Origin: Cellulomonas sp. SG140
GTDB lineage: Bacteria; Actinomycetota; Actinomycetes; Actinomycetales; Cellulomonadaceae
Direction of reading: 5' to 3'
Assembly: GCF_025770785.1 (NCBI RefSeq)
Contig: NZ_JANZLA010000007.1
Location: forward strand, 124,001 to 188,000
Length of the DNA: 64,000 bases
The first letter of the stretch is position 1, and the number at the start of each line of letters is the position of its first letter. Made by a program: the position numbers and the translations under genes. Of the stretch, positions 1 through 64,000 are shown piece by piece. The notes below the pieces were generated by a model that saw nothing but the letters and a program-made list of their open reading frames with translations, searched no databases and was not told the DNA's origin.

Positions 1-633
1 GGCGGCGAGGCGATCGACATCCTGTGCCGGCTGTCCGGTCCGCTGGACCCCCGGCGCAAGCAGCAGATGCTCGACCGCTTCGAGCTGGACCCCACCAAGA
101 AGGCCCGCACGTACTCCAAGGGCAACCGGCAGAAGGTCGCGCTGGTCGCGGCGCTGGCGTCCGACGCGGAGCTCCTCCTGCTCGACGAGCCGACCAGCGG
201 CCTCGACCCGATCATGGAGGCCGCGTTCACCGAGTCGATCGCCGAGGTGAAGGCGCAGGGCCGGTCGGTGCTGCTGTCGAGCCACATCTTCGCCGAGGTG
301 GAGAAGCTGGCGGACACCGTGACGATCATCCGCAACGGGGTCACGGTCGAGACCGGCAGCATCGCCCAGCTCCGGCAGCGGCTGCGGACGCAGGTCACCG
401 CGGTGCTGGCCGGTGGCGCCGGGTCGCTGGCCGGGGTCGCGGGCGTGCACGACCTGCAGCAGGTGGACGGTCAGACGAGGTTCACGGTCGACGAGGAGGC
501 GCTGCCGGGCGTGCTGGCGGCCGTCGCGGCGCTGCAGCCGCGGTCGCTGGTGGCCAACCCGCCGTCGCTGGAGGAGCTGTTCCTGCGGCACTACGGCGAG
601 GAGCTGGCGGCAGTGAACGGGGTGGAGAAGTGA
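1..633 (+). CDS. ABC transporter ATP-binding protein (5' end missing)
   Basis: The reading frame is open from the first base of the window, so the Walker A region lies outside. The visible part has the ABC signature region (YSKGNRQKVAL, a degenerate LSGGQ), Walker B with the catalytic Glu (LLLLDEPTSGLDP) and the H-loop (LLSSHIF). It ends in an extension of about 80 residues like that of drug and antibiotic exporters. The stop overlaps the start of the permease gene by 4 bp (GTGA), so the two are probably translated together as a two-gene export system. The substrate cannot be told from the sequence. Confidence 0.93.
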   Translation, partial: GGEAIDILCRLSGPLDPRRKQQMLDRFELDPTKKARTYSKGNRQKVALVAALASDAELLLLDEPTSGLDPIMEAAFTESIAEVKAQGRSVLLSSHIFAEVEKLADTVTIIRNGVTVETGSIAQLRQRLRTQVTAVLAGGAGSLAGVAGVHDLQQVDGQTRFTVDEEALPGVLAAVAALQPRSLVANPPSLEELFLRHYGEELAAVNGVEK

Positions 634-2294
634 CCGCCACCGCGCACGCCCCGGCACCCCGGGCCGCGGTGCCGACCGTCGTGGTGCGTGGTCGCCCGGC
701 GGACACGCTCGCGGGGCTCGGCGCGATGGTGCGGTTCGTCGTGCGCCGCAACCGCGTGCGCCTGGCGGTGTGGCTCGTCGTGCTCGTCGGGCTGTTCGCC
801 TACGTCGGCGCGTACTACAAGAGCCTGTTCACCACGCAGCAGGCGCTCGACGACTTCGCCAAGGTGAGCGACACCCCCGGCATCCGGGCGCTGACCGGGC
901 TGGCGGCGGCGCCGAACACCCTCGGCGGGGCCGTCTGGACCAAGGTCTGGATGACGTGCGCGCTGGCGCTGGCGTTCGGCATCGTCTTCCTGGTCACCCG
1001 CAACGGGCGGGCGGACGAGGAGGTGGGCCGCACGGAGCTGCTGCGCTCGCGGGAGCTGGGGCTACACGCGTACTCGGCGGCGTCCTGGCTGGTGTGCGCG
1101 GTGCTGTCCGTGCTGGTGGGCGCCCTGATCGCCGTCGTCTCGGCCGCCTCGGGGCTTGACCCCTACGGCACCGGCATCACCGGCTCGCTGATCGTCGGCG
1201 CGTCCGTCACCGGCGTGGGGCTGGTCGGCCTCGGCGTCGGTGCGGTGGCCGGTCAGGTCACGTCGACCTCGCGCGGCGCGAACGCGCTCGGCTCGGCGGT
1301 GCTCGGCGTCCTCTACGTGCTGCGGATGGTGGGCGACCTGGGCGACGGGCGGCTGACCTGGGCGTCGCCGGTGGGCTGGGGCCAGGAGATGCAGCCGTGG
1401 GGGGCCGACCGGTGGTGGCCGTTCGGGCTGCTCGTCGTGCTCGCCGTCGTCCTGCTGGCGGTGGCGACCGTGCTCGAGGCGCACCGCGACCACGGCGCCG
1501 GGCTGGTGCCGCAGCGACCGGGGCCTGCCGAGGCGCCCGTGCGCTACGCGACCCCGCTCGGGCTGGGCCTTCGGCTGCAGCGCGGGCCTGTGGTCGGCTG
1601 GACCGTCACCGTGGTGCTGTGCGGGCTGCTGTTCGGCTCCGTGGTGCACGCGATGGACAACCTGCTCAACGACGCCGGCACGCCGCTGCCCGCCATCCTG
1701 CGCGGCCGTGGCATCGACGCGCTGATGGCCGTGCTCGCCGGGATGATCGCCCTGGTCGTGGCCGTGTACGCGGTCCAGTCGGCGACCACGCTGCGGGCCG
1801 ACGAGGCGTCGGGGCTGGTGGAGACGCAGCTGGCCGGCGCGCTGTCCCGCACCCGTTGGGCGCTGCAGCGGCTGCTGATCCCGGCCGTCGGCGCCGCGGT
1901 GCTGCTCGCCGCGGGCGGCGCGCTGCTCGGCGCCAGCTACGGGGCCACGGTGCACGACGGCTCGTGGACCGGCCGGATGGCCGTCGCGGCGCTCGTCTAC
2001 TGGCCGGCGGTGATGGTGCTGGTCGGGGTAGCGGTGACGCTGTTCGGCTGGCTGCCCCGGCTGGCGGTCGCGCTGACGTGGGGGCTGCTGGCGGCGCTGT
2101 GGTTCGTCATGCTGATCGGCGACGCGCTGCACCTGCCGACGTGGGTGCTCGACGTGCTGCCGTTCTCCGCGACCCCCTACATGCCGCTGAACCCGATGCG
2201 GTGGACGCCCGTGGTGGTGATGACGGCCGTCGCGGCGCTGCTGGTGTGGGTGGGCGTCGACCGGTTCGCGCGGCGGGACGTCGTCCCCGGCTAG
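630..2294 (+). CDS. ABC transporter permease, polyketide-antibiotic exporter type
   Basis: This 554-residue integral membrane protein has two similar halves of about six hydrophobic segments each, starting near residues 40 and 310, joined by a hydrophilic linker. The arrangement fits the large TnrB3-like exporter permeases (COG3559) that pair with a separate ATPase. I chose the GTG at 630 because it overlaps the upstream ATPase stop as GTGA; an open frame continues further upstream but lies over the ATPase. It is the membrane half of the exporter begun at position 1. A strong hairpin follows the stop. Confidence 0.85.
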   Translation: MTATAHAPAPRAAVPTVVVRGRPADTLAGLGAMVRFVVRRNRVRLAVWLVVLVGLFAYVGAYYKSLFTTQQALDDFAKVSDTPGIRALTGLAAAPNTLGGAVWTKVWMTCALALAFGIVFLVTRNGRADEEVGRTELLRSRELGLHAYSAASWLVCAVLSVLVGALIAVVSAASGLDPYGTGITGSLIVGASVTGVGLVGLGVGAVAGQVTSTSRGANALGSAVLGVLYVLRMVGDLGDGRLTWASPVGWGQEMQPWGADRWWPFGLLVVLAVVLLAVATVLEAHRDHGAGLVPQRPGPAEAPVRYATPLGLGLRLQRGPVVGWTVTVVLCGLLFGSVVHAMDNLLNDAGTPLPAILRGRGIDALMAVLAGMIALVVAVYAVQSATTLRADEASGLVETQLAGALSRTRWALQRLLIPAVGAAVLLAAGGALLGASYGATVHDGSWTGRMAVAALVYWPAVMVLVGVAVTLFGWLPRLAVALTWGLLAALWFVMLIGDALHLPTWVLDVLPFSATPYMPLNPMRWTPVVVMTAVAALLVWVGVDRFARRDVVPG

Positions 2295-2301
2295 GTCGTC
2301 A

Positions 2302-2338
2302 CGGGGCCGCCGGGGTCCGATGACCCCCGGCGGCCCCG
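2302..2338 (+). terminator. GC-rich hairpin after ABC permease
   Basis: The arms are CGGGGCCGCCGGGGTC and its complement with one extra C, around a 4-nt loop, starting 7 bp after the permease stop. No U-tract follows, which is common in actinobacterial terminators. Confidence 0.7.
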
Positions 2339-2420
2339 ATCCGTCCCCCCGAACCGGCGGGCGCGAGTGCCTGTGCGGCGGGCACCGCCGGGGACTGGAC
2401 GTCGCCTTCCCCCGGGTTCA

Positions 2421-2452
2421 TGCTAGTGACTGTCATTTGGAAGTCACTAGCA
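2421..2452. promoter_or_regulatory. TetR-type operator upstream of MFS gene
   Basis: A perfect inverted repeat (arms TGCTAGTGACT and AGTCACTAGCA, 10-nt spacer) ends 13 bp before the MFS start codon. Its size, symmetry and place ahead of an MFS-tetR pair make it the likely binding site of the TetR protein encoded at 4091-4729. A GGAGG ribosome site lies just after it at 2456-2460. Confidence 0.75.
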
Positions 2453-2465
2453 GTGGGAGGTCGAC

Positions 2466-4064
2466 ATGAGCCTGTCGACGACTGGCACGGCGGGGATCCG
2501 TCGGTGGTGGGCGCTTGGTGGCGTCACGCTGGCGGTGCTCGCCGTCTCGATGGACGTCACCATCCTCAGCGTCGCCCTGCCGACCCTCGCGGGGGCGCTG
2601 TCGGCCTCCGCCTCGGACCTGCAGTGGTTCTCCGCCGGGTACGCCCTGGTGCTCGCGGCGCTGATGCTGCCCGCCGGCTGGCTGGGGGACCGCGTGGGCC
2701 GCAAGCGGGTGCTGCTCGGCTCGCTGCTGCTGTTCGCGGTGGGCTCGGCGGCCTGCGCCGGCGCGGACAGCCCGGCGTGGTTCATCGGCGCCCGCCTGGT
2801 GCTGGGCGTCGGCGGTGCCGGCGTGATCGTCATGGCGATGTCCGCCCTGATGGTCCTGTTCGACGACGACGAGCGGCCGCGTGCCGTCGCCGTCTGGGGC
2901 GCCGCCAACCTCGTCGCCTTCCCGGTCGGGCCGATCCTGGGCGGCTGGCTGCTGTCCCACGCCTGGTGGGGGTGGGTGTTCCTGCTCAACGTCCCCGTCA
3001 CCGTGCTGGGGATGCTCGCCGTGGCTGCGTGGGTGCCGGAGAGCTCCGCCGGCCGGCCGCCCCGGCTCGACGGCGTCGGCATCGTCGCCTCCAGTGCCGG
3101 GCTGACCGTCCTGACGTGGGGCTTCATCCAGATCGGTCAGGACGGGTGGCGCTCCGTGCCGGCGTGGGCCCTGATGGCCGGTGGGCTGCTGGTGCTGGTC
3201 GCCTTCGGCGTCTGGGAGGTGCGGCTGTCCCGGCGCGGACGGCAGCCGCTGGTGGACCCGGCCCTGTTCCGGTCGAGGCTGTTCACCTGGGGGGTCACGC
3301 TGTTCGCGGTGCTGACGCTGGCGCTCATCGGCCTGATCTTCGCGCTGCCCCAGTACTTCCAGGCGGTGCTCGGCACCGACCCGGAGGGGTCCGGGCTGCG
3401 GCTGCTGCCGCTGGTCGGCGGGCTGCTGGTCGGCCTCGCGCCGTCCCGGGTGCTGGCCACCCGGCTGGGGATCAAGCTGACGGTCGCCGCCGGCTTCGTC
3501 GTCCTCGGGGCTGGCCTGGCGCTCGGGGCGACCACGACCCCGGTGTCGGGCACCGGCTTCGCGGCCCTGTGGACGGCGATCAGCGGAGTCGGTACCGGCA
3601 TGGTGATGGCGACCGTCGCGGCGGCCGCGCTCGCGGAGATCAGCGCCGACCGCGCCGGTGTGGGGTCCGCCGTGCTGCAGGCCGTCAAGGGGGTCGGGGC
3701 GCCGCTGGGCGCGGCCGTGCTGGGCAGCGTGCTCGCCGCCGGCTACCGCAGCCGCCTCGACCTGACGTCGCTGCCCGCGCCGGCAGCCGATGCGGTGCGG
3801 GCCAACGTGTTCGCCGGCCTCAAGGTGGCGCACACGCTGCACGACGCCGCGCTGGGCCAGCAGGTGCGCGCCGCGTTCGTGCACGGTGTCACCGGCACGC
3901 TGCTCGCCTCGCTCGCCGTCGCCGTGGCGGGGGCGCTGCTGGCGCTGGTGTTCCTGCCGGGACGCGTGGTGCCGGCCGTCGCGCCTGAGGCCGACGACGA
4001 TGCGGGACACGCCGCTGCTGCGGTGCCGGGCGCCGGGAGGGGAGCGGCGCGACAGCCTCGGTAG
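2466..4064 (+). CDS. MFS transporter, DHA2 (EmrB/QacA) drug efflux family
   Basis: This 532-residue protein has about 14 hydrophobic segments. Segment 1 carries the DHA2 motif around LAVSMDVTILSVALPTL, and the loop between segments 2 and 3 has the MFS motif GWLGDRVGRKRVL. It is expected to export small lipophilic compounds at the cost of the proton gradient. The start is fixed by GGAGG 5 bp upstream. The C-terminal 30 residues are hydrophilic. A tetR gene follows 26 bp later and a palindromic operator precedes the start, the usual layout of a drug-inducible pump. Confidence 0.92.
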   Translation: MSLSTTGTAGIRRWWALGGVTLAVLAVSMDVTILSVALPTLAGALSASASDLQWFSAGYALVLAALMLPAGWLGDRVGRKRVLLGSLLLFAVGSAACAGADSPAWFIGARLVLGVGGAGVIVMAMSALMVLFDDDERPRAVAVWGAANLVAFPVGPILGGWLLSHAWWGWVFLLNVPVTVLGMLAVAAWVPESSAGRPPRLDGVGIVASSAGLTVLTWGFIQIGQDGWRSVPAWALMAGGLLVLVAFGVWEVRLSRRGRQPLVDPALFRSRLFTWGVTLFAVLTLALIGLIFALPQYFQAVLGTDPEGSGLRLLPLVGGLLVGLAPSRVLATRLGIKLTVAAGFVVLGAGLALGATTTPVSGTGFAALWTAISGVGTGMVMATVAAAALAEISADRAGVGSAVLQAVKGVGAPLGAAVLGSVLAAGYRSRLDLTSLPAPAADAVRANVFAGLKVAHTLHDAALGQQVRAAFVHGVTGTLLASLAVAVAGALLALVFLPGRVVPAVAPEADDDAGHAAAAVPGAGRGAARQPR

Positions 4065-4090
4065 GGCAGGTGGGGCAGCACAATGGGGCC

Positions 4091-4729
4091 GTGCCGACCG
4101 ATGCCGCCTCCGCCGATGCGGTCCCCGCCGACGCCGTCCCCGCTGCCGGGCTGCGCGAGCGCAAGAAGGCCCGGACCCGCGCGGCCATCCAGCACCAGGC
4201 GCTGCGCCTGTTCACCGAGCACGGCTACGACGTCACGACGGTCGAGCAGGTGGCCGCCGCCGCCGACGTGTCCCCGAGCACCGTCTTCCGCTACTTCCCC
4301 ACCAAGGACGACCTGGTCCTGACGGACGAGCTCGACCCGCTGCTGATCGCCGCGTTCCGGGACCAGCCGCCGGAGCTCGGCACCGTGGCGGCGTTCCGCG
4401 CGACGCTGCGGCAGGTGTTCGGCGAGGTCGACGCGGGCCAGCTGGCCGACATCAAGGCCCGGGCCACCCTGATCCTGTCGGTGCCGGAGCTGCGCGCCGC
4501 GATGCTCGACCAGCTGGCGCAGAGCATCACGTGGCTCACCGAGCTGACCGCCGAGCGCGCCGGCCTTCCGTCGGACGACCCCGCTGCCCGCTCGCTGGCC
4601 GGCGCCGTGGTCGGCGTCTGGATCGCCGCCGCCACCCAGTGGGTCGCCCATCCCGAGGACAACCTGCTCGCGGCCCTCGACACGGCGCTCGATCACCTGG
4701 AGAAGGGGCTGGCGCTGGGGTCGCGCTGA
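4091..4729 (+). CDS. TetR-family transcriptional regulator
   Basis: This is a 212-residue regulator. After about 20 residues of low-complexity Ala/Asp/Pro leader comes a TetR helix-turn-helix (RTRAAIQHQALRLF, then TTVEQVAAAADVSPSTVFRYF). The C-terminal helical domain should bind the inducer. I prefer the GTG at 4091, which has a CACAAT hexamer 6 nt upstream as in leaderless transcripts; an in-frame GTG at 4070 is also possible. It most likely represses the MFS gene at 2466 through the palindrome at 2421-2452. Confidence 0.9.
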   Translation: MPTDAASADAVPADAVPAAGLRERKKARTRAAIQHQALRLFTEHGYDVTTVEQVAAAADVSPSTVFRYFPTKDDLVLTDELDPLLIAAFRDQPPELGTVAAFRATLRQVFGEVDAGQLADIKARATLILSVPELRAAMLDQLAQSITWLTELTAERAGLPSDDPAARSLAGAVVGVWIAAATQWVAHPEDNLLAALDTALDHLEKGLALGSR

Positions 4730-4780
4730 GGCCGCGGGGCCGCGGTTGGGCGCGGGCCTCGGGCGCGGCGGGCCATGGGC

Positions 4781-4848
4781 TAGCATGGGCGGCGCGTTCG
4801 GGGTGCCGTGCAGGCCCACCGGGTGCCGGACCAGCGAAAGTGCTGGTC
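4781..4848 (+). promoter_or_regulatory. tRNA-Gly promoter -10 and 5' hairpin
   Basis: TAGCAT at 4781-4786 is a plausible -10 for the tRNA. A perfect 7-bp hairpin (GACCAGC, loop GAAAGT, GCTGGTC) at 4829-4848 ends 2 nt before the mature tRNA. It may help 5' processing or may simply end read-through from tetR. Confidence 0.4.
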
Positions 4849-4850
4849 AC

Positions 4851-4921
4851 GCGGGTGTAGTTCAATGGTAGAACTTCAGCTTCCCAAGCTGAGAGCGCGG
4901 GTTCGATTCCCGTCACCCGCT
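4851..4921 (+). tRNA. tRNA-Gly (anticodon CCC)
   Basis: The 71-nt gene folds into a full cloverleaf: acceptor stem GCGGGTG/CACCCGC, D-arm GTTC/GAAC, anticodon stem TCAGC/GCTGA with loop TTCCCAA, T-arm GCGGG/CCCGT with loop TTCGATT, and discriminator T. The anticodon CCC (4883-4885) reads GGG. CCA is not encoded. A T-rich stretch (TTTTTCTT) begins 5 nt after the gene and probably terminates it. A stretch of accessory-looking genes starts immediately downstream. Confidence 0.96.
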
Positions 4922-5058
4922 CCGCGTTTTTCTTAGGTCGCCGAATGGCGCGGCTATGAGGCAGACCCGACATACGGGTTCTTGGCCTGTGGCCCGCTTT
5001 CCGTGCCGTCGCCCGAACGGCGCTAGCTCCCGTGGTCCGTAGCTGCGAAGCTCGTTCA

Positions 5059-5301
5059 ATGGCCACCAAGACTGTTCTGCGCGAGTGGGTCCTCGAGGCA
5101 CTTCGAGCCAACGGTGGTTCGGCCGGTCCCGTCCAGGTCTGCCGGTACATCTGGTCCCATCACGAGGACGAGCTTCGTGACTCCGACGACCTGTTCTTCA
5201 CGTGGCAGTACGACGTGCGCTGGGCAGCGCAGACTCTTCGGGACGAGGGTGTGCTCGCGAAGGCGAATGGCGACCGACGCAAGCCGTGGACCATCGCGTA
5301 G
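5059..5301 (+). CDS. small winged-helix-like hypothetical protein
   Basis: This 80-residue basic/aromatic protein runs MATKTVLREWVLEAL to RRKPWTIA. The helix pattern with a closing 'LRDEGVLAKANGDRRKPWTIA' beta-wing resembles the winged-helix N-terminal domain of Mrr-type restriction proteins and many small actinobacterial orphans. I chose the ATG at 5059; an upstream in-frame GTG at 5032 lacks support. It is the first gene after tRNA-Gly and precedes a NERD protein. A DNA-binding role is an inference from fold pattern only. Confidence 0.6.
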   Translation: MATKTVLREWVLEALRANGGSAGPVQVCRYIWSHHEDELRDSDDLFFTWQYDVRWAAQTLRDEGVLAKANGDRRKPWTIA

Positions 5302-5412
5302 CACCTCCTGATTAGCTCCCGCGCCACGGCGCCGGAGCTCGACCACGGGCGGCGATGGCACGCTGGAGCCCGATCACTTGCCAATCTCGGCGAGAGTGCC
5401 GATAGCCCAGTC

Positions 5413-6369
5413 ATGGGGGACTGGGAAGTTCGGCGGTGGCGGCGGTACGGCAAGGACCGGTTGTACGTCCACGACGGCGACGGCGCCGCGGTGGGCTGGC
5501 GGGACCTGCTGACGGGCGAGGACCACATCGATGCTCCAGAGCATGCCGATGAGTTCCGCGCAGCGGTGGAGGTCTGGCAGGCGAACCAGGGCAACGACCC
5601 GGCGGCTGTGTCGCCGCCGTCGCGGTCACACGTGGCACCACAGGAGGCGGTGACCGCGGCACCCGTCGAGACCTCACCGGCGCGTGCGGTCAAGGCGCCG
5701 ACCGTGGATCCCGAGCCGTCAATCCCAGTGGCTCCGCCGATGTGGGACGACCTGGCTGCCCATCGCGCCGGCGAGATGGCCCGGCAGCAGGCCGTCGCGC
5801 TGAAGCAGGCCGCGCCGGTCCGGACCTTCGTCGCCCGGGTGTTTGGTGTGCACACCGACGAGCGGGCGTGGCGCATCGGTGCGAACGGTGAGGAGAAGGT
5901 CGCGGCCAGGCTCGCCAAGCTTGCGAAGAAGGACCCTCGCTGGAAGTTCCTGCACGCCATCCCGGTCGGGGAGAACGGCTCGGACATCGACCACCTGGTC
6001 ATCGGGCCGGGCGGCGTGTTCAGCCTCAATTCCAAGCACCACCCCGGTGCTCGGATCTGGGTCCGGGACAACGCCTTCCGGGTGAACGGTCAGCAGCAGC
6101 CGTACATCCGCAACTCCCGGCACGAGGCCCTTCGAGCCGGCCGCTACCTGACCGCGGCCTGCGGCTTCCCGGTCGAGGTCACCGGGATCGTCGTCCCCGT
6201 CGGTGCCGACGACCTCACCATCAAGCAGCAGCCCGCGGACGTCGTCGTGGTCAACCGGATGGCGCTGGCCGCTTGGCTGCGCCGCCGTCCCGACCTCCTG
6301 GAGGAGCCGACGGTCGACGCCATCTTCGAGGCGGCGCGGCGTTCGACCACGTGGCGGCCCCGAGGCTGA
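5413..6369 (+). CDS. NERD domain-containing (nuclease-related) protein
   Basis: This 318-residue protein has an N-terminal part of about 85 residues with no recognised domain, a Pro/Ala-rich linker (residues 55-110), and a NERD domain from about residue 150. The NERD signature is clear: GANGEEKVAARL, then 'SDIDHLVIGPGGVFSLNSKH', with Asp and Lys residues matching those of the restriction-endonuclease-like fold. NERD proteins are thought to act on nucleic acids, but their biochemical role is poorly defined. It lies between a winged-helix protein and an HTH-nucleotidyltransferase in the tRNA-linked stretch. Confidence 0.85.
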   Translation: MGDWEVRRWRRYGKDRLYVHDGDGAAVGWRDLLTGEDHIDAPEHADEFRAAVEVWQANQGNDPAAVSPPSRSHVAPQEAVTAAPVETSPARAVKAPTVDPEPSIPVAPPMWDDLAAHRAGEMARQQAVALKQAAPVRTFVARVFGVHTDERAWRIGANGEEKVAARLAKLAKKDPRWKFLHAIPVGENGSDIDHLVIGPGGVFSLNSKHHPGARIWVRDNAFRVNGQQQPYIRNSRHEALRAGRYLTAACGFPVEVTGIVVPVGADDLTIKQQPADVVVVNRMALAAWLRRRPDLLEEPTVDAIFEAARRSTTWRPRG

Positions 6370-6425
6370 GGGGCTCCACAGTGCACGGACGCCGGTCGCA
6401 ACCACTGGCGGCACCCGACGTCTGA

Positions 6426-6622
6426 CGACCCGCCTGGAACAACCACGTCCTGCAGGAGCGCGGCATCATCGTCCACGCCACTGTGCGGGCGGTCCCGGGC
6501 CGGGTGAAGGTCACCTGGCCGGGCATCGAACCGCGAACCGTCTTCGTCGACACCGGTCACCCGTCTGGCACCTATGCCGTCGGCGACGTCGTCGAGGTGC
6601 AGTCGGAGCCGGAAAGAACCAC
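6426..6622 (+). pseudogene. remnant ORF cut off against the hepT-like remnant
   Basis: An open stretch reads ...RGIIVHATVRAVPGR, VKVTWPGIEPRTVFVD and GTYAVGDVVEVQSEPE. This regular beta-rich pattern looks like real protein, but it has no convincing start (first GTG at 6483). Its plausible sequence stops where the opposing hepT-like sequence begins. I read it as the surviving end of a deleted gene. The family is not recognised. Confidence 0.35.
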
Positions 6623-6733
6623 GGCCGGTAGCTCGGCGTCGTGGCCGTACCGCTGCCCGACCAGCTCGGCCCGGTCGATCGCGTCGACCGCGGAGAGGAC
6701 GTCACCGAGCCGGTAGCGGTCTGATCGACTCAC
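6572..6733 (-). pseudogene. truncated HepT-like (DUF86) toxin
   Basis: The gene starts at a GTG overlapping the stop of the nucleotidyltransferase gene by 4 bp (GTGA), the usual way mnt and hepT are coupled. The peptide begins MSRSDRYRLGDVLSAVDAID and continues through RAELVGQRYGHDAELPAVVL, which fits the N-terminal helices of HepT/DUF86 proteins. After about 42 residues the sequence becomes Thr/Ser junk and stops at 53 residues, against roughly 110-150 for the family. The catalytic R-x4-6-H region is missing, so any toxin should be inactive. Confidence 0.6.
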
Positions 6734-7239
6734 AGCGGCACTGCCTCGGCGAGCGCCGATTCGGCGACGTGCGGCGCCAGCGCGTCGGCCGGGGCGACGT
6801 CGACACGCTCCCCGAGGAGCGCTGAGAGGTCGTCGGCGATCGCGGCGAGCGGGAGCAGGCCGCGTGTCCGCACGTGGAGGTCCACGAGCAGGTCGACGTC
6901 GGAGTCCGGGCCGTCCTCACCGCGAGCGACCGACCCGAACACCCGCACGTTCGAGGCACCGTGCCGGTGAGCGACGCGGCGAACGCGCTCGCGGTTGGCG
7001 CGCAGCTTCGCCATCCGGGGTGTGCGTACGTCGAGGTGGCGGGGGGCGGCGGCGGCGCTCAGCTCCAGGCGCGCTCCCATCGCCGCGAGGAGCCGGTCGA
7101 GCGTCTCGACCGATGGTGAGCTGGCGCCCGCCTCGTAGCGCGAGACCGCCGGCTGAGACGTGCCGGCTCGTGCCGCCAAGGCGCCCTGACTGAGGCCCGC
7201 GGCCTCGCGGCTCGTCCGGATCAGTGTGGCGGCGTCCAT
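6730..7239 (-). CDS. XRE-type HTH fused to MNT-type nucleotidyltransferase (antitoxin-like)
   Basis: This protein has 169 residues. Residues 1-60 form an XRE helix-turn-helix (LIRTSREAAGLSQGALAARA, TSQPAVSRYEAG). Residues about 85-150 form a minimal nucleotidyltransferase with the G-S-x10-D-x-D motif (GSVARGEDGPDSDVD). In HepT-MNT modules the MNT protein neutralises the HepT toxin by AMPylation; here the HTH is built in and could give autorepression. The downstream hepT-like gene is truncated, leaving the antitoxin as an orphan. A palindrome at 7249-7264 overlaps its likely promoter. Confidence 0.85.
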   Translation of the reverse strand: MDAATLIRTSREAAGLSQGALAARAGTSQPAVSRYEAGASSPSVETLDRLLAAMGARLELSAAAAPRHLDVRTPRMAKLRANRERVRRVAHRHGASNVRVFGSVARGEDGPDSDVDLLVDLHVRTRGLLPLAAIADDLSALLGERVDVAPADALAPHVAESALAEAVPL

Positions 7240-7248
7240 GGCAGGAGC

Positions 7249-7264
7249 ATACTGCTACCGGTAT
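7249..7264 (-). promoter_or_regulatory. near-palindrome over the promoter of the HTH-MNT gene
   Basis: ATACTG-CTAC-CGGTAT is symmetrical except at one base pair per arm. Read on the minus strand it overlaps TATACC (a -10-like hexamer) 10-25 bp before the start at 7239, a natural site for the encoded XRE domain to bind. Confidence 0.4.
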
Positions 7265-7465
7265 AGAACGAACGGCTCCACGGGCGTGAACACGCCACCC
7301 TCTGCATGTCGTCGGCCGGCCAGGACGCAAGCTCGCGCGCGTCGGCCCAGAGCGCAGGGCCGACCGGCTGTCTCTTCACCCGAATGCCGGGGCGTTGCAG
7401 TGGCTCCGAAGCTCCCGACGCGGCCAGCATGGGTCCCCGTGACCCGCGGAAGCGCTGAGGCCGGC

Positions 7466-8308
7466 ATGCTCCCTGCCACCCAGACCGGTGACCTGCGTCT
7501 GGGTCATCTGCTGGCCGCGACCGGGCTGGATCTCGACGAGGTCGTGGTAGTGCGCCACACCTACACGGCGGACGGTCTCCGGTCCTCAGAGGACCTGACC
7601 CCGGAGAAGGTGCTCGAGTACACGCGGTGGCAGGGCGTCGGAAACAAGGTGAGCAAGAACCCGCCGCGGTACTGGCTCGTCTTCATGGCCGAGGGCGGTC
7701 GGCGCTCACGCCTGCACGTCGTCTACGAGAACCTCGGCGAGGACCTCGACCAGCGGACGCCGACGATGCGGTGCTTCAACCTCCGACCGTCTGACCTGCT
7801 GTCCTCCCTGACCCGTCGGCTCGTGGTCGAGTGGTCCAAGGACGCCGTGAACTGGGCCAAGACCGGGGCGGTCGCATCGGGCTTCGGTGTGCTGGAGATC
7901 GCCGACCCCACGGTGGTGCCCTTCCCCGGGTTCGACGACCTTGTGCTCACCTATGGCGAGCTGCAGGACGTGGTCGACGACTCCCGGTACGCGTCCTGGC
8001 GCACGGCGCTGGGCGCCGTCCAGGGCATCTACCTGATCACCGACACCAGTACGGGCCAGGTCTACGTCGGCAAGGCGGACGGCGCCGAGCGGATCCTGGG
8101 TCGCTGGACCACCTACGCACGCGACGGCCACGGCGGCAACGTCGCACTTCGTGAGCTGGCCCGGGTCGACCCGAGCCATCCGCGGCACTTCCATTTCAGC
8201 ATCTTGCGCGTCTTCGGTCCCAGCGTCCCCAAGGCCGAGGTCGACCTGGCCGAGTCCCACTTCAAACGGGCGCTGCTCAGCATCCGATTCGGCCTGAACC
8301 GGAACTAG
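7466..8308 (+). CDS. GIY-YIG nuclease family protein
   Basis: This 280-residue protein has an N-terminal domain of about 170 residues (regular alpha/beta, no known enzyme motif) and a C-terminal GIY-YIG domain that starts GIYLITDTSTGQVYVGKADG, followed by the conserved Arg region (ILGRWTTYARDGHGGN) and a distal Glu (KAEVDLAESHFKRAL). The layout matches a widespread bacterial two-domain GIY-YIG family found near restriction and defence genes. I chose the ATG at 7466; sequence upstream is Arg/Ala-rich and looks non-coding. The natural substrate is unknown. Confidence 0.85.
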   Translation: MLPATQTGDLRLGHLLAATGLDLDEVVVVRHTYTADGLRSSEDLTPEKVLEYTRWQGVGNKVSKNPPRYWLVFMAEGGRRSRLHVVYENLGEDLDQRTPTMRCFNLRPSDLLSSLTRRLVVEWSKDAVNWAKTGAVASGFGVLEIADPTVVPFPGFDDLVLTYGELQDVVDDSRYASWRTALGAVQGIYLITDTSTGQVYVGKADGAERILGRWTTYARDGHGGNVALRELARVDPSHPRHFHFSILRVFGPSVPKAEVDLAESHFKRALLSIRFGLNRN

Positions 8309-8384
8309 TCGCGGGTTGCCAAGGCCGCCCGCCGTTCTTGGCGTTCCTGGCTCGCGGCGATCAATGCGACAGAGGGAGTTGACG

Positions 8385-8621
8385 ATGGTCTCCGGTGAAA
8401 CAGCGGATTTCCCCGACGTCGATCCCCGATTCGACATCATGCCGAGACACCTCCTCGGTCCGTTCTGGTCTCTGAGGATGGTCGACCGGACGACGGGGCA
8501 GGAGGTTCAGATCACAGGTGGCGCCTTCCTGACGGGGTATGGCTCCGTGCGTCGCGCTGCCAAGTACGCGTCCCGCCTCTACCTGTCGCGACAGGAGCGG
8601 TGGAACCGCGAGGACCGTTAG
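8385..8621 (+). CDS. small hypothetical protein
   Basis: A 78-residue protein starts at an ATG with a strong ribosome site (AGAGGGAG, about 5 bp upstream). It runs MVSGETADFPDVDPRFDIMP to LYLSRQERWNREDR, is soluble, and is rich in aromatic and Arg residues. I do not recognise a family. It is the last gene of the tRNA-linked stretch and follows the GIY-YIG gene by 76 bp, so the two may be cotranscribed. Confidence 0.6.
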   Translation: MVSGETADFPDVDPRFDIMPRHLLGPFWSLRMVDRTTGQEVQITGGAFLTGYGSVRRAAKYASRLYLSRQERWNREDR

Positions 8622-8828
8622 TCGGGCGCGCACGCATCGGCGGTGACGCCGCCGACTGGTTACCGACGGAGGGCCGCCTGCTCCGTGGCCGACGCATGGT
8701 GCTTCACCAGCGGAGCGGTCGAGGAGCATGTGCGACGCACTCGCGCGACCTTCTCGGCTCTCGGGGAATTCACAGGCTGCGGCGCCACGATTCGGCGGTC
8801 ACTTCCGGTGGGGGCGAGAGGTAGGCAA

Positions 8829-9608
8829 GTGGCTGACGCGGCAGGTGCTCCGATCCTCGAGGTCGACGGTCTCGTCGTGCGGTACGGGTCGTACACCGCG
8901 GTCGACGGTCTGAGCCTCAGCGTCGGGCGCGGTGAGATCTTCGGGCTGCTCGGGCCGAACGGCGCGGGCAAGACGAGCACGCTCTCGGCGATCGAGGGGC
9001 TGCTGAACCCCGCCGCCGGGGCGGTCACGGTGGTGGGCCACCACGCCGCCACCGAGCCGCTGGCCGTCCGCGCCCTCATCGGCGTCCAGCTGCAGGCGTC
9101 GAGCTTCCAGGCGGAGCTGACACTGACCGAGATCCTGCGCCTGTACTCGGGGCTGTACGGGCTCACGCTGTCCGCCGACGAGCTGAGCCAGCGGCTCCGC
9201 CGGGCCGGCCTGGCGGACGAGGCGAACAAGCGCTACAAGCAGACGTCCGGCGGCCAGCAGCAGCGCTTCTCGCTGCTCGTGGCCATGCTGCACGACCCAC
9301 CGTTGCTGCTGCTCGACGAGCCGACCTCCGGCCTGGACCCGCAGGCCCGCCGCCAGCTGTGGTCGCAGATCGAACGGGCGCGCGGCGAGGGCGGGTCGAT
9401 CCTGCTGACCACCCACTCGATGGAGGAGGCGCAGGCCGTCTGCGACCGGGTCGCGATCATCGACCACGGCACGCTGGTCGCACTCGGCACGCCCGCCGAG
9501 CTCGTCGCCCAGCACCGCACCGACCCACGGGTGCTGCGCGCCGCGCACGGCGAGGTCACGCTCGAGGACGTCTTCATCGGCCTGACGGGGGACGAGATCC
9601 GTGACTGA
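8829..9608 (+). CDS. ABC transporter ATP-binding protein (ABC-2 type exporter)
   Basis: This 259-residue ATPase is complete: Walker A LLGPNGAGKTST, Q-loop (GVQLQ), a signature shifted to TSGGQQQR, Walker B LLLLDEPTSGLDP and H-loop LLTTHS. I prefer the GTG at 8829 because GAGAGG lies about 8 bp upstream and the first beta-strand (ILEVDGLVVRYG) follows at once. Its last 8 bp overlap the permease gene. The pair resembles NodI/DrrA-type exporters for drugs, lipids or antibiotics; the substrate is unknown. Confidence 0.92.
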   Translation: MADAAGAPILEVDGLVVRYGSYTAVDGLSLSVGRGEIFGLLGPNGAGKTSTLSAIEGLLNPAAGAVTVVGHHAATEPLAVRALIGVQLQASSFQAELTLTEILRLYSGLYGLTLSADELSQRLRRAGLADEANKRYKQTSGGQQQRFSLLVAMLHDPPLLLLDEPTSGLDPQARRQLWSQIERARGEGGSILLTTHSMEEAQAVCDRVAIIDHGTLVALGTPAELVAQHRTDPRVLRAAHGEVTLEDVFIGLTGDEIRD

Positions 9609-10374
9609 GACGACCCTCCTCGAGCCGCCGCCCGTCGGCCTCGCGCTGCGCACGCTGCTGCGCGCCGACGCCACGGTGCTGCTGCGCAACCGGCAGGCGC
9701 TGCTGCTCTCGATCGTGCTGCCGGTCGCGATGCTGTTCATCACCGGCGCCGGGGGCAACGGACGGCGTCAGGTCCTGGAGCCCGGGTACCTGATCGGCCT
9801 CTCCATCACCTACGGGCTCATGGCGGCCGGCCTGTTCGGGTACCCGATGGCCGTCGCACGGGACCGCGAGTCCGGGGTGTTCCAGCGGATGCGCGTGACG
9901 CCGGTGCCGATGTGGACCGTCTCGGTGAGCCGGATCGCGGTACAGCTGGTGCTCTCGCTGGTCATGTCGCTGGTCGTCCTGGCGCTCGGCGGCGTGCGTC
10001 ACCACCTGACGTTCGGCCCCTCGAACTGGCTCCTGGTCCTGGTGGTCTCGTTGCTCGGCGCGCTCGTGTTCCTGGCGATCGGGCAGGCGATCGTCGGTCT
10101 GACCACCACCTCGGGCCAGGTCAACGCGTTCAGCCGGGTGCTGTTCGCGCTGCTGCTCGTCGTCGGCTTGGTCGGCTCCTCCGGCCTGCTGGGGACCACG
10201 TTCAAGACGATCGCCGGCTGGACTCCCGTCGGCGGCCTGTCCAACCTCTTCAGCGCTGCGACCGGCAGCGTCGCGTGGGGTTCCGACCAGGTGATCGGGC
10301 TCGTCGCGTCGGTCCTGTACGCCGTCGTGTTCGGGTTCATCGGCGTCCGGTGGTTCCGTTGGACGGTCCGCTGA
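9601..10374 (+). CDS. ABC-2 type permease
   Basis: This 257-residue membrane protein has six predicted hydrophobic segments and the ABC-2 membrane motif region near the middle (GYPMAVARDRESGVFQRMRV). It overlaps the ATPase gene by 8 bp and starts with GTG. Together they form a half-size ABC-2 exporter (DrrB/NodJ type). Nothing nearby indicates the substrate. About 150 bp without clear signals separates it from the next gene. Confidence 0.9.
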   Translation: MTETTLLEPPPVGLALRTLLRADATVLLRNRQALLLSIVLPVAMLFITGAGGNGRRQVLEPGYLIGLSITYGLMAAGLFGYPMAVARDRESGVFQRMRVTPVPMWTVSVSRIAVQLVLSLVMSLVVLALGGVRHHLTFGPSNWLLVLVVSLLGALVFLAIGQAIVGLTTTSGQVNAFSRVLFALLLVVGLVGSSGLLGTTFKTIAGWTPVGGLSNLFSAATGSVAWGSDQVIGLVASVLYAVVFGFIGVRWFRWTVR

Positions 10375-10526
10375 CGTTCTCAAGAGGTGCGGACGGCGGC
10401 GCCGGGCCATGATCGATCGATGGCTCGTGTGCGGGGGGACACGCCGGAGGACCGGCATGCCCGTGCACGGACGTCGGTGTGGATGCGCTCCGGTGTCCCG
10501 ACCGCCAGCAGACGAGGAGACGGGTC

Positions 10527-10907
10527 GTGGACTCGCTGAGCTTCACGGCGGCCCTCGACGGCGTCCCCTCCAGCCGCAGGTGGGTGGTGGCGTGGGCTCG
10601 TCGTGCCGGTTGTCCGGAGGCCTGCGTCCGCACCATCGCCCTGCTGACCACCGAGGCGGTGACCAACGCGGTGCGGCACGGGCCCGACGGGGGGACGGTG
10701 ACAGTCGCGGTGTCGCAGGTGCGGGGGCAGTGGCGGGTGGCCGTGACGGACCAGAGCCGTGGGCGGCCGGTGGTCCGGGACGTCGAGCCGTGGGCGCTCG
10801 GCGGCCGCGGCGTCATGCTGATCGACCGGCTGGCGGCCGCGTGGGGGGTCGACGGCGGGCGCGGCGGGGTCAAGACGGTGTGGTTCCGCGTCGCCTGCGA
10901 GGACTGA
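10527..10907 (+). CDS. RsbW-like anti-sigma factor / ATP-binding regulator
   Basis: This 126-residue protein has the GHKL ATPase fold of anti-sigma serine kinases: N-box LLTTEAVTNAVRHG, G1-like VTDQSRGRPV and G2-like ALGGRGVMLIDRLAAAWG. The G1 box lacks the usual D-x-G-x-G, having DQSRG, as in many actinobacterial HATPase_c_2 proteins. GAGGAG lies upstream of the GTG. A STAS-domain gene lies just downstream on the opposite strand and may encode its partner, but no sigma factor gene is in the window. Confidence 0.85.
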   Translation: MDSLSFTAALDGVPSSRRWVVAWARRAGCPEACVRTIALLTTEAVTNAVRHGPDGGTVTVAVSQVRGQWRVAVTDQSRGRPVVRDVEPWALGGRGVMLIDRLAAAWGVDGGRGGVKTVWFRVACED

Positions 10908-10958
10908 GACGGCGGCCTCGCGGCCGTCGGACGATGCGGCCGTCAGACGACGCGACCG

Positions 10959-11330
10959 TCAGACGAAGTGGGCGCCCACACCCTGTGCCGCGGCGCCGCG
11001 GCCCCGGCCCGGCGAGCTCGTCGCCACCCGGCACACGGCCAGCACGTCGAGCACCAGCTCGGCGGCTGCCACGACCCGCACGGGGTGTGGGATCCCGTCG
11101 TACAGCGCCACCAGCCAGCTGACCCCGGCGGCGGTGAACAGCGTCACGCCGCACAGGTCGACGTGCACGGGCCGGTCCAGACCGGCCACCAGCTCGATCA
11201 TCGACGCACCGGCGTCCGAGAAGTACTCGTCCACCTCGCCGGCAAGGGAGAGCGGGACGCGGTCGGCGTCCCAGGAGACCGTGGCGGTCGCTCCGGAGAC
11301 AAAGGTCAGCGCAGCGCTGGAGTCGTCCAT
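10959..11330 (-). CDS. STAS-domain anti-anti-sigma-like protein
   Basis: This 123-residue protein has the STAS strand-helix pattern: VSWDADRVPLSLAGEVDEY, then VHVDLCGVTLFTAAGVSWLV. The position of the phosphorylatable Ser/Thr (normally D-S-S/T-G) reads T-A-A-G, so no acceptor hydroxyl is visible at the standard site. It is convergent with the RsbW-like gene, 51 bp apart. It may work as a constitutive or non-phosphorylated partner. The C-terminal 25 residues (SSPGRGRGAAAQGVGAHFV) look disordered. Confidence 0.75.
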   Translation of the reverse strand: MDDSSAALTFVSGATATVSWDADRVPLSLAGEVDEYFSDAGASMIELVAGLDRPVHVDLCGVTLFTAAGVSWLVALYDGIPHPVRVVAAAELVLDVLAVCRVATSSPGRGRGAAAQGVGAHFV

Positions 11331-11481
11331 CTCGACGCCCTTCGCGGGCCACCGGGCCCGCCGTACTGGGGTTCATCGAGGACGGTCCGCGCAAACCGCG
11401 CGAGCTCAGAGAGCCGACGACCTGCCCAGGGCCACACGGTTCGCCCCGAACCGCAAGGCCGGTGGAGGTGAACCGGCCGTC

Positions 11482-11515
11482 GGCGACCCCGAGACCGGGT
11501 GGCCCCGGGGTCGCC
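11482..11515 (-). terminator. hairpin downstream of patatin-like gene
   Basis: GGCGACCCCG and CGGGGTCGCC form a 10-bp stem with a 14-nt loop, beginning 8 bp beyond the stop of the minus-strand patatin-like gene. There is no U-tract. Confidence 0.55.
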
Positions 11516-11522
11516 GCGCCGG

Positions 11523-12500
11523 TCAGACCCAGAAGGGCCGCAGCCGCTCCGCCAGGCGTCGTCCCTGGTCGTGGCCTCCGCGTGCGGCCTGCAGGCGGGT
11601 CGACGGGTCGAGGGCGTTCGCGTCGAACACGTCACCTGCGCCGGCGTCGGGGAACACGGTCTCCACCTCGCTGCCACCGGCTCGCAGCTCCTCGATCTGC
11701 GAGGCGAGGTCCATCCGCCACGCCGCCGGCATCCGGGACCTGCCACTGAACGGCGACAGCACCAGCACCCGCCGGTACCCGGCCGCGAGGTCGGCGTTCT
11801 CGCTGCGCCGGTAGCCACCGTTGAGGTAGCGACGGTCGCCGATCGGGTAAGGCACCATCGCCGACGTGCTGGCGGCCACCGCGTCGACCAGGTCCACGCC
11901 GCTGTCCCGGTCGAACGCCACGGGTTCACCGGTGCGGGCGTCGACCGCGACCAGCAGCACCCGCTGCCGCGGCCAGTCGACGCTCGGCAGGCGGGCGGCG
12001 ACGACGTCGCGCCAGCGCGCGCCCGCGGCGCCGTCGGACGCGTCCCGCTCGAGCGCCGCCGCGCCCATGCGACGGCGCATGTCCGCGGCGTCGGTGGCCG
12101 AGGCGATGACGGCGCCGGACCAGTCGAGGTAGCCGGCGCCGGAGACGCCCCGGGCAGGGCCGTTGCCCGCACCGACCCCGGGGCCGGCACCGTTCCCGGG
12201 GCCCGCGCCGTTCCCGGGAACGGACCCCGCGCGGCCGCGAGCGTCCGGGACGGGTGGAGCGTCGACGATCGCGGCGTACAGCTCCGCGGGGCGGGTGCCG
12301 GCCGTGATCTGGGCCGCGACGGTGGCGCCGGACGACGTCCCGACGACCAGGTCGGCCACCGTGACGTCGATGCCGACATCGGCCAGCCCGGCGATGACGC
12401 CGATCGCCCAGGCATTGCCTGCGGCACCGCCGCCGGCGACGACGAGCGCCCGCCCGGCAGCCGGCGGACGGGGGGACGAAGAGGAGGAAGCTGTGTTCAT
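11523..12500 (-). CDS. patatin-like phospholipase family protein
   Basis: This 325-residue protein starts with a Gly-rich oxyanion-hole loop (VAGGGAAGNAWAIG), has the nucleophile elbow GTSSG near residue 55, and ends the fold with RYLNGGYR. In patatins the last motif is D-G-G/A and its Asp completes the Ser-Asp dyad; here it is Asn. Residues about 90-115 are a Gly/Asn/Pro repeat (PGNGAGPGNGAGP) not found in typical members. The start is supported by GAGAGG 7 bp upstream. It is probably a serine lipid hydrolase or a degenerate relative. Confidence 0.8.
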   Translation of the reverse strand: MNTASSSSSPRPPAAGRALVVAGGGAAGNAWAIGVIAGLADVGIDVTVADLVVGTSSGATVAAQITAGTRPAELYAAIVDAPPVPDARGRAGSVPGNGAGPGNGAGPGVGAGNGPARGVSGAGYLDWSGAVIASATDAADMRRRMGAAALERDASDGAAGARWRDVVAARLPSVDWPRQRVLLVAVDARTGEPVAFDRDSGVDLVDAVAASTSAMVPYPIGDRRYLNGGYRRSENADLAAGYRRVLVLSPFSGRSRMPAAWRMDLASQIEELRAGGSEVETVFPDAGAGDVFDANALDPSTRLQAARGGHDQGRRLAERLRPFWV

Positions 12501-12545
12501 GGGAGTCGCCTCTCGGGAGATGCCTGGCGGGCGCTCCCGGCACGA

Positions 12546-12605
12546 CTAGCGCAGCTGCGCGGTCGCCGACCTCGAGGGAGCACCCGATGGGGGTACTGCC
12601 GACAT
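12546..12605 (-). CDS. possible 19-residue leader peptide upstream of the patatin-like gene
   Basis: A very strong ribosome site (AGGAGGTG, 5 bp spacing) precedes an ATG opening MSAVPPSGAPSRSATAQLR, then a stop, 45 bp before the patatin-like start on the same strand. Short length makes this uncertain. The strong ribosome site is the main support for translation. Confidence 0.3.
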   Translation of the reverse strand: MSAVPPSGAPSRSATAQLR

Positions 12606-12724
12606 GGGTGTCACCTCCTGCCGATCGGTCACCGCCGTCGGGACGTCCATGCGCCGACGACGCGGTCCGCGGACCGCCCGCCCACTATCGCCGCCGGCGG
12701 GCGCTCCCGTCCACCGAATTGAGC

Positions 12725-13225
12725 TCACCGCGTGGACGTCGCACCGAGCGCGCCCGCGGCGTCGTCCGCCTGCGCAGCCGTGGGGAAGGTGAAGGTCACG
12801 GAACCGTTGGTGATCGGGGCCTTGATCACGGGAGCGGCGACGACCTTGCCGTCAAGCACCATGGCCACCTGCTTGTTCACCTGACCGGCGGTGAGGGCGT
12901 GCAGCGTGGTCGTGTCCGTGGGACCGAACGTGACGACGACGGACGGGCCGGCGGCCTGCGTCTGCCGGACGACCGACCTGGGCGTGACGGTGTCCAGCGG
13001 TGGGCCCAGCACGTAGGTGGTGCTGCCCGCCAGGTCGCAGGCGCTGCCGGCGACGTCGGCCGTGAGGGGCGGCGCGTTGCACGGGCCCCGGGTGGACGAG
13101 GTCACCAGGCGCAGGTCGAGGGGGTAGCTGGCCGGGTTGGCCTGGACGTTCGCGATCCCGCACCCGGACGCGAGCGACACGGCGGTGAGCAGCAGGGCGG
13201 TGCGGACGACGTGCTGGGTGCGCAT
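12725..13225 (-). CDS. lipoprotein with a SecD-like periplasmic head domain
   Basis: This 166-residue protein has a lipoprotein signal (hydrophobic ALLLTAVSLASGC, lipobox Cys at about residue 22). The rest resembles the P1 head of SecD: LRLVTSSTRGPC early, and later 'QVNKQVAMVLDGKVVAAPVI' then TNGSVTFTF. SecD itself is a large 6-TM protein; this gene carries only the extracytoplasmic module. I chose the ATG at 13225; an in-frame ATG lies 15 bp upstream. It may bind peptides or cell-wall material, but no function is established from sequence. Confidence 0.7.
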   Translation of the reverse strand: MRTQHVVRTALLLTAVSLASGCGIANVQANPASYPLDLRLVTSSTRGPCNAPPLTADVAGSACDLAGSTTYVLGPPLDTVTPRSVVRQTQAAGPSVVVTFGPTDTTTLHALTAGQVNKQVAMVLDGKVVAAPVIKAPITNGSVTFTFPTAAQADDAAGALGATSTR

Positions 13226-13291
13226 GGTCCGAGCCTGCACCGGTCCGCGGCATCCTGCCCGGGGGCGGATCTCCCCGGCCGAGCGCCGTCC

Positions 13292-14371
13292 CTACGCGGT
13301 GACCAGGGAGTCCAGCTGGGCGGCGTTGGTCGCGACCACGCCGGCCGACTCGCGCAGCAGGGCGCTGACGTGGGCCGAGCTGGTGGCGCCGTCGGCCACC
13401 GCGGCCACCCCGGAGCTCATCTCGCTGGCGACGGCCGTCTGCTCCTCCACGGCGCTGGCGAGCGCCGCCTGCTGCAGCTCGATCTCGTTGATCAGCTTCA
13501 GGATGTCCGTGATCGCCTTCTCGGCGTCGGTGCTGTCCGCCTGGATGGCGCCGATCATCTCGGTGATCTCCGCCGCGGCGGTCCGGGTGCGGCCGGTCAG
13601 GTCCTTGACCTCGTTGGCCACCACGGCGAACCCCTTGCCGGCCTCGCCGGCGCGGGCGGCCTCGATCGTCGCGTTCAGCGCGAGCAGGTTGGTCTGGTCG
13701 GCGATCGCGGAGATCAGCTTGGTGACGGCGCCGATCCGGTCGCTCGACTCACCGAGCTTGGCCAGCCGCTCGTTGGCCACCCCGGCGATGCGGACGGCGT
13801 TGGCCGTGCCCTTCGAGGCGGCGGCGGCGCCGACGGCGATCTCCCGGATGCTGGCGGACATCTGCTGCGAACCGGCCGCGACCGCGTCGGCGCGGTTGGA
13901 CACGTCCGCGGAGACGGCGGCGATCTGGTCGCTCAGCTCGGTCAGCGAGCCGGAGGAGCTGAACAGCTCACCGGCCACCGACTTGGTCACCCGGGCGTTC
14001 TCGGTCGCCTCGGTGTCGTCGGCCCAGACGACGACGAATCCGTCGGCCAGGCGGTCCACCGTGGTGCGCGCCGAGGCGCGACGCCCGGCCTCCTCGACGG
14101 TGACCACCCGGGTCACGGGGAAGGCCTTCTCGTGGGCGATGATCGAGGCGAGCTCCTTGCGCAGCGCCGGCATCACCGCGTCGCCACGCTGCGCGGCCAC
14201 CCGGGCCGCCAAGGTGTCGGCCGCCCGGTTGCGGGCGACGATCTTGCCCTCCGCGTCCGTCACCAGGATGGCGGCCGGCGCGGCGAGGAACACGTCGAAG
14301 GCACCCGCGCGGATGAACTGGGCATCGAACCCGTTCGACGACGACGTGGCGCGGGACCGGCGGCGGAACAT
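13292..14371 (-). CDS. soluble methyl-accepting chemotaxis protein with PAS-like sensor
   Basis: This 359-residue protein has no transmembrane segment. Residues about 20-110 form a PAS-like domain ([20 protein letters not shown]). From about 130 there is a long coiled-coil signalling domain whose hairpin tip is highly conserved ([37 protein letters not shown]), the site that contacts CheA/CheW. It likely reports a cytoplasmic signal to the flagellar chemotaxis system. The ATG at 14371 was chosen because upstream sequence overlaps the operator region of the divergent MFS gene. Confidence 0.9.
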
Positions 14372-14435
14372 GGCGACCCTTCGGTAGGCGTGACCTCTGC
14401 TTCGTCTATCGGCAGCAGCTGGTGGGTGCTGAGAA

Positions 14436-14469
14436 GTTGCAGAGTGTGTAAAGTTGCACAGCCTGCAAC
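14436..14469 (+). promoter_or_regulatory. MFS promoter with repeated TTGCA-N5-TGCAA operator
   Basis: GTTGCA occurs at 14436 and again at 14453, exactly 17 bp apart. The second forms a perfect inverted repeat with TGCAAC (14464-14469, 5-nt spacer), and the first pairs imperfectly with TGTAA. An extended -10 (TGTGTAAAGT, hexamer 14449-14454) lies between them, so bound repressor would block the promoter. The TetR gene at 16705 is the natural candidate. Confidence 0.65.
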
Positions 14470-14483
14470 GCGGTGATGCCGCG

Positions 14484-16640
14484 GTGAGCGGGCTCCCAGC
14501 CCACGAGAGAGTCGGTCCCGTCGTGCCCCACGCAGCTCCCGCACGGCCCGCAGGTACGTCTGCGGCCCCCGTCATGACCCAGCGGCAGATCATGCTGGTG
14601 ATCTACGCGCTCATGGCGGGCATGTTCCTGTCGTCCCTCGACCAGACGGTGGTCGGCACGGCGATCCGCACCATCGGCGACGACCTGCACGGCCTGAACC
14701 AGCAGGCGTGGGTCACGACGGCCTACCTGATCACGTCGACCATCGCGACGCCGATCTACGGCAAGCTCTCCGACATCTTCGGCCGGCGGCCGCTGTACAT
14801 CTTCGGCCTGGCCGTCTTCATCCTCGGGTCGTTCCTGTCGTCGTTCTCGACCTCGATGATCATGCTGGCCGCGTTCCGGGCCTTCCAGGGCATCGGCGCC
14901 GGCGCACTGATGTCCGTGCCGCTGGCGATCATGGGCGACATGCTGGCGCCGCGGGAGCGCGCCAAGTACCAGGGCTTCTTCCTGGCCGTGTTCGGCGTCT
15001 CCGCCGTCGTCGGCCCGCTGATCGGCGGCGTGTTCGCCGACGCCTCGCGCATCCTGTTCATCGCCGGCTGGCGCTGGGTGTTCCTGATCAACGTGCCCGT
15101 CGGCATCGGGGCGATGTTCATGGTGCTGGCGTTCCTGCACCTGCCGAAGTTCCACAAGACCACGTCGCCGCGCATCGACTGGTGGGGCGCGTCCGCCGTC
15201 GTCGTCACCCTGGTCCCGCTGCTGCTGGTCGCCGAGCAGGGCCGCGAGTGGGGCTGGACCTCGGCGTCCTCGATCACCTGCTACGTGATCGGTGTGGTGG
15301 GCCTGGTCGGGTTCCTGGTGGCCGAGACGATCATGAAGGCGGACGCGATCATCCCGCTGCGCCTGTTCCAGTCGTCCACGTTCTCCATGTCGACCGTGCT
15401 GGGCTTCCTGGTCGGCTTCGGCATGTTCGGCGCGATGCTGACCCTGCCGCTGTACCTGCAGCTGGTCACCGGCCTGACCCCCACCGAGTCGGGCTTCGCG
15501 ACGCTGCCGATGGTCGGCGGCCTGATGATCGCCTCGGTCGGCTCCGGGCAGGCGATCGCGCGCACCGGCAAGTACCGGATCTTCCCGATCACCGGGACCC
15601 TGGTGACCGCCGGCGGCTACCTGGTGCTGACGTTCATGACCGTCGACCGGCCGCTGTGGTTCCTGATGATGGCGATGTTCTTCATCGGCCTGGGCTTCGG
15701 CCAGCTGATGCAGTCCCTCACGCTGGCGACCCAGAACGCGGTGGACGTGACGGACATGGGCGTCGCCACGAGCTCGGCGACGTTCTTCCGGCAGATCGGC
15801 GGCACGCTCGGCACCGCCGTGCTGCTCTCGGTGCTGTTCGCGCTGATGCCCACCAAGGTCAGCGGCGCGATGCAGAACAAGGCCGACCTCACCAGCGCCC
15901 TGGACGCCGCGCTGACCCCGTCGGTCGCCTCCGCACCGGCCAACCAGGGTGTGATGAACCAGCTCTGGAACCCGATCGTCACCCCGGTGAAGGCGCAGGT
16001 GCAGACGGGTCTCGACCAGGGCACCGCCGCCGCGACGCAGGCCGCGGACGCGGCCGTCACGCAGCAGGTGACCGCGGCCGTCCAGGCGCAGGTCGCCGCC
16101 GGCGCTCTGCCGGCCGCGCGGGCGCAGGCCGTGATCGACGCCCAGGTCGCGGCGGCCAAGCCCGCGGCCGAGCAGAAGGCGCTCGCGGCGGCGGCCCAGC
16201 AGGCCGGCGTCACGGTGGCCGACGGCAAGCTCGCCGTCGACTACACCGACGCCACGCAGCGCGGTGCGGTGGTGGACAAGGTGGTGCCGACGATGATCGA
16301 CCAGCTGAAGAGCTCGTCGGCCCCGTCGACCTCGTCGTCGAGCACGGCCGACACGTCCTTCCTCAAGGGTGCCGACAAGCGGCTGACCAGGCCGTTCCTC
16401 GTCGGCTTCAACGACTCGGCGGTGGCCGTCTACTGGGTGGGCCTGGGCGTGATGCTGCTGGCGTTCGTCCTCACCTGGTTCTTCAAGACGCCGCCGCTGC
16501 GGCAGCGCTCGGCGCTGCAGGAGCGGGCCGACGCGCTGCAGACGGCCGACGACCTCGAGGTCGACGCGATCGACGCCGCGGTCGGTGCCGGGGCCCCGAC
16601 GGGACCCGGTGGCGGAACCGTGCACACGCACCGGGCATGA
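14484..16640 (+). CDS. MFS transporter, DHA2 (EmrB/QacA) family with long extracytoplasmic insert
   Basis: This is a 14-helix drug:H+ antiporter: motif C region in segment 1 ([17 protein letters not shown]) and motif A as [13 protein letters not shown]. Between the last two hydrophobic segments there is a hydrophilic insert of about 180 residues, rich in Ala and Gln and probably helical or coiled ([18 protein letters not shown]). The start is uncertain: GTG 14484 (718 residues, GGTGA 7 bp upstream), GTG 14523 or ATG 14574. The TTG at 14454 lies in the -10 box and can be excluded. A tetR gene follows. Confidence 0.9.
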
Positions 16641-16704
16641 TCAGCGTGACGGGGACCCCGGCGTCCGGGGTCCCCGCGGCCCGGCCCGACGAGGAGGAGG
16701 CGCC

Positions 16705-17364
16705 GTGAACCATCCAGCAACGGCCGTCCCGGCCGCACCGGGACTGGACCGGCCCTGCTCGCTGCGGGAGCAGAAGAAGCAGCAGACGCGCCACGCGATC
16801 CACGACGCGGCCTGCAGGCTGGTGATGGAGCGCGGCCTGCCGCACGTCACGGTTGCGGACATCTGCGCCGCGGCGACCGTCTCCGAGCGGACCTTCTTCA
16901 ACTACTACCCGTCGAAGGCGGCCGCCGCGCTCGGCCTGCCGGACACCGCCCTCGCGGCGCGGGACGAGGAGCGGTTCCTCGCCGCGCACGGGCCCCTGGT
17001 GGACGACGTGTGCGTGCTGGTCGCGGACACCGCCGAGCTGCACGACCACGACCTGCCCCGGCTGCGCGAGCTGATCCGGCTGGAGCCGGACCTGCTGACC
17101 GCCGTGAAGCAGTGGACCGTCAGCCTGCGCAAACGGATCATCGAGCTCGCCGAGCAGCGCACGTCGCCCGAACGCGCCCGGCTGGCCGTCGCGCTGGTGT
17201 TCGCGGCGCTGCTGCTGCACGCCGACGGTGGGTACACCTCGCACCCGCCGACCGCGCGAGAGCTGCGGGAGACGGTCGCGCGCCTGGTCGCGGTCGGGGC
17301 GGAGTCGGAGGACTCCTTCGCCGCCGACCTGGCGCCGGCGCTGGTGCCGGGCGCCGCTCGCTGA
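16705..17364 (+). CDS. TetR-family transcriptional regulator
   Basis: This 219-residue regulator has the HTH at about residues 20-70 (QQTRHAIHDAACRLVMERGL, then TVADICAAATVSERTFFNYY). The GTG start is fixed by a strong ribosome site (GAGGAGGAGG, 4 bp upstream). It lies 64 bp after the MFS gene in the same direction, so it is probably cotranscribed. It likely represses the pair through the TTGCA-N5-TGCAA sites ahead of the MFS gene. The C-terminal ligand domain shows no specific family clue. Confidence 0.92.
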   Translation: MNHPATAVPAAPGLDRPCSLREQKKQQTRHAIHDAACRLVMERGLPHVTVADICAAATVSERTFFNYYPSKAAAALGLPDTALAARDEERFLAAHGPLVDDVCVLVADTAELHDHDLPRLRELIRLEPDLLTAVKQWTVSLRKRIIELAEQRTSPERARLAVALVFAALLLHADGGYTSHPPTARELRETVARLVAVGAESEDSFAADLAPALVPGAAR

Positions 17365-17398
17365 GCACGGGCGGCAGCTCGGTGGCAGCGGAGGGCCG

Positions 17399-17578
17399 AT
17401 GTTCTGGGTGGTGATGACGGTGGTCGCCGCGACCATCACGGTGGCCTACGCGGTCATCGGCCGGTACGGGGAGCGTTGGGGCATCTCGGTGGAGCGCACG
17501 CGTCGGTTCCGCACCTCGAGCTGGCTCGCCGCGGGGTGGACCGCCGTCTGCGTCGGTCACTTCCTGGTCGGCCGCTGA
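17399..17578 (+). CDS. small membrane protein
   Basis: This is a 59-residue protein with two hydrophobic stretches (WVVMTVVAATITVAYAVIG and WLAAGWTAVCVGHFLVG) flanking a basic segment with Arg and Glu. The ribosome site is good (GGAGGG, 4 bp before the ATG). The stop shares its last base with the ATG of the acetyltransferase gene, so the two are coupled. The family is not recognised. Confidence 0.7.
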   Translation: MFWVVMTVVAATITVAYAVIGRYGERWGISVERTRRFRTSSWLAAGWTAVCVGHFLVGR

Positions 17579-18123
17579 TGGCCAGCGGCCTCCTCATGCG
17601 CATCCACAGCCCCGAGTTCACGGCGATGAGCGAGCGCGTGCTCGAGGCGACCCGGCTGACGTCCCTGCTCAACGTGCTGCCGTTCGACGACGACGCCGGC
17701 AAGGCGCAGCTGTTCGAGCAGATCCTCGGCCGGCCGCTGCCGGCGCGCGTCACCGTCTACCCGCCGTTCTTCACCGACCACGGGCTGCACCTCGAGCTCG
17801 GTGAGCGGGTGTTCGTCAACCAGAACTGCACGTTCCTCGACTACGCCGGCATCCGGCTCGCCGAGCGGGTGATGGTGGCGCCGAAGGTCACGTTCATCAC
17901 CGTGGGACATCCCGTCGACGTCGACGACCGCCGGGTGTGGCTGACCGGCGGGCCGATCGACGTGGCGGAGAACGTGTGGATCGGTGCGGGGGCGACGATC
18001 CTGCCGGGGGTCAGCATCGGCCGGGACTCGGTGATCGCCGCCGGCTCCGTCGTCGCGGAGGACGTGCCGGCCGGGACGCTGGTGGCCGGCCCCAAGGCGG
18101 GCGTGCGACGCCGCTGGGAGTGA
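17578..18123 (+). CDS. sugar O-acetyltransferase (maltose/galactoside type, LbH fold)
   Basis: This 181-residue protein has a short N-terminal helical region (VLEATRLTSLLNVLPFDDD) and then left-handed beta-helix hexapeptide repeats ending WIGAGATILPGVSIGRDSVI. The catalytic His of this family is expected in the VTFITVGHPVD segment and is present. It should transfer acetyl from acetyl-CoA to a sugar hydroxyl and act as a trimer. It is translationally coupled to the small membrane protein upstream. The exact sugar acceptor cannot be read from sequence. Confidence 0.88.
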   Translation: MASGLLMRIHSPEFTAMSERVLEATRLTSLLNVLPFDDDAGKAQLFEQILGRPLPARVTVYPPFFTDHGLHLELGERVFVNQNCTFLDYAGIRLAERVMVAPKVTFITVGHPVDVDDRRVWLTGGPIDVAENVWIGAGATILPGVSIGRDSVIAAGSVVAEDVPAGTLVAGPKAGVRRRWE

Positions 18124-18153
18124 TGGCCGCCGGCGCGCCGGGGCGTCGTCGGC

Positions 18154-19407
18154 TCAGGCGGTCGGTACGGCCGCACTTCGTGGCCACAGCGCCGTGGCGC
18201 CCACCGTCGCAGCGGCGGCGACCACCGCGAGCACCAGCGCCGCACCACGCAGCCCCGCGGCGCCGAGCCAGCCCGCCAGCGGGTAGGTGACCAGCCAGCA
18301 GGCGTGCGACAGGGAGAACTGCGCGGCGAACACCGAGCGCCGTTCGCCGGCGGGAACGTGCCGCACGATCAGCCGGGCGATGGGCACCTCCGCGGCCGCC
18401 CAGCCGGCACCGACCGCCAGCCACAGCGCGCCGACGGCGACCAGTCCCGCGGTCCGCGCCTGGATGCCGAGCGCGAGCGGCACCGCGAACGTCGCCACGG
18501 TGAGCAGCACCGCCCCGCCGAGCATCACGGCGCGCTCCGACCGCCGGCGCAGCACCGCCGGCAGGGCGAGGGCCGTCGTCATCGACCCCAGGCCGTTGAC
18601 CGCCAGGAGCAGGGCCACCACGTCGTTGCTCTGCCCGAAGGTGTCGCGCGCGATCACCACCGTCTGCACCAGGACGAACGCGCCAGCCGCCGCCACGGCC
18701 AGGTTCAGCGCGAGCGCCGGACGCAGGCCCGGGGTGTGGGCCATCAGGAGGGCGCCGTGGCGGACGCGGGCGCCGAGCGGCAGCTCCTCGAACGGCGTGC
18801 CCTCGTCCGCAGCCGCCGGGGTGGCCGCACGCGGGATGACGACGGACACGATCAGCACCGCCGAGGCCGCGAACCCCAGCCCGGTCCCGACGAACAGCGT
18901 GTGCGTCGACACCACCAGCAGCAGGGCCGCGGCCAGCATCGGGGACAGCACCATCTCCAGGTCGTCGGCCAGCCGGGAGAACGACAGCGCCTGCGTGTAC
19001 TCGTGCTCGCCGGTCACCACGTCGGGCAGCGCGGACTGGAACGTCGGGGTGTGCACGGCGGACGCCGCCTGCAGCACGAACACCAGCACGTAGATCTGCC
19101 ACACCTGGCCGGCGAACGGCAGCGTGAGGGCGACGACGGCCCGCAGCACGTCGGCCGTGACCATCACCGACCGCCGGGGCAGCCGCGCGACCAGGGCGGT
19201 CGCCACCGGCGCGAGCACCACGTAGGCGACCATCTTGATGCCGAACACGGTCCCCAGCACCGCACCGGCCCGACGGCCGGCGAGGTCGTGCGCCAGCAGC
19301 CCGAGGGCGACGGTGGCCAGGCCGGTGCCGAGCAGGGACACCACCTGCGCCGTCAGCAGCCGCCGGTAGGCGGCGTTGCGCAGCACGGGTCCGATCGGCG
19401 AGGGCAC
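18154..19407 (-). CDS. MFS transporter (multidrug-efflux-like, 12 TM)
   Basis: This 417-residue protein has about 12 hydrophobic segments, with the MFS loop motif (ARLPRRSVMV) between segments 2 and 3 and a central cytoplasmic loop containing GTPFEELPLGARVRHG. The pattern fits the MFS_3/enterobactin-exporter-like group. It is convergent with the acetyltransferase gene (30 bp gap) and has no adjacent regulator. Start ATG at 19407. The substrate is unknown. Confidence 0.87.
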   Translation of the reverse strand: MPSPIGPVLRNAAYRRLLTAQVVSLLGTGLATVALGLLAHDLAGRRAGAVLGTVFGIKMVAYVVLAPVATALVARLPRRSVMVTADVLRAVVALTLPFAGQVWQIYVLVFVLQAASAVHTPTFQSALPDVVTGEHEYTQALSFSRLADDLEMVLSPMLAAALLLVVSTHTLFVGTGLGFAASAVLIVSVVIPRAATPAAADEGTPFEELPLGARVRHGALLMAHTPGLRPALALNLAVAAAGAFVLVQTVVIARDTFGQSNDVVALLLAVNGLGSMTTALALPAVLRRRSERAVMLGGAVLLTVATFAVPLALGIQARTAGLVAVGALWLAVGAGWAAAEVPIARLIVRHVPAGERRSVFAAQFSLSHACWLVTYPLAGWLGAAGLRGAALVLAVVAAAATVGATALWPRSAAVPTA

Positions 19408-19478
19408 CGGGTGATGCTACGGACCGCCCGGCGCCCCGCACCGCGCCGTCCGGGCGCCGGCGAGCAGCCCGTCCCGAG

Positions 19479-20735
19479 TCACGCCGGCCGGCGGCGCCGC
19501 GCCAGCGCGTCGATGGTGACGGCCGCGATCAGCACCACGGCGGTGACGGTGTTCTTGGCGGCGGCGCTGAACCCGAGCAGGCCCATGCCGTTGTCGATGG
19601 CGGCGATGACGAACCCGCCGAGCACCCCGTGCACCACCTTGCCGCGGCCGCCGAACAGGCTGGTGCCGCCGATCACCGCACCGGCGATCCCGTACAGCAC
19701 AAGCGTGCCGCCCTGGATCGAGGTGGAGATCGACCGCAGCCGGGAGGCGTAGACCACGCCGGCGATCCCGGCGGTCAGCGAGCACAGGACGAACGAGAGG
19801 ATGCGCACCCGCACCAGGTGCACCCCGGCCCGCCGGGCGGCCTCCGCGTTGCCGCCGATCGCGTAGACGTACAGGCCGAACCGCCGCCGCTGCAGCAGGT
19901 ACGCCCAGACGAACAGCACGCCCAGCACCAGCAGCACCACCCACGGCAGGCCGCGCACCTGCGACAGCACCCCGCGGTTGGTGTTGGCCAGCAGCACCAG
20001 CGCCACCCCGGCCACCAGCCCGGCAACGATCTTGGCGGCGGTCAGAGTGGCGGGCGCCGCGGCGAGCCCCAGCTCGCGGCGCCGGGCGTCCCGCCTCCAG
20101 GCGACCACGCCGAACGCGGCGACGGCGACCAGCATCACCACCCACCCGAGCAGCGGCGACAGGGTGGCGCTGGCGATGCCGTTGACCACGCGGTCCTGGA
20201 TGAGGATCGCGCCCCCGGACCCGAGGACGAACAGCATCACGCCCTGCCAGAACAGCTGCCCGCCGAGCGTCACGACGAACGACGGCAGCCCCACCCGGGC
20301 GAACAGCGTCCCCTGCAGCAGCCCGATCAGGGCCGCCGCCGCCAGCGCCGCCAGGATCGCGGCCCACCAGGGCCAGGCGACCTGCGGCTGCACCAGCCAC
20401 GCGACCACCACCGCCGAGATCCCGGCCACGAAGCCGGCCGACAGGTCGATCTCGCCCAGCAGCAGCACGAACACCTCGGCCATGCCGAACAGGGCGAACA
20501 CCGCCGCCTGCACCAGGAGGTTCACCAGGTTCCCCGCGGTGAGGAACCGCGGGTTCAGGCTCTGGAACACGATGGAGACGAGCACCAGGCCGCCGATCAC
20601 GGGCAGCGCGCCGGTCTCCCCGCCGACGATCCGACGCCAGGTCAGCCGCAGGTAGTCGGCGGTGCCGATGCGTTCGGTCCGCACCTGCACGGCGGTCGCG
20701 CCGGCCGGGGGGACGTCGTGCTCGCGGGTGGTCAT
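19479..20735 (-). CDS. xylH: sugar ABC transporter permease (xylose type)
   Basis: This 418-residue permease belongs to the XylH/RbsC/MglC family. It has about 10-12 hydrophobic segments, the N-terminal region FQSLNPRFLTAGNLVNLLVQ, the conserved LLGEIDLSAGFVAG loop, and the C-terminal 'LFGGRGKVVHGVLGGFVIAA'. It forms the membrane channel for pentose or hexose uptake with the upstream ATPase and lipoprotein. Its ATG overlaps the ATPase stop by 4 bp. Assignment to xylose rests on resemblance to XylF/XylH proteins and is less sure than assignment to the family. Confidence 0.88.
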   Translation of the reverse strand: MTTREHDVPPAGATAVQVRTERIGTADYLRLTWRRIVGGETGALPVIGGLVLVSIVFQSLNPRFLTAGNLVNLLVQAAVFALFGMAEVFVLLLGEIDLSAGFVAGISAVVVAWLVQPQVAWPWWAAILAALAAAALIGLLQGTLFARVGLPSFVVTLGGQLFWQGVMLFVLGSGGAILIQDRVVNGIASATLSPLLGWVVMLVAVAAFGVVAWRRDARRRELGLAAAPATLTAAKIVAGLVAGVALVLLANTNRGVLSQVRGLPWVVLLVLGVLFVWAYLLQRRRFGLYVYAIGGNAEAARRAGVHLVRVRILSFVLCSLTAGIAGVVYASRLRSISTSIQGGTLVLYGIAGAVIGGTSLFGGRGKVVHGVLGGFVIAAIDNGMGLLGFSAAAKNTVTAVVLIAAVTIDALARRRRPA

Positions 20736-21517
20736 GGCTGCCTCCGTCCGGTGCCGACCTCACGGTCCGAGGTGCCGGTGGTCATGAGGTCGACGAGGAC
20801 GCGCTGGTCGATGCGGTCGCGGGTGCGCACGTCGACGATGCGGCCCTGCCGCATCACGGCGATCCGGTCGGACACCTCGAGCACGTCCAGCAGGTTGTGC
20901 GAGATGAGCAGCACGGCGTGGCCGCGCTGCGCGAGCGTGCGCACCAGGTCGAGCACCATGCGGGTCTGGGCCACGCCCAGCGCGGCGGTCGGCTCGTCCA
21001 TGATCACCAGCCGCGACTCCCACAGCACGGCCTTGGCGATGGCGACGGACTGCCGCTGCCCGCCGGACAGGGACGCCACGCGCTGGCGCACCGAGCTGAC
21101 CGTGGTGACGGCCAGCTCGGTCAGCGTCTGGGCGGCTGCCTGCTCCATCGACACGTCGTCGAGCTGTCCACGCCGCACGCGTTCGCGACCGAGGAACATG
21201 TTCTGGACGATGTCGAGGTTGTCGCACAAGGCGAGGTCCTGGTACACGGTCTGGATCCCGAGCGCGGCGGCGTCACCCGGCCCGCGCAGGTGGACCGGGT
21301 GACCCTCCCAGAGCAGCTCGCCGCCGTCCGGGGGGTAGATCCCGGCGACGCACTTGATCAGCGTCGACTTGCCGGCCCCGTTGTCGCCGGCGAGGGCGGT
21401 GACCGTCCCCGCCGGCACGTCGAGGTCGACGTCGACCAGTGCGCGCACCGGTCCGAACGACTTGGAGACCCCCCGCAGCGCGAGCAGCGGGGGGCCCTCG
21501 GTGGCCAGGTCTGGCAT
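20732..21517 (-). CDS. xylG: sugar ABC transporter ATP-binding protein, single-domain
   Basis: This 261-residue ATPase has Walker A (LAGDNGAGKST), Q-loop (TVYQDLALC), signature LSGGQRQS and Walker B VIMDEPTAALG. E. coli XylG and RbsA have two such cassettes in about 500 residues; this one has one and would work as a homodimer, as in FrcA-type systems. Its ATG shares one base with the stop of the binding-protein gene, and its stop overlaps the permease start, so all three genes form one tightly coupled operon. Confidence 0.9.
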   Translation of the reverse strand: MPDLATEGPPLLALRGVSKSFGPVRALVDVDLDVPAGTVTALAGDNGAGKSTLIKCVAGIYPPDGGELLWEGHPVHLRGPGDAAALGIQTVYQDLALCDNLDIVQNMFLGRERVRRGQLDDVSMEQAAAQTLTELAVTTVSSVRQRVASLSGGQRQSVAIAKAVLWESRLVIMDEPTAALGVAQTRMVLDLVRTLAQRGHAVLLISHNLLDVLEVSDRIAVMRQGRIVDVRTRDRIDQRVLVDLMTTGTSDREVGTGRRQP

Positions 21518-22743
21518 CACTTGATCCCGGCGGCCGTGCAGGCGGAGGCGACGTCGCCCGCGCACAGCTTGTCGACGGTGACCGCACCGTCCTTGACGAC
21601 GGTCGACGCCATGTTGGACGTGGTCACCCAGATCGGCGTGGTGTAGACGGACGCCACGTCGGTGTTGGTCTGGGTGTCCTTGGTGGTCGAGTTCACCAGC
21701 GAGGTCGGCGGGGTCGCCCCGGCGCGCAGGTACAGCGCCAGTGCGGCGGCTGCCTGGGCCTCGAGGTAGATCGGCTTGTACACCGTGCCGCACTGGTAGC
21801 CGGTCAGGATGTTCTGCAGCCCCGGCAGGGACGCGTCCTGCCCGGTGGTCGGGAACTTCTTGCCGGCGACGCCCTTGCCCTTGAGGATCGAGACGACGGC
21901 GTTCGCGTTGTCGTCGTTGGGCGTGATGACCGCGTTGATCTCCGGGTGGGCGGTCAGCTGCTGCTCGAACGTCGTCGCGGCCTGCTGCGGGTCCCACGTA
22001 CCGGCGGGCTCACCGACCTTGACGTAGCTGCCGTCGTCGAAGTGCGACTTGAGCACGCCGTTGTACCCCTGGGCGAACAGCGAGGCGTTGTTGTCGGTCG
22101 GGTCGCCGTCCATCACCAGGACGTTCGGCTTGGTCACGGACCAGTCGGAGACGCACTGCACCAGCCCCTTGCCGATCAGGGTGCCGACCTGCACGTTGTC
22201 GAAGCTGACGTAGAACCGCCCCGACGGGCCGCCCTTGACCAGGCGGTCGTAGTCGATCACCTGCACGCCGGCCGCCTTGGCGCTCGCCTCGATCGCGGCG
22301 CCGCTGCCGGAGTCGAGCGGGTCGACCAGCAGCACCGACGCGCCGGCGTTGATGTCCGCCTCGGCCTGCGTCTGCATGGTGGACGTGCTACCGCCGGCGT
22401 TGTCGATCTTGAACTGCGAGCTGGTCAGCCCGGCCGCCTCGAACGCCTTCTTCAGGTACGGCGCGTCGTACTGCGTGTACCGGGTGGAGGTCGTCGTGTC
22501 CGGCAGGAGGACGCCGATGATGCCCTTGCCGCTCGAGGCGAGGCCCTTCAGCTGGCTCATCACCGAGAAGTCGGCGGTGAACGACGCCGCGTCGATCTGC
22601 GGGACCGCGCCGGACGTGCCGCTCGCCCCGCCCGTGGAGGCCGAGGAGGTGCCGCCACCACCTCCTCCGGAGCTGCACCCGGCGAGCACCAGCGCCAACG
22701 CTGCCGCTGAACCTGCCAACCGCCATCTGCGAACCGACGACAT
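21517..22743 (-). CDS. xylF: sugar ABC transporter substrate-binding lipoprotein
   Basis: This 408-residue protein has a lipoprotein signal (ALALVLAGC) followed by a Gly/Ser/Thr linker. The mature part is a type-I periplasmic binding fold with sugar-binding signatures: IGVLLPDTTTSTRY, then VLVMDGDPTDNNA and VITPNDDNANAV. These resemble XylF/ChvE proteins. A GGGAGGA ribosome site precedes the ATG. It is the first gene of the operon and would capture the sugar outside the membrane. Divergent from a two-component system; control may lie in the 261-bp gap between them. Confidence 0.9.
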   Translation of the reverse strand: MSSVRRWRLAGSAAALALVLAGCSSGGGGGGTSSASTGGASGTSGAVPQIDAASFTADFSVMSQLKGLASSGKGIIGVLLPDTTTSTRYTQYDAPYLKKAFEAAGLTSSQFKIDNAGGSTSTMQTQAEADINAGASVLLVDPLDSGSGAAIEASAKAAGVQVIDYDRLVKGGPSGRFYVSFDNVQVGTLIGKGLVQCVSDWSVTKPNVLVMDGDPTDNNASLFAQGYNGVLKSHFDDGSYVKVGEPAGTWDPQQAATTFEQQLTAHPEINAVITPNDDNANAVVSILKGKGVAGKKFPTTGQDASLPGLQNILTGYQCGTVYKPIYLEAQAAAALALYLRAGATPPTSLVNSTTKDTQTNTDVASVYTTPIWVTTSNMASTVVKDGAVTVDKLCAGDVASACTAAGIK

Positions 22744-22846
22744 CGTCGTCCTCCCTCGGCTGTCCGAGGCGGGTCGGTGTGGCGAGCGTGTGCCGGTATC
22801 CCTGCTGATGGGCGGCAGGACGAACCGGCGCAATGACCGACCCGTC

Positions 22847-22998
22847 GGGGGTTGACACCCCCTAAACCACTGTGCTAGCCCCGGCGGATCGCATATGCAA
22901 GACCTGACGGATGTCCGTTCTGCGTCATTTCGCTGTGCATACGCCCAGCGAAAGTCCCGGTCGGGATCCCCGGCGGCGGCTGTGGGCCGCCCTAGCAT
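22847..22998. promoter_or_regulatory. divergent promoter region between sugar operon and two-component system
   Basis: Rightward, TTGACA (22852-22857) and TAGCCC (22876-22881) are 18 bp apart, and the -35 sits in an inverted repeat (GGGGGT-TGAC-ACCCCC). A second perfect inverted repeat, TTTCGCTG / CAGCGAAA with a 10-nt spacer, is at 22928-22953. TAGCAT at 22993-22998 is 6 nt before the response-regulator GTG and suggests a leaderless start. Leftward, TTGCAT and TAGCAC 17 bp apart could serve the sugar operon. Confidence 0.5.
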
Positions 22999-23004
22999 CG
23001 CGCC

Positions 23005-23679
23005 GTGAAGGTGCTGCTGCTCGAGGACGACCCCGAGCTGGCCCCGGAGCTGGCCGCGGGCCTGCGCCGGCACGGCTTCGTCGTCGACCAGGTGGGCACG
23101 TGCGCGGACGCGGACCTGCAGGTCGCGGTCAGCCCGTACGACTGCCTGGTGCTGGACCGCCGGGTGCCGGACGGCGACGGCCTGGCGCTGATCGAGCAGT
23201 GGCGCGCCCGCGGCATCGCCACCCCGGCGCTGGTGCTGACCGCACGCGCGGAGGTGGCGGACCGCGTCGACGGCTTCGAGCGCGGAGCCGACGACTACCT
23301 GGTCAAGCCCTTCGCGCTCGCCGAGCTCGTCGTCCGGGTACGCACCCTGGGTCTGCGCGTCCGGGAGTCGAGGCCGCGCGTGCTGCGCGCCGCGGGGCTC
23401 GAGCTGGACGTCGCCCGGCACCGGGTCACGCTCGACGGGGTGCTGCTGACGCTGAGCGCCAAGGAGTTCGCCGTGCTGGAGGTGCTGCTGGAGCACGCGG
23501 GCGACGTGGTGCGCCGCGGTGAGCTGGTCGCACGGTGCTGGGACGAGCTGAGCGAGCCGGGGTCCAACGTGGTGGACGTGCTGGTCGGCCAGCTGCGGCG
23601 CAAGCTCGGCTCGGCGGAGCTGGTGGAGACGGTGCGGGGCGTCGGCTACCGGCTGGCCGCCCAGCCGCCCGTCGGGTGA
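23005..23679 (+). CDS. OmpR/PhoB-family response regulator
   Basis: This 224-residue protein has a receiver domain with the acidic pocket (LLEDDPEL), the phosphoacceptor Asp51 (CLVLDRR), Thr switch (LVLTARAE) and Lys (YLVKPF). A winged-helix DNA-binding domain follows (LTLSAKEFAVLEVLLEHAGD to VETVRGVGYRL). The GTG start has no ribosome site but has TAGCAT 6 nt upstream, so the mRNA is probably leaderless. It overlaps the histidine kinase gene by 4 bp. Its target may be the divergent sugar operon, which is inference from position only. Confidence 0.93.
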   Translation: MKVLLLEDDPELAPELAAGLRRHGFVVDQVGTCADADLQVAVSPYDCLVLDRRVPDGDGLALIEQWRARGIATPALVLTARAEVADRVDGFERGADDYLVKPFALAELVVRVRTLGLRVRESRPRVLRAAGLELDVARHRVTLDGVLLTLSAKEFAVLEVLLEHAGDVVRRGELVARCWDELSEPGSNVVDVLVGQLRRKLGSAELVETVRGVGYRLAAQPPVG

Positions 23680-24932
23680 GGACCGTCAGCCCGGCCGTGC
23701 GCCGGATCCGCACGATCCGCTGGACCACCACGGCGGTGTTCGCAGCGACGACCGCCCTGTGCCTGGCGGTGCTGGTGGTCATCGCCCTCCGGATCGACAC
23801 CACGTCGCGCGTGCGTTCGCTCGACGCGGGGCTGCGCTCGCAGGCGAGCAGCCTCGCCGAGGTGATCGGCTACGCGGACGGCACCTTCGACCTGTCGTGG
23901 CTCGACACCACCCGGGACGTGCGGACCGCACCCGTGGTCGGAGTGGTCACCCCCGAGGAGATCGCCTACGCCGCACCCGACCAGTCGGCACTGCCGGCTG
24001 ATGCCGAGCTGCGGCGGGTGCTCGCGGACCTGGGCTCGCACCCCGGGGTGACGGTCTTCGTCGTCCCCGGCGTGAACGGTGAGGAGGCGCACTGGGCGGC
24101 GGCCTCCCTGCTGGCGGCGTCGGCGCACGGCGTCACCACCGGCGCGATCGTCGTGGTGGGCGGACCGCTGGACGGCGGTGCCGAGCACAGCCGGCTGGCG
24201 CTGGGGCTGGTGGTCACGGCCGCCGCGCTGGTGGTGGCGGCGGCGCTGCTGGGGCACCTGGTGTCGGGCTTCGCGATGCGGCCGGCGGTGCGGGGGCTGG
24301 CCGAGCAGGAACGGTTCCTGCTCGAGGCGTCCCACGAGCTGCGCACGCCGCTGACCGTGCTCGGGGTGATCCTCGACGACGCGGCCCACCCGGGTGGGGC
24401 CCCGGACGCGCTGGTGCGCGCCCGACGGCAGGTCGACCGGCTGGCCACCGTCACCTCCGCGCTGCTGCTGCGTGCGCGGGCGAGCAGCGGCGCGGCGCCG
24501 GTGACCCTCGAGCCCCTGCACCTCGGCCAGCTCGTCGAGGCGGCCGTCGCGGAGACCGGCGCGGACGTCCGGCTGCACACCGAACCGACGGTGGTCAGCG
24601 GCAACCCCGAGCTGATCGCGCAGGCCGTCCGCAACCTGGTGGACAACGCCGTGCGGCACGGGGCGCCGCCGATCGCGGTCACGGTCCGGGACGGGGCGGT
24701 CGAGGTGACGGACGGCGGTCCCGGCATCCCGCCGCGGCTGCGTCGGCGGATCCGTCGACCGGGCGTGAGCCGCGGGGACGGCACGGGGACGGGGCTGGCG
24801 ATCGTCGAGTGGGTGGCGCGCACCCACGGGGGGACGCTGACGCTGGACGACGCACCCGCCGGAGGGCTGCGTGCCCGGCTGACGTTCGACGACGGCCCTC
24901 ATCGTCCGCTCATGAGGCGCCGCCCACACTGA
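23676..24932 (+). CDS. sensor histidine kinase
   Basis: This 418-residue protein has two transmembrane helices (about residues 18-40 and 175-197) enclosing an extracytoplasmic sensor of about 130 residues with no recognised family. Then come the H-box (LEASHELRTPL), N-box (NLVDNAVRHG), G1 (VTDGGPGIPP) and G2 (GDGTGTGLAIV). The F-box region is short and Arg-rich ([12 protein letters not shown]). GTG at 23676 overlaps the regulator stop. It phosphorylates the response regulator encoded just upstream. Confidence 0.92.
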   Translation: MRTVSPAVRRIRTIRWTTTAVFAATTALCLAVLVVIALRIDTTSRVRSLDAGLRSQASSLAEVIGYADGTFDLSWLDTTRDVRTAPVVGVVTPEEIAYAAPDQSALPADAELRRVLADLGSHPGVTVFVVPGVNGEEAHWAAASLLAASAHGVTTGAIVVVGGPLDGGAEHSRLALGLVVTAAALVVAAALLGHLVSGFAMRPAVRGLAEQERFLLEASHELRTPLTVLGVILDDAAHPGGAPDALVRARRQVDRLATVTSALLLRARASSGAAPVTLEPLHLGQLVEAAVAETGADVRLHTEPTVVSGNPELIAQAVRNLVDNAVRHGAPPIAVTVRDGAVEVTDGGPGIPPRLRRRIRRPGVSRGDGTGTGLAIVEWVARTHGGTLTLDDAPAGGLRARLTFDDGPHRPLMRRRPH

Positions 24933-24936
24933 GCAC

Positions 24937-25590
24937 ATGACCTCGGTACGCGTTCTGGCGGCGGCGACGATCGTCGCCGCGGCTGCGGCTCTCACCGGGT
25001 GCAGCGCCGGCACCGGCGGCTCCTCCGCCGGCCCGTCGGCCGCACCCACCACCCCGGCGGCGGCCGGTGCGTCGGCATCGCCCTCCGCGGCCCCGACCGC
25101 GCCCGTCGGCACGGGCCCGTCGGCCGCACCGACGCCGTCCGGCTCGTCGGACGCCCTGCGCTCGGACCGCTGCACCGCCTCGGCGCTCACCGCCTCGTTG
25201 GCGCAGGGCGGTGCCGCCGCGGGCAGCGTCATGCCGTCGCTGGTGCTGACCAACACCGGTCCGCAGCGCTGCACGCTGCAGGGCTTCCCGGGCGTCTCGT
25301 TCGTCGGCGACGGCACCGGCACCCAGATCGGCGCCGCCGGCACCTTCGAGACGTCGAGCCCGCACGGCACCGTGACCCTGGACCCCGGCAAGACCGCCCA
25401 CGCGCCGCTGCGGATCGCCCGGGCCGAGAACTACCCCGCGGAGACGTGCCAGCCGGTCCCCGCCGACGGTCTGCGCGTGTACCCGCCGGGGTCCACCGAG
25501 GCGCTTTTCGTGGCGACGTCGGGGCTGACGGCATGCCGCAGCACCCAGGTGCAGCTGATCTTCGTCCAGGGGCTGCTGCCGGGCAGCTGA
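24937..25590 (+). CDS. DUF4232 lipoprotein
   Basis: This 217-residue protein has a lipoprotein signal (AAAALTGC), then a Ser/Ala/Pro-rich linker to about residue 65, and a DUF4232 domain: LRSDRCTASALTASLA, SLVLTNTGPQRCTLQGFPGV, and near the end VYPPGSTEALFVATSG. Such lipoproteins are common cell-surface proteins in actinobacteria and have no established function. It starts 4 bp after the histidine kinase stop in the same direction, so it may be part of that operon and could modulate the sensor. Confidence 0.85.
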   Translation: MTSVRVLAAATIVAAAAALTGCSAGTGGSSAGPSAAPTTPAAAGASASPSAAPTAPVGTGPSAAPTPSGSSDALRSDRCTASALTASLAQGGAAAGSVMPSLVLTNTGPQRCTLQGFPGVSFVGDGTGTQIGAAGTFETSSPHGTVTLDPGKTAHAPLRIARAENYPAETCQPVPADGLRVYPPGSTEALFVATSGLTACRSTQVQLIFVQGLLPGS

Positions 25591-25612
25591 GACGTAGCGC
25601 TCCGGACGGCCG

Positions 25613-26515
25613 TCAGTGCGCCGCCGCGAACCCCGTGATGTCCGTGTGCAGCGTCTCCGCGAGGCTCGACAGGCCGCCGTGGCCCGACAGAGCCTGCTGG
25701 ATGCCACCGACCTGGTCGTTCATCGCGGAGATCACCTCGGTGATCTGACCGATGGCGGCGACCGCCGCCTCCGCCGCGTCGTGCGCCGCGGCCACCTGGG
25801 CGGAGATGTCGTCGGAGGATCGGCCCGTCTCGTCGGCCAGGGACTTGACCTCGGCGGCCACGACGGCGAAACCGCGTCCGGCGTCACCCGCGTGCGCCGC
25901 CTCGATCGTCGCGTTCAGCGCCAGCAGCCGCGTCTGGTCGGCCACGCCCTTGATCAGCCGCACCGCGGCGGAGATCTGCGCCGACGACTCCTCGAGCGCG
26001 GCGACGACGGCCAGCGCCGCCTCGGCCTGCGTCGCGCCGGCGTGCGCGGCCTCGGCCAGTGCGTCGGCGGACGCGCCCAGCTCGGTGGACGCGGCCGCGA
26101 CCTGGGTGGACACCTCGACGGCCTTGTCCACCATCGCCTCGCGGGTGGCCGACTGGGCCTCGATCTCGTCGGCCGCCGCCGCCATCGCCTGGCGGGCCCG
26201 GTCCGACAGCTCGGCGCCGGACCGCAGGGAGCCGACCATGCCGCGCGTCAGGAAGGCGCGATGGAACCGACCCTCCGCCGCGGCCGTCAGCGACGCCGCC
26301 GACTCCCGGACGTAGGCGTCCATCAGGTCGAGCGCCCGGTTCCAGGCGTCACGCAGCTCGGCCCGCTCGGCGCCGGGCAGCGGGGGCACCCGGACGTCGA
26401 GGTCGCCCTCGGCCGCCCGCCGGGCCACCTCCAGCAGCAGCCGCTCTGCCGTGCGCGCCTCGGTCAGCGCCGGCTCGTGCTCGGCCACGGTCGCACCGCC
26501 GCGTGCGCGCCTCAT
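25613..26515 (-). CDS. methyl-accepting chemotaxis signalling protein (no own sensor)
   Basis: This 300-residue protein begins with a HAMP-like helical segment ([20 protein letters not shown]) and continues as a receptor signalling coiled coil with the tip [20 protein letters not shown] followed by [18 protein letters not shown]. It has no transmembrane or PAS sensor of its own. Its ATG overlaps the stop of the PAS-protein gene by 4 bp (ATGA). I infer that the two polypeptides together make an Aer-like energy/redox receptor. Confidence 0.9.
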
Positions 26516-27072
26516 CGCACGACCCCCGCGGTCGCAGCAGGGGCGCCCGAGATCAGGCCCCACACCAGCTCCTCGTACGACTGCCCGTGCGCCGCCAGGT
26601 GCGCGTCGAGCAGCGCGCCGGATGCCGCCATCGCCGCGGCCGGCGTCGGGTGCCGCAGCTCCTCGGCGCGCAGCGTCGCGTAGAGCCGCGAGATCTCCCG
26701 GACGGCCGCCCCGTCGGGCAGGCGTCGGTTGGAGTGGTAGCCGATCAGCCGGCCGTCCCGGTACGACGGGGTGACGTGCGCCAGCACCCAGTAGTGGGCG
26801 CCGTCGGCCGCCAGGTTGTCGATGTAGGCGAAGATCTCCTGCCCCGAGCCGATGGTGTCCCACAGCAGCTTGAACACCACGCGCGGCATGTCCGGGTGCC
26901 GCACGATCGAGTGCGGCTTGCCCAGCAGCTCGGTCTCCGCGTACGCCGAGACCCGCACGAACACCGGGTTGGCGTAGGTGATCCGCCCCTGCGGATCGGT
27001 CTTGGAGACGATGATCTCGTCGACGCCGAACGTCCGTTCCACGCCGGTGGGCGTGACCGCCGATGGCCGCAC
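26512..27072 (-). CDS. Aer-like PAS domain protein
   Basis: This 186-residue protein has an Aer-type PAS core near residues 15-125: [56 protein letters not shown] and [14 protein letters not shown]. The pattern matches the FAD-binding PAS of E. coli Aer, which senses redox/oxygen. In Aer this domain is fused to the receptor; here it ends by overlapping the start of a separate chemoreceptor signalling gene. The C-terminal 60 residues are helical and could dock on that partner. Confidence 0.87.
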
Positions 27073-27282
27073 TGTGTCCTTCTCGGGTCAGGGACTGTCA
27101 GGGACCGCTGGTGCGGCCGGATGCCCCATCGGCCCGGCTGTGCACCGTATGAGGCATTCCGAGACCGACCGTTCCGCGCAGAGGGGCAGGTTCACCCCTC
27201 GGTGTGAGCCCACCGGCGTGAGGCCGTCGGCGCGAGCCTCGCGGCACGGGGTGCCCGACGCCCGGCCACTAGGCTGGCCGCC

Positions 27283-28038
27283 GTGGTCGACGCGTCAGGC
27301 ACGGTGGCGTCGTCCCGAGCCGCACGTCGTGGCACTGGCGCTCGCGGACGAGGCCGTCCGCGCGACCCCGGCCTCGAGGAACGGACCCGCCTCGTCGCGC
27401 TGGAGCTGTTCGGCAAGCGGGGCTTCTCCGGCCTGACGATCGACGAGGTGGCGGCGACCGCCAAGATCGGCAAGTCGTCCATCTACCTGCGCTGGCCGGA
27501 CAAGCAGACGCTGCTGGCCGACGCGCTGCGCGGCATCCAGGGCGCCGACCCCGCGCAGGCGGCCACGGGCACGGACGACGACGCCTACGAGCGACCCGAG
27601 GGCCGCAGCACCCCCGAGCCCCAGACGCTGCGCGACTACCTCCTGGCGCACGTGCACCGCCGGGCGGACCTCTACCTCGGCCCCTACGGCCTGGCGATGC
27701 TCCGCCTCTACGTGGAGGCCCGCGCCTACCCGGACCTGTTCGGCGCGATCCGCGAGCAGGCGATCTCCCGGCTGGTGCTCGACGAGCGCGAGCGGGTGGC
27801 GCAGGCCGTGCGCGCCGGGGTGCTGCCGCCGGACGCGGCCCCGGTGCGCATCCTGGACGCCGTGGAGGGCGCCATCTTCATGCACCTCCTGGTCACGCCG
27901 CCGGAGCTGCTGGACCGCGTCCGCGCCGGTCTGGACGACTACGTGGAGCGGATGGTCGACGACCAGCTGCGCGCCGCGGGGTACGACGCGCAGGCGGACG
28001 CCGAGCGCGTCCGGCGGCTCAGCCCTCCCGGAAGCTGA
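27283..28038 (+). CDS. TetR-family transcriptional regulator
   Basis: This 251-residue protein has a basic Arg/Gly N-terminus (residues 1-30), then the HTH (RTRLVALELFGKRGFSGLTI, DEVAATAKIGKSSIYLRW) and an all-helical ligand domain. The GTG has TAGGCT 7 nt upstream, so the transcript is probably leaderless. It converges on the fixX gene and overlaps it by 20 bp. As the only regulator next to the acyl-CoA/ETF cluster it may control the divergent promoter at 32637-32754; this is not proven. Confidence 0.9.
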   Translation: MVDASGTVASSRAARRGTGARGRGRPRDPGLEERTRLVALELFGKRGFSGLTIDEVAATAKIGKSSIYLRWPDKQTLLADALRGIQGADPAQAATGTDDDAYERPEGRSTPEPQTLRDYLLAHVHRRADLYLGPYGLAMLRLYVEARAYPDLFGAIREQAISRLVLDERERVAQAVRAGVLPPDAAPVRILDAVEGAIFMHLLVTPPELLDRVRAGLDDYVERMVDDQLRAAGYDAQADAERVRRLSPPGS

Positions 28039-28294
28039 TCCCGAAGCCGCCGCGCGGGTAGTGCCAGCGCAGCGCACCGGGAGCGGCGACGGCGAGGCAC
28101 GTACCGCACTCCAGGCAGGCGGCGTGGTCGGCCACGATGCGGCCGTCCTGCTCGCTGTACACGCCGGCCGGGCACACCGCGATGATCCGGGCGCCGGTGC
28201 CGGTGGTGCGGCACAGCTCCTGGTCGATCTCGATGTGCGACTCCTCCTCGTCGAGCACCACCCGGTTCTTCGCCAGGCGCTCGGGGACCGACAT
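28019..28294 (-). CDS. fixX: FixX-type ferredoxin-like protein
   Basis: This 91-residue protein is a FixX/YdiT-type electron carrier. The cluster ligands are the CP motif (IIAVCPAGVYS) and CLECGTC, and the conserved C-terminus reads LRWHYPRGGFGISFREG. It works with FixC to take electrons from the ETF (FixAB) to the quinone pool. I chose the ATG at 28294, 5 bp after the fixC stop with GAGGG before it, rather than an upstream GTG. Its 3' end overlaps the convergent tetR gene by 20 bp. Confidence 0.92.
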   Translation of the reverse strand: MSVPERLAKNRVVLDEEESHIEIDQELCRTTGTGARIIAVCPAGVYSEQDGRIVADHAACLECGTCLAVAAPGALRWHYPRGGFGISFREG

Positions 28295-28299
28295 CGCCC

Positions 28300-29616
28300 T
28301 CACAGTGCACGCACCCCCGCCCATCCGTCGCTGACCAGGTCGCGCACGGTGACCGCGGACCTCCTGAAGCTGTCCCGCGCCACCGCCGCCAGGTGCTTGC
28401 GCGGCGTGCCGTCCAGGCTGAACACGTCGCGGAACAGGCCCGCGGCGAGCTCGCCGTAGGCGCCGTACATCCGCGGGCGCTCCAGGAACTTGGGCGCGCG
28501 CGCGTAGGTGCGCAGGTCCTTGACCACGAAGCTCTCGTCGAGGTGGCGCCGGTAGGCCGCCAGACCGGTCGCGGTGACGTCCTGCGCCGCGATCGCCTCG
28601 CCGATCCCCTTGGCCGCCGCGACGGCGGAGCCGATCGCGAGGTCCATGCCGCGCACCGTGAGGCCGGAGTTGATCGTCAGGCCCGCGGCCTCACCGACCA
28701 CCACCAGGCCCCCGGTGACGAGCTGCCCGAGCATCTCCAGACCGCCCTCGGCCACCAGGTGGGAGCCGTACTCGACGATCTCGCCGCCGCGCAGGTAGGG
28801 CTCCAGCACCGGGTGGCTCAGGTAGTGCTCGAACACCTCCGGAGCCGTCCGCCCGTGCCTGACCAGGTCGTCGAGGCGCAGGACGACGCCGATGGACAGC
28901 GACTCCGTGTTGGTGTACAGGAAGCCGCCGCCGCCGATGCCGAGCGTGCAGTCGCCGACGATCGCGTGCGCCGCACCCTGGTCGCCGCTGACCGCGAAGC
29001 GGTCCTCGATGACGGTGCGCGGCAGGGACACCACCGCCTTGACCCCCACCGCGAGGTGGTGCGTGGGCGGCTGGGGACGCAGCCCGATGCTGCGGGCCAG
29101 GAACGAGTTGACCCCGTCGGCCGCCACCACCACGCGTGCGCGCAGCTCGTCGTCACCGGCGCGGACGCCGACCACCTGCGGTCCGGCCGGCCCGTCCTCC
29201 CGCAGCAGCGAGTCGACGCGGACGCCGGGCATCAGGAAGACGCCGGCCTCCTCCGCACGCTCGGCGAGCCACGGGTCGAACCGCGCCCGCAGCACCGTCA
29301 CGGCGTTGACCGGCTCGGCCAGCGGGCCGCCGGCGTAGTCCAGGGACACGGAGGAGTCGCCGGTGAGGAACGTGGTGACGTGCCGCGTGATGCGGCGCTC
29401 CACCGGTGCGTGGTCGGCGAAGCCGGGGAACACCTCGTCGAGCACGCGCCCGTAGAGCACGCCGCCGGACAGGTTCTTGGCGCCCGGCGCCTCACCGCGC
29501 TCGATCAGCACCACCGACAGACCCTGCTGCGCGAGCAGGTAGGCGGTGACGGACCCCGCCGGCCCGGCGCCGACGACGATGACGTCGAAGTCCGGCTCGG
29601 CCGCGGCGCTGCTCAT
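28300..29616 (-). CDS. fixC: FixC-type ETF:quinone oxidoreductase flavoprotein
   Basis: This 438-residue flavoprotein has an N-terminal FAD-binding Rossmann motif (DVIVVGAGPAGSVTAYLLAQ, then VVLIERGEAPGAKNLSGG), the second dinucleotide segment (ARVVVAADGVNS) and a GEAAGLTINSGLTVRGMDLA motif typical of FixC/ETF-QO. It oxidises the ETF formed by FixA and FixB and, with FixX, reduces quinone at the membrane. The ATG overlaps the fixB stop by 4 bp. Equivalent to E. coli YdiS. Confidence 0.93.
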   Translation of the reverse strand: MSSAAAEPDFDVIVVGAGPAGSVTAYLLAQQGLSVVLIERGEAPGAKNLSGGVLYGRVLDEVFPGFADHAPVERRITRHVTTFLTGDSSVSLDYAGGPLAEPVNAVTVLRARFDPWLAERAEEAGVFLMPGVRVDSLLREDGPAGPQVVGVRAGDDELRARVVVAADGVNSFLARSIGLRPQPPTHHLAVGVKAVVSLPRTVIEDRFAVSGDQGAAHAIVGDCTLGIGGGGFLYTNTESLSIGVVLRLDDLVRHGRTAPEVFEHYLSHPVLEPYLRGGEIVEYGSHLVAEGGLEMLGQLVTGGLVVVGEAAGLTINSGLTVRGMDLAIGSAVAAAKGIGEAIAAQDVTATGLAAYRRHLDESFVVKDLRTYARAPKFLERPRMYGAYGELAAGLFRDVFSLDGTPRKHLAAVARDSFRRSAVTVRDLVSDGWAGVRAL

Positions 29617-30560
29617 GCCGCGCCGCCGAGGGCGGCGGTCAGCGCCGGCACCACCTGGTACAGGTCGCCGACGATGCCGTAGTCGCACTGCGCGAACACC
29701 GGCGCGGCCTTGTCGCTGTTCACCGCGACGATCACCTTCGCCTCGCGGACGCCCACCATGTGCTGCAGCTGCCCGGAGATGCCCACGGCGACGTACAGCT
29801 CGGGGGACACGCGCTGGCCGGAGATGCCGATGTACCGGTCCTTCGGCAGCCAGTCGACGCCCTCGGCGAGCGGCCGCGAGCAGGCCACCTCACCGCCGAG
29901 CGCGCCGGCCAGGCCGCTGATCAGGGCGACGTCCTCACGGGCCTTCAGCCCACGGCCGACGCCGACCACCACGCGTGCGGCGCCCAGGTCGACACCGGCG
30001 ACCGTGGTGGGCCGCACCTCGACCACCTGCGCCGGGAGCGGGGTCGCGGGGACCTCCTCGACGGGGGCGGACCCGGCCGCCGGGGCGGCGCCGGAGAGGA
30101 CGACGACGGCGCCCGCGTCGACCGCCAGGACGGCCGGTCCGCCGCTCACCGCGGTGCGGTGCTGGCTGATCCCGCCGAGCACCGACCGGGTCACCACGAC
30201 GTCGTCGCCGGACAGCTCGACGCGCTCGACACCGGCGAGCACCGGGCTGCGCAGCGCCGCGCTGACCGCGCCGAGCAGCGCCCGGCCGCCGGGCGTGGTG
30301 GCGCCGACCACCGTGCGCGGGGTGGCCTCGGCGACCAGCCGGGCGACGTCCGGCGCGAAGGCCTCGACGGGTGCGCTGCCGGGCTCACCGAGCCAGAGCA
30401 CCCGGTCGACGACACCGGCGACCGCGTCGGCCACGGCCCGACGGCCCGCCACCACGGCGACCACCTCGGTGCCGAGCGTCCGGGCCACCTCGACCAGACC
30501 CGTGGCGGCGGCGTCGTCGGCGACCACGATCCACGACTGTGCTGTCTGTGCTGTGTTCAC
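29613..30560 (-). CDS. fixB: electron transfer flavoprotein alpha subunit (FixB)
   Basis: This 315-residue ETF alpha subunit has a variable N-terminal domain and the conserved C-terminal FAD-binding domain: ARVVVGVGRGLKAREDVALI, WLPKDRYIGISGQRVSPELY, 'VGISGQLQHMVGVREAKVIV' and VNSDKAAPVFAQCDYGIVGD. The GTG at 30560 has GAGGAGA upstream. It pairs with FixA and carries electrons from the acyl-CoA dehydrogenase to FixC/FixX. A more electron-bifurcating role is known for some FixAB systems but cannot be judged here. Confidence 0.93.
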   Translation of the reverse strand: MNTAQTAQSWIVVADDAAATGLVEVARTLGTEVVAVVAGRRAVADAVAGVVDRVLWLGEPGSAPVEAFAPDVARLVAEATPRTVVGATTPGGRALLGAVSAALRSPVLAGVERVELSGDDVVVTRSVLGGISQHRTAVSGGPAVLAVDAGAVVVLSGAAPAAGSAPVEEVPATPLPAQVVEVRPTTVAGVDLGAARVVVGVGRGLKAREDVALISGLAGALGGEVACSRPLAEGVDWLPKDRYIGISGQRVSPELYVAVGISGQLQHMVGVREAKVIVAVNSDKAAPVFAQCDYGIVGDLYQVVPALTAALGGAA

Positions 30561-30579
30561 GTCGGTTCTCCTCAGGGGT

Positions 30580-31365
30580 CTACAGGGCGCCGGACTGACG
30601 CAGCGCGCCCACCAGCTCGCTGGCGGCGGCAGCGGCGTCGGTCCCGTCGAAGATCCGCGCGGTGCGCTCGGCACCACCCGGCTTGGCGGTGGCCAGCGTG
30701 GTCAGCACGGCGCCGGGCTCGGCGACGGACAGCTCCGCGAGGCTCAGCACCTCGACCGGCTTCTTGGCGGCCGCGAGGATGTCCTTCATCCCGGCGACGC
30801 GCGGCACCACGGCGTCGGCCGTCGCGGCGAGCACCACCGGCGTGGGCACCGAGACGAGGGCGGTACCGGCGGGCAGCTCGCGCTCGACCACCAGCCCGGC
30901 CGTCCCGGCGTCGGCGGCCCGCACGGCGCTGACCGCCGCCAGGCCGAGCCACCCGAGCGTGCCGGCGAGGGTCAGGGCCACCTGGCCGGCGGCCACGTCG
31001 ACCGACGAGTCCCCGGCGAGCACCAGGTCCACGTCGCCGAGGTTCCGGACGGCTGCGGCGAGCACCGCCGCGAGCCGGGTGCCGTCGGCACCGTCCAGCG
31101 CGTCGTCGGCCACCAGCACCAGCCGGTCCAGGCCGCGGGACAGCGCCGCCTTGCGGGCCAGCGGGGTGTCGATGGCGGCGGGGCCGACGGTCAGGCCGAT
31201 CACCTCGCCACCGGTCGCGTCCGCCAGCTGACGGGCCAGCTCGAGCGCCACCGGGTCGTACTCGCTGACGGCCCACTTGGCGCGGGCGAGGTCGACGGAC
31301 CCGTCGGGCGCGACGTCCGCGTCCTGGGGGTTGGGCGCCCACTTGTAGGCGACGACGATCTTCAT
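30580..31365 (-). CDS. fixA: electron transfer flavoprotein beta subunit (FixA)
   Basis: This 261-residue ETF beta subunit begins MKIVVAYKWAPNPQDADVAP and has the beta-subunit patterns VSEYDPVALELARQL and VDLVLAGDSSVDVAAGQVA. It binds AMP or a second flavin and contacts the acyl-CoA dehydrogenase. It starts 33 bp after the dehydrogenase stop and is followed by fixB 19 bp later, all on one strand. Equivalent to E. coli YdiQ. Confidence 0.93.
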   Translation of the reverse strand: MKIVVAYKWAPNPQDADVAPDGSVDLARAKWAVSEYDPVALELARQLADATGGEVIGLTVGPAAIDTPLARKAALSRGLDRLVLVADDALDGADGTRLAAVLAAAVRNLGDVDLVLAGDSSVDVAAGQVALTLAGTLGWLGLAAVSAVRAADAGTAGLVVERELPAGTALVSVPTPVVLAATADAVVPRVAGMKDILAAAKKPVEVLSLAELSVAEPGAVLTTLATAKPGGAERTARIFDGTDAAAAASELVGALRQSGAL

Positions 31366-31398
31366 CGCAGCTCCTTCACGTAGCAGCCGAGCGCGGGC

Positions 31399-32541
31399 TC
31401 AGCTGTGGTCCTTGACGATCTGGCGGCCGGCGATGTGCACCATGATCTCGTCGGTGCCGCCGCCGAACCGGTGGCCGCGGATGTCCCGCCACAGGCGCGA
31501 GACGCGGGTGCCGACGGTCACACCGACGCCGCCGAAGATCTGCATCGCCTCGTCCGCGACCTCGAAGGCGGCCATCGCGCAGTACCGCTTGCACAGCGCG
31601 CCCTGGCTCTTCAGCGGCACCTGCTGGTCGAGCATCCAGGCCGTGCGGAACACGAAGTTGCGCATGTTCTCGACCTTGATGGCCATGTCCGTCAGCTTCT
31701 GCTGGATCAGCTGGAACTCACCGATCGGCCGGCCGAACTGCACGCGCTGGGCGGCGTAGCTCGCGGCGTCCTCGAACGCGCACTCCGCCAGGCCCAGGCA
31801 CTGCGAGGCGATGACCAGCCGCTCCATCTCGAAGTTGCGCATCAGCTGCTTGAAGCCGTTGCCCTTGACGCCCACCAGGCAGGACTCCGGCAGCGTCACG
31901 TCGTCGAGGAAGATCTCGCAGGAGTCGGAGATGTGCCAGACGATCTTGTCCAGCCGGTTCGTCGTCACGCCGGGCGCGTCCATCGGCACGAGGTACATCG
32001 AGATCGCCTTGCGCGGGTCCTCGACGGCGGGGTCCTTGGCCATCAGCAGCAGGTACCTGGACTGCAGCGCGTTGGTGATCAGCGTCTTGGTGCCGTTGAA
32101 CGTCACCAGGCCGTCGTGGTGCACCGCGGTGGTGGTCATCGCGGAGTTGTCCGACCCGGCGCCCGGCTCGGTGAAGCCGAGCGCGAACGGCACGTCGCCG
32201 CTGCTCAGCAGGCCCAGCACCTCCGCCTTCTGCTCCTGGGACCCGAACTCGATGATGTCCATCGCCTGCAGCAGCTCGAGGCCGTAGCCGTTGTTCAGCC
32301 CCTGGCGGGCGGTGCGGGCGGCAAGCAGCACCAGCGTGATCGCGTCGACCGGCGTGCCGCCGTACTCCTCGGGGAAGCCGAGGGACATGAAGCCGGCCTC
32401 GTGCATCGCCTTGCGGAACGACGTCGGCGGCTGGTGGTGCAGGTCGAGGTCCGCGATGTACGACTCGGGGCACTCTCGCTCGAGCAGCTCGTCGAGGCTC
32501 TCGAGGAGCAGCTGCTGCTCGTCGGTCAGTCCGAAGTCCAT
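31399..32541 (-). CDS. acyl-CoA dehydrogenase (CaiA/YdiO type)
   Basis: This protein is 380 residues, the same length as E. coli CaiA. It has FGLTDEQQLLLESLDELLER at the N-terminus, the FAD/substrate loop FALGFTEPGAGSD, and the C-terminal region AMQIFGGVGVTVGTRVSRLW then FGGGTDEIMVHIAGRQIV. It would oxidise an acyl-CoA, or reduce an enoyl-CoA, exchanging electrons with the FixAB flavoprotein encoded downstream. It is the first gene of the leftward operon, divergent from the CoA-transferase gene. Confidence 0.92.
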   Translation of the reverse strand: MDFGLTDEQQLLLESLDELLERECPESYIADLDLHHQPPTSFRKAMHEAGFMSLGFPEEYGGTPVDAITLVLLAARTARQGLNNGYGLELLQAMDIIEFGSQEQKAEVLGLLSSGDVPFALGFTEPGAGSDNSAMTTTAVHHDGLVTFNGTKTLITNALQSRYLLLMAKDPAVEDPRKAISMYLVPMDAPGVTTNRLDKIVWHISDSCEIFLDDVTLPESCLVGVKGNGFKQLMRNFEMERLVIASQCLGLAECAFEDAASYAAQRVQFGRPIGEFQLIQQKLTDMAIKVENMRNFVFRTAWMLDQQVPLKSQGALCKRYCAMAAFEVADEAMQIFGGVGVTVGTRVSRLWRDIRGHRFGGGTDEIMVHIAGRQIVKDHS

Positions 32542-32636
32542 GGTCTGCCTTCCGCCGTCGGCGCGTCTGGGGGTGGTGGGGCAGCCCTCACCGGGTGCCG
32601 CACGGCGATCGTCGGCCCGGCCCACGGGCCCGCACC

Positions 32637-32754
32637 AAGGACGATGGTCCCCGTTACGGACGGCACGGGTCCGAATTTAGGGTCCCTCTGACCTGCGGAA
32701 GGACGATGGTCCTTTTTGCCGACGATCCGCGTCCGCAATCGTGATCCGCGTCCG
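32637..32754. promoter_or_regulatory. divergent control region with repeated AAGGACGATGGTCC element
   Basis: AAGGACGATGGTCC occurs at 32637-32650 and 32699-32712, 62 bp (about six helical turns) apart. The second copy extends to a perfect 16-bp palindrome (AAGGAC-GATG-GTCCTT). A direct repeat GATCCGCGTCCG lies at 32724 and 32743, 19 bp apart. These sit between the acyl-CoA dehydrogenase and CoA-transferase starts and are good candidates for a dimeric repressor, perhaps the TetR protein at 27283. Confidence 0.6.
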
Positions 32755-32789
32755 GCGGGACGGTCCGCGGGTTGACGAAGGAGTGCGAC

Positions 32790-34367
32790 GTGGCACAGGT
32801 GATCACGGCGGCGCAGGCCGCCGCGCTGCTGAAGGACGGCGACACCGTCGCGCTGAGCGGGTTCGGCCTGGCCTGCGTCAACGAGGAGACGATGTCCGCC
32901 GTCGAGGCCCGGTTCCTCGCCGAGGCGCACCCCCGCGACCTGACCGTGATCCACGCGAGCGCCGTCGGCAACCGTCGTGACAAGGGCATGAGCCACTGGG
33001 CGCACCAGGGCCTGATCAAGCGCTGGATGGGTGGCATCGCCATCGCCTCGCCGGCGCTGGCGAACCTGATCGCCGCCGACGGCTGCGAGGCCTACAACCT
33101 GCCGCAGGGCGTGATCTGCCAGCTGTACCGCGAGGTCGCGGCGAAGCGCCCCGGCGTGATCACCAAGGTGGGCCTCGGCACGTTCGTCGACCCGCGCGTC
33201 GAGGGCGCCCGGATGTCCCCGTCGTCCACGGACGACTACGTCCAGCTGCTCGAGCTCGGCGGCGAGGAGTGGCTGTTCTACCCGTCCTTCCCCATCTCGG
33301 TCGGCCTGATCCGGGGCACGGTCGCCGACGAGCGCGGCAACCTCACCCTCGAGCACGAGGGCCTGAAGATGGAGGTGCTCCCCATCGCGCAGGCCGTGCG
33401 CAACAGCGGCGGCATCGTCATCGCGCAGGTGGAGTCGATCGCGCAGGCCGGGAGCCTCGACCCGAACCTCGTCAAGGTGCCGGGCATCCTGGTCGACTAC
33501 CTGGTGGTCTCCGAGCCGGAGAACCACTTCCAGACGGAGAACACGCACTACAACCCGTCGTTCTCCGGTCAGCTGCGGGTGCCGCTGTCCGGCGTCGAGT
33601 CCATCCCGCTCAGCGAGCGCAAGGTGATCGCCCGGCGCTGCGCGATGGAGCTGCGTCCCGGTGCGGTGCTCAACCTCGGCGTCGGCATCCCGTGCGACGT
33701 CGGCACGGTGGTGGCCGAGGAGGGCCTGAGCGACCAGATCATGCTGACCACCGAGGCCGGCGCGATCGGCGGTGTGCCGGCCGGCCTGAAGGACTTCGGC
33801 CACGCGTACAACCCCGAGGCGCTGGTCGACATGCACGCGCAGTTCGACTTCTACGACGGCGGCGGCCTGGACTGCGCGGTGCTGGGCCTGGCCCAGACCG
33901 ACCAGCACGGCAACGTCAACGTCTCCAAGTTCGGCGTCCGGGTGGCCGGCTGCGGCGGGTTCATCAACATCTGCCAGTCCGCCAAGACGCTGATCTTCGC
34001 GGGGACGTTCACCGCCGGCGGGCTCGACGTGGCGGTGACGGACGGCCGGCTGGAGATCCGCACCGAGGGCAAGGCGCGCAAGTTCCTCGCCGACGTCGAG
34101 CAGATCACCTTCTCCGGCCCGTACTCCCGCGAGCGCGACCAGCGGGTGCTCTACGTCACCGAGCGGGCGGTGTTCGAGCTGCTCGAGGGCGTGATGACCC
34201 TGATCGAGATCGCACCGGGCGTCGACCTGCAGCGCGACGTGCTCGACCTCATGGACTTCGCCCCGGCGGTGTCGCCGGACCTGACGCAGATGCCCGCCGG
34301 GCTGTTCACCGAGGTGTGGGGCGGCCTGGGCGCCACCGCCGGCGTCCCCGAGCCCGCCCTCGGCTGA
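32790..34367 (+). CDS. fused alpha/beta CoA-transferase (family I, YdiF type)
   Basis: This 525-residue enzyme contains both subunits of a family I CoA-transferase. The N-terminal half has KDGDTVALSGFGLACVNEE; the C-terminal half has the catalytic Glu322 in LTTEAGAIGGVPAG. It swaps CoA between a donor such as acetyl-CoA and a short or medium chain acid. The GTG at 32790 has AAGGAG at a good distance; a TTG 18 bp upstream is less likely. First gene of the rightward operon. Equivalent to E. coli YdiF. Confidence 0.92.
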   Translation: MAQVITAAQAAALLKDGDTVALSGFGLACVNEETMSAVEARFLAEAHPRDLTVIHASAVGNRRDKGMSHWAHQGLIKRWMGGIAIASPALANLIAADGCEAYNLPQGVICQLYREVAAKRPGVITKVGLGTFVDPRVEGARMSPSSTDDYVQLLELGGEEWLFYPSFPISVGLIRGTVADERGNLTLEHEGLKMEVLPIAQAVRNSGGIVIAQVESIAQAGSLDPNLVKVPGILVDYLVVSEPENHFQTENTHYNPSFSGQLRVPLSGVESIPLSERKVIARRCAMELRPGAVLNLGVGIPCDVGTVVAEEGLSDQIMLTTEAGAIGGVPAGLKDFGHAYNPEALVDMHAQFDFYDGGGLDCAVLGLAQTDQHGNVNVSKFGVRVAGCGGFINICQSAKTLIFAGTFTAGGLDVAVTDGRLEIRTEGKARKFLADVEQITFSGPYSRERDQRVLYVTERAVFELLEGVMTLIEIAPGVDLQRDVLDLMDFAPAVSPDLTQMPAGLFTEVWGGLGATAGVPEPALG

Positions 34368-34435
34368 GCCCCCACAGCTTCGAACCGACCCCACCGTGCG
34401 GGCGCCGTCGCCCGCACCTCTCGAAAGGGCACGTG

Positions 34436-35713
34436 ATGTCCAACCAACCGGCGCCCACCCTGAACAGGTGGACCGTCCTGACCGGCTCGGTGCTGGTCCT
34501 GCTGTGCACAGGCGCCATCTACGCGTTCTCGGTGTTCGCCGGCCCCCTGACCGCCGGGCACGGCTGGACGATGTCCCAGGTGATGCTGGCGTTCACCATC
34601 AACGGCGCCGTCGCCCCGATCCCGATGATCCTGGGCGGCTACGTGATCGACCGGGGCGGTGCCCGGATCGCGATCCTGGTCGGCGCGATCCTGTTCGCGC
34701 TCGGGTTCGTGCTCACCGGCACGGCCACCACGCTGACGCAGCTGTACCTGTACTACGGACTGGTCGCCGGGCTCGGCCAGGGCTTCGCGTACTCCGGCTG
34801 CCTGAACAACACGATCAAGCTGTTCCCGGACCGCCGCGGCTTCGCGGCCGGCGTCATCACGGCCGGCATGGGTGCCGGCTCGGTGATCGCCGCACCGGTG
34901 GCGCAGTCGATCGTCAAGGGCAGTGGACCCGGCGCCGCCTTCGTGCGGATGGGCCTGGTCTACGCGGTCGTCGTGGTGATCGGTGCGCTGCTGGTCCGGC
35001 CGGCCCCCGTCGGCTACAGGCCGGCCGGGTGGACGCCGCCGGCCGGCGCCCCCGCGGTGGAGAACCGGACGTGGCGGGACATGCTCGGCACGCCGACCTT
35101 CTACCTGATCTTCGTGATGCTCGGTGCCGGTGCGTTCTCCGGCCTGATGATCGCCTCGCAGCTGTCGCCGATCGCGCAGACCAGCATGTTCGGCATCACG
35201 GCCGGCACCGCGGCGGTGCTCGTCTCGGTCTACTCGATCTGCAACGCCCTGGGCCGCTTCGGCTGGGGTGCCGTCTCCGACCGGCTCGGCTACACCACGG
35301 CCGTGGCGTTCATCTACGGCCTGGTCGCCGTGTCCTTCCTGGTGATGCTGACCGTGCACTCGACCGTCGGGTTCGTCATCGGCATCGTCGGCCTGGGACT
35401 GTGCTTCGGCGGCGTGATGGGCGTGTTCCCCGCGCTGACGATGAAGACCTACGGCCCGCGGTTCCAGGGGGTCAACTACGGGATCATGTTCACGGCGTAC
35501 TCGATCGCCGCGTACTTCGGGCCGAAGATCGGCGCGAGCCTCGGCAAGTGGAACCCCAAGCACCCCGGCAGCGGTGACTACACGCAGCCGTTCGTCATCG
35601 CGATCGTCGTGACGCTGGTGGGTCTCGGCCTGACCCTGGCGCTCGCGCGGATGACGGCGGCGAGGACCGCGGTGGCTGCCGCGGAGCCGAACCGCGTCGG
35701 CGCGGGTTCCTGA
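34436..35713 (+). CDS. MFS transporter, OFA (oxalate/formate antiporter) family
   Basis: This 425-residue protein has 12 hydrophobic segments and OFA features: VLLCTGAIYAFSVFAGPL in segment 1, the loop GYVIDRGGARIAILVG, and 'YYGLVAGLGQGFAYSGCLNN'. OFA carriers move carboxylates. Its position between a CoA-transferase and an acyl-CoA synthetase suggests it imports the acid that the cluster activates. The ribosome site is GAAAGGG upstream of the ATG; a GTG directly before the ATG is also possible. Confidence 0.88.
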   Translation: MSNQPAPTLNRWTVLTGSVLVLLCTGAIYAFSVFAGPLTAGHGWTMSQVMLAFTINGAVAPIPMILGGYVIDRGGARIAILVGAILFALGFVLTGTATTLTQLYLYYGLVAGLGQGFAYSGCLNNTIKLFPDRRGFAAGVITAGMGAGSVIAAPVAQSIVKGSGPGAAFVRMGLVYAVVVVIGALLVRPAPVGYRPAGWTPPAGAPAVENRTWRDMLGTPTFYLIFVMLGAGAFSGLMIASQLSPIAQTSMFGITAGTAAVLVSVYSICNALGRFGWGAVSDRLGYTTAVAFIYGLVAVSFLVMLTVHSTVGFVIGIVGLGLCFGGVMGVFPALTMKTYGPRFQGVNYGIMFTAYSIAAYFGPKIGASLGKWNPKHPGSGDYTQPFVIAIVVTLVGLGLTLALARMTAARTAVAAAEPNRVGAGS

Positions 35714-35739
35714 GCAGGCGCGCGCCGAACGAAGACGTC

Positions 35740-35770
35740 GGGGTGCGCGGAGTCTCCCCCCGCGCACCCC
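35740..35770 (+). terminator. hairpin between MFS and acyl-CoA synthetase genes
   Basis: GGGGTGCGCGG and CCGCGCACCCC form an 11-bp stem with a 9-nt loop. It lies 27 bp after the MFS stop and ends 20 bp before the next start, so it could end or attenuate the upstream transcript. Its place also argues that the synthetase starts at 35790. Confidence 0.65.
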
Positions 35771-35789
35771 GATGACCGACGGAGGACAG

Positions 35790-37289
35790 ATGGGCCCGGA
35801 CCTGAGCCTCGCGGCGGCTGTGGCCGCCCGGGCACTCGACGGTCCGGACCGCGTCGCCACGGTCGACGACCGCGACGCGACCCTCACGTTCGCCGAGCTG
35901 GACCGGGCCGCCGCGGGCCTCGCCGCCACCCTCGCCGATGCCGGGGTGGCGGCGGGCGACCGGGTCGCCTGGGCGGGCCGCAACCATCCCGGTCTGCTGA
36001 TCACGCTGCTGGCGGCGCAGCGGCTGGGTGCGGTGTTCCTCCCGCTCAGCTTCCGGGCGGCACCGGGCGAGACCGCCGAGATGGTGCAGTGGTGCGGCGC
36101 CCGCGTCGTCGTCGGGCTCGAGGCCGCGGAGGCTCAGCTGGCGGACCTGCCACCGTCCGTCACCACGCTGCGCTGGGGCGCGGAGCTGGTGAGCCGGCCG
36201 GGACCCGCGCGACCGCGGTCTGCCGCGCCGGACGACCTCGCGGTGCTGCTGCACTCGTCCGGCACGTCCGGCAGGCCCAAGGCGGTGATGCTGAGCCACG
36301 CCAACCTGTGGTGGAGCGCCCGCAACCTCGAGGCGGTCCTCGACCTGCACCGGACCGACATGACGCTGGCCGTCGCCCCGTTGTTCCACGTCGGCGGGCT
36401 GAACTGCTTCACCCTGGGGACGCTCGCGCGGGGCGGCACGGTGCTGCTGCGCCCCAGCTTCGACCCGGCGCGCACGCTCGTCGACCTCGCGTCACGCGTG
36501 ACCACCGTGTTCGGCGTCCCCGCGATGTACGAGGCGATCGCGCGGCAACCGGGCTTCGCCACGGCGGACCTCTCCGGCGTCCGGGCGGCGATCGTCGGCG
36601 GGGCGGCGGTCCGGCCGCAGCTGATCGAGGCCTACCGGGCCCGCGGCCTGGCGCTGCTGCCGTCCTGGGGGATGACCGAGGCGGCGCCCTGCGGGACGGT
36701 GCTGCCGGCAGCCTGGCTGGCCGCCAAGCCGACCTCCGTGGGGCTGCCGCTGCCCTACCTCCGCATCGAGCTGCACCACCCGGACACCGAACGCACCGTG
36801 ACGGGCGTCGGCTGCCCCGGTGAGATCTGGCTGAGCGGCCCCCAGGTGACCGCCGGCTACTGGGCCGATCCCGAGGCGACCGCCCGTGCCGTCCGCGGCG
36901 ACTGGTTCCGCACCGGTGACCTCGCCGCGTGGGACGACGACGGGTGCCTGCGGCTGGTGGGACGGCTGTCGGAGGTGGTGAACTCCGGCGGCGAGAAGAT
37001 CTGCCCCGGCGAGGTCGAGGCCGCGCTGGTGCCGCTGGCCGAGCAGCGCGACTGCGAGCTCGTGGTGCTCGGCGTGCCGGACGCGACGTGGGGCGAGGCG
37101 GTGGTCGCCGTCGTGGAGTGCCGCTCGCAGCCGGCACCCACGCTCGACGAGGTGCGCGCGGCGGCCGGAGCCGCGGTCGCCCGGTTCAAGCTGCCGAAGC
37201 ACCTGCTGGTGGTCGACGCGCTGCCCCGCACGCCGACCGGCAAGGTGGACCGCCGCGCGCTGACCGAGCTGGCGCAGCGCCGGCTCTGA
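35790..37289 (+). CDS. acyl-CoA synthetase (AMP-forming, ANL family)
   Basis: This 499-residue enzyme has the adenylation motifs in order: P-loop LHSSGTSGRPKAVML (about residue 150), SWGMTEAAP, WFRTGDLAAWDDDG, and the C-terminal catalytic Lys in PRTPTGKVDRRAL. It activates a carboxylic acid to acyl-AMP and then acyl-CoA. The ATG at 35790 has GGAGG 4-5 bp upstream, better than the ATG at 35772. It complements the CoA-transferase as a second, ATP-driven activation route, like fadK beside E. coli ydi genes. Confidence 0.92.
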   Translation: MGPDLSLAAAVAARALDGPDRVATVDDRDATLTFAELDRAAAGLAATLADAGVAAGDRVAWAGRNHPGLLITLLAAQRLGAVFLPLSFRAAPGETAEMVQWCGARVVVGLEAAEAQLADLPPSVTTLRWGAELVSRPGPARPRSAAPDDLAVLLHSSGTSGRPKAVMLSHANLWWSARNLEAVLDLHRTDMTLAVAPLFHVGGLNCFTLGTLARGGTVLLRPSFDPARTLVDLASRVTTVFGVPAMYEAIARQPGFATADLSGVRAAIVGGAAVRPQLIEAYRARGLALLPSWGMTEAAPCGTVLPAAWLAAKPTSVGLPLPYLRIELHHPDTERTVTGVGCPGEIWLSGPQVTAGYWADPEATARAVRGDWFRTGDLAAWDDDGCLRLVGRLSEVVNSGGEKICPGEVEAALVPLAEQRDCELVVLGVPDATWGEAVVAVVECRSQPAPTLDEVRAAAGAAVARFKLPKHLLVVDALPRTPTGKVDRRALTELAQRRL

Positions 37290-37295
37290 GCCGGA

Positions 37296-37332
37296 CCGGT
37301 GGCGGTCCCGCATCGCACGGGACCGCCACCGG
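37296..37332. terminator. bidirectional hairpin between convergent genes
   Basis: CCGGTGGCGGTCCCG and its exact complement form a perfect 15-bp stem with a 7-nt loop, placed 6 bp after the synthetase stop and 6 bp before the stop of the convergent FBP-domain gene. It should terminate both transcripts. Confidence 0.8.
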
Positions 37333-37338
37333 CGTCGC

Positions 37339-37839
37339 TCAGACCTCGCGCAGCACCTCGCGGGCGAACCGCAGCGACCGCTCCCGCAGCCCCTCGATGC
37401 GCCGCTGCACCACCCCGGCGGGGTCCTGACCGGCCTCGATGATCGTCGGGCGCCGCCGCACGTTGCGCGAGCACTCGAACCGGGTGCAGATCAGCGTGCC
37501 GATGGTGTCTCCCTTGCGCCCCGCCGCACCGGCCCGGCGGGCGACGTACAGCGACACGTCGTCGGTGGCCGTCACGTCCTCGCACCACGCGCACACGGCG
37601 CGGCGGCGGGAACCGGGGTCGTCGGGCGCCCGCAGCGCGAGGCCGACCAGGGCGTCGTCGACGGTGAGCACCACGTAGGCGCGCAGCGGCGCCTTGCGGT
37701 CCACCCAGCCCAGGTAGTCGAGGCGGTCCCAGGCCTCGGGGGCCAGGGCGGACAGGTCGGGGAGGGTCACCTGCGCGGCCTCGCGGCGCGAGCAGTTGAC
37801 GAAGGACGAGCGGATCTGGGACTCGGTCAGGCGGTTCAT
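37339..37839 (-). CDS. FBP-domain protein (FusB-like, zinc-binding)
   Basis: This 166-residue protein begins MNRLTESQIRSSFVNCSRRE and has two Cys pairs that look like a zinc site (AVCAWCEDV and LICTRFECSRN). Length and Cys layout match actinobacterial FBP-domain proteins related to the C-terminal domain of FusB, a fusidic-acid resistance factor that binds elongation factor G. A direct role in resistance is not shown by sequence. It is convergent with the synthetase gene. Confidence 0.8.
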   Translation of the reverse strand: MNRLTESQIRSSFVNCSRREAAQVTLPDLSALAPEAWDRLDYLGWVDRKAPLRAYVVLTVDDALVGLALRAPDDPGSRRRAVCAWCEDVTATDDVSLYVARRAGAAGRKGDTIGTLICTRFECSRNVRRRPTIIEAGQDPAGVVQRRIEGLRERSLRFAREVLREV

Positions 37840-38166
37840 GGCTCTCGGCTCTCGTGCGGCGGGGAGCCGTCGACCGGGCGGCCGCACGACGAGGTGGTCG
37901 CGGGGCGAGCGGGACGACGGCGAAGGGCGAGGGCCCGCCGGGGGTGCGCCGAGCGCGCCGGACCGTGCGGTCCGACGGAGGTGCTGCCGTGAGGCGTCAG
38001 GCGTTCCGGGCGGGCGTCCGGCCCAGGCCCGAGCAGGCCGCGACGGCCGCCCCGCTTCCCCGCTGCATCGTGATGCGCTCCGTGCTCCCCGGCCGCCGGC
38101 TGCTCCCGCGGCACGTCCGCCCGCCATGGTGCGACACCGCCCGGCGCCGAGGCAAGCCGATTCGTC
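37840..38166. other. intergenic gap with no supported gene
   Basis: These 327 bp lie between the FBP-domain start and the ClC stop. A rightward frame opening with GTG at 37989 behind GGAGGTG is long but Arg/Pro/Ala-rich and runs antisense into the ClC gene, so I do not call it. The gap must hold the FBP-gene promoter; no clear -10 or operator stands out. Confidence 0.4.
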
Positions 38167-39837
38167 CTACGCCTGACCCGTGCCCGGCTCGTGCCGGAAC
38201 AGGTCCCGCACCCGCTGCCGGGCGTGGACGTCCTCGCCGCTCGGGTCCAGCTGCACCACCAGGTGCACGTAGTCGCCGGGCAGGAGGATCGACCGCGAGG
38301 TCGGCGTGTAGTCGTGCATCGACCGGCGCAGCCGGACCACCCGGGTGCCCGCCGGCAGGTCGAGCTCGGCGATGCGGTGCCCGGCCGCCGCGCTGCCGAG
38401 CTCGACCGCCAGCTCGATCGTCGCGTCCTCGTCGTACGGCTGGTCCGGGGTGCCCGCCGCGAGGCCCGCGGCCGGACCGGCCGACGGACCGGCCGCCAGG
38501 AAGCGGTGCAGCAGCACGTCGTAGATCGGCTTGCCGCGCAGCAGGTCGGCGGTCAGCAGGGCCAGTAGCACGCAGCCGGCGACGGGCAGCGTGTGCACCA
38601 CCCTGCCGGACATCTCCACGACCAGCAGGATGCTGGTGATCGGCGCCTGCACGCTTGCCGCGAGCACGCCCGCCATCGCGCACAGCGCCAGCGTCGGCAC
38701 GTAGCCGCCCGGCAGGCCGACGTGGCCCGCGAGCAGGGCGAACGCACTACCGGTCAGCGCCCCGACGGCGAGGATCGGCATGAAGATGCCGCCTGGCGTG
38801 CCGCTGCCGAAGCTGGTCGAGGTGAACAGGATCTTGGCGACCAGCAGGAGCAGGACCAGCCCCAGCCCGCCACTGACCGTCTCCGCGAACCGGATCAGGT
38901 CCTCTCCGCCGCCGAGCAGCTGCGGCAGCGCCAGGCCGACCGGCAGCGCGAGCACCAGGGCGACCACCGGCCGCCACCGCGCCGGCACCCGCCCGTAGGC
39001 CGTCTGCGAGCCGAGCAGCGCCCGGTTGGTGACCACCCCGACGGCGCCGGCGACCGGCCCGAGCAGTGCCACCCAGAGGTACTGGTGCACCGGGAGCACC
39101 GGCACGGCGCCGAAGTCGAGCACCGGCCGCAGGCCGAACACCACGGACGAGACAACGTCGGAGGTCAGTGCCGCGGACGCTGCCGTGAGCAGCACCGCCG
39201 GCGAGAAGCTGCGGTGCAGCTCCTCCAGCGCGAACACCGTGCCGGACAGCGGTGCGCTGAACGCTGCGGACAGTCCTGCGGCTGCGCCGGCCGTCACCAG
39301 GTGGTCGCGCTCCAGCCGGCTGGCGCCCACCGTGGCGGTCACCGCCTGGGCTGCGCTCGCGCCGATCTGGATCGACGGCCCCTCGCGGCCCAGCGACAGG
39401 CCGGCCAGCGAGCCGAGCGCCCCGGCGACGAACCGCACCACCAGCACCCCTGCGGCCCGCACCCGCAGCCCGTACAGCACCATGCCCTTGACCTGCGGGA
39501 TCCCGCTGCCCGTCGCCGCCGGCACGCGCCGCAGCGCCGCCGCGATCACCAGACCGGCGCACACCGCGCCCGCGAGCCACAGCGGCACCAGCACCGGTTG
39601 CTCCGCGAGCCGCGCGTACACGCGCCGTGCGACTCCCACGCCGGTGCCGAGCAACGCCCGGTAGGCCACCACGAGCAGGCCCGCCACCACGCCGGTCAGC
39701 ACGGCACGCCACACCAGCCGCCACGTCGCGACGTCCCGCGGGGACAGCTGCAGCCGCACGGCGCTGGTCACCTCCGGGCGTCGGGGCCGACGGCGGGTAC
39801 GGGTCTCGGCAGCCGAATCATCCCACCTCCGCCCCAT
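38167..39837 (-). CDS. ClC-family chloride channel/antiporter with RCK-C domain
   Basis: This 556-residue protein has the ClC selectivity-filter motifs: GSGIPQVK, GREGPSIQIG (with the gating Glu) and FGSGTPGGIFMP. The conserved Glu pair ALEELHR suggests H+/Cl- exchange rather than a passive channel. After the last membrane helix a cytoplasmic TrkA-C/RCK-C domain follows (about residues 480-545, RRSMHDYTPTSRSILLPGDY). Start ATG 39837; the first 30 residues are Arg-rich and the true start could be later. Confidence 0.9.
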   Translation of the reverse strand: MGRRWDDSAAETRTRRRPRRPEVTSAVRLQLSPRDVATWRLVWRAVLTGVVAGLLVVAYRALLGTGVGVARRVYARLAEQPVLVPLWLAGAVCAGLVIAAALRRVPAATGSGIPQVKGMVLYGLRVRAAGVLVVRFVAGALGSLAGLSLGREGPSIQIGASAAQAVTATVGASRLERDHLVTAGAAAGLSAAFSAPLSGTVFALEELHRSFSPAVLLTAASAALTSDVVSSVVFGLRPVLDFGAVPVLPVHQYLWVALLGPVAGAVGVVTNRALLGSQTAYGRVPARWRPVVALVLALPVGLALPQLLGGGEDLIRFAETVSGGLGLVLLLLVAKILFTSTSFGSGTPGGIFMPILAVGALTGSAFALLAGHVGLPGGYVPTLALCAMAGVLAASVQAPITSILLVVEMSGRVVHTLPVAGCVLLALLTADLLRGKPIYDVLLHRFLAAGPSAGPAAGLAAGTPDQPYDEDATIELAVELGSAAAGHRIAELDLPAGTRVVRLRRSMHDYTPTSRSILLPGDYVHLVVQLDPSGEDVHARQRVRDLFRHEPGTGQA

Positions 39838-39877
39838 CGCCTCCCGTCGGGTGGCGCGTGCGGCCGTCTGCGGCGAC

Positions 39878-40255
39878 TAGCCTTGACTCGGGCCGCCGTG
39901 CGGCGTGCCCGCGGACCCCGACCGGGGAGGTGAGCCCTCGTGGACCCAGGCAGTACTCGACGGGCTCGCCTCGCAGCGGTCGCGCTCCGCACCTCCCGGA
40001 TCTGATCCCGGACGGCCAGGCGCTGTCGCACGTGGCGGGCTCACGCGCTCGTCGACGTCGTCGAGCGGGTCGGAGCGCCGGTGCCGTCGCCGCGCCCCGT
40101 CGCCGTGCCTTCCGCGGCTCCCGTGACACGCGTCCCGTCACCCGTCAGCACAGCCCCGCCCTACGTGAACGCGGTCTGCGTGCGTGCGCGCCTGCCTGCG
40201 CACCGCACGCGCAGCCACGCAGATCGGCCGGGCTGCCGAACGTTCGGAGTGCCCC
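39878..40255 (+). promoter_or_regulatory. promoter and structured 5' leader of the mgtE-N/Nramp operon
   Basis: TAGCCT (39878-39883) is a plausible -10, giving a leader of about 365 nt. GAGGTGAGCCC (39927-39937) pairs with GGGCTCGCCTC (39962-39972), one G-U pair, making a hairpin that buries the ribosome site of a short ORF (39940-40005). A leader this long before putative Mg/Mn transport genes suggests RNA-level control. I could not fit it to the M-box or yybP-ykoY consensus. Confidence 0.45.
39940..40005 (+). CDS. possible 21-residue leader peptide
   Basis: GTG is preceded by GGGGAGGTG with 7-bp spacing, and the frame encodes MDPGSTRRARLAAVALRTSRI before a TGA. Acidic-Pro N-terminus followed by Arg residues is loosely reminiscent of enterobacterial MgtL leader peptides, but the similarity is weak. 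Translation would disrupt the leader hairpin that covers its own ribosome site. Confidence 0.3.
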   Translation: MDPGSTRRARLAAVALRTSRI

Positions 40256-41611
40256 ATGTCCGTCTCCGCCATGCACCCCGCGCCGCCAGGCCGCACCGGC
40301 CTGCGGTCCCGTGCCGCCCGCAGCACCCAGTCCCTCGCCCTGCGCCGGGAGGTCGCCGGCGCCCTCGTCTCCGTCGCCGGTCTGCACAACCGCCCGGTGC
40401 GCGACGCCGACGGCAACGAGGTCGGCCGCGTCGAGGACGTCGTCGTCCACTGGGACAGCGGCTACTCGCCGCTGACCGGCCTGATCGTGCGGGTCGGCGC
40501 CCGTCGCACCTGGGTGCACGCCCAGGACGTGATCACGATCGAGCAGCAACAGGTCCTGCTCCGCTCCACCCGGTTCGACCTCCGGGACGTGGTGCGGCGC
40601 GAGCGGGAGCTGCAGCTGCTCGGGGACGTGATCGACCACCAGCTGGTGGACGTCGCCGGGATCCGGGTGGTCCGCGCCTCCGACCTGTACCTGACGCAGG
40701 TGTACGGCGTGTGGCGGCTGGTGGGGGTGGACGTCTCCCTCGCCTCGCTGCTGCGTCGCGTGCTGCCCGGCGGCTGGGGTCGGCGGCCGAGCCCCAGCCA
40801 GGTGCTCGACTGGTCGAGCATCCAGCCCTTCGGCGTGCCGGGGGAGTCGGTGCGGCTGCGGCGCGGCCACACCGAGCTGCACCGGATGCGGGCGGCGGAC
40901 CTGGCCGACCTGCTGGAGAGCCTGGGACGTGCCGAGCGGCGTGAGCTGCTCGAGGGCCTGGAGCCGGAGACGGCGGCCGACGCCCTCGAGGAGATGAACC
41001 CGCGCGACCTGAACGACCTGCTCCGGGACGCCCCCGTGCAGCAGGCGGCGGACCTGGTCGCGGCGATGGAGTCGGACGAGGCGGTCGAGGCGCTGCGTGA
41101 GATGCCAGAGGAGGAGCGCAGCGAGCTGCTCGACGCGATGTCCGAGGTGCGCGGTGCCGAGCTCGGTGCGCTGCTCGAGTACGACGAGGAGACGGCCGGC
41201 GGCTACATGACGTCGCGGCTGGTGCGGCTGCACTCCGAGCGGACGGTGGCGGACGCGATCGCCGCGGTGCGCGCGGACGCGGCACGTGGCGAGACGCCGG
41301 CCGGGGTGGTGGTGGTGGACGACGACGGCGCGCTGGTGGACGACGTGTCCGTGGTCGAGCTGCTCGGCGTCGACCCGTCCACACCGCTCGGGCGAGTGGT
41401 CGGTGCGCCGTGGCCGGTCACCGTGCCGCTGGGCGCGGGCCTGGAGGACGTCGTCGAGCGGATGACGGACAACCGGGGGTCGTCGGTGCTGGTGGTCGAC
41501 GAGCGCAACCGGCCGGTGGGCCGCATCCTGGCCGACGACGTGGTGGACGCCCTGGTGCACCAGGACGACCGCCGGTGGCCGTGGCAGCGGCGTGCGGGGA
41601 GCGCGTCGTGA
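40256..41611 (+). CDS. MgtE-N/CBS regulatory protein without membrane domain
   Basis: This 451-residue soluble protein has a PRC-barrel-like N-terminal region (NRPVRDADGNEVGRVEDVVV) and a second such region near 125-180. Then come an MgtE_N superhelical domain (MRAADLADLLESLGRAERRE to LEYDEETAGGYMTSR) and two CBS domains. The membrane half of MgtE is absent. Its GTGA overlap with the Nramp-like gene suggests it is the cytosolic Mg2+-sensing partner of that transporter. GGAG lies 6 bp before the ATG. Confidence 0.87.
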   Translation: MSVSAMHPAPPGRTGLRSRAARSTQSLALRREVAGALVSVAGLHNRPVRDADGNEVGRVEDVVVHWDSGYSPLTGLIVRVGARRTWVHAQDVITIEQQQVLLRSTRFDLRDVVRRERELQLLGDVIDHQLVDVAGIRVVRASDLYLTQVYGVWRLVGVDVSLASLLRRVLPGGWGRRPSPSQVLDWSSIQPFGVPGESVRLRRGHTELHRMRAADLADLLESLGRAERRELLEGLEPETAADALEEMNPRDLNDLLRDAPVQQAADLVAAMESDEAVEALREMPEEERSELLDAMSEVRGAELGALLEYDEETAGGYMTSRLVRLHSERTVADAIAAVRADAARGETPAGVVVVDDDGALVDDVSVVELLGVDPSTPLGRVVGAPWPVTVPLGAGLEDVVERMTDNRGSSVLVVDERNRPVGRILADDVVDALVHQDDRRWPWQRRAGSAS

Positions 41612-42921
41612 GCGCCCGGACGCAGGGCGCGCCCACGCAGGGCGTGCCGACGACGACCGCGACGGACGCCCTCGACCAGCGGGTGCCCCGGCGGATGCGG
41701 ATGAAGGTCGCGCTCGCGGCCCTCGGGGCGGTGATCGGCCCGGGCCTGATCGCCGGCCTGTCCGACGACGACCCCGCCGGCATCACCACGTACTCCGTGC
41801 TCGGCACCAACTACGGCTACCGCCTGCTGTGGGTGCTGACGGTGTCGACCGTCGCCCTGATCCTGTTCCAGGACCTGGGCGCCCGCATCGGCGTCGTCAC
41901 AGGTCAGGGCCTCGCCGGCCTGATCCGGCAGCGGTACGGCGCGCGCGCCGGTGTGCTGTCGATGGCGGCGCTGCTGCTGGCGAACATCGGCACCACCACC
42001 GCGGAGTTCGCCGGCATCGCCGCGGGGTTCCAGATCTTCGGGGTGAGCCGGTACATCTCCGTGCCGATCGCCGCGGTGATCGTCTCCACGCTGGTGCTGC
42101 GCGGCGGGTTCCGCGGGGTGGAGCGCGTGCTGCTGGCGCTGTCGGCGGTGTTCGTCGCGTACATCGCGGCCGGCATCCTCGCCAAGCCCGACTGGGGTGC
42201 GGCGCTGACCGGCTCGGTGGTGCCCTCGATGCCGACCGGGCGGGACGCGATCCTGATCGCCACCGCCACGCTCGGCACCACGCTCGCGCCGTGGGGACTG
42301 GCGTTCATCCAGTCCTACGCGGTGGACAAGCGGCTGACGCCGCGCGAGCTGGGGCTGCTGCGCTGGGACGTGATCACCGGTGCGGTGCTCACCGGCGTGA
42401 TCGGCTTCTTCGTCGTCGTCGCGACCGCCGCCACGCTGCACAAGCGGGGCCTGACCATCCAGGACGCCTCGGACGCCGCCGTGGCGCTCGAACCGCTCGC
42501 CGGCCGGCTGGCCTCCGAGCTGTTCGCGGCCGGGCTCATCGGTGCGGCCCTGCTGGCGGCGTCGATCCTGCCCCTGTCCACCGCCTACTCGGTGGCGGAC
42601 ATCGCCGGCCGTCCGGCGGCACTGGACGACTCGATCGCGGAGGCGCCGCTGTTCTACGGCACGTTCGCCTTCGTCACCGTCACCGGCGTGGTGCTGGTGC
42701 TGCTGCCGGGGGTGTCCCTGGTGCCGGTGCTGGTGGGCACGCAGGTGATCAACGCGGTGCTGCTGCTGCCGCTGCTCGGCTACATGTCCGGCATCGCGCG
42801 GGACAAGCGGCTGATGGGCGAGTACGCGGCGCGACCGTGGGTGACCACCGTGTACTGGGTGACCATCGCCCTGATCACGGTGTGCATCGTGGCGCTCGGC
42901 GTGCTGTCGCTGCCGCACTGA
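41608..42921 (+). CDS. Nramp-family divalent metal transporter, possibly NRMT-like (Mg2+)
   Basis: This 437-residue protein has 11 hydrophobic segments with the Nramp fold. The first metal-binding motif reads SDDDPAGITTY where classical Mn/Fe Nramps have DPGN, and the TM6 site reads TTLAPWGLAF where they have MPH. Loss of the Met, which favours soft transition metals, fits the Nramp-related magnesium transporters. The gene overlaps the MgtE-N/CBS gene by GTGA, which also points to Mg2+. Ion specificity is inference. Confidence 0.82.
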   Translation: MSARTQGAPTQGVPTTTATDALDQRVPRRMRMKVALAALGAVIGPGLIAGLSDDDPAGITTYSVLGTNYGYRLLWVLTVSTVALILFQDLGARIGVVTGQGLAGLIRQRYGARAGVLSMAALLLANIGTTTAEFAGIAAGFQIFGVSRYISVPIAAVIVSTLVLRGGFRGVERVLLALSAVFVAYIAAGILAKPDWGAALTGSVVPSMPTGRDAILIATATLGTTLAPWGLAFIQSYAVDKRLTPRELGLLRWDVITGAVLTGVIGFFVVVATAATLHKRGLTIQDASDAAVALEPLAGRLASELFAAGLIGAALLAASILPLSTAYSVADIAGRPAALDDSIAEAPLFYGTFAFVTVTGVVLVLLPGVSLVPVLVGTQVINAVLLLPLLGYMSGIARDKRLMGEYAARPWVTTVYWVTIALITVCIVALGVLSLPH

Positions 42922-42967
42922 GCGGGTCTGCGCCCGACGCGTGGGCGGGCACCGGCACACTGGGCCG

Positions 42968-43564
42968 GTGCCCGCCCTGCTGCGTCGTTACCACCCGTCC
43001 GACCTGCCCGGCATGTACCGGTTGTGCCTGCTGACCGGCGAGGCGGGCGGCGACGCCACGGCTCTGTACCGCAACCCCGACCTGCTGGCGCACCTGTACT
43101 GCGGTCCGTACCCGGTGGCGGACCCCGGCCTCACGTTCGTGGTGGCCGACGAGCAGGGCGTCGGCGGGTACGTCGTGGCGACGGCCGACACGGTCGCGTT
43201 CGACGACTGGCTCGAGGCGAGCTGGTGGCCGTCGCTGCGCTCCCAGTACCCGCTGCTGCCCGACCCGGGCGACGGCACGGCGGACCACGTGCTGGTCGAG
43301 CGGATCCACCACTGGCAGCACGTCACGCCCCCGGCCGGCTTCCCGGCGCACCTGCACATCGACCTGCTGCCGCGGCTGCAGGGGCAGGGCTGGGGACGCC
43401 GGCTGATCGGCGCGCTGTCCGACGAGCTGCGCTCGCGCGGAGTGCCGGGCGTGCACCTCGGGGTGGACGCCCGGAACACCGGCGCGATCGCGTTCTACCA
43501 GCGGCTCGGCTTCCGGCCGGAGGAGTCCTACGAGTGGGGGCACCGGCTGGTGCTGCCGCTCTGA
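42968..43564 (+). CDS. GNAT-family N-acetyltransferase
   Basis: This 198-residue protein has the GNAT acetyl-CoA loop LLPRLQGQGWGRRLIGAL and the following strand-helix GVPGVHLGVDARNTGAIAFY with QRLGFRPEESYEWGHR. The N-terminus (LLRRYHPSDLPGMYRLCLLT) resembles acetyltransferases related to the O-GlcNAcase-associated HAT domain. No ribosome site precedes the GTG, so translation may be leaderless. The acceptor is unknown. Confidence 0.85.
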   Translation: MPALLRRYHPSDLPGMYRLCLLTGEAGGDATALYRNPDLLAHLYCGPYPVADPGLTFVVADEQGVGGYVVATADTVAFDDWLEASWWPSLRSQYPLLPDPGDGTADHVLVERIHHWQHVTPPAGFPAHLHIDLLPRLQGQGWGRRLIGALSDELRSRGVPGVHLGVDARNTGAIAFYQRLGFRPEESYEWGHRLVLPL

Positions 43565-43623
43565 CGGCAGCGACCGCTGGTGCGCCCGGACCTCAGCGGC
43601 CGAGGCGACGGGCCGTGCACCGA

Positions 43624-43661
43624 CCGGGCCGCGTCCGAGGGGGCATGATGACGCGGCCCGG
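43624..43661. terminator. bidirectional hairpin between GNAT and cellobiose phosphorylase genes
   Basis: CCGGGCCGCGTC and GACGCGGCCCGG form a perfect 12-bp stem with a 14-nt loop in the 111-bp convergent gap, 15 bp before the phosphorylase stop. Confidence 0.7.
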
Positions 43662-43675
43662 CCGGGGACGGTCCG

Positions 43676-46144
43676 TCAGAGGGTGACCTCGACCTGGACC
43701 GTCGCGCCGGCGGGGGCGTAGGGGACGAGGTTGCCCTCGACCGGACGGCCGTCCACCACCAGCCGGCCGCGCGCCCCGCGGGCGCCCGAGTTGGTCACGT
43801 GCACGACGTAGGTCGCGCCGCGCGCCACCCGGGTCACGGTGAACTCCGGCACGTCCGGCCCGATCTGCGGGTCGACGACGAGCCCGTCGTAGTCCGGCCG
43901 CACGCCCAGCAGGTGCTGGGAGACGGCGACGAAGTTCCACGCCGCCGTGCCGGTCAGCCAGCTGTTCTTCGCCTCACCGGCGCGGACGGCCTCCTTGCCG
44001 GCGATCATCTGCGCGTACACGTACGGCTCGAGGCGGTGCACCTCGCTGATGTCCTCGCGGTAGGCCGGTGCGATGCGGCGGTAGTGGTCGAACGCCTTGT
44101 CACCACGCCCCAGCACCGTCTCGGCGATCACCACCCACGGGTTGTTGTGGCAGAAGATGCCGCCGTTCTCCTTGTACCCGGGCGGGTACGTCGACACCTC
44201 GCCGAGCTCGATCTGGTACGTCGTGTACGCCGGGTGCTGCAGCACCATGCCGTGCGGCGTGCCCAGCAGCTCCTCGACCGAGTCCAGGGCCTGCACCGCC
44301 GGCGCGGTCTCGTCGTCCGGCCCGTCGCCCACGCCGATCCCGGCCATCACCGCGAACCCCTGCGGCTCGATCCAGATCTTGCCCTCGGGCTTGGCGTCGG
44401 TGCCGACGGGGTTGCCGAAGTAGTCGTACGCGCGCAGGAACCACCTGCCGTCCCAGCCGTCGCTCAGCACGGCGGTCCGCATCTCCTCCACCAGCCCGCG
44501 GGCCCGCTCGGCCACGTCGGCCAGCCCGCGCCGGGCGGCCAGCTCGGCGTACTCGCGCCCGTAGAGCACGAACTGCGCGGCGATGAACACCGACTCCGCG
44601 ACGCCGCCGGCCTTGTTCTCCGTCGTCTGGAACGGCTCACCCGGCTCGGTGGAGAAGCAGTTGAGGTTGAGGCAGTCGTTCCAGTCGGCCCGGCCGATCA
44701 GCGGCAGCCCGTGCGGGCCGCGGTGGGTGACGGTGAACTCGAACGACCTGGTCAGGTGGTCGAACAGCGGCACCTCGGTGCCCGGCTCGTTGTCGAACGG
44801 CACCGGCTCGTCGAGGATCGAGACGTCGCCCGTCTCCTTGACGTAGGCCGCGACGCCGGCGATCAGCCACAGCGGGTCGTCGTTGAAGCCCGAGCCGATG
44901 TCGTTGTTCCCGCGCTTGGTCAGCGGCTGGTACTGGTGGTACGCCGACCCGTCGGGGAACTGCGTCGCGGCGATGTCGAGGATGCGCTCGCGGGCCCGCG
45001 CCGGGATCAGGTGCACGAACCCCAGCAGGTCCTGGTTGGAGTCGCGGAAGCCCATCCCGCGCCCGATGCCGGTCTCGAAGTAGCTCGCCGAGCGGCTCAT
45101 GTTGAACGTGACCATGCACTGGTACTGGTTCCAGATGTTGACCATCCGGTCGAGCTTCTCGTCACCGCTGCGCACCGAGTAGCTGGACAGCAGGCCGGTC
45201 CAGTAGGCACGCAGGCCCGCGAACGCCACGTCCGTCTGCTCGGTGGTGGCGAACCGGGAGAGCAGCGCGTGCGCCCGCTGCTTGTTGATCACCTGGTGGG
45301 CGTCGTCCTCCCACTTCTGCTCGTCGGGGTTCTCCACGTAGCCGAGCACGTAGGTCAGCACCCGCGACTCGCCCGGCTCCAGGGACACGTGCACCGAGTG
45401 CGACCCGATGGGGTACCAGCCGGACGCCACCGAGTTCGCCGACTCGCCGGCCAGCGGCACCGCCGCCTCGCCGAGCCCGTTGTAGGCGCCGACGAAGGTG
45501 TCCCGGTCCGTGTCGAACCCGTCGGCGTGGGTGTTGACGGCGAACACGGCGTAGTGGTCCCGGCGCTCGCGGTACTCGGTGCGGTGGTAGATCGCCGAGC
45601 CGTGCGGCCCGTCCTGCTCGATCTCCACCTCGCCGATGGACAGGTTGCGCTGGTAGTTCGTCTGGTCGTCCTGCGCGTTCCACAGGCAGAACTCGACGAA
45701 GCTGAACAGGGTCACGTCCTTGTGCTGGTCGGAGGTGTTGGTCACCTCGACGCGCTGCACCTCGGCGTCCTCGCCGACCGGCACGAAGACGAGCGTCTCC
45801 ACGCGAACGCCGCGCCGCTCGCCGGTGATGCGGGTGTAGCCGAGTCCGTGCCGCGTCTCGAAGTGGTCGAGCTCGGCCTTGACCGGCATCCACGACGGCG
45901 TCCACACGTCGCCGCCGTCGTTGACGTACAGGTACCGGCCCCCGGCGTCGGCCGGGACGTTGTTGTAGCGATACCGGGTGAGGCGGCGCATCTTGGCGTC
46001 CCGGTAGAAGGAGTAGCCGCCGGCCTGGTGCGAGATCAGCGAGAAGAAGCGCTCCGAGCCGAGGTAGTTGATCCACGGGTACGGCGTGCGCGGGGTGGTG
46101 ATGACGTACTCGCGTGCGTCGTCGTCGAAGTGGCCGTAGCGCAT
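43676..46144 (-). CDS. cbp: cellobiose phosphorylase (GH94)
   Basis: This 822-residue enzyme starts [20 protein letters not shown], the form and length known from Cellulomonas cellobiose phosphorylases. The catalytic acid Asp lies in [15 protein letters not shown], and [16 protein letters not shown] and [20 protein letters not shown] are GH94 hallmarks. It splits cellobiose with phosphate into glucose 1-phosphate and glucose in the cytosol, saving one ATP. There is no signal peptide. A CelR/CebR-type operator lies 110 bp upstream, suggesting repression lifted by cello-oligosaccharides. Confidence 0.97.
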
Positions 46145-46253
46145 GCCGGTGCCTCTCGTGGTGCCGGCGCGTGCGCCGCGGGTCCGCTGCTGTGCGGTCG
46201 CCGCGGCCGCCTGGAGCCGGGGAACGTGGTCGCAAGTGTGGGCTGAGTGCGTG

Positions 46254-46267
46254 CGAGAGCGCTCCCA
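46254..46267. promoter_or_regulatory. CelR/CebR-type operator upstream of cellobiose phosphorylase
   Basis: CGAGAGCGCTCCCA matches the consensus TGGGAGCGCTCCCA known for the LacI-family cellulose regulators CelR/CebR at all positions but three in the left arm. It lies 110 bp ahead of the cbp start, between the divergent cbp and dcd genes. No LacI-family gene is in the window. Confidence 0.7.
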
Positions 46268-46472
46268 CGCCCTCGCGGCAGACGATAGTGCCTCCGGTGC
46301 CGGGGTGGCGAACCCCCTGGCGGGGCGCCCACACGGTGCCGAGCCGGGCACCTCCGGGCGAGCCGGGTACCTCCATGTGCCCAGCTCGCGTCGATGTGCC
46401 CCACTCGTCGCGCGACCGCCGGTGTCCGGAAGGCTCAGGAGCCGCCGGGGTCCGACGACTACCGTGTCCTGC

Positions 46473-47048
46473 GTGCTGCTCTCCGACCGTGACATCCGGA
46501 CCGAGCTCGCCTCCGGCCGCGTGGTGCTCGACCCGTTCGACCCTGCGATGGTGCAGCCGTCGAGCGTGGACGTGCGGCTCGACAAGTGGTTCCGGCTGTT
46601 CGACAACCACAAGTACGCGGTGATCGACCCTGCCGAGGAGCAGCCGGAGCTGACGCGGCTGGTCGAGGTGGCGGCGGGCGAGCCCTTCGTGCTGCACCCC
46701 GGCGAGTTCGTGCTCGGCTCCACGTTCGAGCAGGTCAGCCTGCCCGACGACGTGGCGGCACGGCTCGAGGGCAAGTCGTCGCTGGGCCGGCTCGGGCTGC
46801 TGACGCACTCCACCGCCGGGTTCGTCGACCCCGGGTTCAGCGGTCACGTCACCCTCGAGCTGTCCAACGTGGCGACGCTGCCGATCAAGCTGTGGCCCGG
46901 CATGAAGGTGGGCCAGCTGTGCTTCTTCCGGCTGTCCTCCGCGGCGGAGCGTCCGTACGGCTCGACGGCGGCCGGCTCCCGCTACCAGGGTCAGCGCGGG
47001 CCGACGGCCTCGCGGTCGTGGCTGAACTTCCACCGCACGCCGGTGTGA
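46473..47048 (+). CDS. dcd: dCTP deaminase
   Basis: This 191-residue protein is the usual length for Dcd. It has [20 protein letters not shown], the active-site segments [24 protein letters not shown] (Ser, Arg and Glu from the family signature) and [16 protein letters not shown]. It deaminates dCTP to dUTP, or in bifunctional forms to dUMP, in pyrimidine nucleotide supply. The GTG start has TACCGT 7 nt upstream and no ribosome site, so the mRNA is probably leaderless. Confidence 0.95.
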
Positions 47049-47064
47049 CGGAGCGGGTGACCGC

Positions 47065-48174
47065 ATGAGCGACGAGCAGCTGCCCCCGCTCGACACGCAG
47101 GACCCGCAGGTGCGAGCCCGCCACCTGCTCGCGCTGCCGGCCGGGGTGGGCACCGACGAGGTCGAGGTGCTGGCCCAGAGCCGGTTCACCGCAGCCCGTT
47201 GGGAGGAGCCGACCGACACCGGCGCCGTCCGGACCGGGCTGCGACCCGCCGTCACCGCCGCGTTCGGCATCCGGGCCGTGCCCGCCGGCGCCCATCCGGC
47301 CCACGCCCTCCGGCTGGGCCGCATGTCCCGGCTGGTCGGCCCGTACTCGGTCACCCCCGAGGACGCGATGGCGCTCCGGCTGCCCGCCACCACCCGCACG
47401 GTATGGGCGCTCGACTGCCCGGCCGAGCGCGGTGAGCCGCCGTGGCCCGGTGGCGACCGCGACGGTCTGAAGCGGGCGTTCCCCAAGGGTGTGCCGGTAC
47501 GGGACGAGGAGCGGGCGCTCGTCTGGCTGGTCGCCACCGCCCGGCGGCTGCAGGGCGCGGTGCGGATCGCCGACTCCGGCGTGGTGCTGACACCGGACGT
47601 CGACCAGGCGATCGACCTGACCGTGCTGACCGACCGCTGGCTCGAGCCGGACGAGGCGGTGGCGGTGGTGCGCCGGGTGCTGCCGCGTGCCCACCGGTCG
47701 GGTGAAGGGGTGCATCAGCCCTGGTCGGGGCCGCCGCACCCGGACGACGCGGCGGTGCGCGCGGCGCTGGGGCCGTTCGGCGTGCAGGACGCCGCCGAGC
47801 GTGCGCGGCTGTCCGCAGAGGCGGACGCGTACGACCAGTGGATGATGGCGCACCCCCCGGCTGCCGAGGCGTTCGGCGTCGAGGCGGACCTCGGCGTGGA
47901 CGGCATCCTGGTGGTCGAGGTCAGCGAGCGGCAGGAGGTGCCGCCGCTGCTGCGCGGCCTGCCGTGGGCGGCCAACGGCGTGGTGGCCTACCGCGTGCAC
48001 TGGGAACCGGCGGACGTCACCGAGCTCGAGGCCGAGCGGCCGTCGCTGGAGCACCGGGTCGCCCGGGGGCGGACGTCGCCCCGCATCCAGGCGATCGCCA
48101 AGGCGCTGCACGAGGCGGTGGGCGGCGAGGTGGCCGACGAGGCCGACTTCCTGGTGGACCCCGCCGACCTCTGA
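47065..48174 (+). CDS. conserved-looking hypothetical protein
   Basis: This 369-residue soluble acidic protein starts MSDEQLPPLDTQDPQ, 16 bp after dcd in the same direction, so it may be cotranscribed. It has regular strand-helix spacing and no signal peptide or membrane segment. Its mid-part (VWLVATARRLQGAVRIADSG) and C-terminus (GRTSPRIQAIAKALHEAVGG) look well ordered. I do not recognise a family. Frame bias and length make it a genuine gene. Confidence 0.75.
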   Translation: MSDEQLPPLDTQDPQVRARHLLALPAGVGTDEVEVLAQSRFTAARWEEPTDTGAVRTGLRPAVTAAFGIRAVPAGAHPAHALRLGRMSRLVGPYSVTPEDAMALRLPATTRTVWALDCPAERGEPPWPGGDRDGLKRAFPKGVPVRDEERALVWLVATARRLQGAVRIADSGVVLTPDVDQAIDLTVLTDRWLEPDEAVAVVRRVLPRAHRSGEGVHQPWSGPPHPDDAAVRAALGPFGVQDAAERARLSAEADAYDQWMMAHPPAAEAFGVEADLGVDGILVVEVSERQEVPPLLRGLPWAANGVVAYRVHWEPADVTELEAERPSLEHRVARGRTSPRIQAIAKALHEAVGGEVADEADFLVDPADL

Positions 48175-48246
48175 GGGTGCGCGCGCGACGGCCGATCGGG
48201 TCGCGAGGGGATGCCAGGCGAGGCGGCAGCGACTAGACACGGGGGC

Positions 48247-48723
48247 ATGGGAACCCTGGTGAGGTCGACGGTGCTGGGTCTGGCGGTCGGGGGGAGGACC
48301 TCGACGGCGTTCGCGGTGCCGGTGATGGTGGGCACGCGCGGCCGGACCGGGCTGGGGCCCGCGCTGCTGCGGCTGCTCGCCCGGGCGGCGGTGGTCGGTG
48401 AGCTGGTGGGGGACAAGCTGCCCAGCACGCCGTCCCGCACGGACGAACCCGTGCTGTACGGCCGCACGGCGGCCGGGGCGCTCGGTGCGCTCGCGCTGTC
48501 GGTGCTGGAGCGTCGCCGGGTCGGCTCGCACCTCGTGGCGCTGGTCGCCGGGGGTGCGGGGGCGTTCGTCGGGTCGATCGCCGGGCGGGAGTGGCGGCGG
48601 TGGGCCGACGAGGAGGGCCCCGAGGGGCTGCACCCGGACTGGAAGGCCGCCGTGATGGAGGACACGCTGGTCCTGGTCAGTGCGGCATGCCTGGTCGGCA
48701 CGTCGCGCGACCCGCGGTTCTGA
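48247..48723 (+). CDS. DUF4126-like membrane protein
   Basis: This 158-residue protein has about four hydrophobic segments. The opening GLAVGGRTSTAFAVPVMVG and the following VVGELVGDKLPSTPSRTDEP fit DUF4126 proteins, whose role is unknown. The ATG has TAGACA 7 nt upstream with no ribosome site, suggesting a leaderless mRNA. It precedes the Nudix gene by 28 bp, but that gene has its own promoter-like box. Confidence 0.75.
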   Translation: MGTLVRSTVLGLAVGGRTSTAFAVPVMVGTRGRTGLGPALLRLLARAAVVGELVGDKLPSTPSRTDEPVLYGRTAAGALGALALSVLERRRVGSHLVALVAGGAGAFVGSIAGREWRRWADEEGPEGLHPDWKAAVMEDTLVLVSAACLVGTSRDPRF

Positions 48724-48751
48724 CGCTGCGTGTCGCGCCTAGTCTCGGCGC

Positions 48752-49315
48752 GTGACGACGACGGACGAGGGCTGGCGCACCACCGGATCGCGGGTGGTGT
48801 ACGAGAACCGGTGGATCCGGGTGCGTGAGGACGCCGTGCAGCACCCGGACGGCAGGCCCGGCGTGTACGGCGTGGTCGAGGTGCGTCAGCCGGCGGTGTT
48901 CGTGGTGGCGGTGACCGACGACGACGAGGTGGTGCTGATCACCCAGCACCGGTACACCACCGGACCCGGTTCGGTGGAGGTGCCCGCCGGCGGCTCGGAC
49001 GGGCAGGAGCCGCTGGTCGCCGCGCAGCGGGAGCTGGCGGAGGAGACCGGGCTGGCGGCGTCGCGATGGACCGCGGTGGGGGACGTCGAGTCGCTGAACG
49101 GCGTGGCCGATGCGCCCGGGCACGTGTTCGTCGCCCAGGGGCTGTCGCGGCTACCGGGCTCGGCGGCGGCGCACCAGGCCGAGGAGGGGATCAGCGCCGT
49201 GCGCCTGGTGCCCTTCGGTCAGGTGCTGGCGATGGCCGCGGCGGGGGAGATCCGCGACGGGGAGTCGCTGGCGGCGCTGGCGCTCGCGGGGATCCACCTG
49301 GGGCGGTTCCGCTGA
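48752..49315 (+). CDS. Nudix hydrolase (ADP-ribose pyrophosphatase-like)
   Basis: This 187-residue protein has a complete Nudix box (GGSDGQEPLVAAQRELAEET followed by GL). Upstream lies VVLITQHRYTTGPGSVEVPA, a segment typical of ADP-ribose/ADP-sugar pyrophosphatases. It would split a nucleoside diphosphate sugar to AMP and a sugar phosphate with Mg2+. The GTG has TAGTCT 6 nt upstream and no ribosome site, so it is probably leaderless. Confidence 0.9.
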   Translation: MTTTDEGWRTTGSRVVYENRWIRVREDAVQHPDGRPGVYGVVEVRQPAVFVVAVTDDDEVVLITQHRYTTGPGSVEVPAGGSDGQEPLVAAQRELAEETGLAASRWTAVGDVESLNGVADAPGHVFVAQGLSRLPGSAAAHQAEEGISAVRLVPFGQVLAMAAAGEIRDGESLAALALAGIHLGRFR

Positions 49316-49321
49316 GGCCGG

Positions 49322-49371
49322 GCGCCGAGCGTCGGCCCCGCGTAGGGCGTCGGGTGACGGCCGCTCGGCGT
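49322..49371. terminator. hairpin between convergent Nudix and ABC exporter genes
   Basis: GCGCCGAGCG and CGCTCGGCGT form a 10-bp stem (one G-U) closing a 30-nt GC-rich loop in the 55-bp convergent gap. The right arm touches the exporter stop codon. Confidence 0.5.
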
Positions 49372-51263
49372 CAGGCGGCAGCCGCCGGGGCGAACTGGGT
49401 GCGGTAGAGGTCGGCGTACAGGCCGCCGGCGGCGATCAGCTCGTCATGCGTGCCGGACTGCACCACGCGCCCCTCGTCGAGCACGACGATCAGGTCGGCG
49501 GCGCGGATGGTGGACAGCCGGTGGGCGATCACCAGAGAGGTGCGCCCGACGAGCGCCGCGTCCAGCGCCGCCTGCACGGCAGCCTCCGACTCGGAGTCCA
49601 GGTGGGCGGTCGCCTCGTCGAGCACCACCACGTCGGGTGCCTTGAGCAGCAGCCGCGCGATGGCCAGCCGCTGTCGCTCGCCGCCGGACAGCCGGTAGCC
49701 GCGGTCACCGACCACCGTGTCGATGCCCTCCGGCAGGGAGTGCACCAAGTCCCACACCTGCGCCTGGCGCAGGGCGGCCTCGATGTCGTCGTCGGACGCG
49801 TCGGGCCGGACGAACCGCAGGTTGCCCGCGATCGTGTCGTGGAACAGGTGCGCCTCCTGGCTGACCACACCGACCGTCGCACGCAGGGACGCGGCGGTGA
49901 CGTCCCGAAGGTCGAGGCCGGCGACGGAGACCGAACCCTCCGTCGGGTCGTACATGCGGGTGACCAGCTGGGAGATCGTCGTCTTGCCGGCGCCCGACGG
50001 GCCCACCAGCGCCACCATCGACCCCGCCGGGACCGTGAACGAGACGTCGTGCAGGGTGTCGGCCACCGGGTCGTGCCGCAGCTGGGCGACCGACTCGAGC
50101 GAGGCCAGCGACACCTCGTCGGCGGACGGGTACCGGAACCGCACGTGCTCGAGGCGGACCTCGGCGCCGCGGGCCGCGACGGCCGCCCGCAGGTCCACCG
50201 CGTCCGGCTTCTCGGCGACCGTCGGCTTCAGGTCCAGCACCTCGAGCACCCGCTCGAAGCTCACCAGGGCGGTCATCACGTCCACCTGCACGTTGGACAT
50301 CGCGGTCAGCGGTCCGTACAGCCGGGTCAGGTAGGACGCGAGCGCCACCACCACGCCGACCGTCAGCTGCTGCCGCACGGCGAGCACACCGCCGTAGCCG
50401 TAGATGATCGCCACGGCCACCGACGCCACCGTGGTGAGCCCCACCCGGAACCACGTCGCGTACAGCGCCTGCCGCACCCCGATGTCCCGCACCCGACCGG
50501 CCTGTGCCGCGTACGCCGCGGACTCCCGGTCGGGATCGCCGAACACCTTGACCAGGTGCGCGCCGGCGACGTTGAACCGCTCGGTCATCGTCTGCGACGC
50601 CTCGGCGTTGAGCTCGTAGCTCTCGCGGGTGATCGCCGAGATCTTCCGGCCGAACCACCGGGCCGGGAACACGAACGCCGGCAGCAGCACCAGCGACAGC
50701 AGGGTCAGCTGCCACGACATCGACAGCATCGCGCCGAGCACGAAGGCGACCGTCAGCGCGTTGGCGACGACGTTCTGGAGCGTCGAGGTGAACGCCTGCT
50801 GGGCGCCGAGCACGTCGCCGTTGAGCCGCTGCACCAGGGCACCGGTCTTGGCGCGGGAGAAGAACGCCAGCGGCATGCGCTGCACGTGGTCGAACACCGC
50901 GGTGCGCAGGTCGAGGATCAGCCCCTCTCCGACCGTGGCGGAGAGCCAGCGCTCGGCGACGGACAGGGCGGCCGACGCGACGGCCAGCAGGGCGACGGCT
51001 GCCGCGATGCCGATCACCACGGTGGCGCGGCCCTTGGCGATGCCGTCGTCGATCAGGTGCTTGAGCAGCAGCGGGGTGGCGGCGCCGACTCCGGCGTCGA
51101 TCGCCAGGAGGAGCACGAAGAGGGTCAGCCGGGCCCGGTACGGGCGGGCGAAGCTCAGGATGCGGCGCAGGGTGCCGGGGGCGAGGTGCTGCTCGGTGAC
51201 GGAGCGGTCGCGGCCGAAGGTGCGCAGCATGGGGCCGCCGTGCATGGGTGACGGGGTGGACAT
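49371..51263 (-). CDS. ABC exporter, fused membrane and ATPase domains
   Basis: This 630-residue half-transporter has six transmembrane helices (about residues 45-330) and then a nucleotide-binding domain: Walker A LVGPSGAGKTT, Q-loop GVVSQEAHLF, signature LSGGERQR, Walker B VVVLDEATAHLD and H-loop VIAHRLST. It should act as a homodimer exporting lipids, drugs or peptides. A divergent marR gene with an operator in the 125-bp gap suggests drug-inducible expression. Start ATG 51263; a second ATG lies 6 codons in. Confidence 0.93.
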   Translation of the reverse strand: MSTPSPMHGGPMLRTFGRDRSVTEQHLAPGTLRRILSFARPYRARLTLFVLLLAIDAGVGAATPLLLKHLIDDGIAKGRATVVIGIAAAVALLAVASAALSVAERWLSATVGEGLILDLRTAVFDHVQRMPLAFFSRAKTGALVQRLNGDVLGAQQAFTSTLQNVVANALTVAFVLGAMLSMSWQLTLLSLVLLPAFVFPARWFGRKISAITRESYELNAEASQTMTERFNVAGAHLVKVFGDPDRESAAYAAQAGRVRDIGVRQALYATWFRVGLTTVASVAVAIIYGYGGVLAVRQQLTVGVVVALASYLTRLYGPLTAMSNVQVDVMTALVSFERVLEVLDLKPTVAEKPDAVDLRAAVAARGAEVRLEHVRFRYPSADEVSLASLESVAQLRHDPVADTLHDVSFTVPAGSMVALVGPSGAGKTTISQLVTRMYDPTEGSVSVAGLDLRDVTAASLRATVGVVSQEAHLFHDTIAGNLRFVRPDASDDDIEAALRQAQVWDLVHSLPEGIDTVVGDRGYRLSGGERQRLAIARLLLKAPDVVVLDEATAHLDSESEAAVQAALDAALVGRTSLVIAHRLSTIRAADLIVVLDEGRVVQSGTHDELIAAGGLYADLYRTQFAPAAAA

Positions 51264-51344
51264 GGGCGCCTCCGGGGTCGGACGGGTGCTGCTGCGGTCG
51301 TCGGCGGCTCGCCGTGTGTCACGGCGTCGCTCGAGAGCCGATGC

Positions 51345-51381
51345 TGAGGTTACCTCACAATGTGTGTGGTTCCGGTAGCCT
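51345..51381. promoter_or_regulatory. MarR operator and leaderless marR promoter
   Basis: TGAGGT-T-ACCTCA (51345-51357) is a perfect short palindrome. GAGGTTACC also pairs with GGTAGCCTC further on (one mismatch). TAGCCT (51376-51381) lies 7 nt before the marR ATG, so the palindrome covers the -35 area. It should allow autorepression and control of the divergent ABC exporter. Confidence 0.6.
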
Positions 51382-51388
51382 CCTGCTC

Positions 51389-51916
51389 ATGAGCACCGCG
51401 AACGGCCGCGACATTCCCGCGCGGGAGAGCGCCACGGGCGCACCCGGTGCCGGGGTGTCGCACCACCACGCCGGCGAGGCCCGGGCCGACGACGCCGGCG
51501 AGGTGCTCGAGCTGGTGCACGGGCTGATGCACTCCCTGCGGCGCGAGGCGGCCGACCGCAACGGACCCGTCGGCACCATGCCCGGCCAGGTTCGGCTGCT
51601 GCGGATGCTCAACCGGTGCGACCGGCCGCGGCGCCTCGGTGAGCTGGCCCAGGCGATGGACGTCGCCCCACGGTCGATGACCAGCAAGGTGGACCAGGCC
51701 GAGGCGGACGGGCTGGTGCGGCGCGTTCCGGACCCGGCCGACCGGCGTGCGACGCTCGTCGAGCTGACCGAGCAGGGTCGGCAGGTCCTCGCCGACGTGT
51801 GGGCGCAGCGGGACGTGGGGATGCGTCGCCGGCTCGAGCGACTGACGGAGGCCGAGCGTGGCGAGCTCCTCGCGCTGCTGCGCCGGGTGGCGGGGTCGGA
51901 CGAGCCGTCGGCCTGA
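51389..51916 (+). CDS. MarR-family transcriptional regulator
   Basis: This 175-residue protein has a winged helix-turn-helix: RLLRMLNRCDRPRRLGELAQ, then DVAPRSMTSKVDQAEADGLV and the wing RRVPDPADRRATLVELTEQG, which is the MarR signature DxRxxxLxLTxxG. The His-rich N-terminus (GVSHHHAGEARADD) is unusual and may be disordered or bind metal. It most likely represses the divergent ABC exporter. ATG start without ribosome site, probably leaderless. Confidence 0.92.
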   Translation: MSTANGRDIPARESATGAPGAGVSHHHAGEARADDAGEVLELVHGLMHSLRREAADRNGPVGTMPGQVRLLRMLNRCDRPRRLGELAQAMDVAPRSMTSKVDQAEADGLVRRVPDPADRRATLVELTEQGRQVLADVWAQRDVGMRRRLERLTEAERGELLALLRRVAGSDEPSA

Positions 51917-52348
51917 CGCGGCTCGGTGGCCTGTCCCTCGGTGGCCTGTCCACAGCTGGGCCGCAGCCCGTGGCGGCGGGTCCCGGGCGGCGCCGAGACC
52001 TCACCCGTCCCGTCTGATGAGATCTGTGAGAGGATGGCGGGCAGCAGGAGCCCTCACGGGCGCCTGTCAGCATGAGACTCCGCCAGGTGGTAGCGGAGCG
52101 AGCCACGCACATGGACGTGGCCGCAGGGGACCTGCGATGCGACCCTGGGTCCACAGCCGGAGCCACTGCAGGGTTCCGACGAAAGACGAGCCCCGGTACT
52201 CGCCCCACGGCGGGACCGGGGCTTCGTGCATCTCCGGGGCCGCGTCGAGCGTCGCCTGGTGACGGCGTGGCAGGGTGGGGCGGCTGCACGCGCGGTGTCC
52301 CGGCGCGACGGCCCACGAGCCTGCCGGAACGACCAAGGAGACGCCTCG
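51917..52348 (+). other. 432-bp intergenic region with hairpins; no firm gene
   Basis: CTCCGC/GCGGAG (around 52078-52098) and a strong two-part stem-loop at 52189-52223 (AGCCCCGGT...ACCGGGGCT with inner CGCC/GGCG) are present. Two short frames overlap: one from ATG 52072, beginning MRLRQVVAERATHMDVAAGD, and one from ATG 52135, MRPWVHSRSHCRVPTKDEPR, which ends at 52260. The arrangement resembles a leader peptide plus attenuator, but nothing identifies it. Esterase ribosome site AAGGAG is at 52335-52340. Confidence 0.35.
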
Positions 52349-53113
52349 ATGGCGCGGATCACCTGCAACTTCTTCTCCACGACGCTGCGGGTCAGCACGG
52401 CGATCACCGTGCTGCTCCCCGAGCCGGCGGACGGGCAGATCGGGGTGACGGGGTCGCCGTCGGAAGCAGCGCCGCCCGTGCTCTACCTGCTCCACGGCCT
52501 CTCGGACGACGAGACGATCTGGACGCGTCACACGTCCATCGAGCGGTACGTCTCGAAGCTGGGCCTGGCGGTGGTGATGCCGCGGGCCGGGCGCTCGTTC
52601 TACCAGGACGAGGCCTACGGCTCCGCGTACTGGAGCTTCCTGACGGAGGAGCTGCCGGAGATGGTCCAGCGCTTCTTCCGCGTCTCGGAGCGGCCGGAGG
52701 ACACCTTCGTCGCCGGGCTGTCGATGGGCGGGTACGGGGCGTTCCGGTGGGCACTGACGCACCCTGGCCGGTTCGGTGCCGCCGCGTCGCTGTCCGGGGC
52801 TCTGGACGTGGCGCACCCCGACCAGGCGGCGCTGTGGGCGGGTGAGGTCCCCCAGGTGCTGGCCGGCGCGCCCGTCCCCGCAGAGGCCGACCTGATGGCG
52901 TTGCTCCGCGACGCCGACCGGGACGCGCTGCCGCCGCTGTACCTCGCGTGCGGCACGGAGGACTTCCTGTACCCGTCGAACCGGCGGTTCCTGGCGCTCG
53001 CCGAGGAGCTGGACGTGCCGGTGCAGACGGAGCTGCGGCCGGGGACACACGAGTGGGGGTTCTGGGACGAGTCGATCCAGCGCGTGCTGGAGTGGCTGCC
53101 GCTGCAGCGGTGA
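52349..53113 (+). CDS. alpha/beta-hydrolase esterase (CE1 / EstA-like)
   Basis: This 254-residue esterase has the nucleophile elbow FVAGLSMGGYGAF, an oxyanion strand VLYLLHGLSDDETIW, the acid near CGTEDFLYPSNR and the His in GTHEWGFWDESIQ. The pattern matches the tributyrin esterase / acetyl-xylan and feruloyl esterase group. There is no signal peptide, so it acts in the cytosol, perhaps trimming acyl groups from imported sugars. ATG 52349 has AAGGAG upstream. Confidence 0.9.
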   Translation: MARITCNFFSTTLRVSTAITVLLPEPADGQIGVTGSPSEAAPPVLYLLHGLSDDETIWTRHTSIERYVSKLGLAVVMPRAGRSFYQDEAYGSAYWSFLTEELPEMVQRFFRVSERPEDTFVAGLSMGGYGAFRWALTHPGRFGAAASLSGALDVAHPDQAALWAGEVPQVLAGAPVPAEADLMALLRDADRDALPPLYLACGTEDFLYPSNRRFLALAEELDVPVQTELRPGTHEWGFWDESIQRVLEWLPLQR

Positions 53114-53288
53114 CGCCGGGGCGCCGGGCGCTCCGGTGCGGTAGTTCTCGGCTCGCGCGGGTGGTGGCGCACGGCGCGCGTCCGACTGGTCCGGCGCCGT
53201 CGAGGGACCTGCGGACCGGGTCGCCCGCACCGGTCCGGCGCTCCGGAAGCCCTGTGGATCACCGCGACGGCGTGTCGGTGGCCGTCGA

Positions 53289-53309
53289 TAGCATACGAAC
53301 ATGCGTTCG
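53289..53309 (+). promoter_or_regulatory. LexA-type SOS box over leaderless promoter
   Basis: CGAACATGCGTTCG (53296-53309) is a perfect match to the Gram-positive/actinobacterial LexA consensus CGAAC-N4-GTTCG. It starts 2 nt after a -10 box TAGCAT (53289-53294) and contains the ATG of an 11-codon upstream ORF. LexA binding would block the transcription start, making the DUF222-HNH gene DNA-damage inducible. Confidence 0.8.
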
Positions 53310-53336
53310 AAGCGGGCCGCGGCGGTGGCGGGATGA
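53301..53336 (+). CDS. 11-codon upstream ORF coupled to the DUF222-HNH gene
   Basis: ATG lies 6 nt after TAGCAT, as in leaderless starts, and encodes MRSKRAAAVAG before a TGA. The stop overlaps the ATG of the endonuclease gene as ATGA, so a ribosome that finishes here can re-start on the main gene, which lacks a good ribosome site. Confidence 0.45.
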   Translation: MRSKRAAAVAG

Positions 53337-54949
53337 CGGCGGCCGTCGTCGACCGTCCCGTGCCGGCGCGCGTCGAGGTGGGTGCGGCGTCCGACGTTCT
53401 GCGCGCCGCGCAGGTGCTCCTTGCGGCGGTCGACGCGGCGGAGTCCTGGTCCGCCGGTGAGCGCCGCACGGCGTTGGAGCGGGTGGATCGCGCGGCGGGT
53501 CTGCTGGCCGCGGCTCGGGCAGCACTGCTGGCGGCCGAGCGAGCGGCTGGGACCTGGGCGCTGCACGGCGACCGCGACCTGACGGCATGGCGGGCGCGGA
53601 CCTCGCGAGCCGGGGTACGGGAGGCGGTGGGGCAGGTCCGCCAGGCCGACGCCATCACGACGATGCCTCAGGTGCGTGGCGCGCTGACCAGGGGAGCGAT
53701 CACCACGACGCACGTCGACGCGATCGCCCGGTTCACCGCAACCGCTCCGCCCCGGGTCGTGGAGCACGCGCGGTCAGGTGCGGGACAAGCGGCGATCGTC
53801 GCCCTCGCCACCCGGGTGGACGGTGCGGGACTGGGCAAGGCGCTGACGCGGTGGCAGGCCGAGCTGGACCCCGCTGCCCGGCAGCGCACGCACGACGAGC
53901 AGCAGGCGGCGCGCTACCTGAACCTCTCCGAGACGCCCGGCGGAACCTATGTGAAGGGCCTGCTCGACTCCGTCGCAGGACACCGGTTGCGGCTCGCTCT
54001 CGAGGCGGTGACCCCACGTCCCGGTGTCGACGACGACCGCGCTCCGGAGCAGCGGCGCGCGGACGCCCTCGCGCAGCTGGCCGACCGTGCGCTCGACGAC
54101 ATCGGTGCCGCGACCGGTCCGGCCGGGCGGCCGCACGTCAGCCTGGTGCTGAGCGAGTCCACGTGGCGGGCCCTGCGCGAGCGCGGTCACGAACCGGTGG
54201 GTCAGCGCGGTACGGCCCGCGGGCGAGGTGTGGCTGACGAGGTGGGTGCGGGCGCCGGGCGAGGTGTGGCTGACGAGGTGGGTGAGGGCGCCGGACGAGG
54301 TGTGGCTCGTGGTCAAGGGGCAGCCGGTGAGTGGGGTGTCATCGGCGGCCTCGGTCCGGCTCGGGCGAGCGCGGGGAGCGCCGTGGAGACGGAGCGAGCC
54401 CTCGCCGGCGTGCCGCCGGTGTGCGACGAGGACGGGAACCCCTGGCCGGCGTCCGAGGTCGGCCGAGTGCTGTGCGACTGCCACGTCACCCGCGTCGTCG
54501 TCGACGCGGACTCGGTGCCGCTCGACCTGGGTCGTACGCAACGGCTGTTCAGCGCCCACCAGCGGAGGGCCGTCACCGTCCGGGACGGAGGGTGCGGGTG
54601 GCCTGGGTGCAGCACGCCGGCACGGTGGTGCGAGCTGCACCATCTGACGTGGTGGGACCGCGACGGTGGCCCGACGGACCTGCGGAACGCCGTGATGCTG
54701 TGCTCGTTCCATCACCACCAGGTCCACCGGCGGGATCTGACGGTCCACCGGGAGCCACCGGGGTCGCCGCCGGCTGCCGCGAGCGCTGGTGCACGGGCGG
54801 AGGGTCGGTCGGACGGAGGCGGCTCCGGACCACCGGACCAGGTGGTCGGGATGTCGTCGGCCGAGAGGCGGCAGAGTCGTTACCGGTTCACCATGCCGGA
54901 CGGGCGTGACGCCGTCACGTTGCGCGTCAGCATGCCCGCGGACCCGTGA
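53333..54949 (+). CDS. DUF222/13E12-type HNH endonuclease family protein
   Basis: This 538-residue protein has an N-terminal helical DUF222 region (about residues 15-280), a low-complexity middle with a 12-residue repeat (RGVADEVGAGAG), and a C-terminal HNH nuclease: GCGWPGCSTPARWCELHHLT, then DLRNAVMLCSFHHHQVH with zinc-like Cys and catalytic His. These proteins belong to the 13E12 repeat group common in actinobacteria; some mycobacterial members are reported in the SOS regulon. A LexA box sits on the promoter here. Alternatively the start may be at an internal GTG. Confidence 0.9.
   Translation: MTAAVVDRPVPARVEVGAASDVLRAAQVLLAAVDAAESWSAGERRTALERVDRAAGLLAAARAALLAAERAAGTWALHGDRDLTAWRARTSRAGVREAVGQVRQADAITTMPQVRGALTRGAITTTHVDAIARFTATAPPRVVEHARSGAGQAAIVALATRVDGAGLGKALTRWQAELDPAARQRTHDEQQAARYLNLSETPGGTYVKGLLDSVAGHRLRLALEAVTPRPGVDDDRAPEQRRADALAQLADRALDDIGAATGPAGRPHVSLVLSESTWRALRERGHEPVGQRGTARGRGVADEVGAGAGRGVADEVGEGAGRGVARGQGAAGEWGVIGGLGPARASAGSAVETERALAGVPPVCDEDGNPWPASEVGRVLCDCHVTRVVVDADSVPLDLGRTQRLFSAHQRRAVTVRDGGCGWPGCSTPARWCELHHLTWWDRDGGPTDLRNAVMLCSFHHHQVHRRDLTVHREPPGSPPAAASAGARAEGRSDGGGSGPPDQVVGMSSAERRQSRYRFTMPDGRDAVTLRVSMPADP
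54224..54313 (+). repeat. 36-bp tandem repeat inside the DUF222-HNH gene
   Basis: Two full units (54224-54259, 54260-54295) and a half unit begin CGAGGTGTGGCTGACGAGGT. They differ at only a few bases and add 12 residues each, keeping the frame. The repeat lies in the linker between DUF222 and HNH domains. Confidence 0.85.
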
Positions 54950-55005
54950 CGCGGGGGCGACCCTGCGTCGCGGGACGGGCGTAGACGCGGCGCTCGAGGA
55001 CCAGG

Positions 55006-55746
55006 TCAGCGGCCGGGGTGTCGGGGCCAGCCCTCGGCGCGGAGGCGCTCGAAGCCGTCGAGCATCAGGTCCAGGGCGAACTCGAACTCGGCCTGGTCGT
55101 CGCAGCCGCGGGCGACCACGGTGCCGTCGTCGTGCGTCGCGGTCAGCACGGTGGCGGCGATGTTGGGGAAGTGCTGCGCGAGCGCCTGCAGCATCGCCTG
55201 CTGCACCTGCGGCGAGGGGCCGTCGGCGGTGGGCCCAGCGCCGTCGGCACCGGACGTGTCCGGACCCGCGGGCTCCTCGAAGAGCTCCTGGGTGAACCCC
55301 CACATGCGGCTGCCGAGGGCGTGCATCACGTGGTGCGTCAGCTCGTCGCTGAAGCCGCCGGCGCGGAACGTCCCGATCACCGAGTCGATGTAGCCGAGGA
55401 CCGCCGGGGTGCGGGAGGTGCGCGACTCGAGCACGGCGCGGCCCCAGGGGTGTCGCAGCAGCACCCGCCGTGCCGACAGGACTCGCAACCGGATCGCCGT
55501 GCGCCAGTCGACGCCTGTGGCCGGCGGGTCGATCTCGGTGACCAACAGCTCGACCATGCCGTCGAGCAGCTGGTCCTTGTTGGCGACGTGCTTGTAGAGC
55601 GCCATCGGGACGACGTCGAGCTCCTGGGCCAGCCGGCGCATGCTCAGCGCCTCGATGCCGATCCGGTCCGCGAGCGCGACGGCCGCCGTGAGCACCCGGA
55701 GGCGGTTGAGGCGCGGACGCGTGGCGGTGGCCGACGGGCGGGCCAT
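55006..55746 (-). CDS. TetR-family transcriptional regulator (TetR_C class)
   Basis: This 246-residue regulator has its HTH near residues 15-60 (NRLRVLTAAVALADRIGIEA, SMRRLAQELDVVPMALYKHV), with the long C-terminal helical domain of the TetR_C_1 group and a Gly/Ala/Pro-rich insert around residue 170. The ATG at 55746 directly faces two copies of its likely operator. It is divergent from the DUF4386 gene, and probably represses both that gene and itself. Confidence 0.92.
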   Translation of the reverse strand: MARPSATATRPRLNRLRVLTAAVALADRIGIEALSMRRLAQELDVVPMALYKHVANKDQLLDGMVELLVTEIDPPATGVDWRTAIRLRVLSARRVLLRHPWGRAVLESRTSRTPAVLGYIDSVIGTFRAGGFSDELTHHVMHALGSRMWGFTQELFEEPAGPDTSGADGAGPTADGPSPQVQQAMLQALAQHFPNIAATVLTATHDDGTVVARGCDDQAEFEFALDLMLDGFERLRAEGWPRHPGR

Positions 55747-55761
55747 GGGCGGCTCCGATCC

Positions 55762-55819
55762 TTGACAGGCGTACGCCGTACACCCTAGCGTCCGTGGCAT
55801 CAGGTGTACGGCGTACACC
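55762..55819 (+). promoter_or_regulatory. DUF4386-gene promoter with two TetR operators
   Basis: TTGACA (55762-55767) and TAGCGT (55786-55791) are 18 bp apart. GGCGTACGCCGTACACC (55768-55784) fills the spacer, and a perfect 17-bp palindrome GGTGTACGGCGTACACC (55803-55819) lies just after the start site. The centres are 35 bp apart. Repressor bound at both would block the promoter completely. Confidence 0.8.
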
Positions 55820-55848
55820 GAAGTTGCATCCACCCGAAGGAGCCCACC

Positions 55849-56571
55849 TTGGACTCGACCCGACGCACGGCCTTCCTGGCCGGCGCCCTCTACCTGCTGA
55901 CGTTCGTCTCGTCGATCCCGGCCGTCGGGCTGCTCGCGCCGGTCCTGCACGACCCCCGGTACGTGCTCGGTGCGGGGGCCGACGGCCGCGTCCTCACCGG
56001 CGGCCTGCTCGACCTGGTCAACGCCGCGGCGTGCATCGGCACCGCGGTGGTGCTGTTCCCCGTGGTCCGCCGTCAGCACCATCCTGCGGCGCTCGGCTTC
56101 GTCGCCGCGCGGCTCATGGAGGCAGCGATCATCGCCATCGGCGTCGTGAGCCTGTTCACCGTGGTCACGCTCCGCCGCTCGTACGCCGCCGGGCACGCGG
56201 GCGACCCGGCGACCCTGGTCGCCGTGAGCTCGGCCCTGGTGGGGGTGCGCGACTGGACCTTCCTGCTCGGGCCGAGCCTGGTCCCCGGCATCAACGCCCT
56301 CCTGCTCGGCACCCTCCTGCTGCGCTCCGGACTGGTGCCGCGCGCGATCCCGGTGCTGGGCCTGGTTGGCGCGCCGCTGCAGATCTCTGCCGTGATCGGG
56401 ACGGTCCTCGGGGTGAACAGCCAGGTGTCGGTGTGGTCGGCGATCGGCGTGGCGCCGATCTTCTTCTGGGAGCTGTCGCTCGGTGTCTGGCTGGTGGCGA
56501 AGGGCTTCCGCCCGTCGCCGCTGCTCGGCGACCCGGGGCGGTCGGCGGCGGCGCTCTCGGTCGCTCCCTGA
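55849..56571 (+). CDS. DUF4386-like membrane protein
   Basis: This 240-residue protein has six or seven hydrophobic segments and begins with the DUF4386 pattern DSTRRTAFLAGALYLLTFVS. Features such as DLVNAAACIGTAVVLFPVVR also fit the family, whose function is unknown. The start is TTG at 55849, supported by GAAGGAG 6 bp upstream; a GTG at 55804 is inside the operator. Controlled by the divergent TetR repressor. Confidence 0.85.
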   Translation: MDSTRRTAFLAGALYLLTFVSSIPAVGLLAPVLHDPRYVLGAGADGRVLTGGLLDLVNAAACIGTAVVLFPVVRRQHHPAALGFVAARLMEAAIIAIGVVSLFTVVTLRRSYAAGHAGDPATLVAVSSALVGVRDWTFLLGPSLVPGINALLLGTLLLRSGLVPRAIPVLGLVGAPLQISAVIGTVLGVNSQVSVWSAIGVAPIFFWELSLGVWLVAKGFRPSPLLGDPGRSAAALSVAP

Positions 56572-56691
56572 CGGGCGGCGCCCCGGTCCGGACGGGGGCG
56601 AGCCGCTCCTGCCGGAGGGCGCGCCGGTCTCGCCGGGGGCGAGCCGGTCCCGACCGGTGGCGAGAGGGTCCGGGAGGGGGGCGCCGGTCAG
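56572..56691. repeat. 21-bp imperfect tandem repeat between convergent genes
   Basis: Five full units and one partial run from the DUF4386 stop to the stop of the iron-sulfur reductase gene (units start at 56572, 56593, 56614, 56635, 56656, 56677). The best conserved core is GGGGGCGAGCCGGTCCCG. It fills almost the whole gap and replaces any obvious terminator. Confidence 0.75.
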
Positions 56692-59069
56692 TCGGTCGTT
56701 GCGGGACGGATGCGCTCGAGCAGCAGGACGGCGATGTCGGCCACCTCGGGGACGCCGACGGCGGCCGGGCGACCTGCGGATCCCTGGCCGTGGGCGCCGG
56801 CCGGTGCGCCCGACGGGTCGGCGGTGCCCGGGGTCGGGCGACCGCTCGACGTCGTGGACGGGGTGGACGAAGCCACCGCGGCGACCCCGTCGGACAGCAT
56901 GACCGTGCAGTACGGGCACGCGGTCGCGATGGCGTCGGCGCCGGTGGCGACGGCCTCCTCCGCACGGGCGGTGCCGATGCGGGTGCCGATCGTCTCCTCC
57001 ATCCACATGCGCGCGCCGCCGGCGCCGCAGCAGAACGAGGTGGACCCGGACCGCGGCATCTCGGCGAGCTCGACACCGGGGATGGCGGCGATCAGCTCGC
57101 GGGGCGGTGCGTAGACCTGGTTGTGCCGGCCGAGGAAGCACGGGTCGTGGTAGGTGATCCGCAGCGGGGCGGGGTTGGATGCAGCGGCAGGGACGGCAGC
57201 CTCGTCGTCGGCCGACCGGTCGACCGGCGTCAGCCGGCCCTCCGCCACGAGGCGGTTGAGCAGCTCGGTGTGGTGCACCACCTCGTACCGGCCACCCGCC
57301 TGCGGGTACTCGCGCGCGAGCGTGTTGAAGCAGTGGGCGCACGTCACGACGACCTTGGTGGCCTTCGCCTCGGTGAGCACCTCGACGTTCTGAGCCGCGA
57401 GGGTCTGGAACAGCAGCTCGTTGCCGGCCCGTCGTGCCGGGTCGCCGGTGCACGACTCGCCCTCGCCGAGCACCGCGAACGACACCCCGGCGGTGTGCAG
57501 CAGCTCCGCGACGGCCCTCGTCGTGCGCTTGGCCCGGTCCTCGTAGGCCCCCGCGCAGCCGACCCAGAACAGGTACTCGACGTCGGCGGCGCTCTCCACG
57601 TCCACGCCGACCACCGGCACGTCGAACGGCAGGCCCTTCGCCCAGTCCAGCCGTCCGCGCGCCGGCATGCCCCAGGGGTTGCCGCGCCGCTCCAGCTTGG
57701 TGAAGGTGCCGGTCAGCTCGGCGGGGAACGCCGACTCCATCAGCACCTGGTAGCGCCGCAGGTCGGCGATGGTGTCGACGTGCTCGATGTCCACCGGGCA
57801 CTGCTGCACGCAGGCGCCGCACATGGTGCAGCTCCACAGCACGTCGGGGTCGATCACGCCGGAGCCGACCAGGTCCATGCCGAGGTGCGGATCGGTGACG
57901 GTGGGGTAGCGGCCGTCGGCCGTGCGGTGGACGGTCGGGGTGGCGTCGGCGGTGGACGCCCCCGAGACGTCGGACGAGCCCGCAGCCCGGACCGCCCTCA
58001 CGTAAGGGGCTGTGGCCGCGGCCTGGTCCCGCAGCGCCAGCACCAGCAGCTTGGGGCTGAGCGGCTTTCCGGTGGCCCACGCCGGGCACTGCTCCTGGCA
58101 GCGGCCGCACTCGGTGCACGTCGCGACGTCCAGCAGGCCCTTCCACGTCAGGTCCTCGACGGCGCCGACCCCGAGCCGGGCATCGTCGGGAAGCTCCTCG
58201 ATCGCGGCCAGGTCGAGGGGCGAGCCGTCGGGCGCACGCATCGGCGCCAGCGGACCGAGCGCCGGCCCACCGGACGGCCGGCGCCGCGCGTACACGTTGA
58301 CCAGGGCGAGGAACCGGTGCCAGGCGACGCCCATGGTCGGCTGCACACCGACCACCACGAACCACGCCATCGAGCCGAGGATCTTCACCGTGGCGGTCAG
58401 CACCACGGCGGTCTCGAGGCTCGTCGTCCCCGCGCCCGCCCACGCGGAGCCGTACCAGGCCGTCAGCGGGAAGTGCCACGCCGTCGCGACCGGCGACCCG
58501 GTCCGCGCCGCGAGCGCGTACTCCAGCCCGCGCAGCACCAGCACCGCGGCGACCACCAGCAGCACGGTGGCCTCGACGAACACCGCCTGCGGCTGCGACG
58601 AGCCGAAGAACCGCGACGACCTCCGCTCGGCAGCGCCCTCGCCACGGTGCGGCCGGACCACCTGTCGCAGCGCGATCAGGTAGACGATCCCGACCAGCGA
58701 CGCCCACGCGATGCCCTCGGTCAGCCACTCGACCGGCGGCAGGTGCCCGATGACGGGCAGGGAGTATGACGGGTCCACCACCTGCCCGTACCCGGACACC
58801 AGCGTGAGGAACAGGACGGGGAACGACACCATCACCGCCCAGTGGGCGATGCCGACCCACACCCGCCGCTGGAACCGCAGGTGCAGCACCACCTCGCGCA
58901 GCAGGGTCGCCAGGCGCGGGCCGACGGGCCCCCACCGGCCCGGCAAGGGGCGGCCGATGCGGATCGTCGCGACGATGCGCGCGACGCCCCAGGCGAAGAC
59001 GGCCACGCCGACCACCGTCGCGACGAGGACCAGGACGAGGCACGTCACCTGCAGCGGCGTCACCGGCAC
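56688..59069 (-). CDS. membrane-bound iron-sulfur (CCG-domain) reductase, Rv0338c-like
   Basis: This 793-residue protein has about five N-terminal hydrophobic segments like the NarI-type cytochrome b domain. Two 4Fe-4S motifs follow (CTECGRCQEQCP and CTMCGACVQQCP), then two CCG domains (FWVGCAGAYEDRAK and HDPCFLGRHN with SFCCGAGGARMWME). The layout is that of heterodisulfide-reductase-like proteins such as the mycobacterial Rv0338c. It probably moves electrons from an unknown donor to the membrane. GTG 59069 or 59063 is the start. Its C-terminal 60 residues are low complexity. Confidence 0.87.
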   Translation of the reverse strand: MPVTPLQVTCLVLVLVATVVGVAVFAWGVARIVATIRIGRPLPGRWGPVGPRLATLLREVVLHLRFQRRVWVGIAHWAVMVSFPVLFLTLVSGYGQVVDPSYSLPVIGHLPPVEWLTEGIAWASLVGIVYLIALRQVVRPHRGEGAAERRSSRFFGSSQPQAVFVEATVLLVVAAVLVLRGLEYALAARTGSPVATAWHFPLTAWYGSAWAGAGTTSLETAVVLTATVKILGSMAWFVVVGVQPTMGVAWHRFLALVNVYARRRPSGGPALGPLAPMRAPDGSPLDLAAIEELPDDARLGVGAVEDLTWKGLLDVATCTECGRCQEQCPAWATGKPLSPKLLVLALRDQAAATAPYVRAVRAAGSSDVSGASTADATPTVHRTADGRYPTVTDPHLGMDLVGSGVIDPDVLWSCTMCGACVQQCPVDIEHVDTIADLRRYQVLMESAFPAELTGTFTKLERRGNPWGMPARGRLDWAKGLPFDVPVVGVDVESAADVEYLFWVGCAGAYEDRAKRTTRAVAELLHTAGVSFAVLGEGESCTGDPARRAGNELLFQTLAAQNVEVLTEAKATKVVVTCAHCFNTLAREYPQAGGRYEVVHHTELLNRLVAEGRLTPVDRSADDEAAVPAAASNPAPLRITYHDPCFLGRHNQVYAPPRELIAAIPGVELAEMPRSGSTSFCCGAGGARMWMEETIGTRIGTARAEEAVATGADAIATACPYCTVMLSDGVAAVASSTPSTTSSGRPTPGTADPSGAPAGAHGQGSAGRPAAVGVPEVADIAVLLLERIRPATTD

Positions 59070-59170
59070 ACGGTAACCGCTCGCCTCCGGGCGGCCCGAG
59101 GCCGGTTCGCGCCCCGGGATCGCGGCGCGGGTCAGCTCCGCTCCGCGCCCCGCTCCGGGCCGGGTACGCC

Positions 59171-59258
59171 GCACCGATGGCATGCCCGCCACACAGCACC
59201 GCTGGCGCGCCACTCACGCCGCACCCATGGCGCGAGCAGCACACCCCCCGATGGCGCG
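59171..59258. repeat. four imperfect 14-bp repeats, 25-bp spacing
   Basis: GCACCGATGGCATG (59171), GCACCGCTGGCGCG (59196), GCACCCATGGCGCG (59221) and a weaker copy ending ATGGCGCG (59245-59258) recur every 24-25 bp between the iron-sulfur reductase start and mrpA. They could be regulatory sites or a degenerate array. Confidence 0.5.
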
Positions 59259-59346
59259 ACCGGTGGCGAGCTCGGCTCCGCGGGCCCCGACGGGCCTCCC
59301 GGTACCATTGCCGCAGCCCCCGCCCTCGACAGGACGGAGCGGACCG

Positions 59347-62300
59347 ATGCTCTGGCTGCTGGCCACCCACCTGGCCGCAGCCCTCGTCGCGCCCGCACTG
59401 GTGGGACGGCTCGGCCGCCGGGCGTTCTGGGTGCTGGCCCTGGTCCCGGCCTCGGCGGCGGTCTGGGCGCTCAGCTGGACCGAGCGGGTGCGCGCCGGTG
59501 CGGCCCCGCACGTGACGGTCAGCTGGATCCCTGCCCTGGGGCTCGACCTCGACCTTCGGCTGGACACCCTGTCCTGGCTGATGACGCTGATCGTCGGCGG
59601 CGTCGGGGCGCTCGTGCTCGTCTACTGCCGGGCGTACTTCAAGGCCGATGCCCAGGGCCTGGGACGGTTCGCCGGGGTGTTCCTCGCGTTCGCCGGCTCG
59701 ATGCTCGGCCTGGTGCTCAGCGACGACCTGCTGCTGCTGTTCGTCTTCTGGGAGCTCACCACGGTGATGAGCTACCTGCTGATCGGGCACTACGCCGAGA
59801 CCCGCAAGGCGAGCCGACGGGCGGCGATGCAGGCGATCGTCGTCACCACCGCGGGCGGTCTGACGATGCTGGTGGGCCTGGTGATCCTGCAGCACGCCGC
59901 CGGCACCTCCCGGCTGAGCGAGCTGCTGGCGCACCCGCCGCACGGACCCGCGGTGACGGCCGCGGTGGTGTGCCTGCTGGCCGGCGCCGCCACCAAGTCG
60001 GCGCTGATCCCGTTCCACTTCTGGCTGCCGGCGGCGATGGCCGCCCCCACGCCGGTGAGCGCGTACCTGCACGCCGCCGCGATGGTGAAGGCCGGCGTGT
60101 ACCTGGTCGCCCGGTTCGCGCCGGCCTACGCCGACCTGTCGGTGTGGCGCTGGTTCGTGCTGATCGGCGGTGGCGGGACGCTGCTGCTCGGCGGCTACCG
60201 GTCGCTGCGGCAGCACGACCTGAAGCTGGTGCTGGCGTTCGGCACGGTGAGCCAGCTGGGGCTGATCGTGCTGCTGGTGGGGCTCGGCACTCCGGCGGCG
60301 GCGCTGGCCGGGCTGGCGATGCTGGGCGCGCACGCCCTGTTCAAGGCGGCGTTGTTCCTGGTGGTGGGCACGGTGGACGCCGCGGCGGGGACGCGTGACC
60401 TGCGCCGGCTGTCCGGGGTGGGCCGCGAGCTGCCGTGGGTCGCCGCCGCCGGTGCGCTGGCCGTCGCGTCGATGATCGGGCTGCCACCGTTCGCGGGGTT
60501 CGTCGCCAAGGAGGCGGGGCTCGAGGCGGTCGCGGGGCTCGGCGGCGCCACCGGTGCGGTGGTCCTGGCGGTGGTGGCCGTCGGGTCGGTGCTGACGGTG
60601 GCGTACGGGCTGCGGCTGTGGTGGGGCGCGTTCGCGACGAAGCGGGCCGTGCTGTCCGCCTCGGCGGTCGAGCACGCCGACGGCACCGCGACGACGACCC
60701 CGATCAGCGCCGCCGCGGCCGACGGCGCACCGCTCGCGGCGCCTGCCGCCGTGCGGCCGTCGTCACCGGTGCTCGTCGTCCCCGCGCTGGTGCTGGCCGC
60801 ACTCGGCCTGGTGGTCGCGCTGGTGCCGGGCTACGGCGAGGGCCTGCTGCGCCCTTACGCCGACGCGTTCACCGGCCACGCAGCGCCGGGCGCCGCCGCG
60901 TCCGGTGCCCACACCGGTCACCTGACCCTCTGGGCCGGCCTCACGCCGACGCTCGTCGTCACCCTCGCCGTGCTGCTGGCCGGCGCCCTCGCCTTCCGCG
61001 CCCGCGACGGCGTGGAGCGCGCCCAGGGCATGCTGCGCCTGCCACCGCGGGTCGACGCCGACCACCTGTACCGCCGGTCCATGCGCCGGCTGGACGACGT
61101 GGCCGCCGACGTGACGGCGTTCACCCAGCGCGGTTCGCTGCCGGTGTACCTGGGCCTGATCCTCGGCGTCTTCGTGATCGGCGTCGGCACCGCCCTGCTG
61201 ACCGGCACCCGCCTGCCGACCCGCGTGGTGCCGTACCAGGCGCTGACCGAGGTGGCGTTCGCCGGAGTCAGCGTCGTGGCGGCGGTGCTGGCGGCCCGGG
61301 CCCGGCGCCGGCTGAAGGCGGTGATCCTCACCGGCATCGGCGGGTACGCGGTGGCAGGGCTGTTCCTGCTGCAGGGTGCACCGGACCTGGCGCTGACGCA
61401 GGTGCTGGTGGAGACCGTGACGCTGGTGGTGTTCGTGCTGGTGCTGCGGCGGCTGCCGCCGTACTTCTCCGACCGGCCACTGGCCGCCTCCCGCTGGCTG
61501 CGGCTGGGGATCGGGGTGGCCGTCGGGCTGGTGGTGGCCGGCATCGGGCTGATCGCGCCGGGCGCGCGGGTGCACCTGCCGGTGTCGGCGGCGTACGCGC
61601 AGGAGGCGTACGCGTTCGGCGGCGGCAAGAACGTGGTCAACGTGACCCTGGTCGACATCCGCGCATGGGACACCATGGGCGAGATCTCGGTGCTGCTGGT
61701 CGCGGCGACCGGCGTCGCCTCGCTCGTCTTCGTCTCCCGGCGCACCGGGCGCATCTTCCGCGCGCACGACGCGCCGGCCGACCGTGCCGTGTGGGGCGGC
61801 GCCGCCCATCCCCGGGCGGTCGAGGTGCGCGGCGGCGAGGGGGACCCGACCCGCGGTCCCGTGCCGGGGCCGACGACGAGGCCGGGACCGTCCGCGCCCG
61901 GCTCCGGCCGTGCCCGCGAGTGGCTGCGCGCCGGCCGCACGCTGGCCCCGGTGCGCCGGTCGGTGATCTTCGAGGTGGTCGTCCGGCTGCTGTTCCACAC
62001 CATGGTCATGTACTCGCTGTTCCTGCTGTTCAGCGGGCACAACAACCCCGGTGGCGGGTTCGCGGCGGGGCTGGTCACCGGGATCGCGCTGATCGTGCGT
62101 TACCTGGCCGGCGGCCGGTACGAGCTGGGGGAGGCCGCGCCGGTGCAGCCCGGGGTGCTGCTGGGCACCGGCCTGTTCCTCGCCACCGGCGTGGCGGTGG
62201 CGCCGCTGCTGCTGGGCGGGTCGGTGCTCGAGTCGGCGATCGTGGACCTGCACCTGCCGCTGGTCGGGGACGTGCACCTGGTGACCAGCCTCGGGTTCGA

Positions 62301-62475
62301 CGTCGGCGTGTACCTGGTGGTGGTGGGGCTGGTGCTGGACGTGCTGCGCAGCCTCGGTGCCGAGCTGGACCGGCGGGCCGAGTTCGGCGAGGACGACGTC
62401 GAGGAGTCGGTGCCGGACCTGCGGCGCACGCCGCACCCCGGGCTGGTCGGGTTCCACGAGGGGGCGTCGCGATGA
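59347..62475 (+). CDS. mrpA: Na+/H+ antiporter subunit A fused to subunit B (MrpAB)
   Basis: This 1042-residue membrane protein has the MrpA/NuoL-like core: LLFVFWELTTVMSYLLIGHY, the TKSALIPFHFWLPAAMAAPT motif, and 'ALFKAALFLVVGTVDAAAGT'. After a hydrophilic linker (about residues 830-875) an MrpB domain follows: FEVVVRLLFHTMVMYSLFLL then SGHNNPGGGFAAGLVTG. Such A-B fusions are usual in actinobacteria. It forms part of the proton-driven Na+ (or K+) exporter. ATG 59347 is chosen; upstream in-frame sequence is repeat DNA. Confidence 0.94.
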   Translation: MLWLLATHLAAALVAPALVGRLGRRAFWVLALVPASAAVWALSWTERVRAGAAPHVTVSWIPALGLDLDLRLDTLSWLMTLIVGGVGALVLVYCRAYFKADAQGLGRFAGVFLAFAGSMLGLVLSDDLLLLFVFWELTTVMSYLLIGHYAETRKASRRAAMQAIVVTTAGGLTMLVGLVILQHAAGTSRLSELLAHPPHGPAVTAAVVCLLAGAATKSALIPFHFWLPAAMAAPTPVSAYLHAAAMVKAGVYLVARFAPAYADLSVWRWFVLIGGGGTLLLGGYRSLRQHDLKLVLAFGTVSQLGLIVLLVGLGTPAAALAGLAMLGAHALFKAALFLVVGTVDAAAGTRDLRRLSGVGRELPWVAAAGALAVASMIGLPPFAGFVAKEAGLEAVAGLGGATGAVVLAVVAVGSVLTVAYGLRLWWGAFATKRAVLSASAVEHADGTATTTPISAAAADGAPLAAPAAVRPSSPVLVVPALVLAALGLVVALVPGYGEGLLRPYADAFTGHAAPGAAASGAHTGHLTLWAGLTPTLVVTLAVLLAGALAFRARDGVERAQGMLRLPPRVDADHLYRRSMRRLDDVAADVTAFTQRGSLPVYLGLILGVFVIGVGTALLTGTRLPTRVVPYQALTEVAFAGVSVVAAVLAARARRRLKAVILTGIGGYAVAGLFLLQGAPDLALTQVLVETVTLVVFVLVLRRLPPYFSDRPLAASRWLRLGIGVAVGLVVAGIGLIAPGARVHLPVSAAYAQEAYAFGGGKNVVNVTLVDIRAWDTMGEISVLLVAATGVASLVFVSRRTGRIFRAHDAPADRAVWGGAAHPRAVEVRGGEGDPTRGPVPGPTTRPGPSAPGSGRAREWLRAGRTLAPVRRSVIFEVVVRLLFHTMVMYSLFLLFSGHNNPGGGFAAGLVTGIALIVRYLAGGRYELGEAAPVQPGVLLGTGLFLATGVAVAPLLLGGSVLESAIVDLHLPLVGDVHLVTSLGFDVGVYLVVVGLVLDVLRSLGAELDRRAEFGEDDVEESVPDLRRTPHPGLVGFHEGASR

Positions 62476-63023
62476 TCGACATGACGCCCGACCTGACGCT
62501 CGTCCTCACCGCCGCCGTGCTGGTCACCGTGGGCGTGTACCTGCTGCTGGAGCGGAGCCTCTCGCGCGTGGTGGTGGGGATCATCCTGATCGGCAACGGG
62601 CTGAACGTGCTGATCCTGGTGGCGGGCGGCTCTGCCGGGCGGCCACCCATCTTGGGCGGGCAGCCCGGTGCCCGCAGCGACCCGCTGCCGCAGGCGATGG
62701 TGCTCACCGCGATCGTCATCACCTTGGGGCTCACCGCGTTCCTGCTGGCCATGGCCTACCGCTCCTGGCAGCTGAACCGGCACGACGAGGTCCAGGACGA
62801 CGTCGAGGACCGCCGCATCGCCCGGCTCGCCGCGCGCGACCGGCTGGCGGTGGCCGACCTGGACGCCGACGACACGTCGACCCTCGAGCAGGAGGCGGCG
62901 GAGGCGCGCGACGAGACGGACCGCGCGGTGGCGCTGGTCCTCGCCGAGCCGACGGCCGGCGACGACGGGCCCGCCGCAGCCGACGCACCCCCTCCCGCCG
63001 ATCGGCCGGAGGACCGCCCATGA
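62472..63023 (+). CDS. mrpC: Na+/H+ antiporter subunit C (MrpC/NuoK-like)
   Basis: This 183-residue protein has three transmembrane helices (TLVLTAAVLVTVGVYLLLER, VVVGIILIGNGLNVLILVAG, AMVLTAIVITLGLTAFLLAM), as in MrpC/NuoK. A charged, acidic C-terminal tail of about 80 residues is extra compared with the usual length of about 110-120. The ATG overlaps the mrpA stop (ATGA), and its own stop overlaps mrpD. Confidence 0.93.
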   Translation: MIDMTPDLTLVLTAAVLVTVGVYLLLERSLSRVVVGIILIGNGLNVLILVAGGSAGRPPILGGQPGARSDPLPQAMVLTAIVITLGLTAFLLAMAYRSWQLNRHDEVQDDVEDRRIARLAARDRLAVADLDADDTSTLEQEAAEARDETDRAVALVLAEPTAGDDGPAAADAPPPADRPEDRP

Positions 63024-64000
63024 ACGACTGGTCCTGGCTGGTCCCGCTGCCCGTCGTCCTCCCGCTGTCCGGCGCCGGACTGACGCTCGCGCTCTACCGC
63101 CGACCGCGGATCCAGCGGATCGTCTCGGTGACGGTGCTGGTCGCCGTCCTCGTGGCTGCCGCGACCCTCGCCGTGCTGGCCGACCGCCGCCCGCTGGTGG
63201 CCGAGATGGGCGGCTGGGCGACGCCGGTCGGCATCAGCCTGGTGGCCGACCGCCTGTCGACCCTGATGCTCACGGTCTCGGCCGTCGTGGTGCTGTGCGT
63301 GCTCGTCTACTCGCTCGCGCAGGACCAGGGTGCCGGCGAGGAGTCCGCACCGACGTCCATCTACCACCCCACCTACCTGGTGCTGGTGGCAGGCGTGGCC
63401 AACGCCTTCCTGTCCGGTGACCTGTTCAACGTGTACGTGGGGTTCGAGATCCTGCTCGCGGCGTCCTACGTGCTGCTGACCCTCGGCGGCAGCCGGGAGC
63501 GGCTGCGCGCGGGCAGCATCTACGTGGTCGTCGCCATCGTCAGCTCGTTCCTGTTCCTCGCCGCGATCGCCGCCGTGTACGCCGCCACCGGCACCCTCAA
63601 CCTGGCGCAGCTGGCCCAGCGGCTGCCGCAGATCGACCCCGGCGTGCGGCTGACGCTGCAGGTGATGCTGCTGGTCGCGTTCGCCATCAAGGCGGCCGTC
63701 TTCCCGCTCTCGGCGTGGCTGCCGGACTCGTACCCCACCGCCCCGGCCCCGGTCACCGCCGTGTTCGCCGGCCTGCTGACCAAGGTCGGCATCTACGCGC
63801 TGATCCGCACCCAGTCGCTGCTGTTCCCCGGCGGGGCGGTGGACACGGTGCTGATGTGGGCGGCGCTGGCGACGATGCTGATCGGCATCCTCGGCGCCGT
63901 CGCGCAGGACGACATCAAGCGTCTGCTGTCGTTCACGCTGGTCAGCCACATCGGGTTCATGGTGTTCGGCATCGCCCTGTCCACGCGTGCCGGCTGGACG
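63020..64000 (+). CDS. mrpD: Na+/H+ antiporter subunit D (MrpD), 3' end missing
   Basis: The frame opens at an ATG overlapping the mrpC stop and is still open at the window end (327 codons). It begins MNDWSWLVPLPVVLPLSGAG and contains the proton-pumping antiporter signatures DLFNVYVGFEILLAASYVLL, FAIKAAVFPLSAWLPDSYPT and LLTKVGIYALIR with the conserved Lys and Pro residues. About ten hydrophobic segments are visible. mrpE, F and G probably follow outside the window. Confidence 0.94.
   Translation, partial: MNDWSWLVPLPVVLPLSGAGLTLALYRRPRIQRIVSVTVLVAVLVAAATLAVLADRRPLVAEMGGWATPVGISLVADRLSTLMLTVSAVVVLCVLVYSLAQDQGAGEESAPTSIYHPTYLVLVAGVANAFLSGDLFNVYVGFEILLAASYVLLTLGGSRERLRAGSIYVVVAIVSSFLFLAAIAAVYAATGTLNLAQLAQRLPQIDPGVRLTLQVMLLVAFAIKAAVFPLSAWLPDSYPTAPAPVTAVFAGLLTKVGIYALIRTQSLLFPGGAVDTVLMWAALATMLIGILGAVAQDDIKRLLSFTLVSHIGFMVFGIALSTRAGWT

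Follow-up and report, generated by a model that had tools for sequence, protein, structure and literature searches.

The window (the whole stretch of 64,000 nucleotides that was analysed) contains on its forward strand, at 53333–54949, a gene encoding a DUF222-HNH (13E12-type) protein of 538 amino acids. The protein matches the Pfam DUF222 profile (PF02720) above its cut-off (E-value 1.6e-22; 80.7 bits against a cut-off of 24.4), with the best stretch of the match at residues 47–287 (53471–54193, forward strand). An HNH nuclease motif follows at residues 421–466 (54593–54730, forward strand); it scores 17 bits with Pfam HNH, under the cut-off of 21.4, and its residues C421, C426, H436, H437, N452, C457 and H460–H462 are invariant in six aligned proteins. 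Searches of NCBIfam and PHROGs gave weak matches only, mostly HNH-type, while PADLOC and PDB searches with the protein returned no match. The AlphaFold model has a mean pLDDT of 44. As a best guess, offered tentatively, the protein may be a damage-induced DNA-cutting enzyme. The linker before the HNH motif holds an in-frame repeat with a period of 36 bases (about 54222–54307), in which CGAGGTGTGGCT occurs at 54224, 54260 and 54296. Long antisense reading frames over the region were disregarded, as these are usual in DNA of high G+C content.

Two orthologs from the same genus (L066 and L067) were compared with the window gene. Both carry about 800–850 extra bases, which by eye hold a VOC-type gene, between an esterase gene and the HNH gene; the window (region 53112–53251) is without these bases. 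The L067 locus also has a tandem array of 8-base units (GGTGCCCA, then GGTGCCCT) just 3' of the HNH gene at 2978–3152, which is absent in the window. The L067 reading frame (G093:C6:507952-509337) contains an in-frame TAG, and L067 may therefore be a decaying copy.

Upstream of the DUF222 frame lies a palindrome, CGAACATGCGTTCG, at 53296–53309, which agrees with the actinobacterial LexA operator in all 14 letters of the 14-mer. It is the sole perfect CGAACN4GTTCG site in the 64-kb window, where shuffled sequence leads one to expect 0.07. The extended 16-mer at 53295–53310 (unstranded), ACGAACATGCGTTCGA, agrees with TCGAACN4GTTCGA at 11 of the 12 specified letters, and the mismatch is the first base, which is A instead of T. 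The description of the site as a perfect LexA site in the initial annotation thus holds for the 14-mer and fails for the 16-mer. The same operator is found at lexA and recA of this genome. A total of 15 perfect boxes were counted in the genome (3.81 Mb, 18 contigs), against none for the pattern read backwards; they include the sites at lexA (L013, LexA_DNA_bind), recA (L014, RecA) and a gene read by us as imuA-like, for which the RecA profile match is weak. Because the same sites precede lexA and recA, the palindrome is taken as the LexA operator of this genome.

Some of the 15 boxes are perhaps not operators, since the L016 box falls within a gyrase-B-type reading frame. Two others, L024 and L026 (G000:C14 and G000:C18), are one stretch together with their flanks, present on two contigs in opposite orientation, which reflects either a duplication or an artefact of assembly. 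At L018 (1482–1516), TAGGAT-N6-ATGGGTTCGAACAGGCGTTCGA marks the start of a gene for a small protein; its predicted leaderless ATG stands immediately 5' of the LexA box, which would place this box within the coding region.

The operator abuts a second regulatory element that the initial annotation had overlooked, leaving its interpretation incomplete. The PafBC-dependent promoter motif (RecA-NDp) has been written as tTGTCRgtg, 8 nt, TannnT (PMC5656591) and as TGTCGG-N10-TANNNT (PMC8151990) in the parts of these sources available. A perfect match, TGTCGGTG-N8-TAGCAT, occupies 53273–53294 and agrees at 11 of 11 positions. It is composed of the -26 element TGTCGGTG at 53273–53280 (forward strand; 8 of 8 letters of TGTCRGTG) and the -10 element TAGCAT at 53289–53294 (forward strand), a TANNNT at exactly the RecA-NDp spacing; the same bases also fit the form TGTCRG-N10-TANNNT. 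A single base separates TAGCAT from the 14-mer, and the 16-mer follows it directly, so the -10 element lies outside the box and is not, as had been proposed, covered by it. Control sites for two DNA-damage pathways are therefore packed into about 40 bases at a nuclease gene. A scan for sigma-70 promoters found none at this promoter (no sigma-70 -35), and it expects none in shuffled sequence either.

The genome encodes a PafC-type regulator (HTH_PafC, E-value 7.5e-36, above cut-off) and contains 23 perfect PafBC motifs, with none in the reversed control. Downstream products were identified for all but nine of these sites; they include recA, uvrA, uvrB, a LigD-type polymerase, thymidylate kinase, an exonuclease, a PD-(D/E)XK nuclease and a UvrB_inter protein read as Mfd. 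Four DUF222 genes stand behind perfect PafBC motifs, the window gene among them. At uvrA (L325, G000:C12:70635-70656), a one-mismatch LexA box starts 18 nt before a perfect PafBC motif, an offset that differs from that of the window gene. Eight genes of the genome have a Pfam DUF222 match (L009–L011 are second pieces of these same genes). A LexA box with at most one mismatch is found in three of them (L001, L007 and L008) and a perfect PafBC motif in four (L002, L003, L007 and L008), so that two carry both elements; L007 is the window gene.

The operator also contains an ATG at 53301–53303 (forward strand), as first noted, and its A is the predicted transcription start, 6 nt after the -10 element (L334), within the 5–8 nt expected before the start codon of a leaderless transcript. 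It is plausible from this spacing that the transcript begins at this ATG. A spacing of 6 nt is the commonest at PafBC motifs of this genome (10 of 23). An ATG or GTG stands 5–8 nt after the -10 element at 17 of the 23 own perfect PafBC sites, compared with 11% of positions drawn at random from the window; for TANNNT of any kind in the window, the fraction is already 11/25. The remaining six sites have no leaderless NTG, and the preferred ORF call begins at the leaderless NTG in just 12 of 23. From these counts, a leaderless start is likely for about half or more of the PafBC promoters of this genome.

The ATG at 53301 opens an upstream reading frame of 11 codons, MRSKRAAAVAG plus TGA (53301–53336, forward strand). 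As the initial annotation had it, the TGA (53334–53336) overlaps the ATG (53333–53335) of the DUF222 frame in an ATGA at 53333–53336 (forward strand), the stop/start overlap typical of a coupled gene pair and the predicted point of termination and reinitiation. There is no ATG, GTG or TTG upstream of 53333 in the open DUF222 frame. Translational coupling of the upstream ORF to the HNH ORF is plausible from this arrangement; RNA structure at the second ATG and over the upstream ORF is no more stable than in shuffles (z 0.30).

A block of 26 bases (53286–53311), which includes TAGCAT, the box and the ATG, is identical in both same-genus orthologs, and the -26 element of L066 departs from the motif at one position. 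L066 and L067 share the upstream ORF length and the ATGA overlap with the window, and their peptides are MRSNGVVAMAA and MRSNVPPAVAG; six of the eight later codons differ among the three, so the peptide is not conserved. Other relatives, L068 and L069 among them, begin directly at the same ATG (MYSNGVAEVAG... and MHSNVAIAP...). Most likely, the upstream ORF is what a frameshift left of an N-terminus that was once translated from the leaderless start, and the TGA-ATG overlap would keep the HNH ORF translated. The simplest history would be a frameshift within a variable N-terminal linker.

A family-wide survey was based on 181 DUF222 5' regions from the phylum. Eight are from this genome, 26 and 18 came from searches of the family and the genus, 29 from a search of 296 genomes of the phylum, and 100 are further copies hand-picked from listings; the sample is accordingly non-random and holds related copies. 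Dropped before counting were L053, L062, L064, L121 and L085–L094 (match far into the gene, 3' part only, or weak), L081 (contig end near) and L065 (the window copy), whereas L110 and L116 were retained despite having less than 200 nt upstream. The named loci L027–L035 lie outside the set. Boxes were searched within 450 nt upstream and compared with 20 rounds of dinucleotide shuffling.

LexA boxes were found in 39, 96 and 133 of the 181 regions when no mismatch, up to one and up to two mismatches were allowed, respectively, against 0, 0.25 and 4.7 in shuffles, and four control palindromes built from these letters occur in 0–4 regions. In 75 of the 133 regions, a TANNNT in the sense orientation begins 5–7 nt ahead of the box; one region has it in antisense. 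The strict PafBC motif at the right spacing is present in 53 of 181 regions; eight other spacings give 0–1 and the antisense strand gives 0. Both the motif and a box with at most one mismatch occur in 26 regions, and such a box without the motif in 70. The motif without a box of at most two mismatches was seen in 18 regions, and neither element in 30; the other 37 regions have a two-mismatch box, which the motif accompanies in 9 and not in the remaining 28. At the strict PafBC sites (n = 54), the -10 element abuts a box in 23, an NTG follows the -10 by 5–8 nt in 43, and both apply to 21.

An ATG is embedded in the box, at either of the two places considered, in 73 of the 133 regions. Of these 73, 50 share the DUF222 frame, and 17 and 6 fall in the two other phases (p 4e-10), whereas boxes without ATG show no preference of phase (21/22/17, p 0.70); these p values overstate the case, because the regions are not independent and were chosen among best matches. 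After thinning to less than 60% identity, the phases of the embedded ATG were 40, 10 and 5 of 55. Among boxes with at most one mismatch (n = 96), the ATG is present in the sense orientation only in 20, in antisense only in 4, in both in 38 and in neither in 34.

The direct leaderless layout, in which a -10 element abuts the box and the reading frame from the embedded ATG or GTG continues into DUF222 without a break, is present in 46 of the 133 regions. Operator, start codon and probable transcription start would occupy the same bases in these 46. Of the rest, 15 have a -10 element and a start out of the DUF222 frame, 14 have a -10 element and no start in the box, and 7 have the box before a -10 element from which DUF222 would start leaderless. 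A downstream -10 element is all that is present in 3, and 48 fit neither of the defined geometries.

The layout that suggests coupling was also seen beyond the genus. Upstream ORFs of 7–9 codons that end on ATGA or GTGA are found in other families of the phylum (L104, L109, L115, L117, L118, L180 and L182). Out-of-frame embedded ATGs (n = 23) lead in 11 cases to an (A/G)TGA that overlaps the open DUF222 frame, compared with a mean of 1.29 and a maximum of 6 in 500 rounds of letter shuffling. This count leaves out L066 and L067, whose alignment begins at the main ATG although both do have the overlap, and L197, which by eye looks coupled and was not in the script's count.

Another HNH gene of this genome, L022 (also L294), was considered as a second coupled upstream ORF and rejected. 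It lies on the minus strand, has no Pfam DUF222 match, and its perfect LexA box is followed by TAGGCT-N6-GTG. Since TANNNT-N6-NTG comes just after the box, the real start is probably downstream and the upstream ORF incidental. The same geometry, with the box before the -10 element, is shared by eye by its relatives L295, L296 and L310; no such box start was seen by eye in two further relatives, L297 and L298.

The alternative that survives best accepts LexA and PafBC control and treats the ATG in the box as incidental: the mRNA would carry a leader of about 32 nt, and a G-rich, weak ribosome site would serve direct initiation at 53333, with no coupling. A weak GGTGG in the leader before 53333 and the lack of conservation of the upstream peptide speak for this, as do the same-genus loci L071, L083, L210 and L216–L218, which have the -10 element and the box with no ATG in the box. 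By eye, translation of these loci seems to begin some 30 nt further downstream, so the window ATG might likewise be incidental. Against it stand the excess of embedded ATGs in the DUF222 frame with no bias where the ATG is absent, the agreement of the ATG position with the spacing at PafBC sites of this genome, and the retention of the length and overlap of the upstream ORF in both orthologs. Incidental placement of the ATG is regarded as less likely than the preferred reading of a leaderless start inside the operator.

The initial annotation had also suggested a role in mobile-element biology, in which the SOS box would link movement of the element to damage. 13E12 repeats have been described with features of mobile elements, according to the passages available from PMC5005354, and occurrence varies, with a match to the window protein in 31 of 60 same-genus genomes and none in the other 29. 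However, the two nearest orthologs sit between the same flanking genes as the window gene, with both flanks at about 90% identity, so that a location of these orthologs at different places is ruled out. By tblastn, only partial matches were obtained, in 1 of 50,697 phage records and 6 of 72,556 plasmid records. The material examined lends the suggestion no support, and a mobile element is considered improbable.

It could further be argued that LexA alone matters and that the TGTCGGTG motif is a chance match, as 70 of the 181 regions have a LexA box (at most one mismatch) without the strict PafBC motif. Yet the window motif matches at 11 of 11 letters, a score reached by 38 of the 181 regions and by none in ten shuffle rounds; the motif depends on exact spacing; and the DUF222 genes of this genome without a box (L002 and L003) have a perfect motif. 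Chance is thus a very improbable source of the PafBC motif. For the reading that the palindrome itself arose by chance and regulates nothing, there is the expectation of about 0.07 perfect sites per window; position, orientation, conservation and family-wide enrichment all contradict it, and it is scarcely credible.

LexA control of this protein family is known from M. tuberculosis. In the accessible parts of the sources, 13E12 genes belong to the LexA regulon (PMC4181829, PMC5005354). PMC4181829 assigns 28 genes to this regulon, mentions 10 13E12-family HNH genes, and gives a role in mismatch repair as a proposal for 13E12 HNH proteins. Five putative HNH endonucleases were RecA-dependent under mitomycin C, according to the text available from PMC8151990. 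The operator TCGAACN4GTTCGA and the DUF222-HNH family are common to that regulon and the window; in contrast to the window, the available portions of the M. tuberculosis accounts mention no start codon in the box, no abutting PafBC promoter and no coupled upstream ORF. The refined M. tuberculosis motif MKWMTCGAAMRYWTGTTCGA has WTG at the commoner place of the embedded ATG, which is not the place used in the window; this link is drawn here.

PafBC is activated by single-stranded DNA, upon which the housekeeping polymerase uses promoters with the -26 motif, and it stands between sigma domain 4 and the DNA, in the available text of PMC11804915. The PafBC promoters of recA (P1) and uvrA have the motif in common with the window. 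In M. smegmatis recA, as far as that text describes it, PafBC and LexA each have a promoter of their own (P1 and P2), whereas the window has one promoter with both, the operator abutting the -10 element. Genes with both a RecA-NDp motif and an SOS box were already known, as the portion available from PMC8223512 states. Leaderless lexA and recX mRNAs have been reported in M. tuberculosis in the available passages of PMC2897130 and PMC3062782. Like the start predicted for the window, these have the start codon at the transcription start and belong to SOS-related genes; unlike it, their start codon is not placed inside the LexA operator in those passages. In the accessible text of PMC9416677, the M. 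smegmatis HNH nuclease MSMEG_1275 cleaves chromosomal DNA, and its overproduction is lethal. It compares with the putative HNH nuclease of the window and differs in being controlled by an ArsR regulator.

The damage-response reading of the DUF222-HNH gene proposed initially is thus well supported by its regulatory sequences, and its LexA part is not new, because such control is established for the 13E12 genes of M. tuberculosis. The earlier observation was essentially right once its geometry is corrected, and the interpretation partly right and incomplete, with its main point known for the family. A limited literature search, with sources seen in part, found no description of an operator-embedded start codon, an abutting PafBC-LexA composite at DUF222-HNH genes or a coupled upstream ORF; the compact layout recurring in related bacteria is apparently undescribed within that scope.

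Taken together, the region is probably a two-input DNA-damage promoter, in which a PafBC -10 element abuts a LexA operator that holds a leaderless start, followed by a coupled upstream ORF and the HNH ORF. The basis is sequence elements, spacing, enrichment, frame bias and conservation, while the LexA and PafBC mechanisms were established elsewhere. The start site, leaderless initiation and coupling are predicted from spacing and statistics, and we infer the AND-like logic and the damage-induced DNA-cutting role. In undamaged cells, LexA on 53295–53310 would block the start region, and the promoter, having no sigma-70 -35, would stay unengaged without activated PafBC. Upon damage, single-stranded DNA would bring about both RecA-promoted LexA cleavage and PafBC activation; because it triggers both, loss of the repressor and gain of the activator would coincide at one start. 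The mRNA would begin, leaderless, at AUG 53301, and the ribosome would translate 11 codons, stop at the UGA, which shares bases with the following AUG, and restart on the HNH ORF.

Composite sites of this kind occur elsewhere in the phylum. The composite TANNNTCGAACNNATGTTCG was found in 49 of 296 genomes and its reversed control in none of the matches listed, and the window-type composite TANNNTNCGAACATGNGTTCG in 8 of 296. The 39 loci retrieved with one or the other composite, two of them from this genome, include 17 DUF222-HNH matches plus one by Pfam, 4 RuvC and 4 UvrD-type helicases; among the remaining 13, two are RuvC-like by eye.

On a broader view, which is favoured by a small margin over doubt, Actinomycetota would have a large class of SOS genes (DUF222-HNH, ruvC and UvrD-type helicases) in which operator, transcription start and start codon are fused, often, at DUF222-HNH genes, on a PafBC promoter. 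The half-site would encode the first residues (M-F-D/E or M-x-S), LexA and PafBC would form a two-input gate, and frameshifts would be fixed as ATGA- or GTGA-coupled upstream ORFs. As the start codon could not move without breaking the operator, N-terminal frameshifts would persist as tiny coupled upstream ORFs. If true, this would account for the non-random central bases of the actinobacterial SOS box, which would often be a start codon, and would correct likely start codons across a large, poorly annotated nuclease family. The region would also offer a short natural promoter in which LexA-RecA sensing and PafBC sensing of single-stranded DNA could be separated base by base, and it makes testable what a repressor acting on the start codon together with an activator acting at -26 achieves beyond either alone.

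In other genomes, RuvC and UvrD-type helicase genes likewise have their first ATG within a LexA box that abuts a -10 element (L237, L238, L240 and L242; L251, L253, L257 and L258). The 2.46-Mb genome G132 carries 31 composite sites of -10 element, LexA box and ATG, 12 on the forward and 19 on the reverse strand. Among the 13 sites that were read (L274–L286), 12 begin a DUF222-HNH protein directly and one a RuvC-like protein, which from the sequence looks like an unusually large expansion of damage-controlled nucleases.
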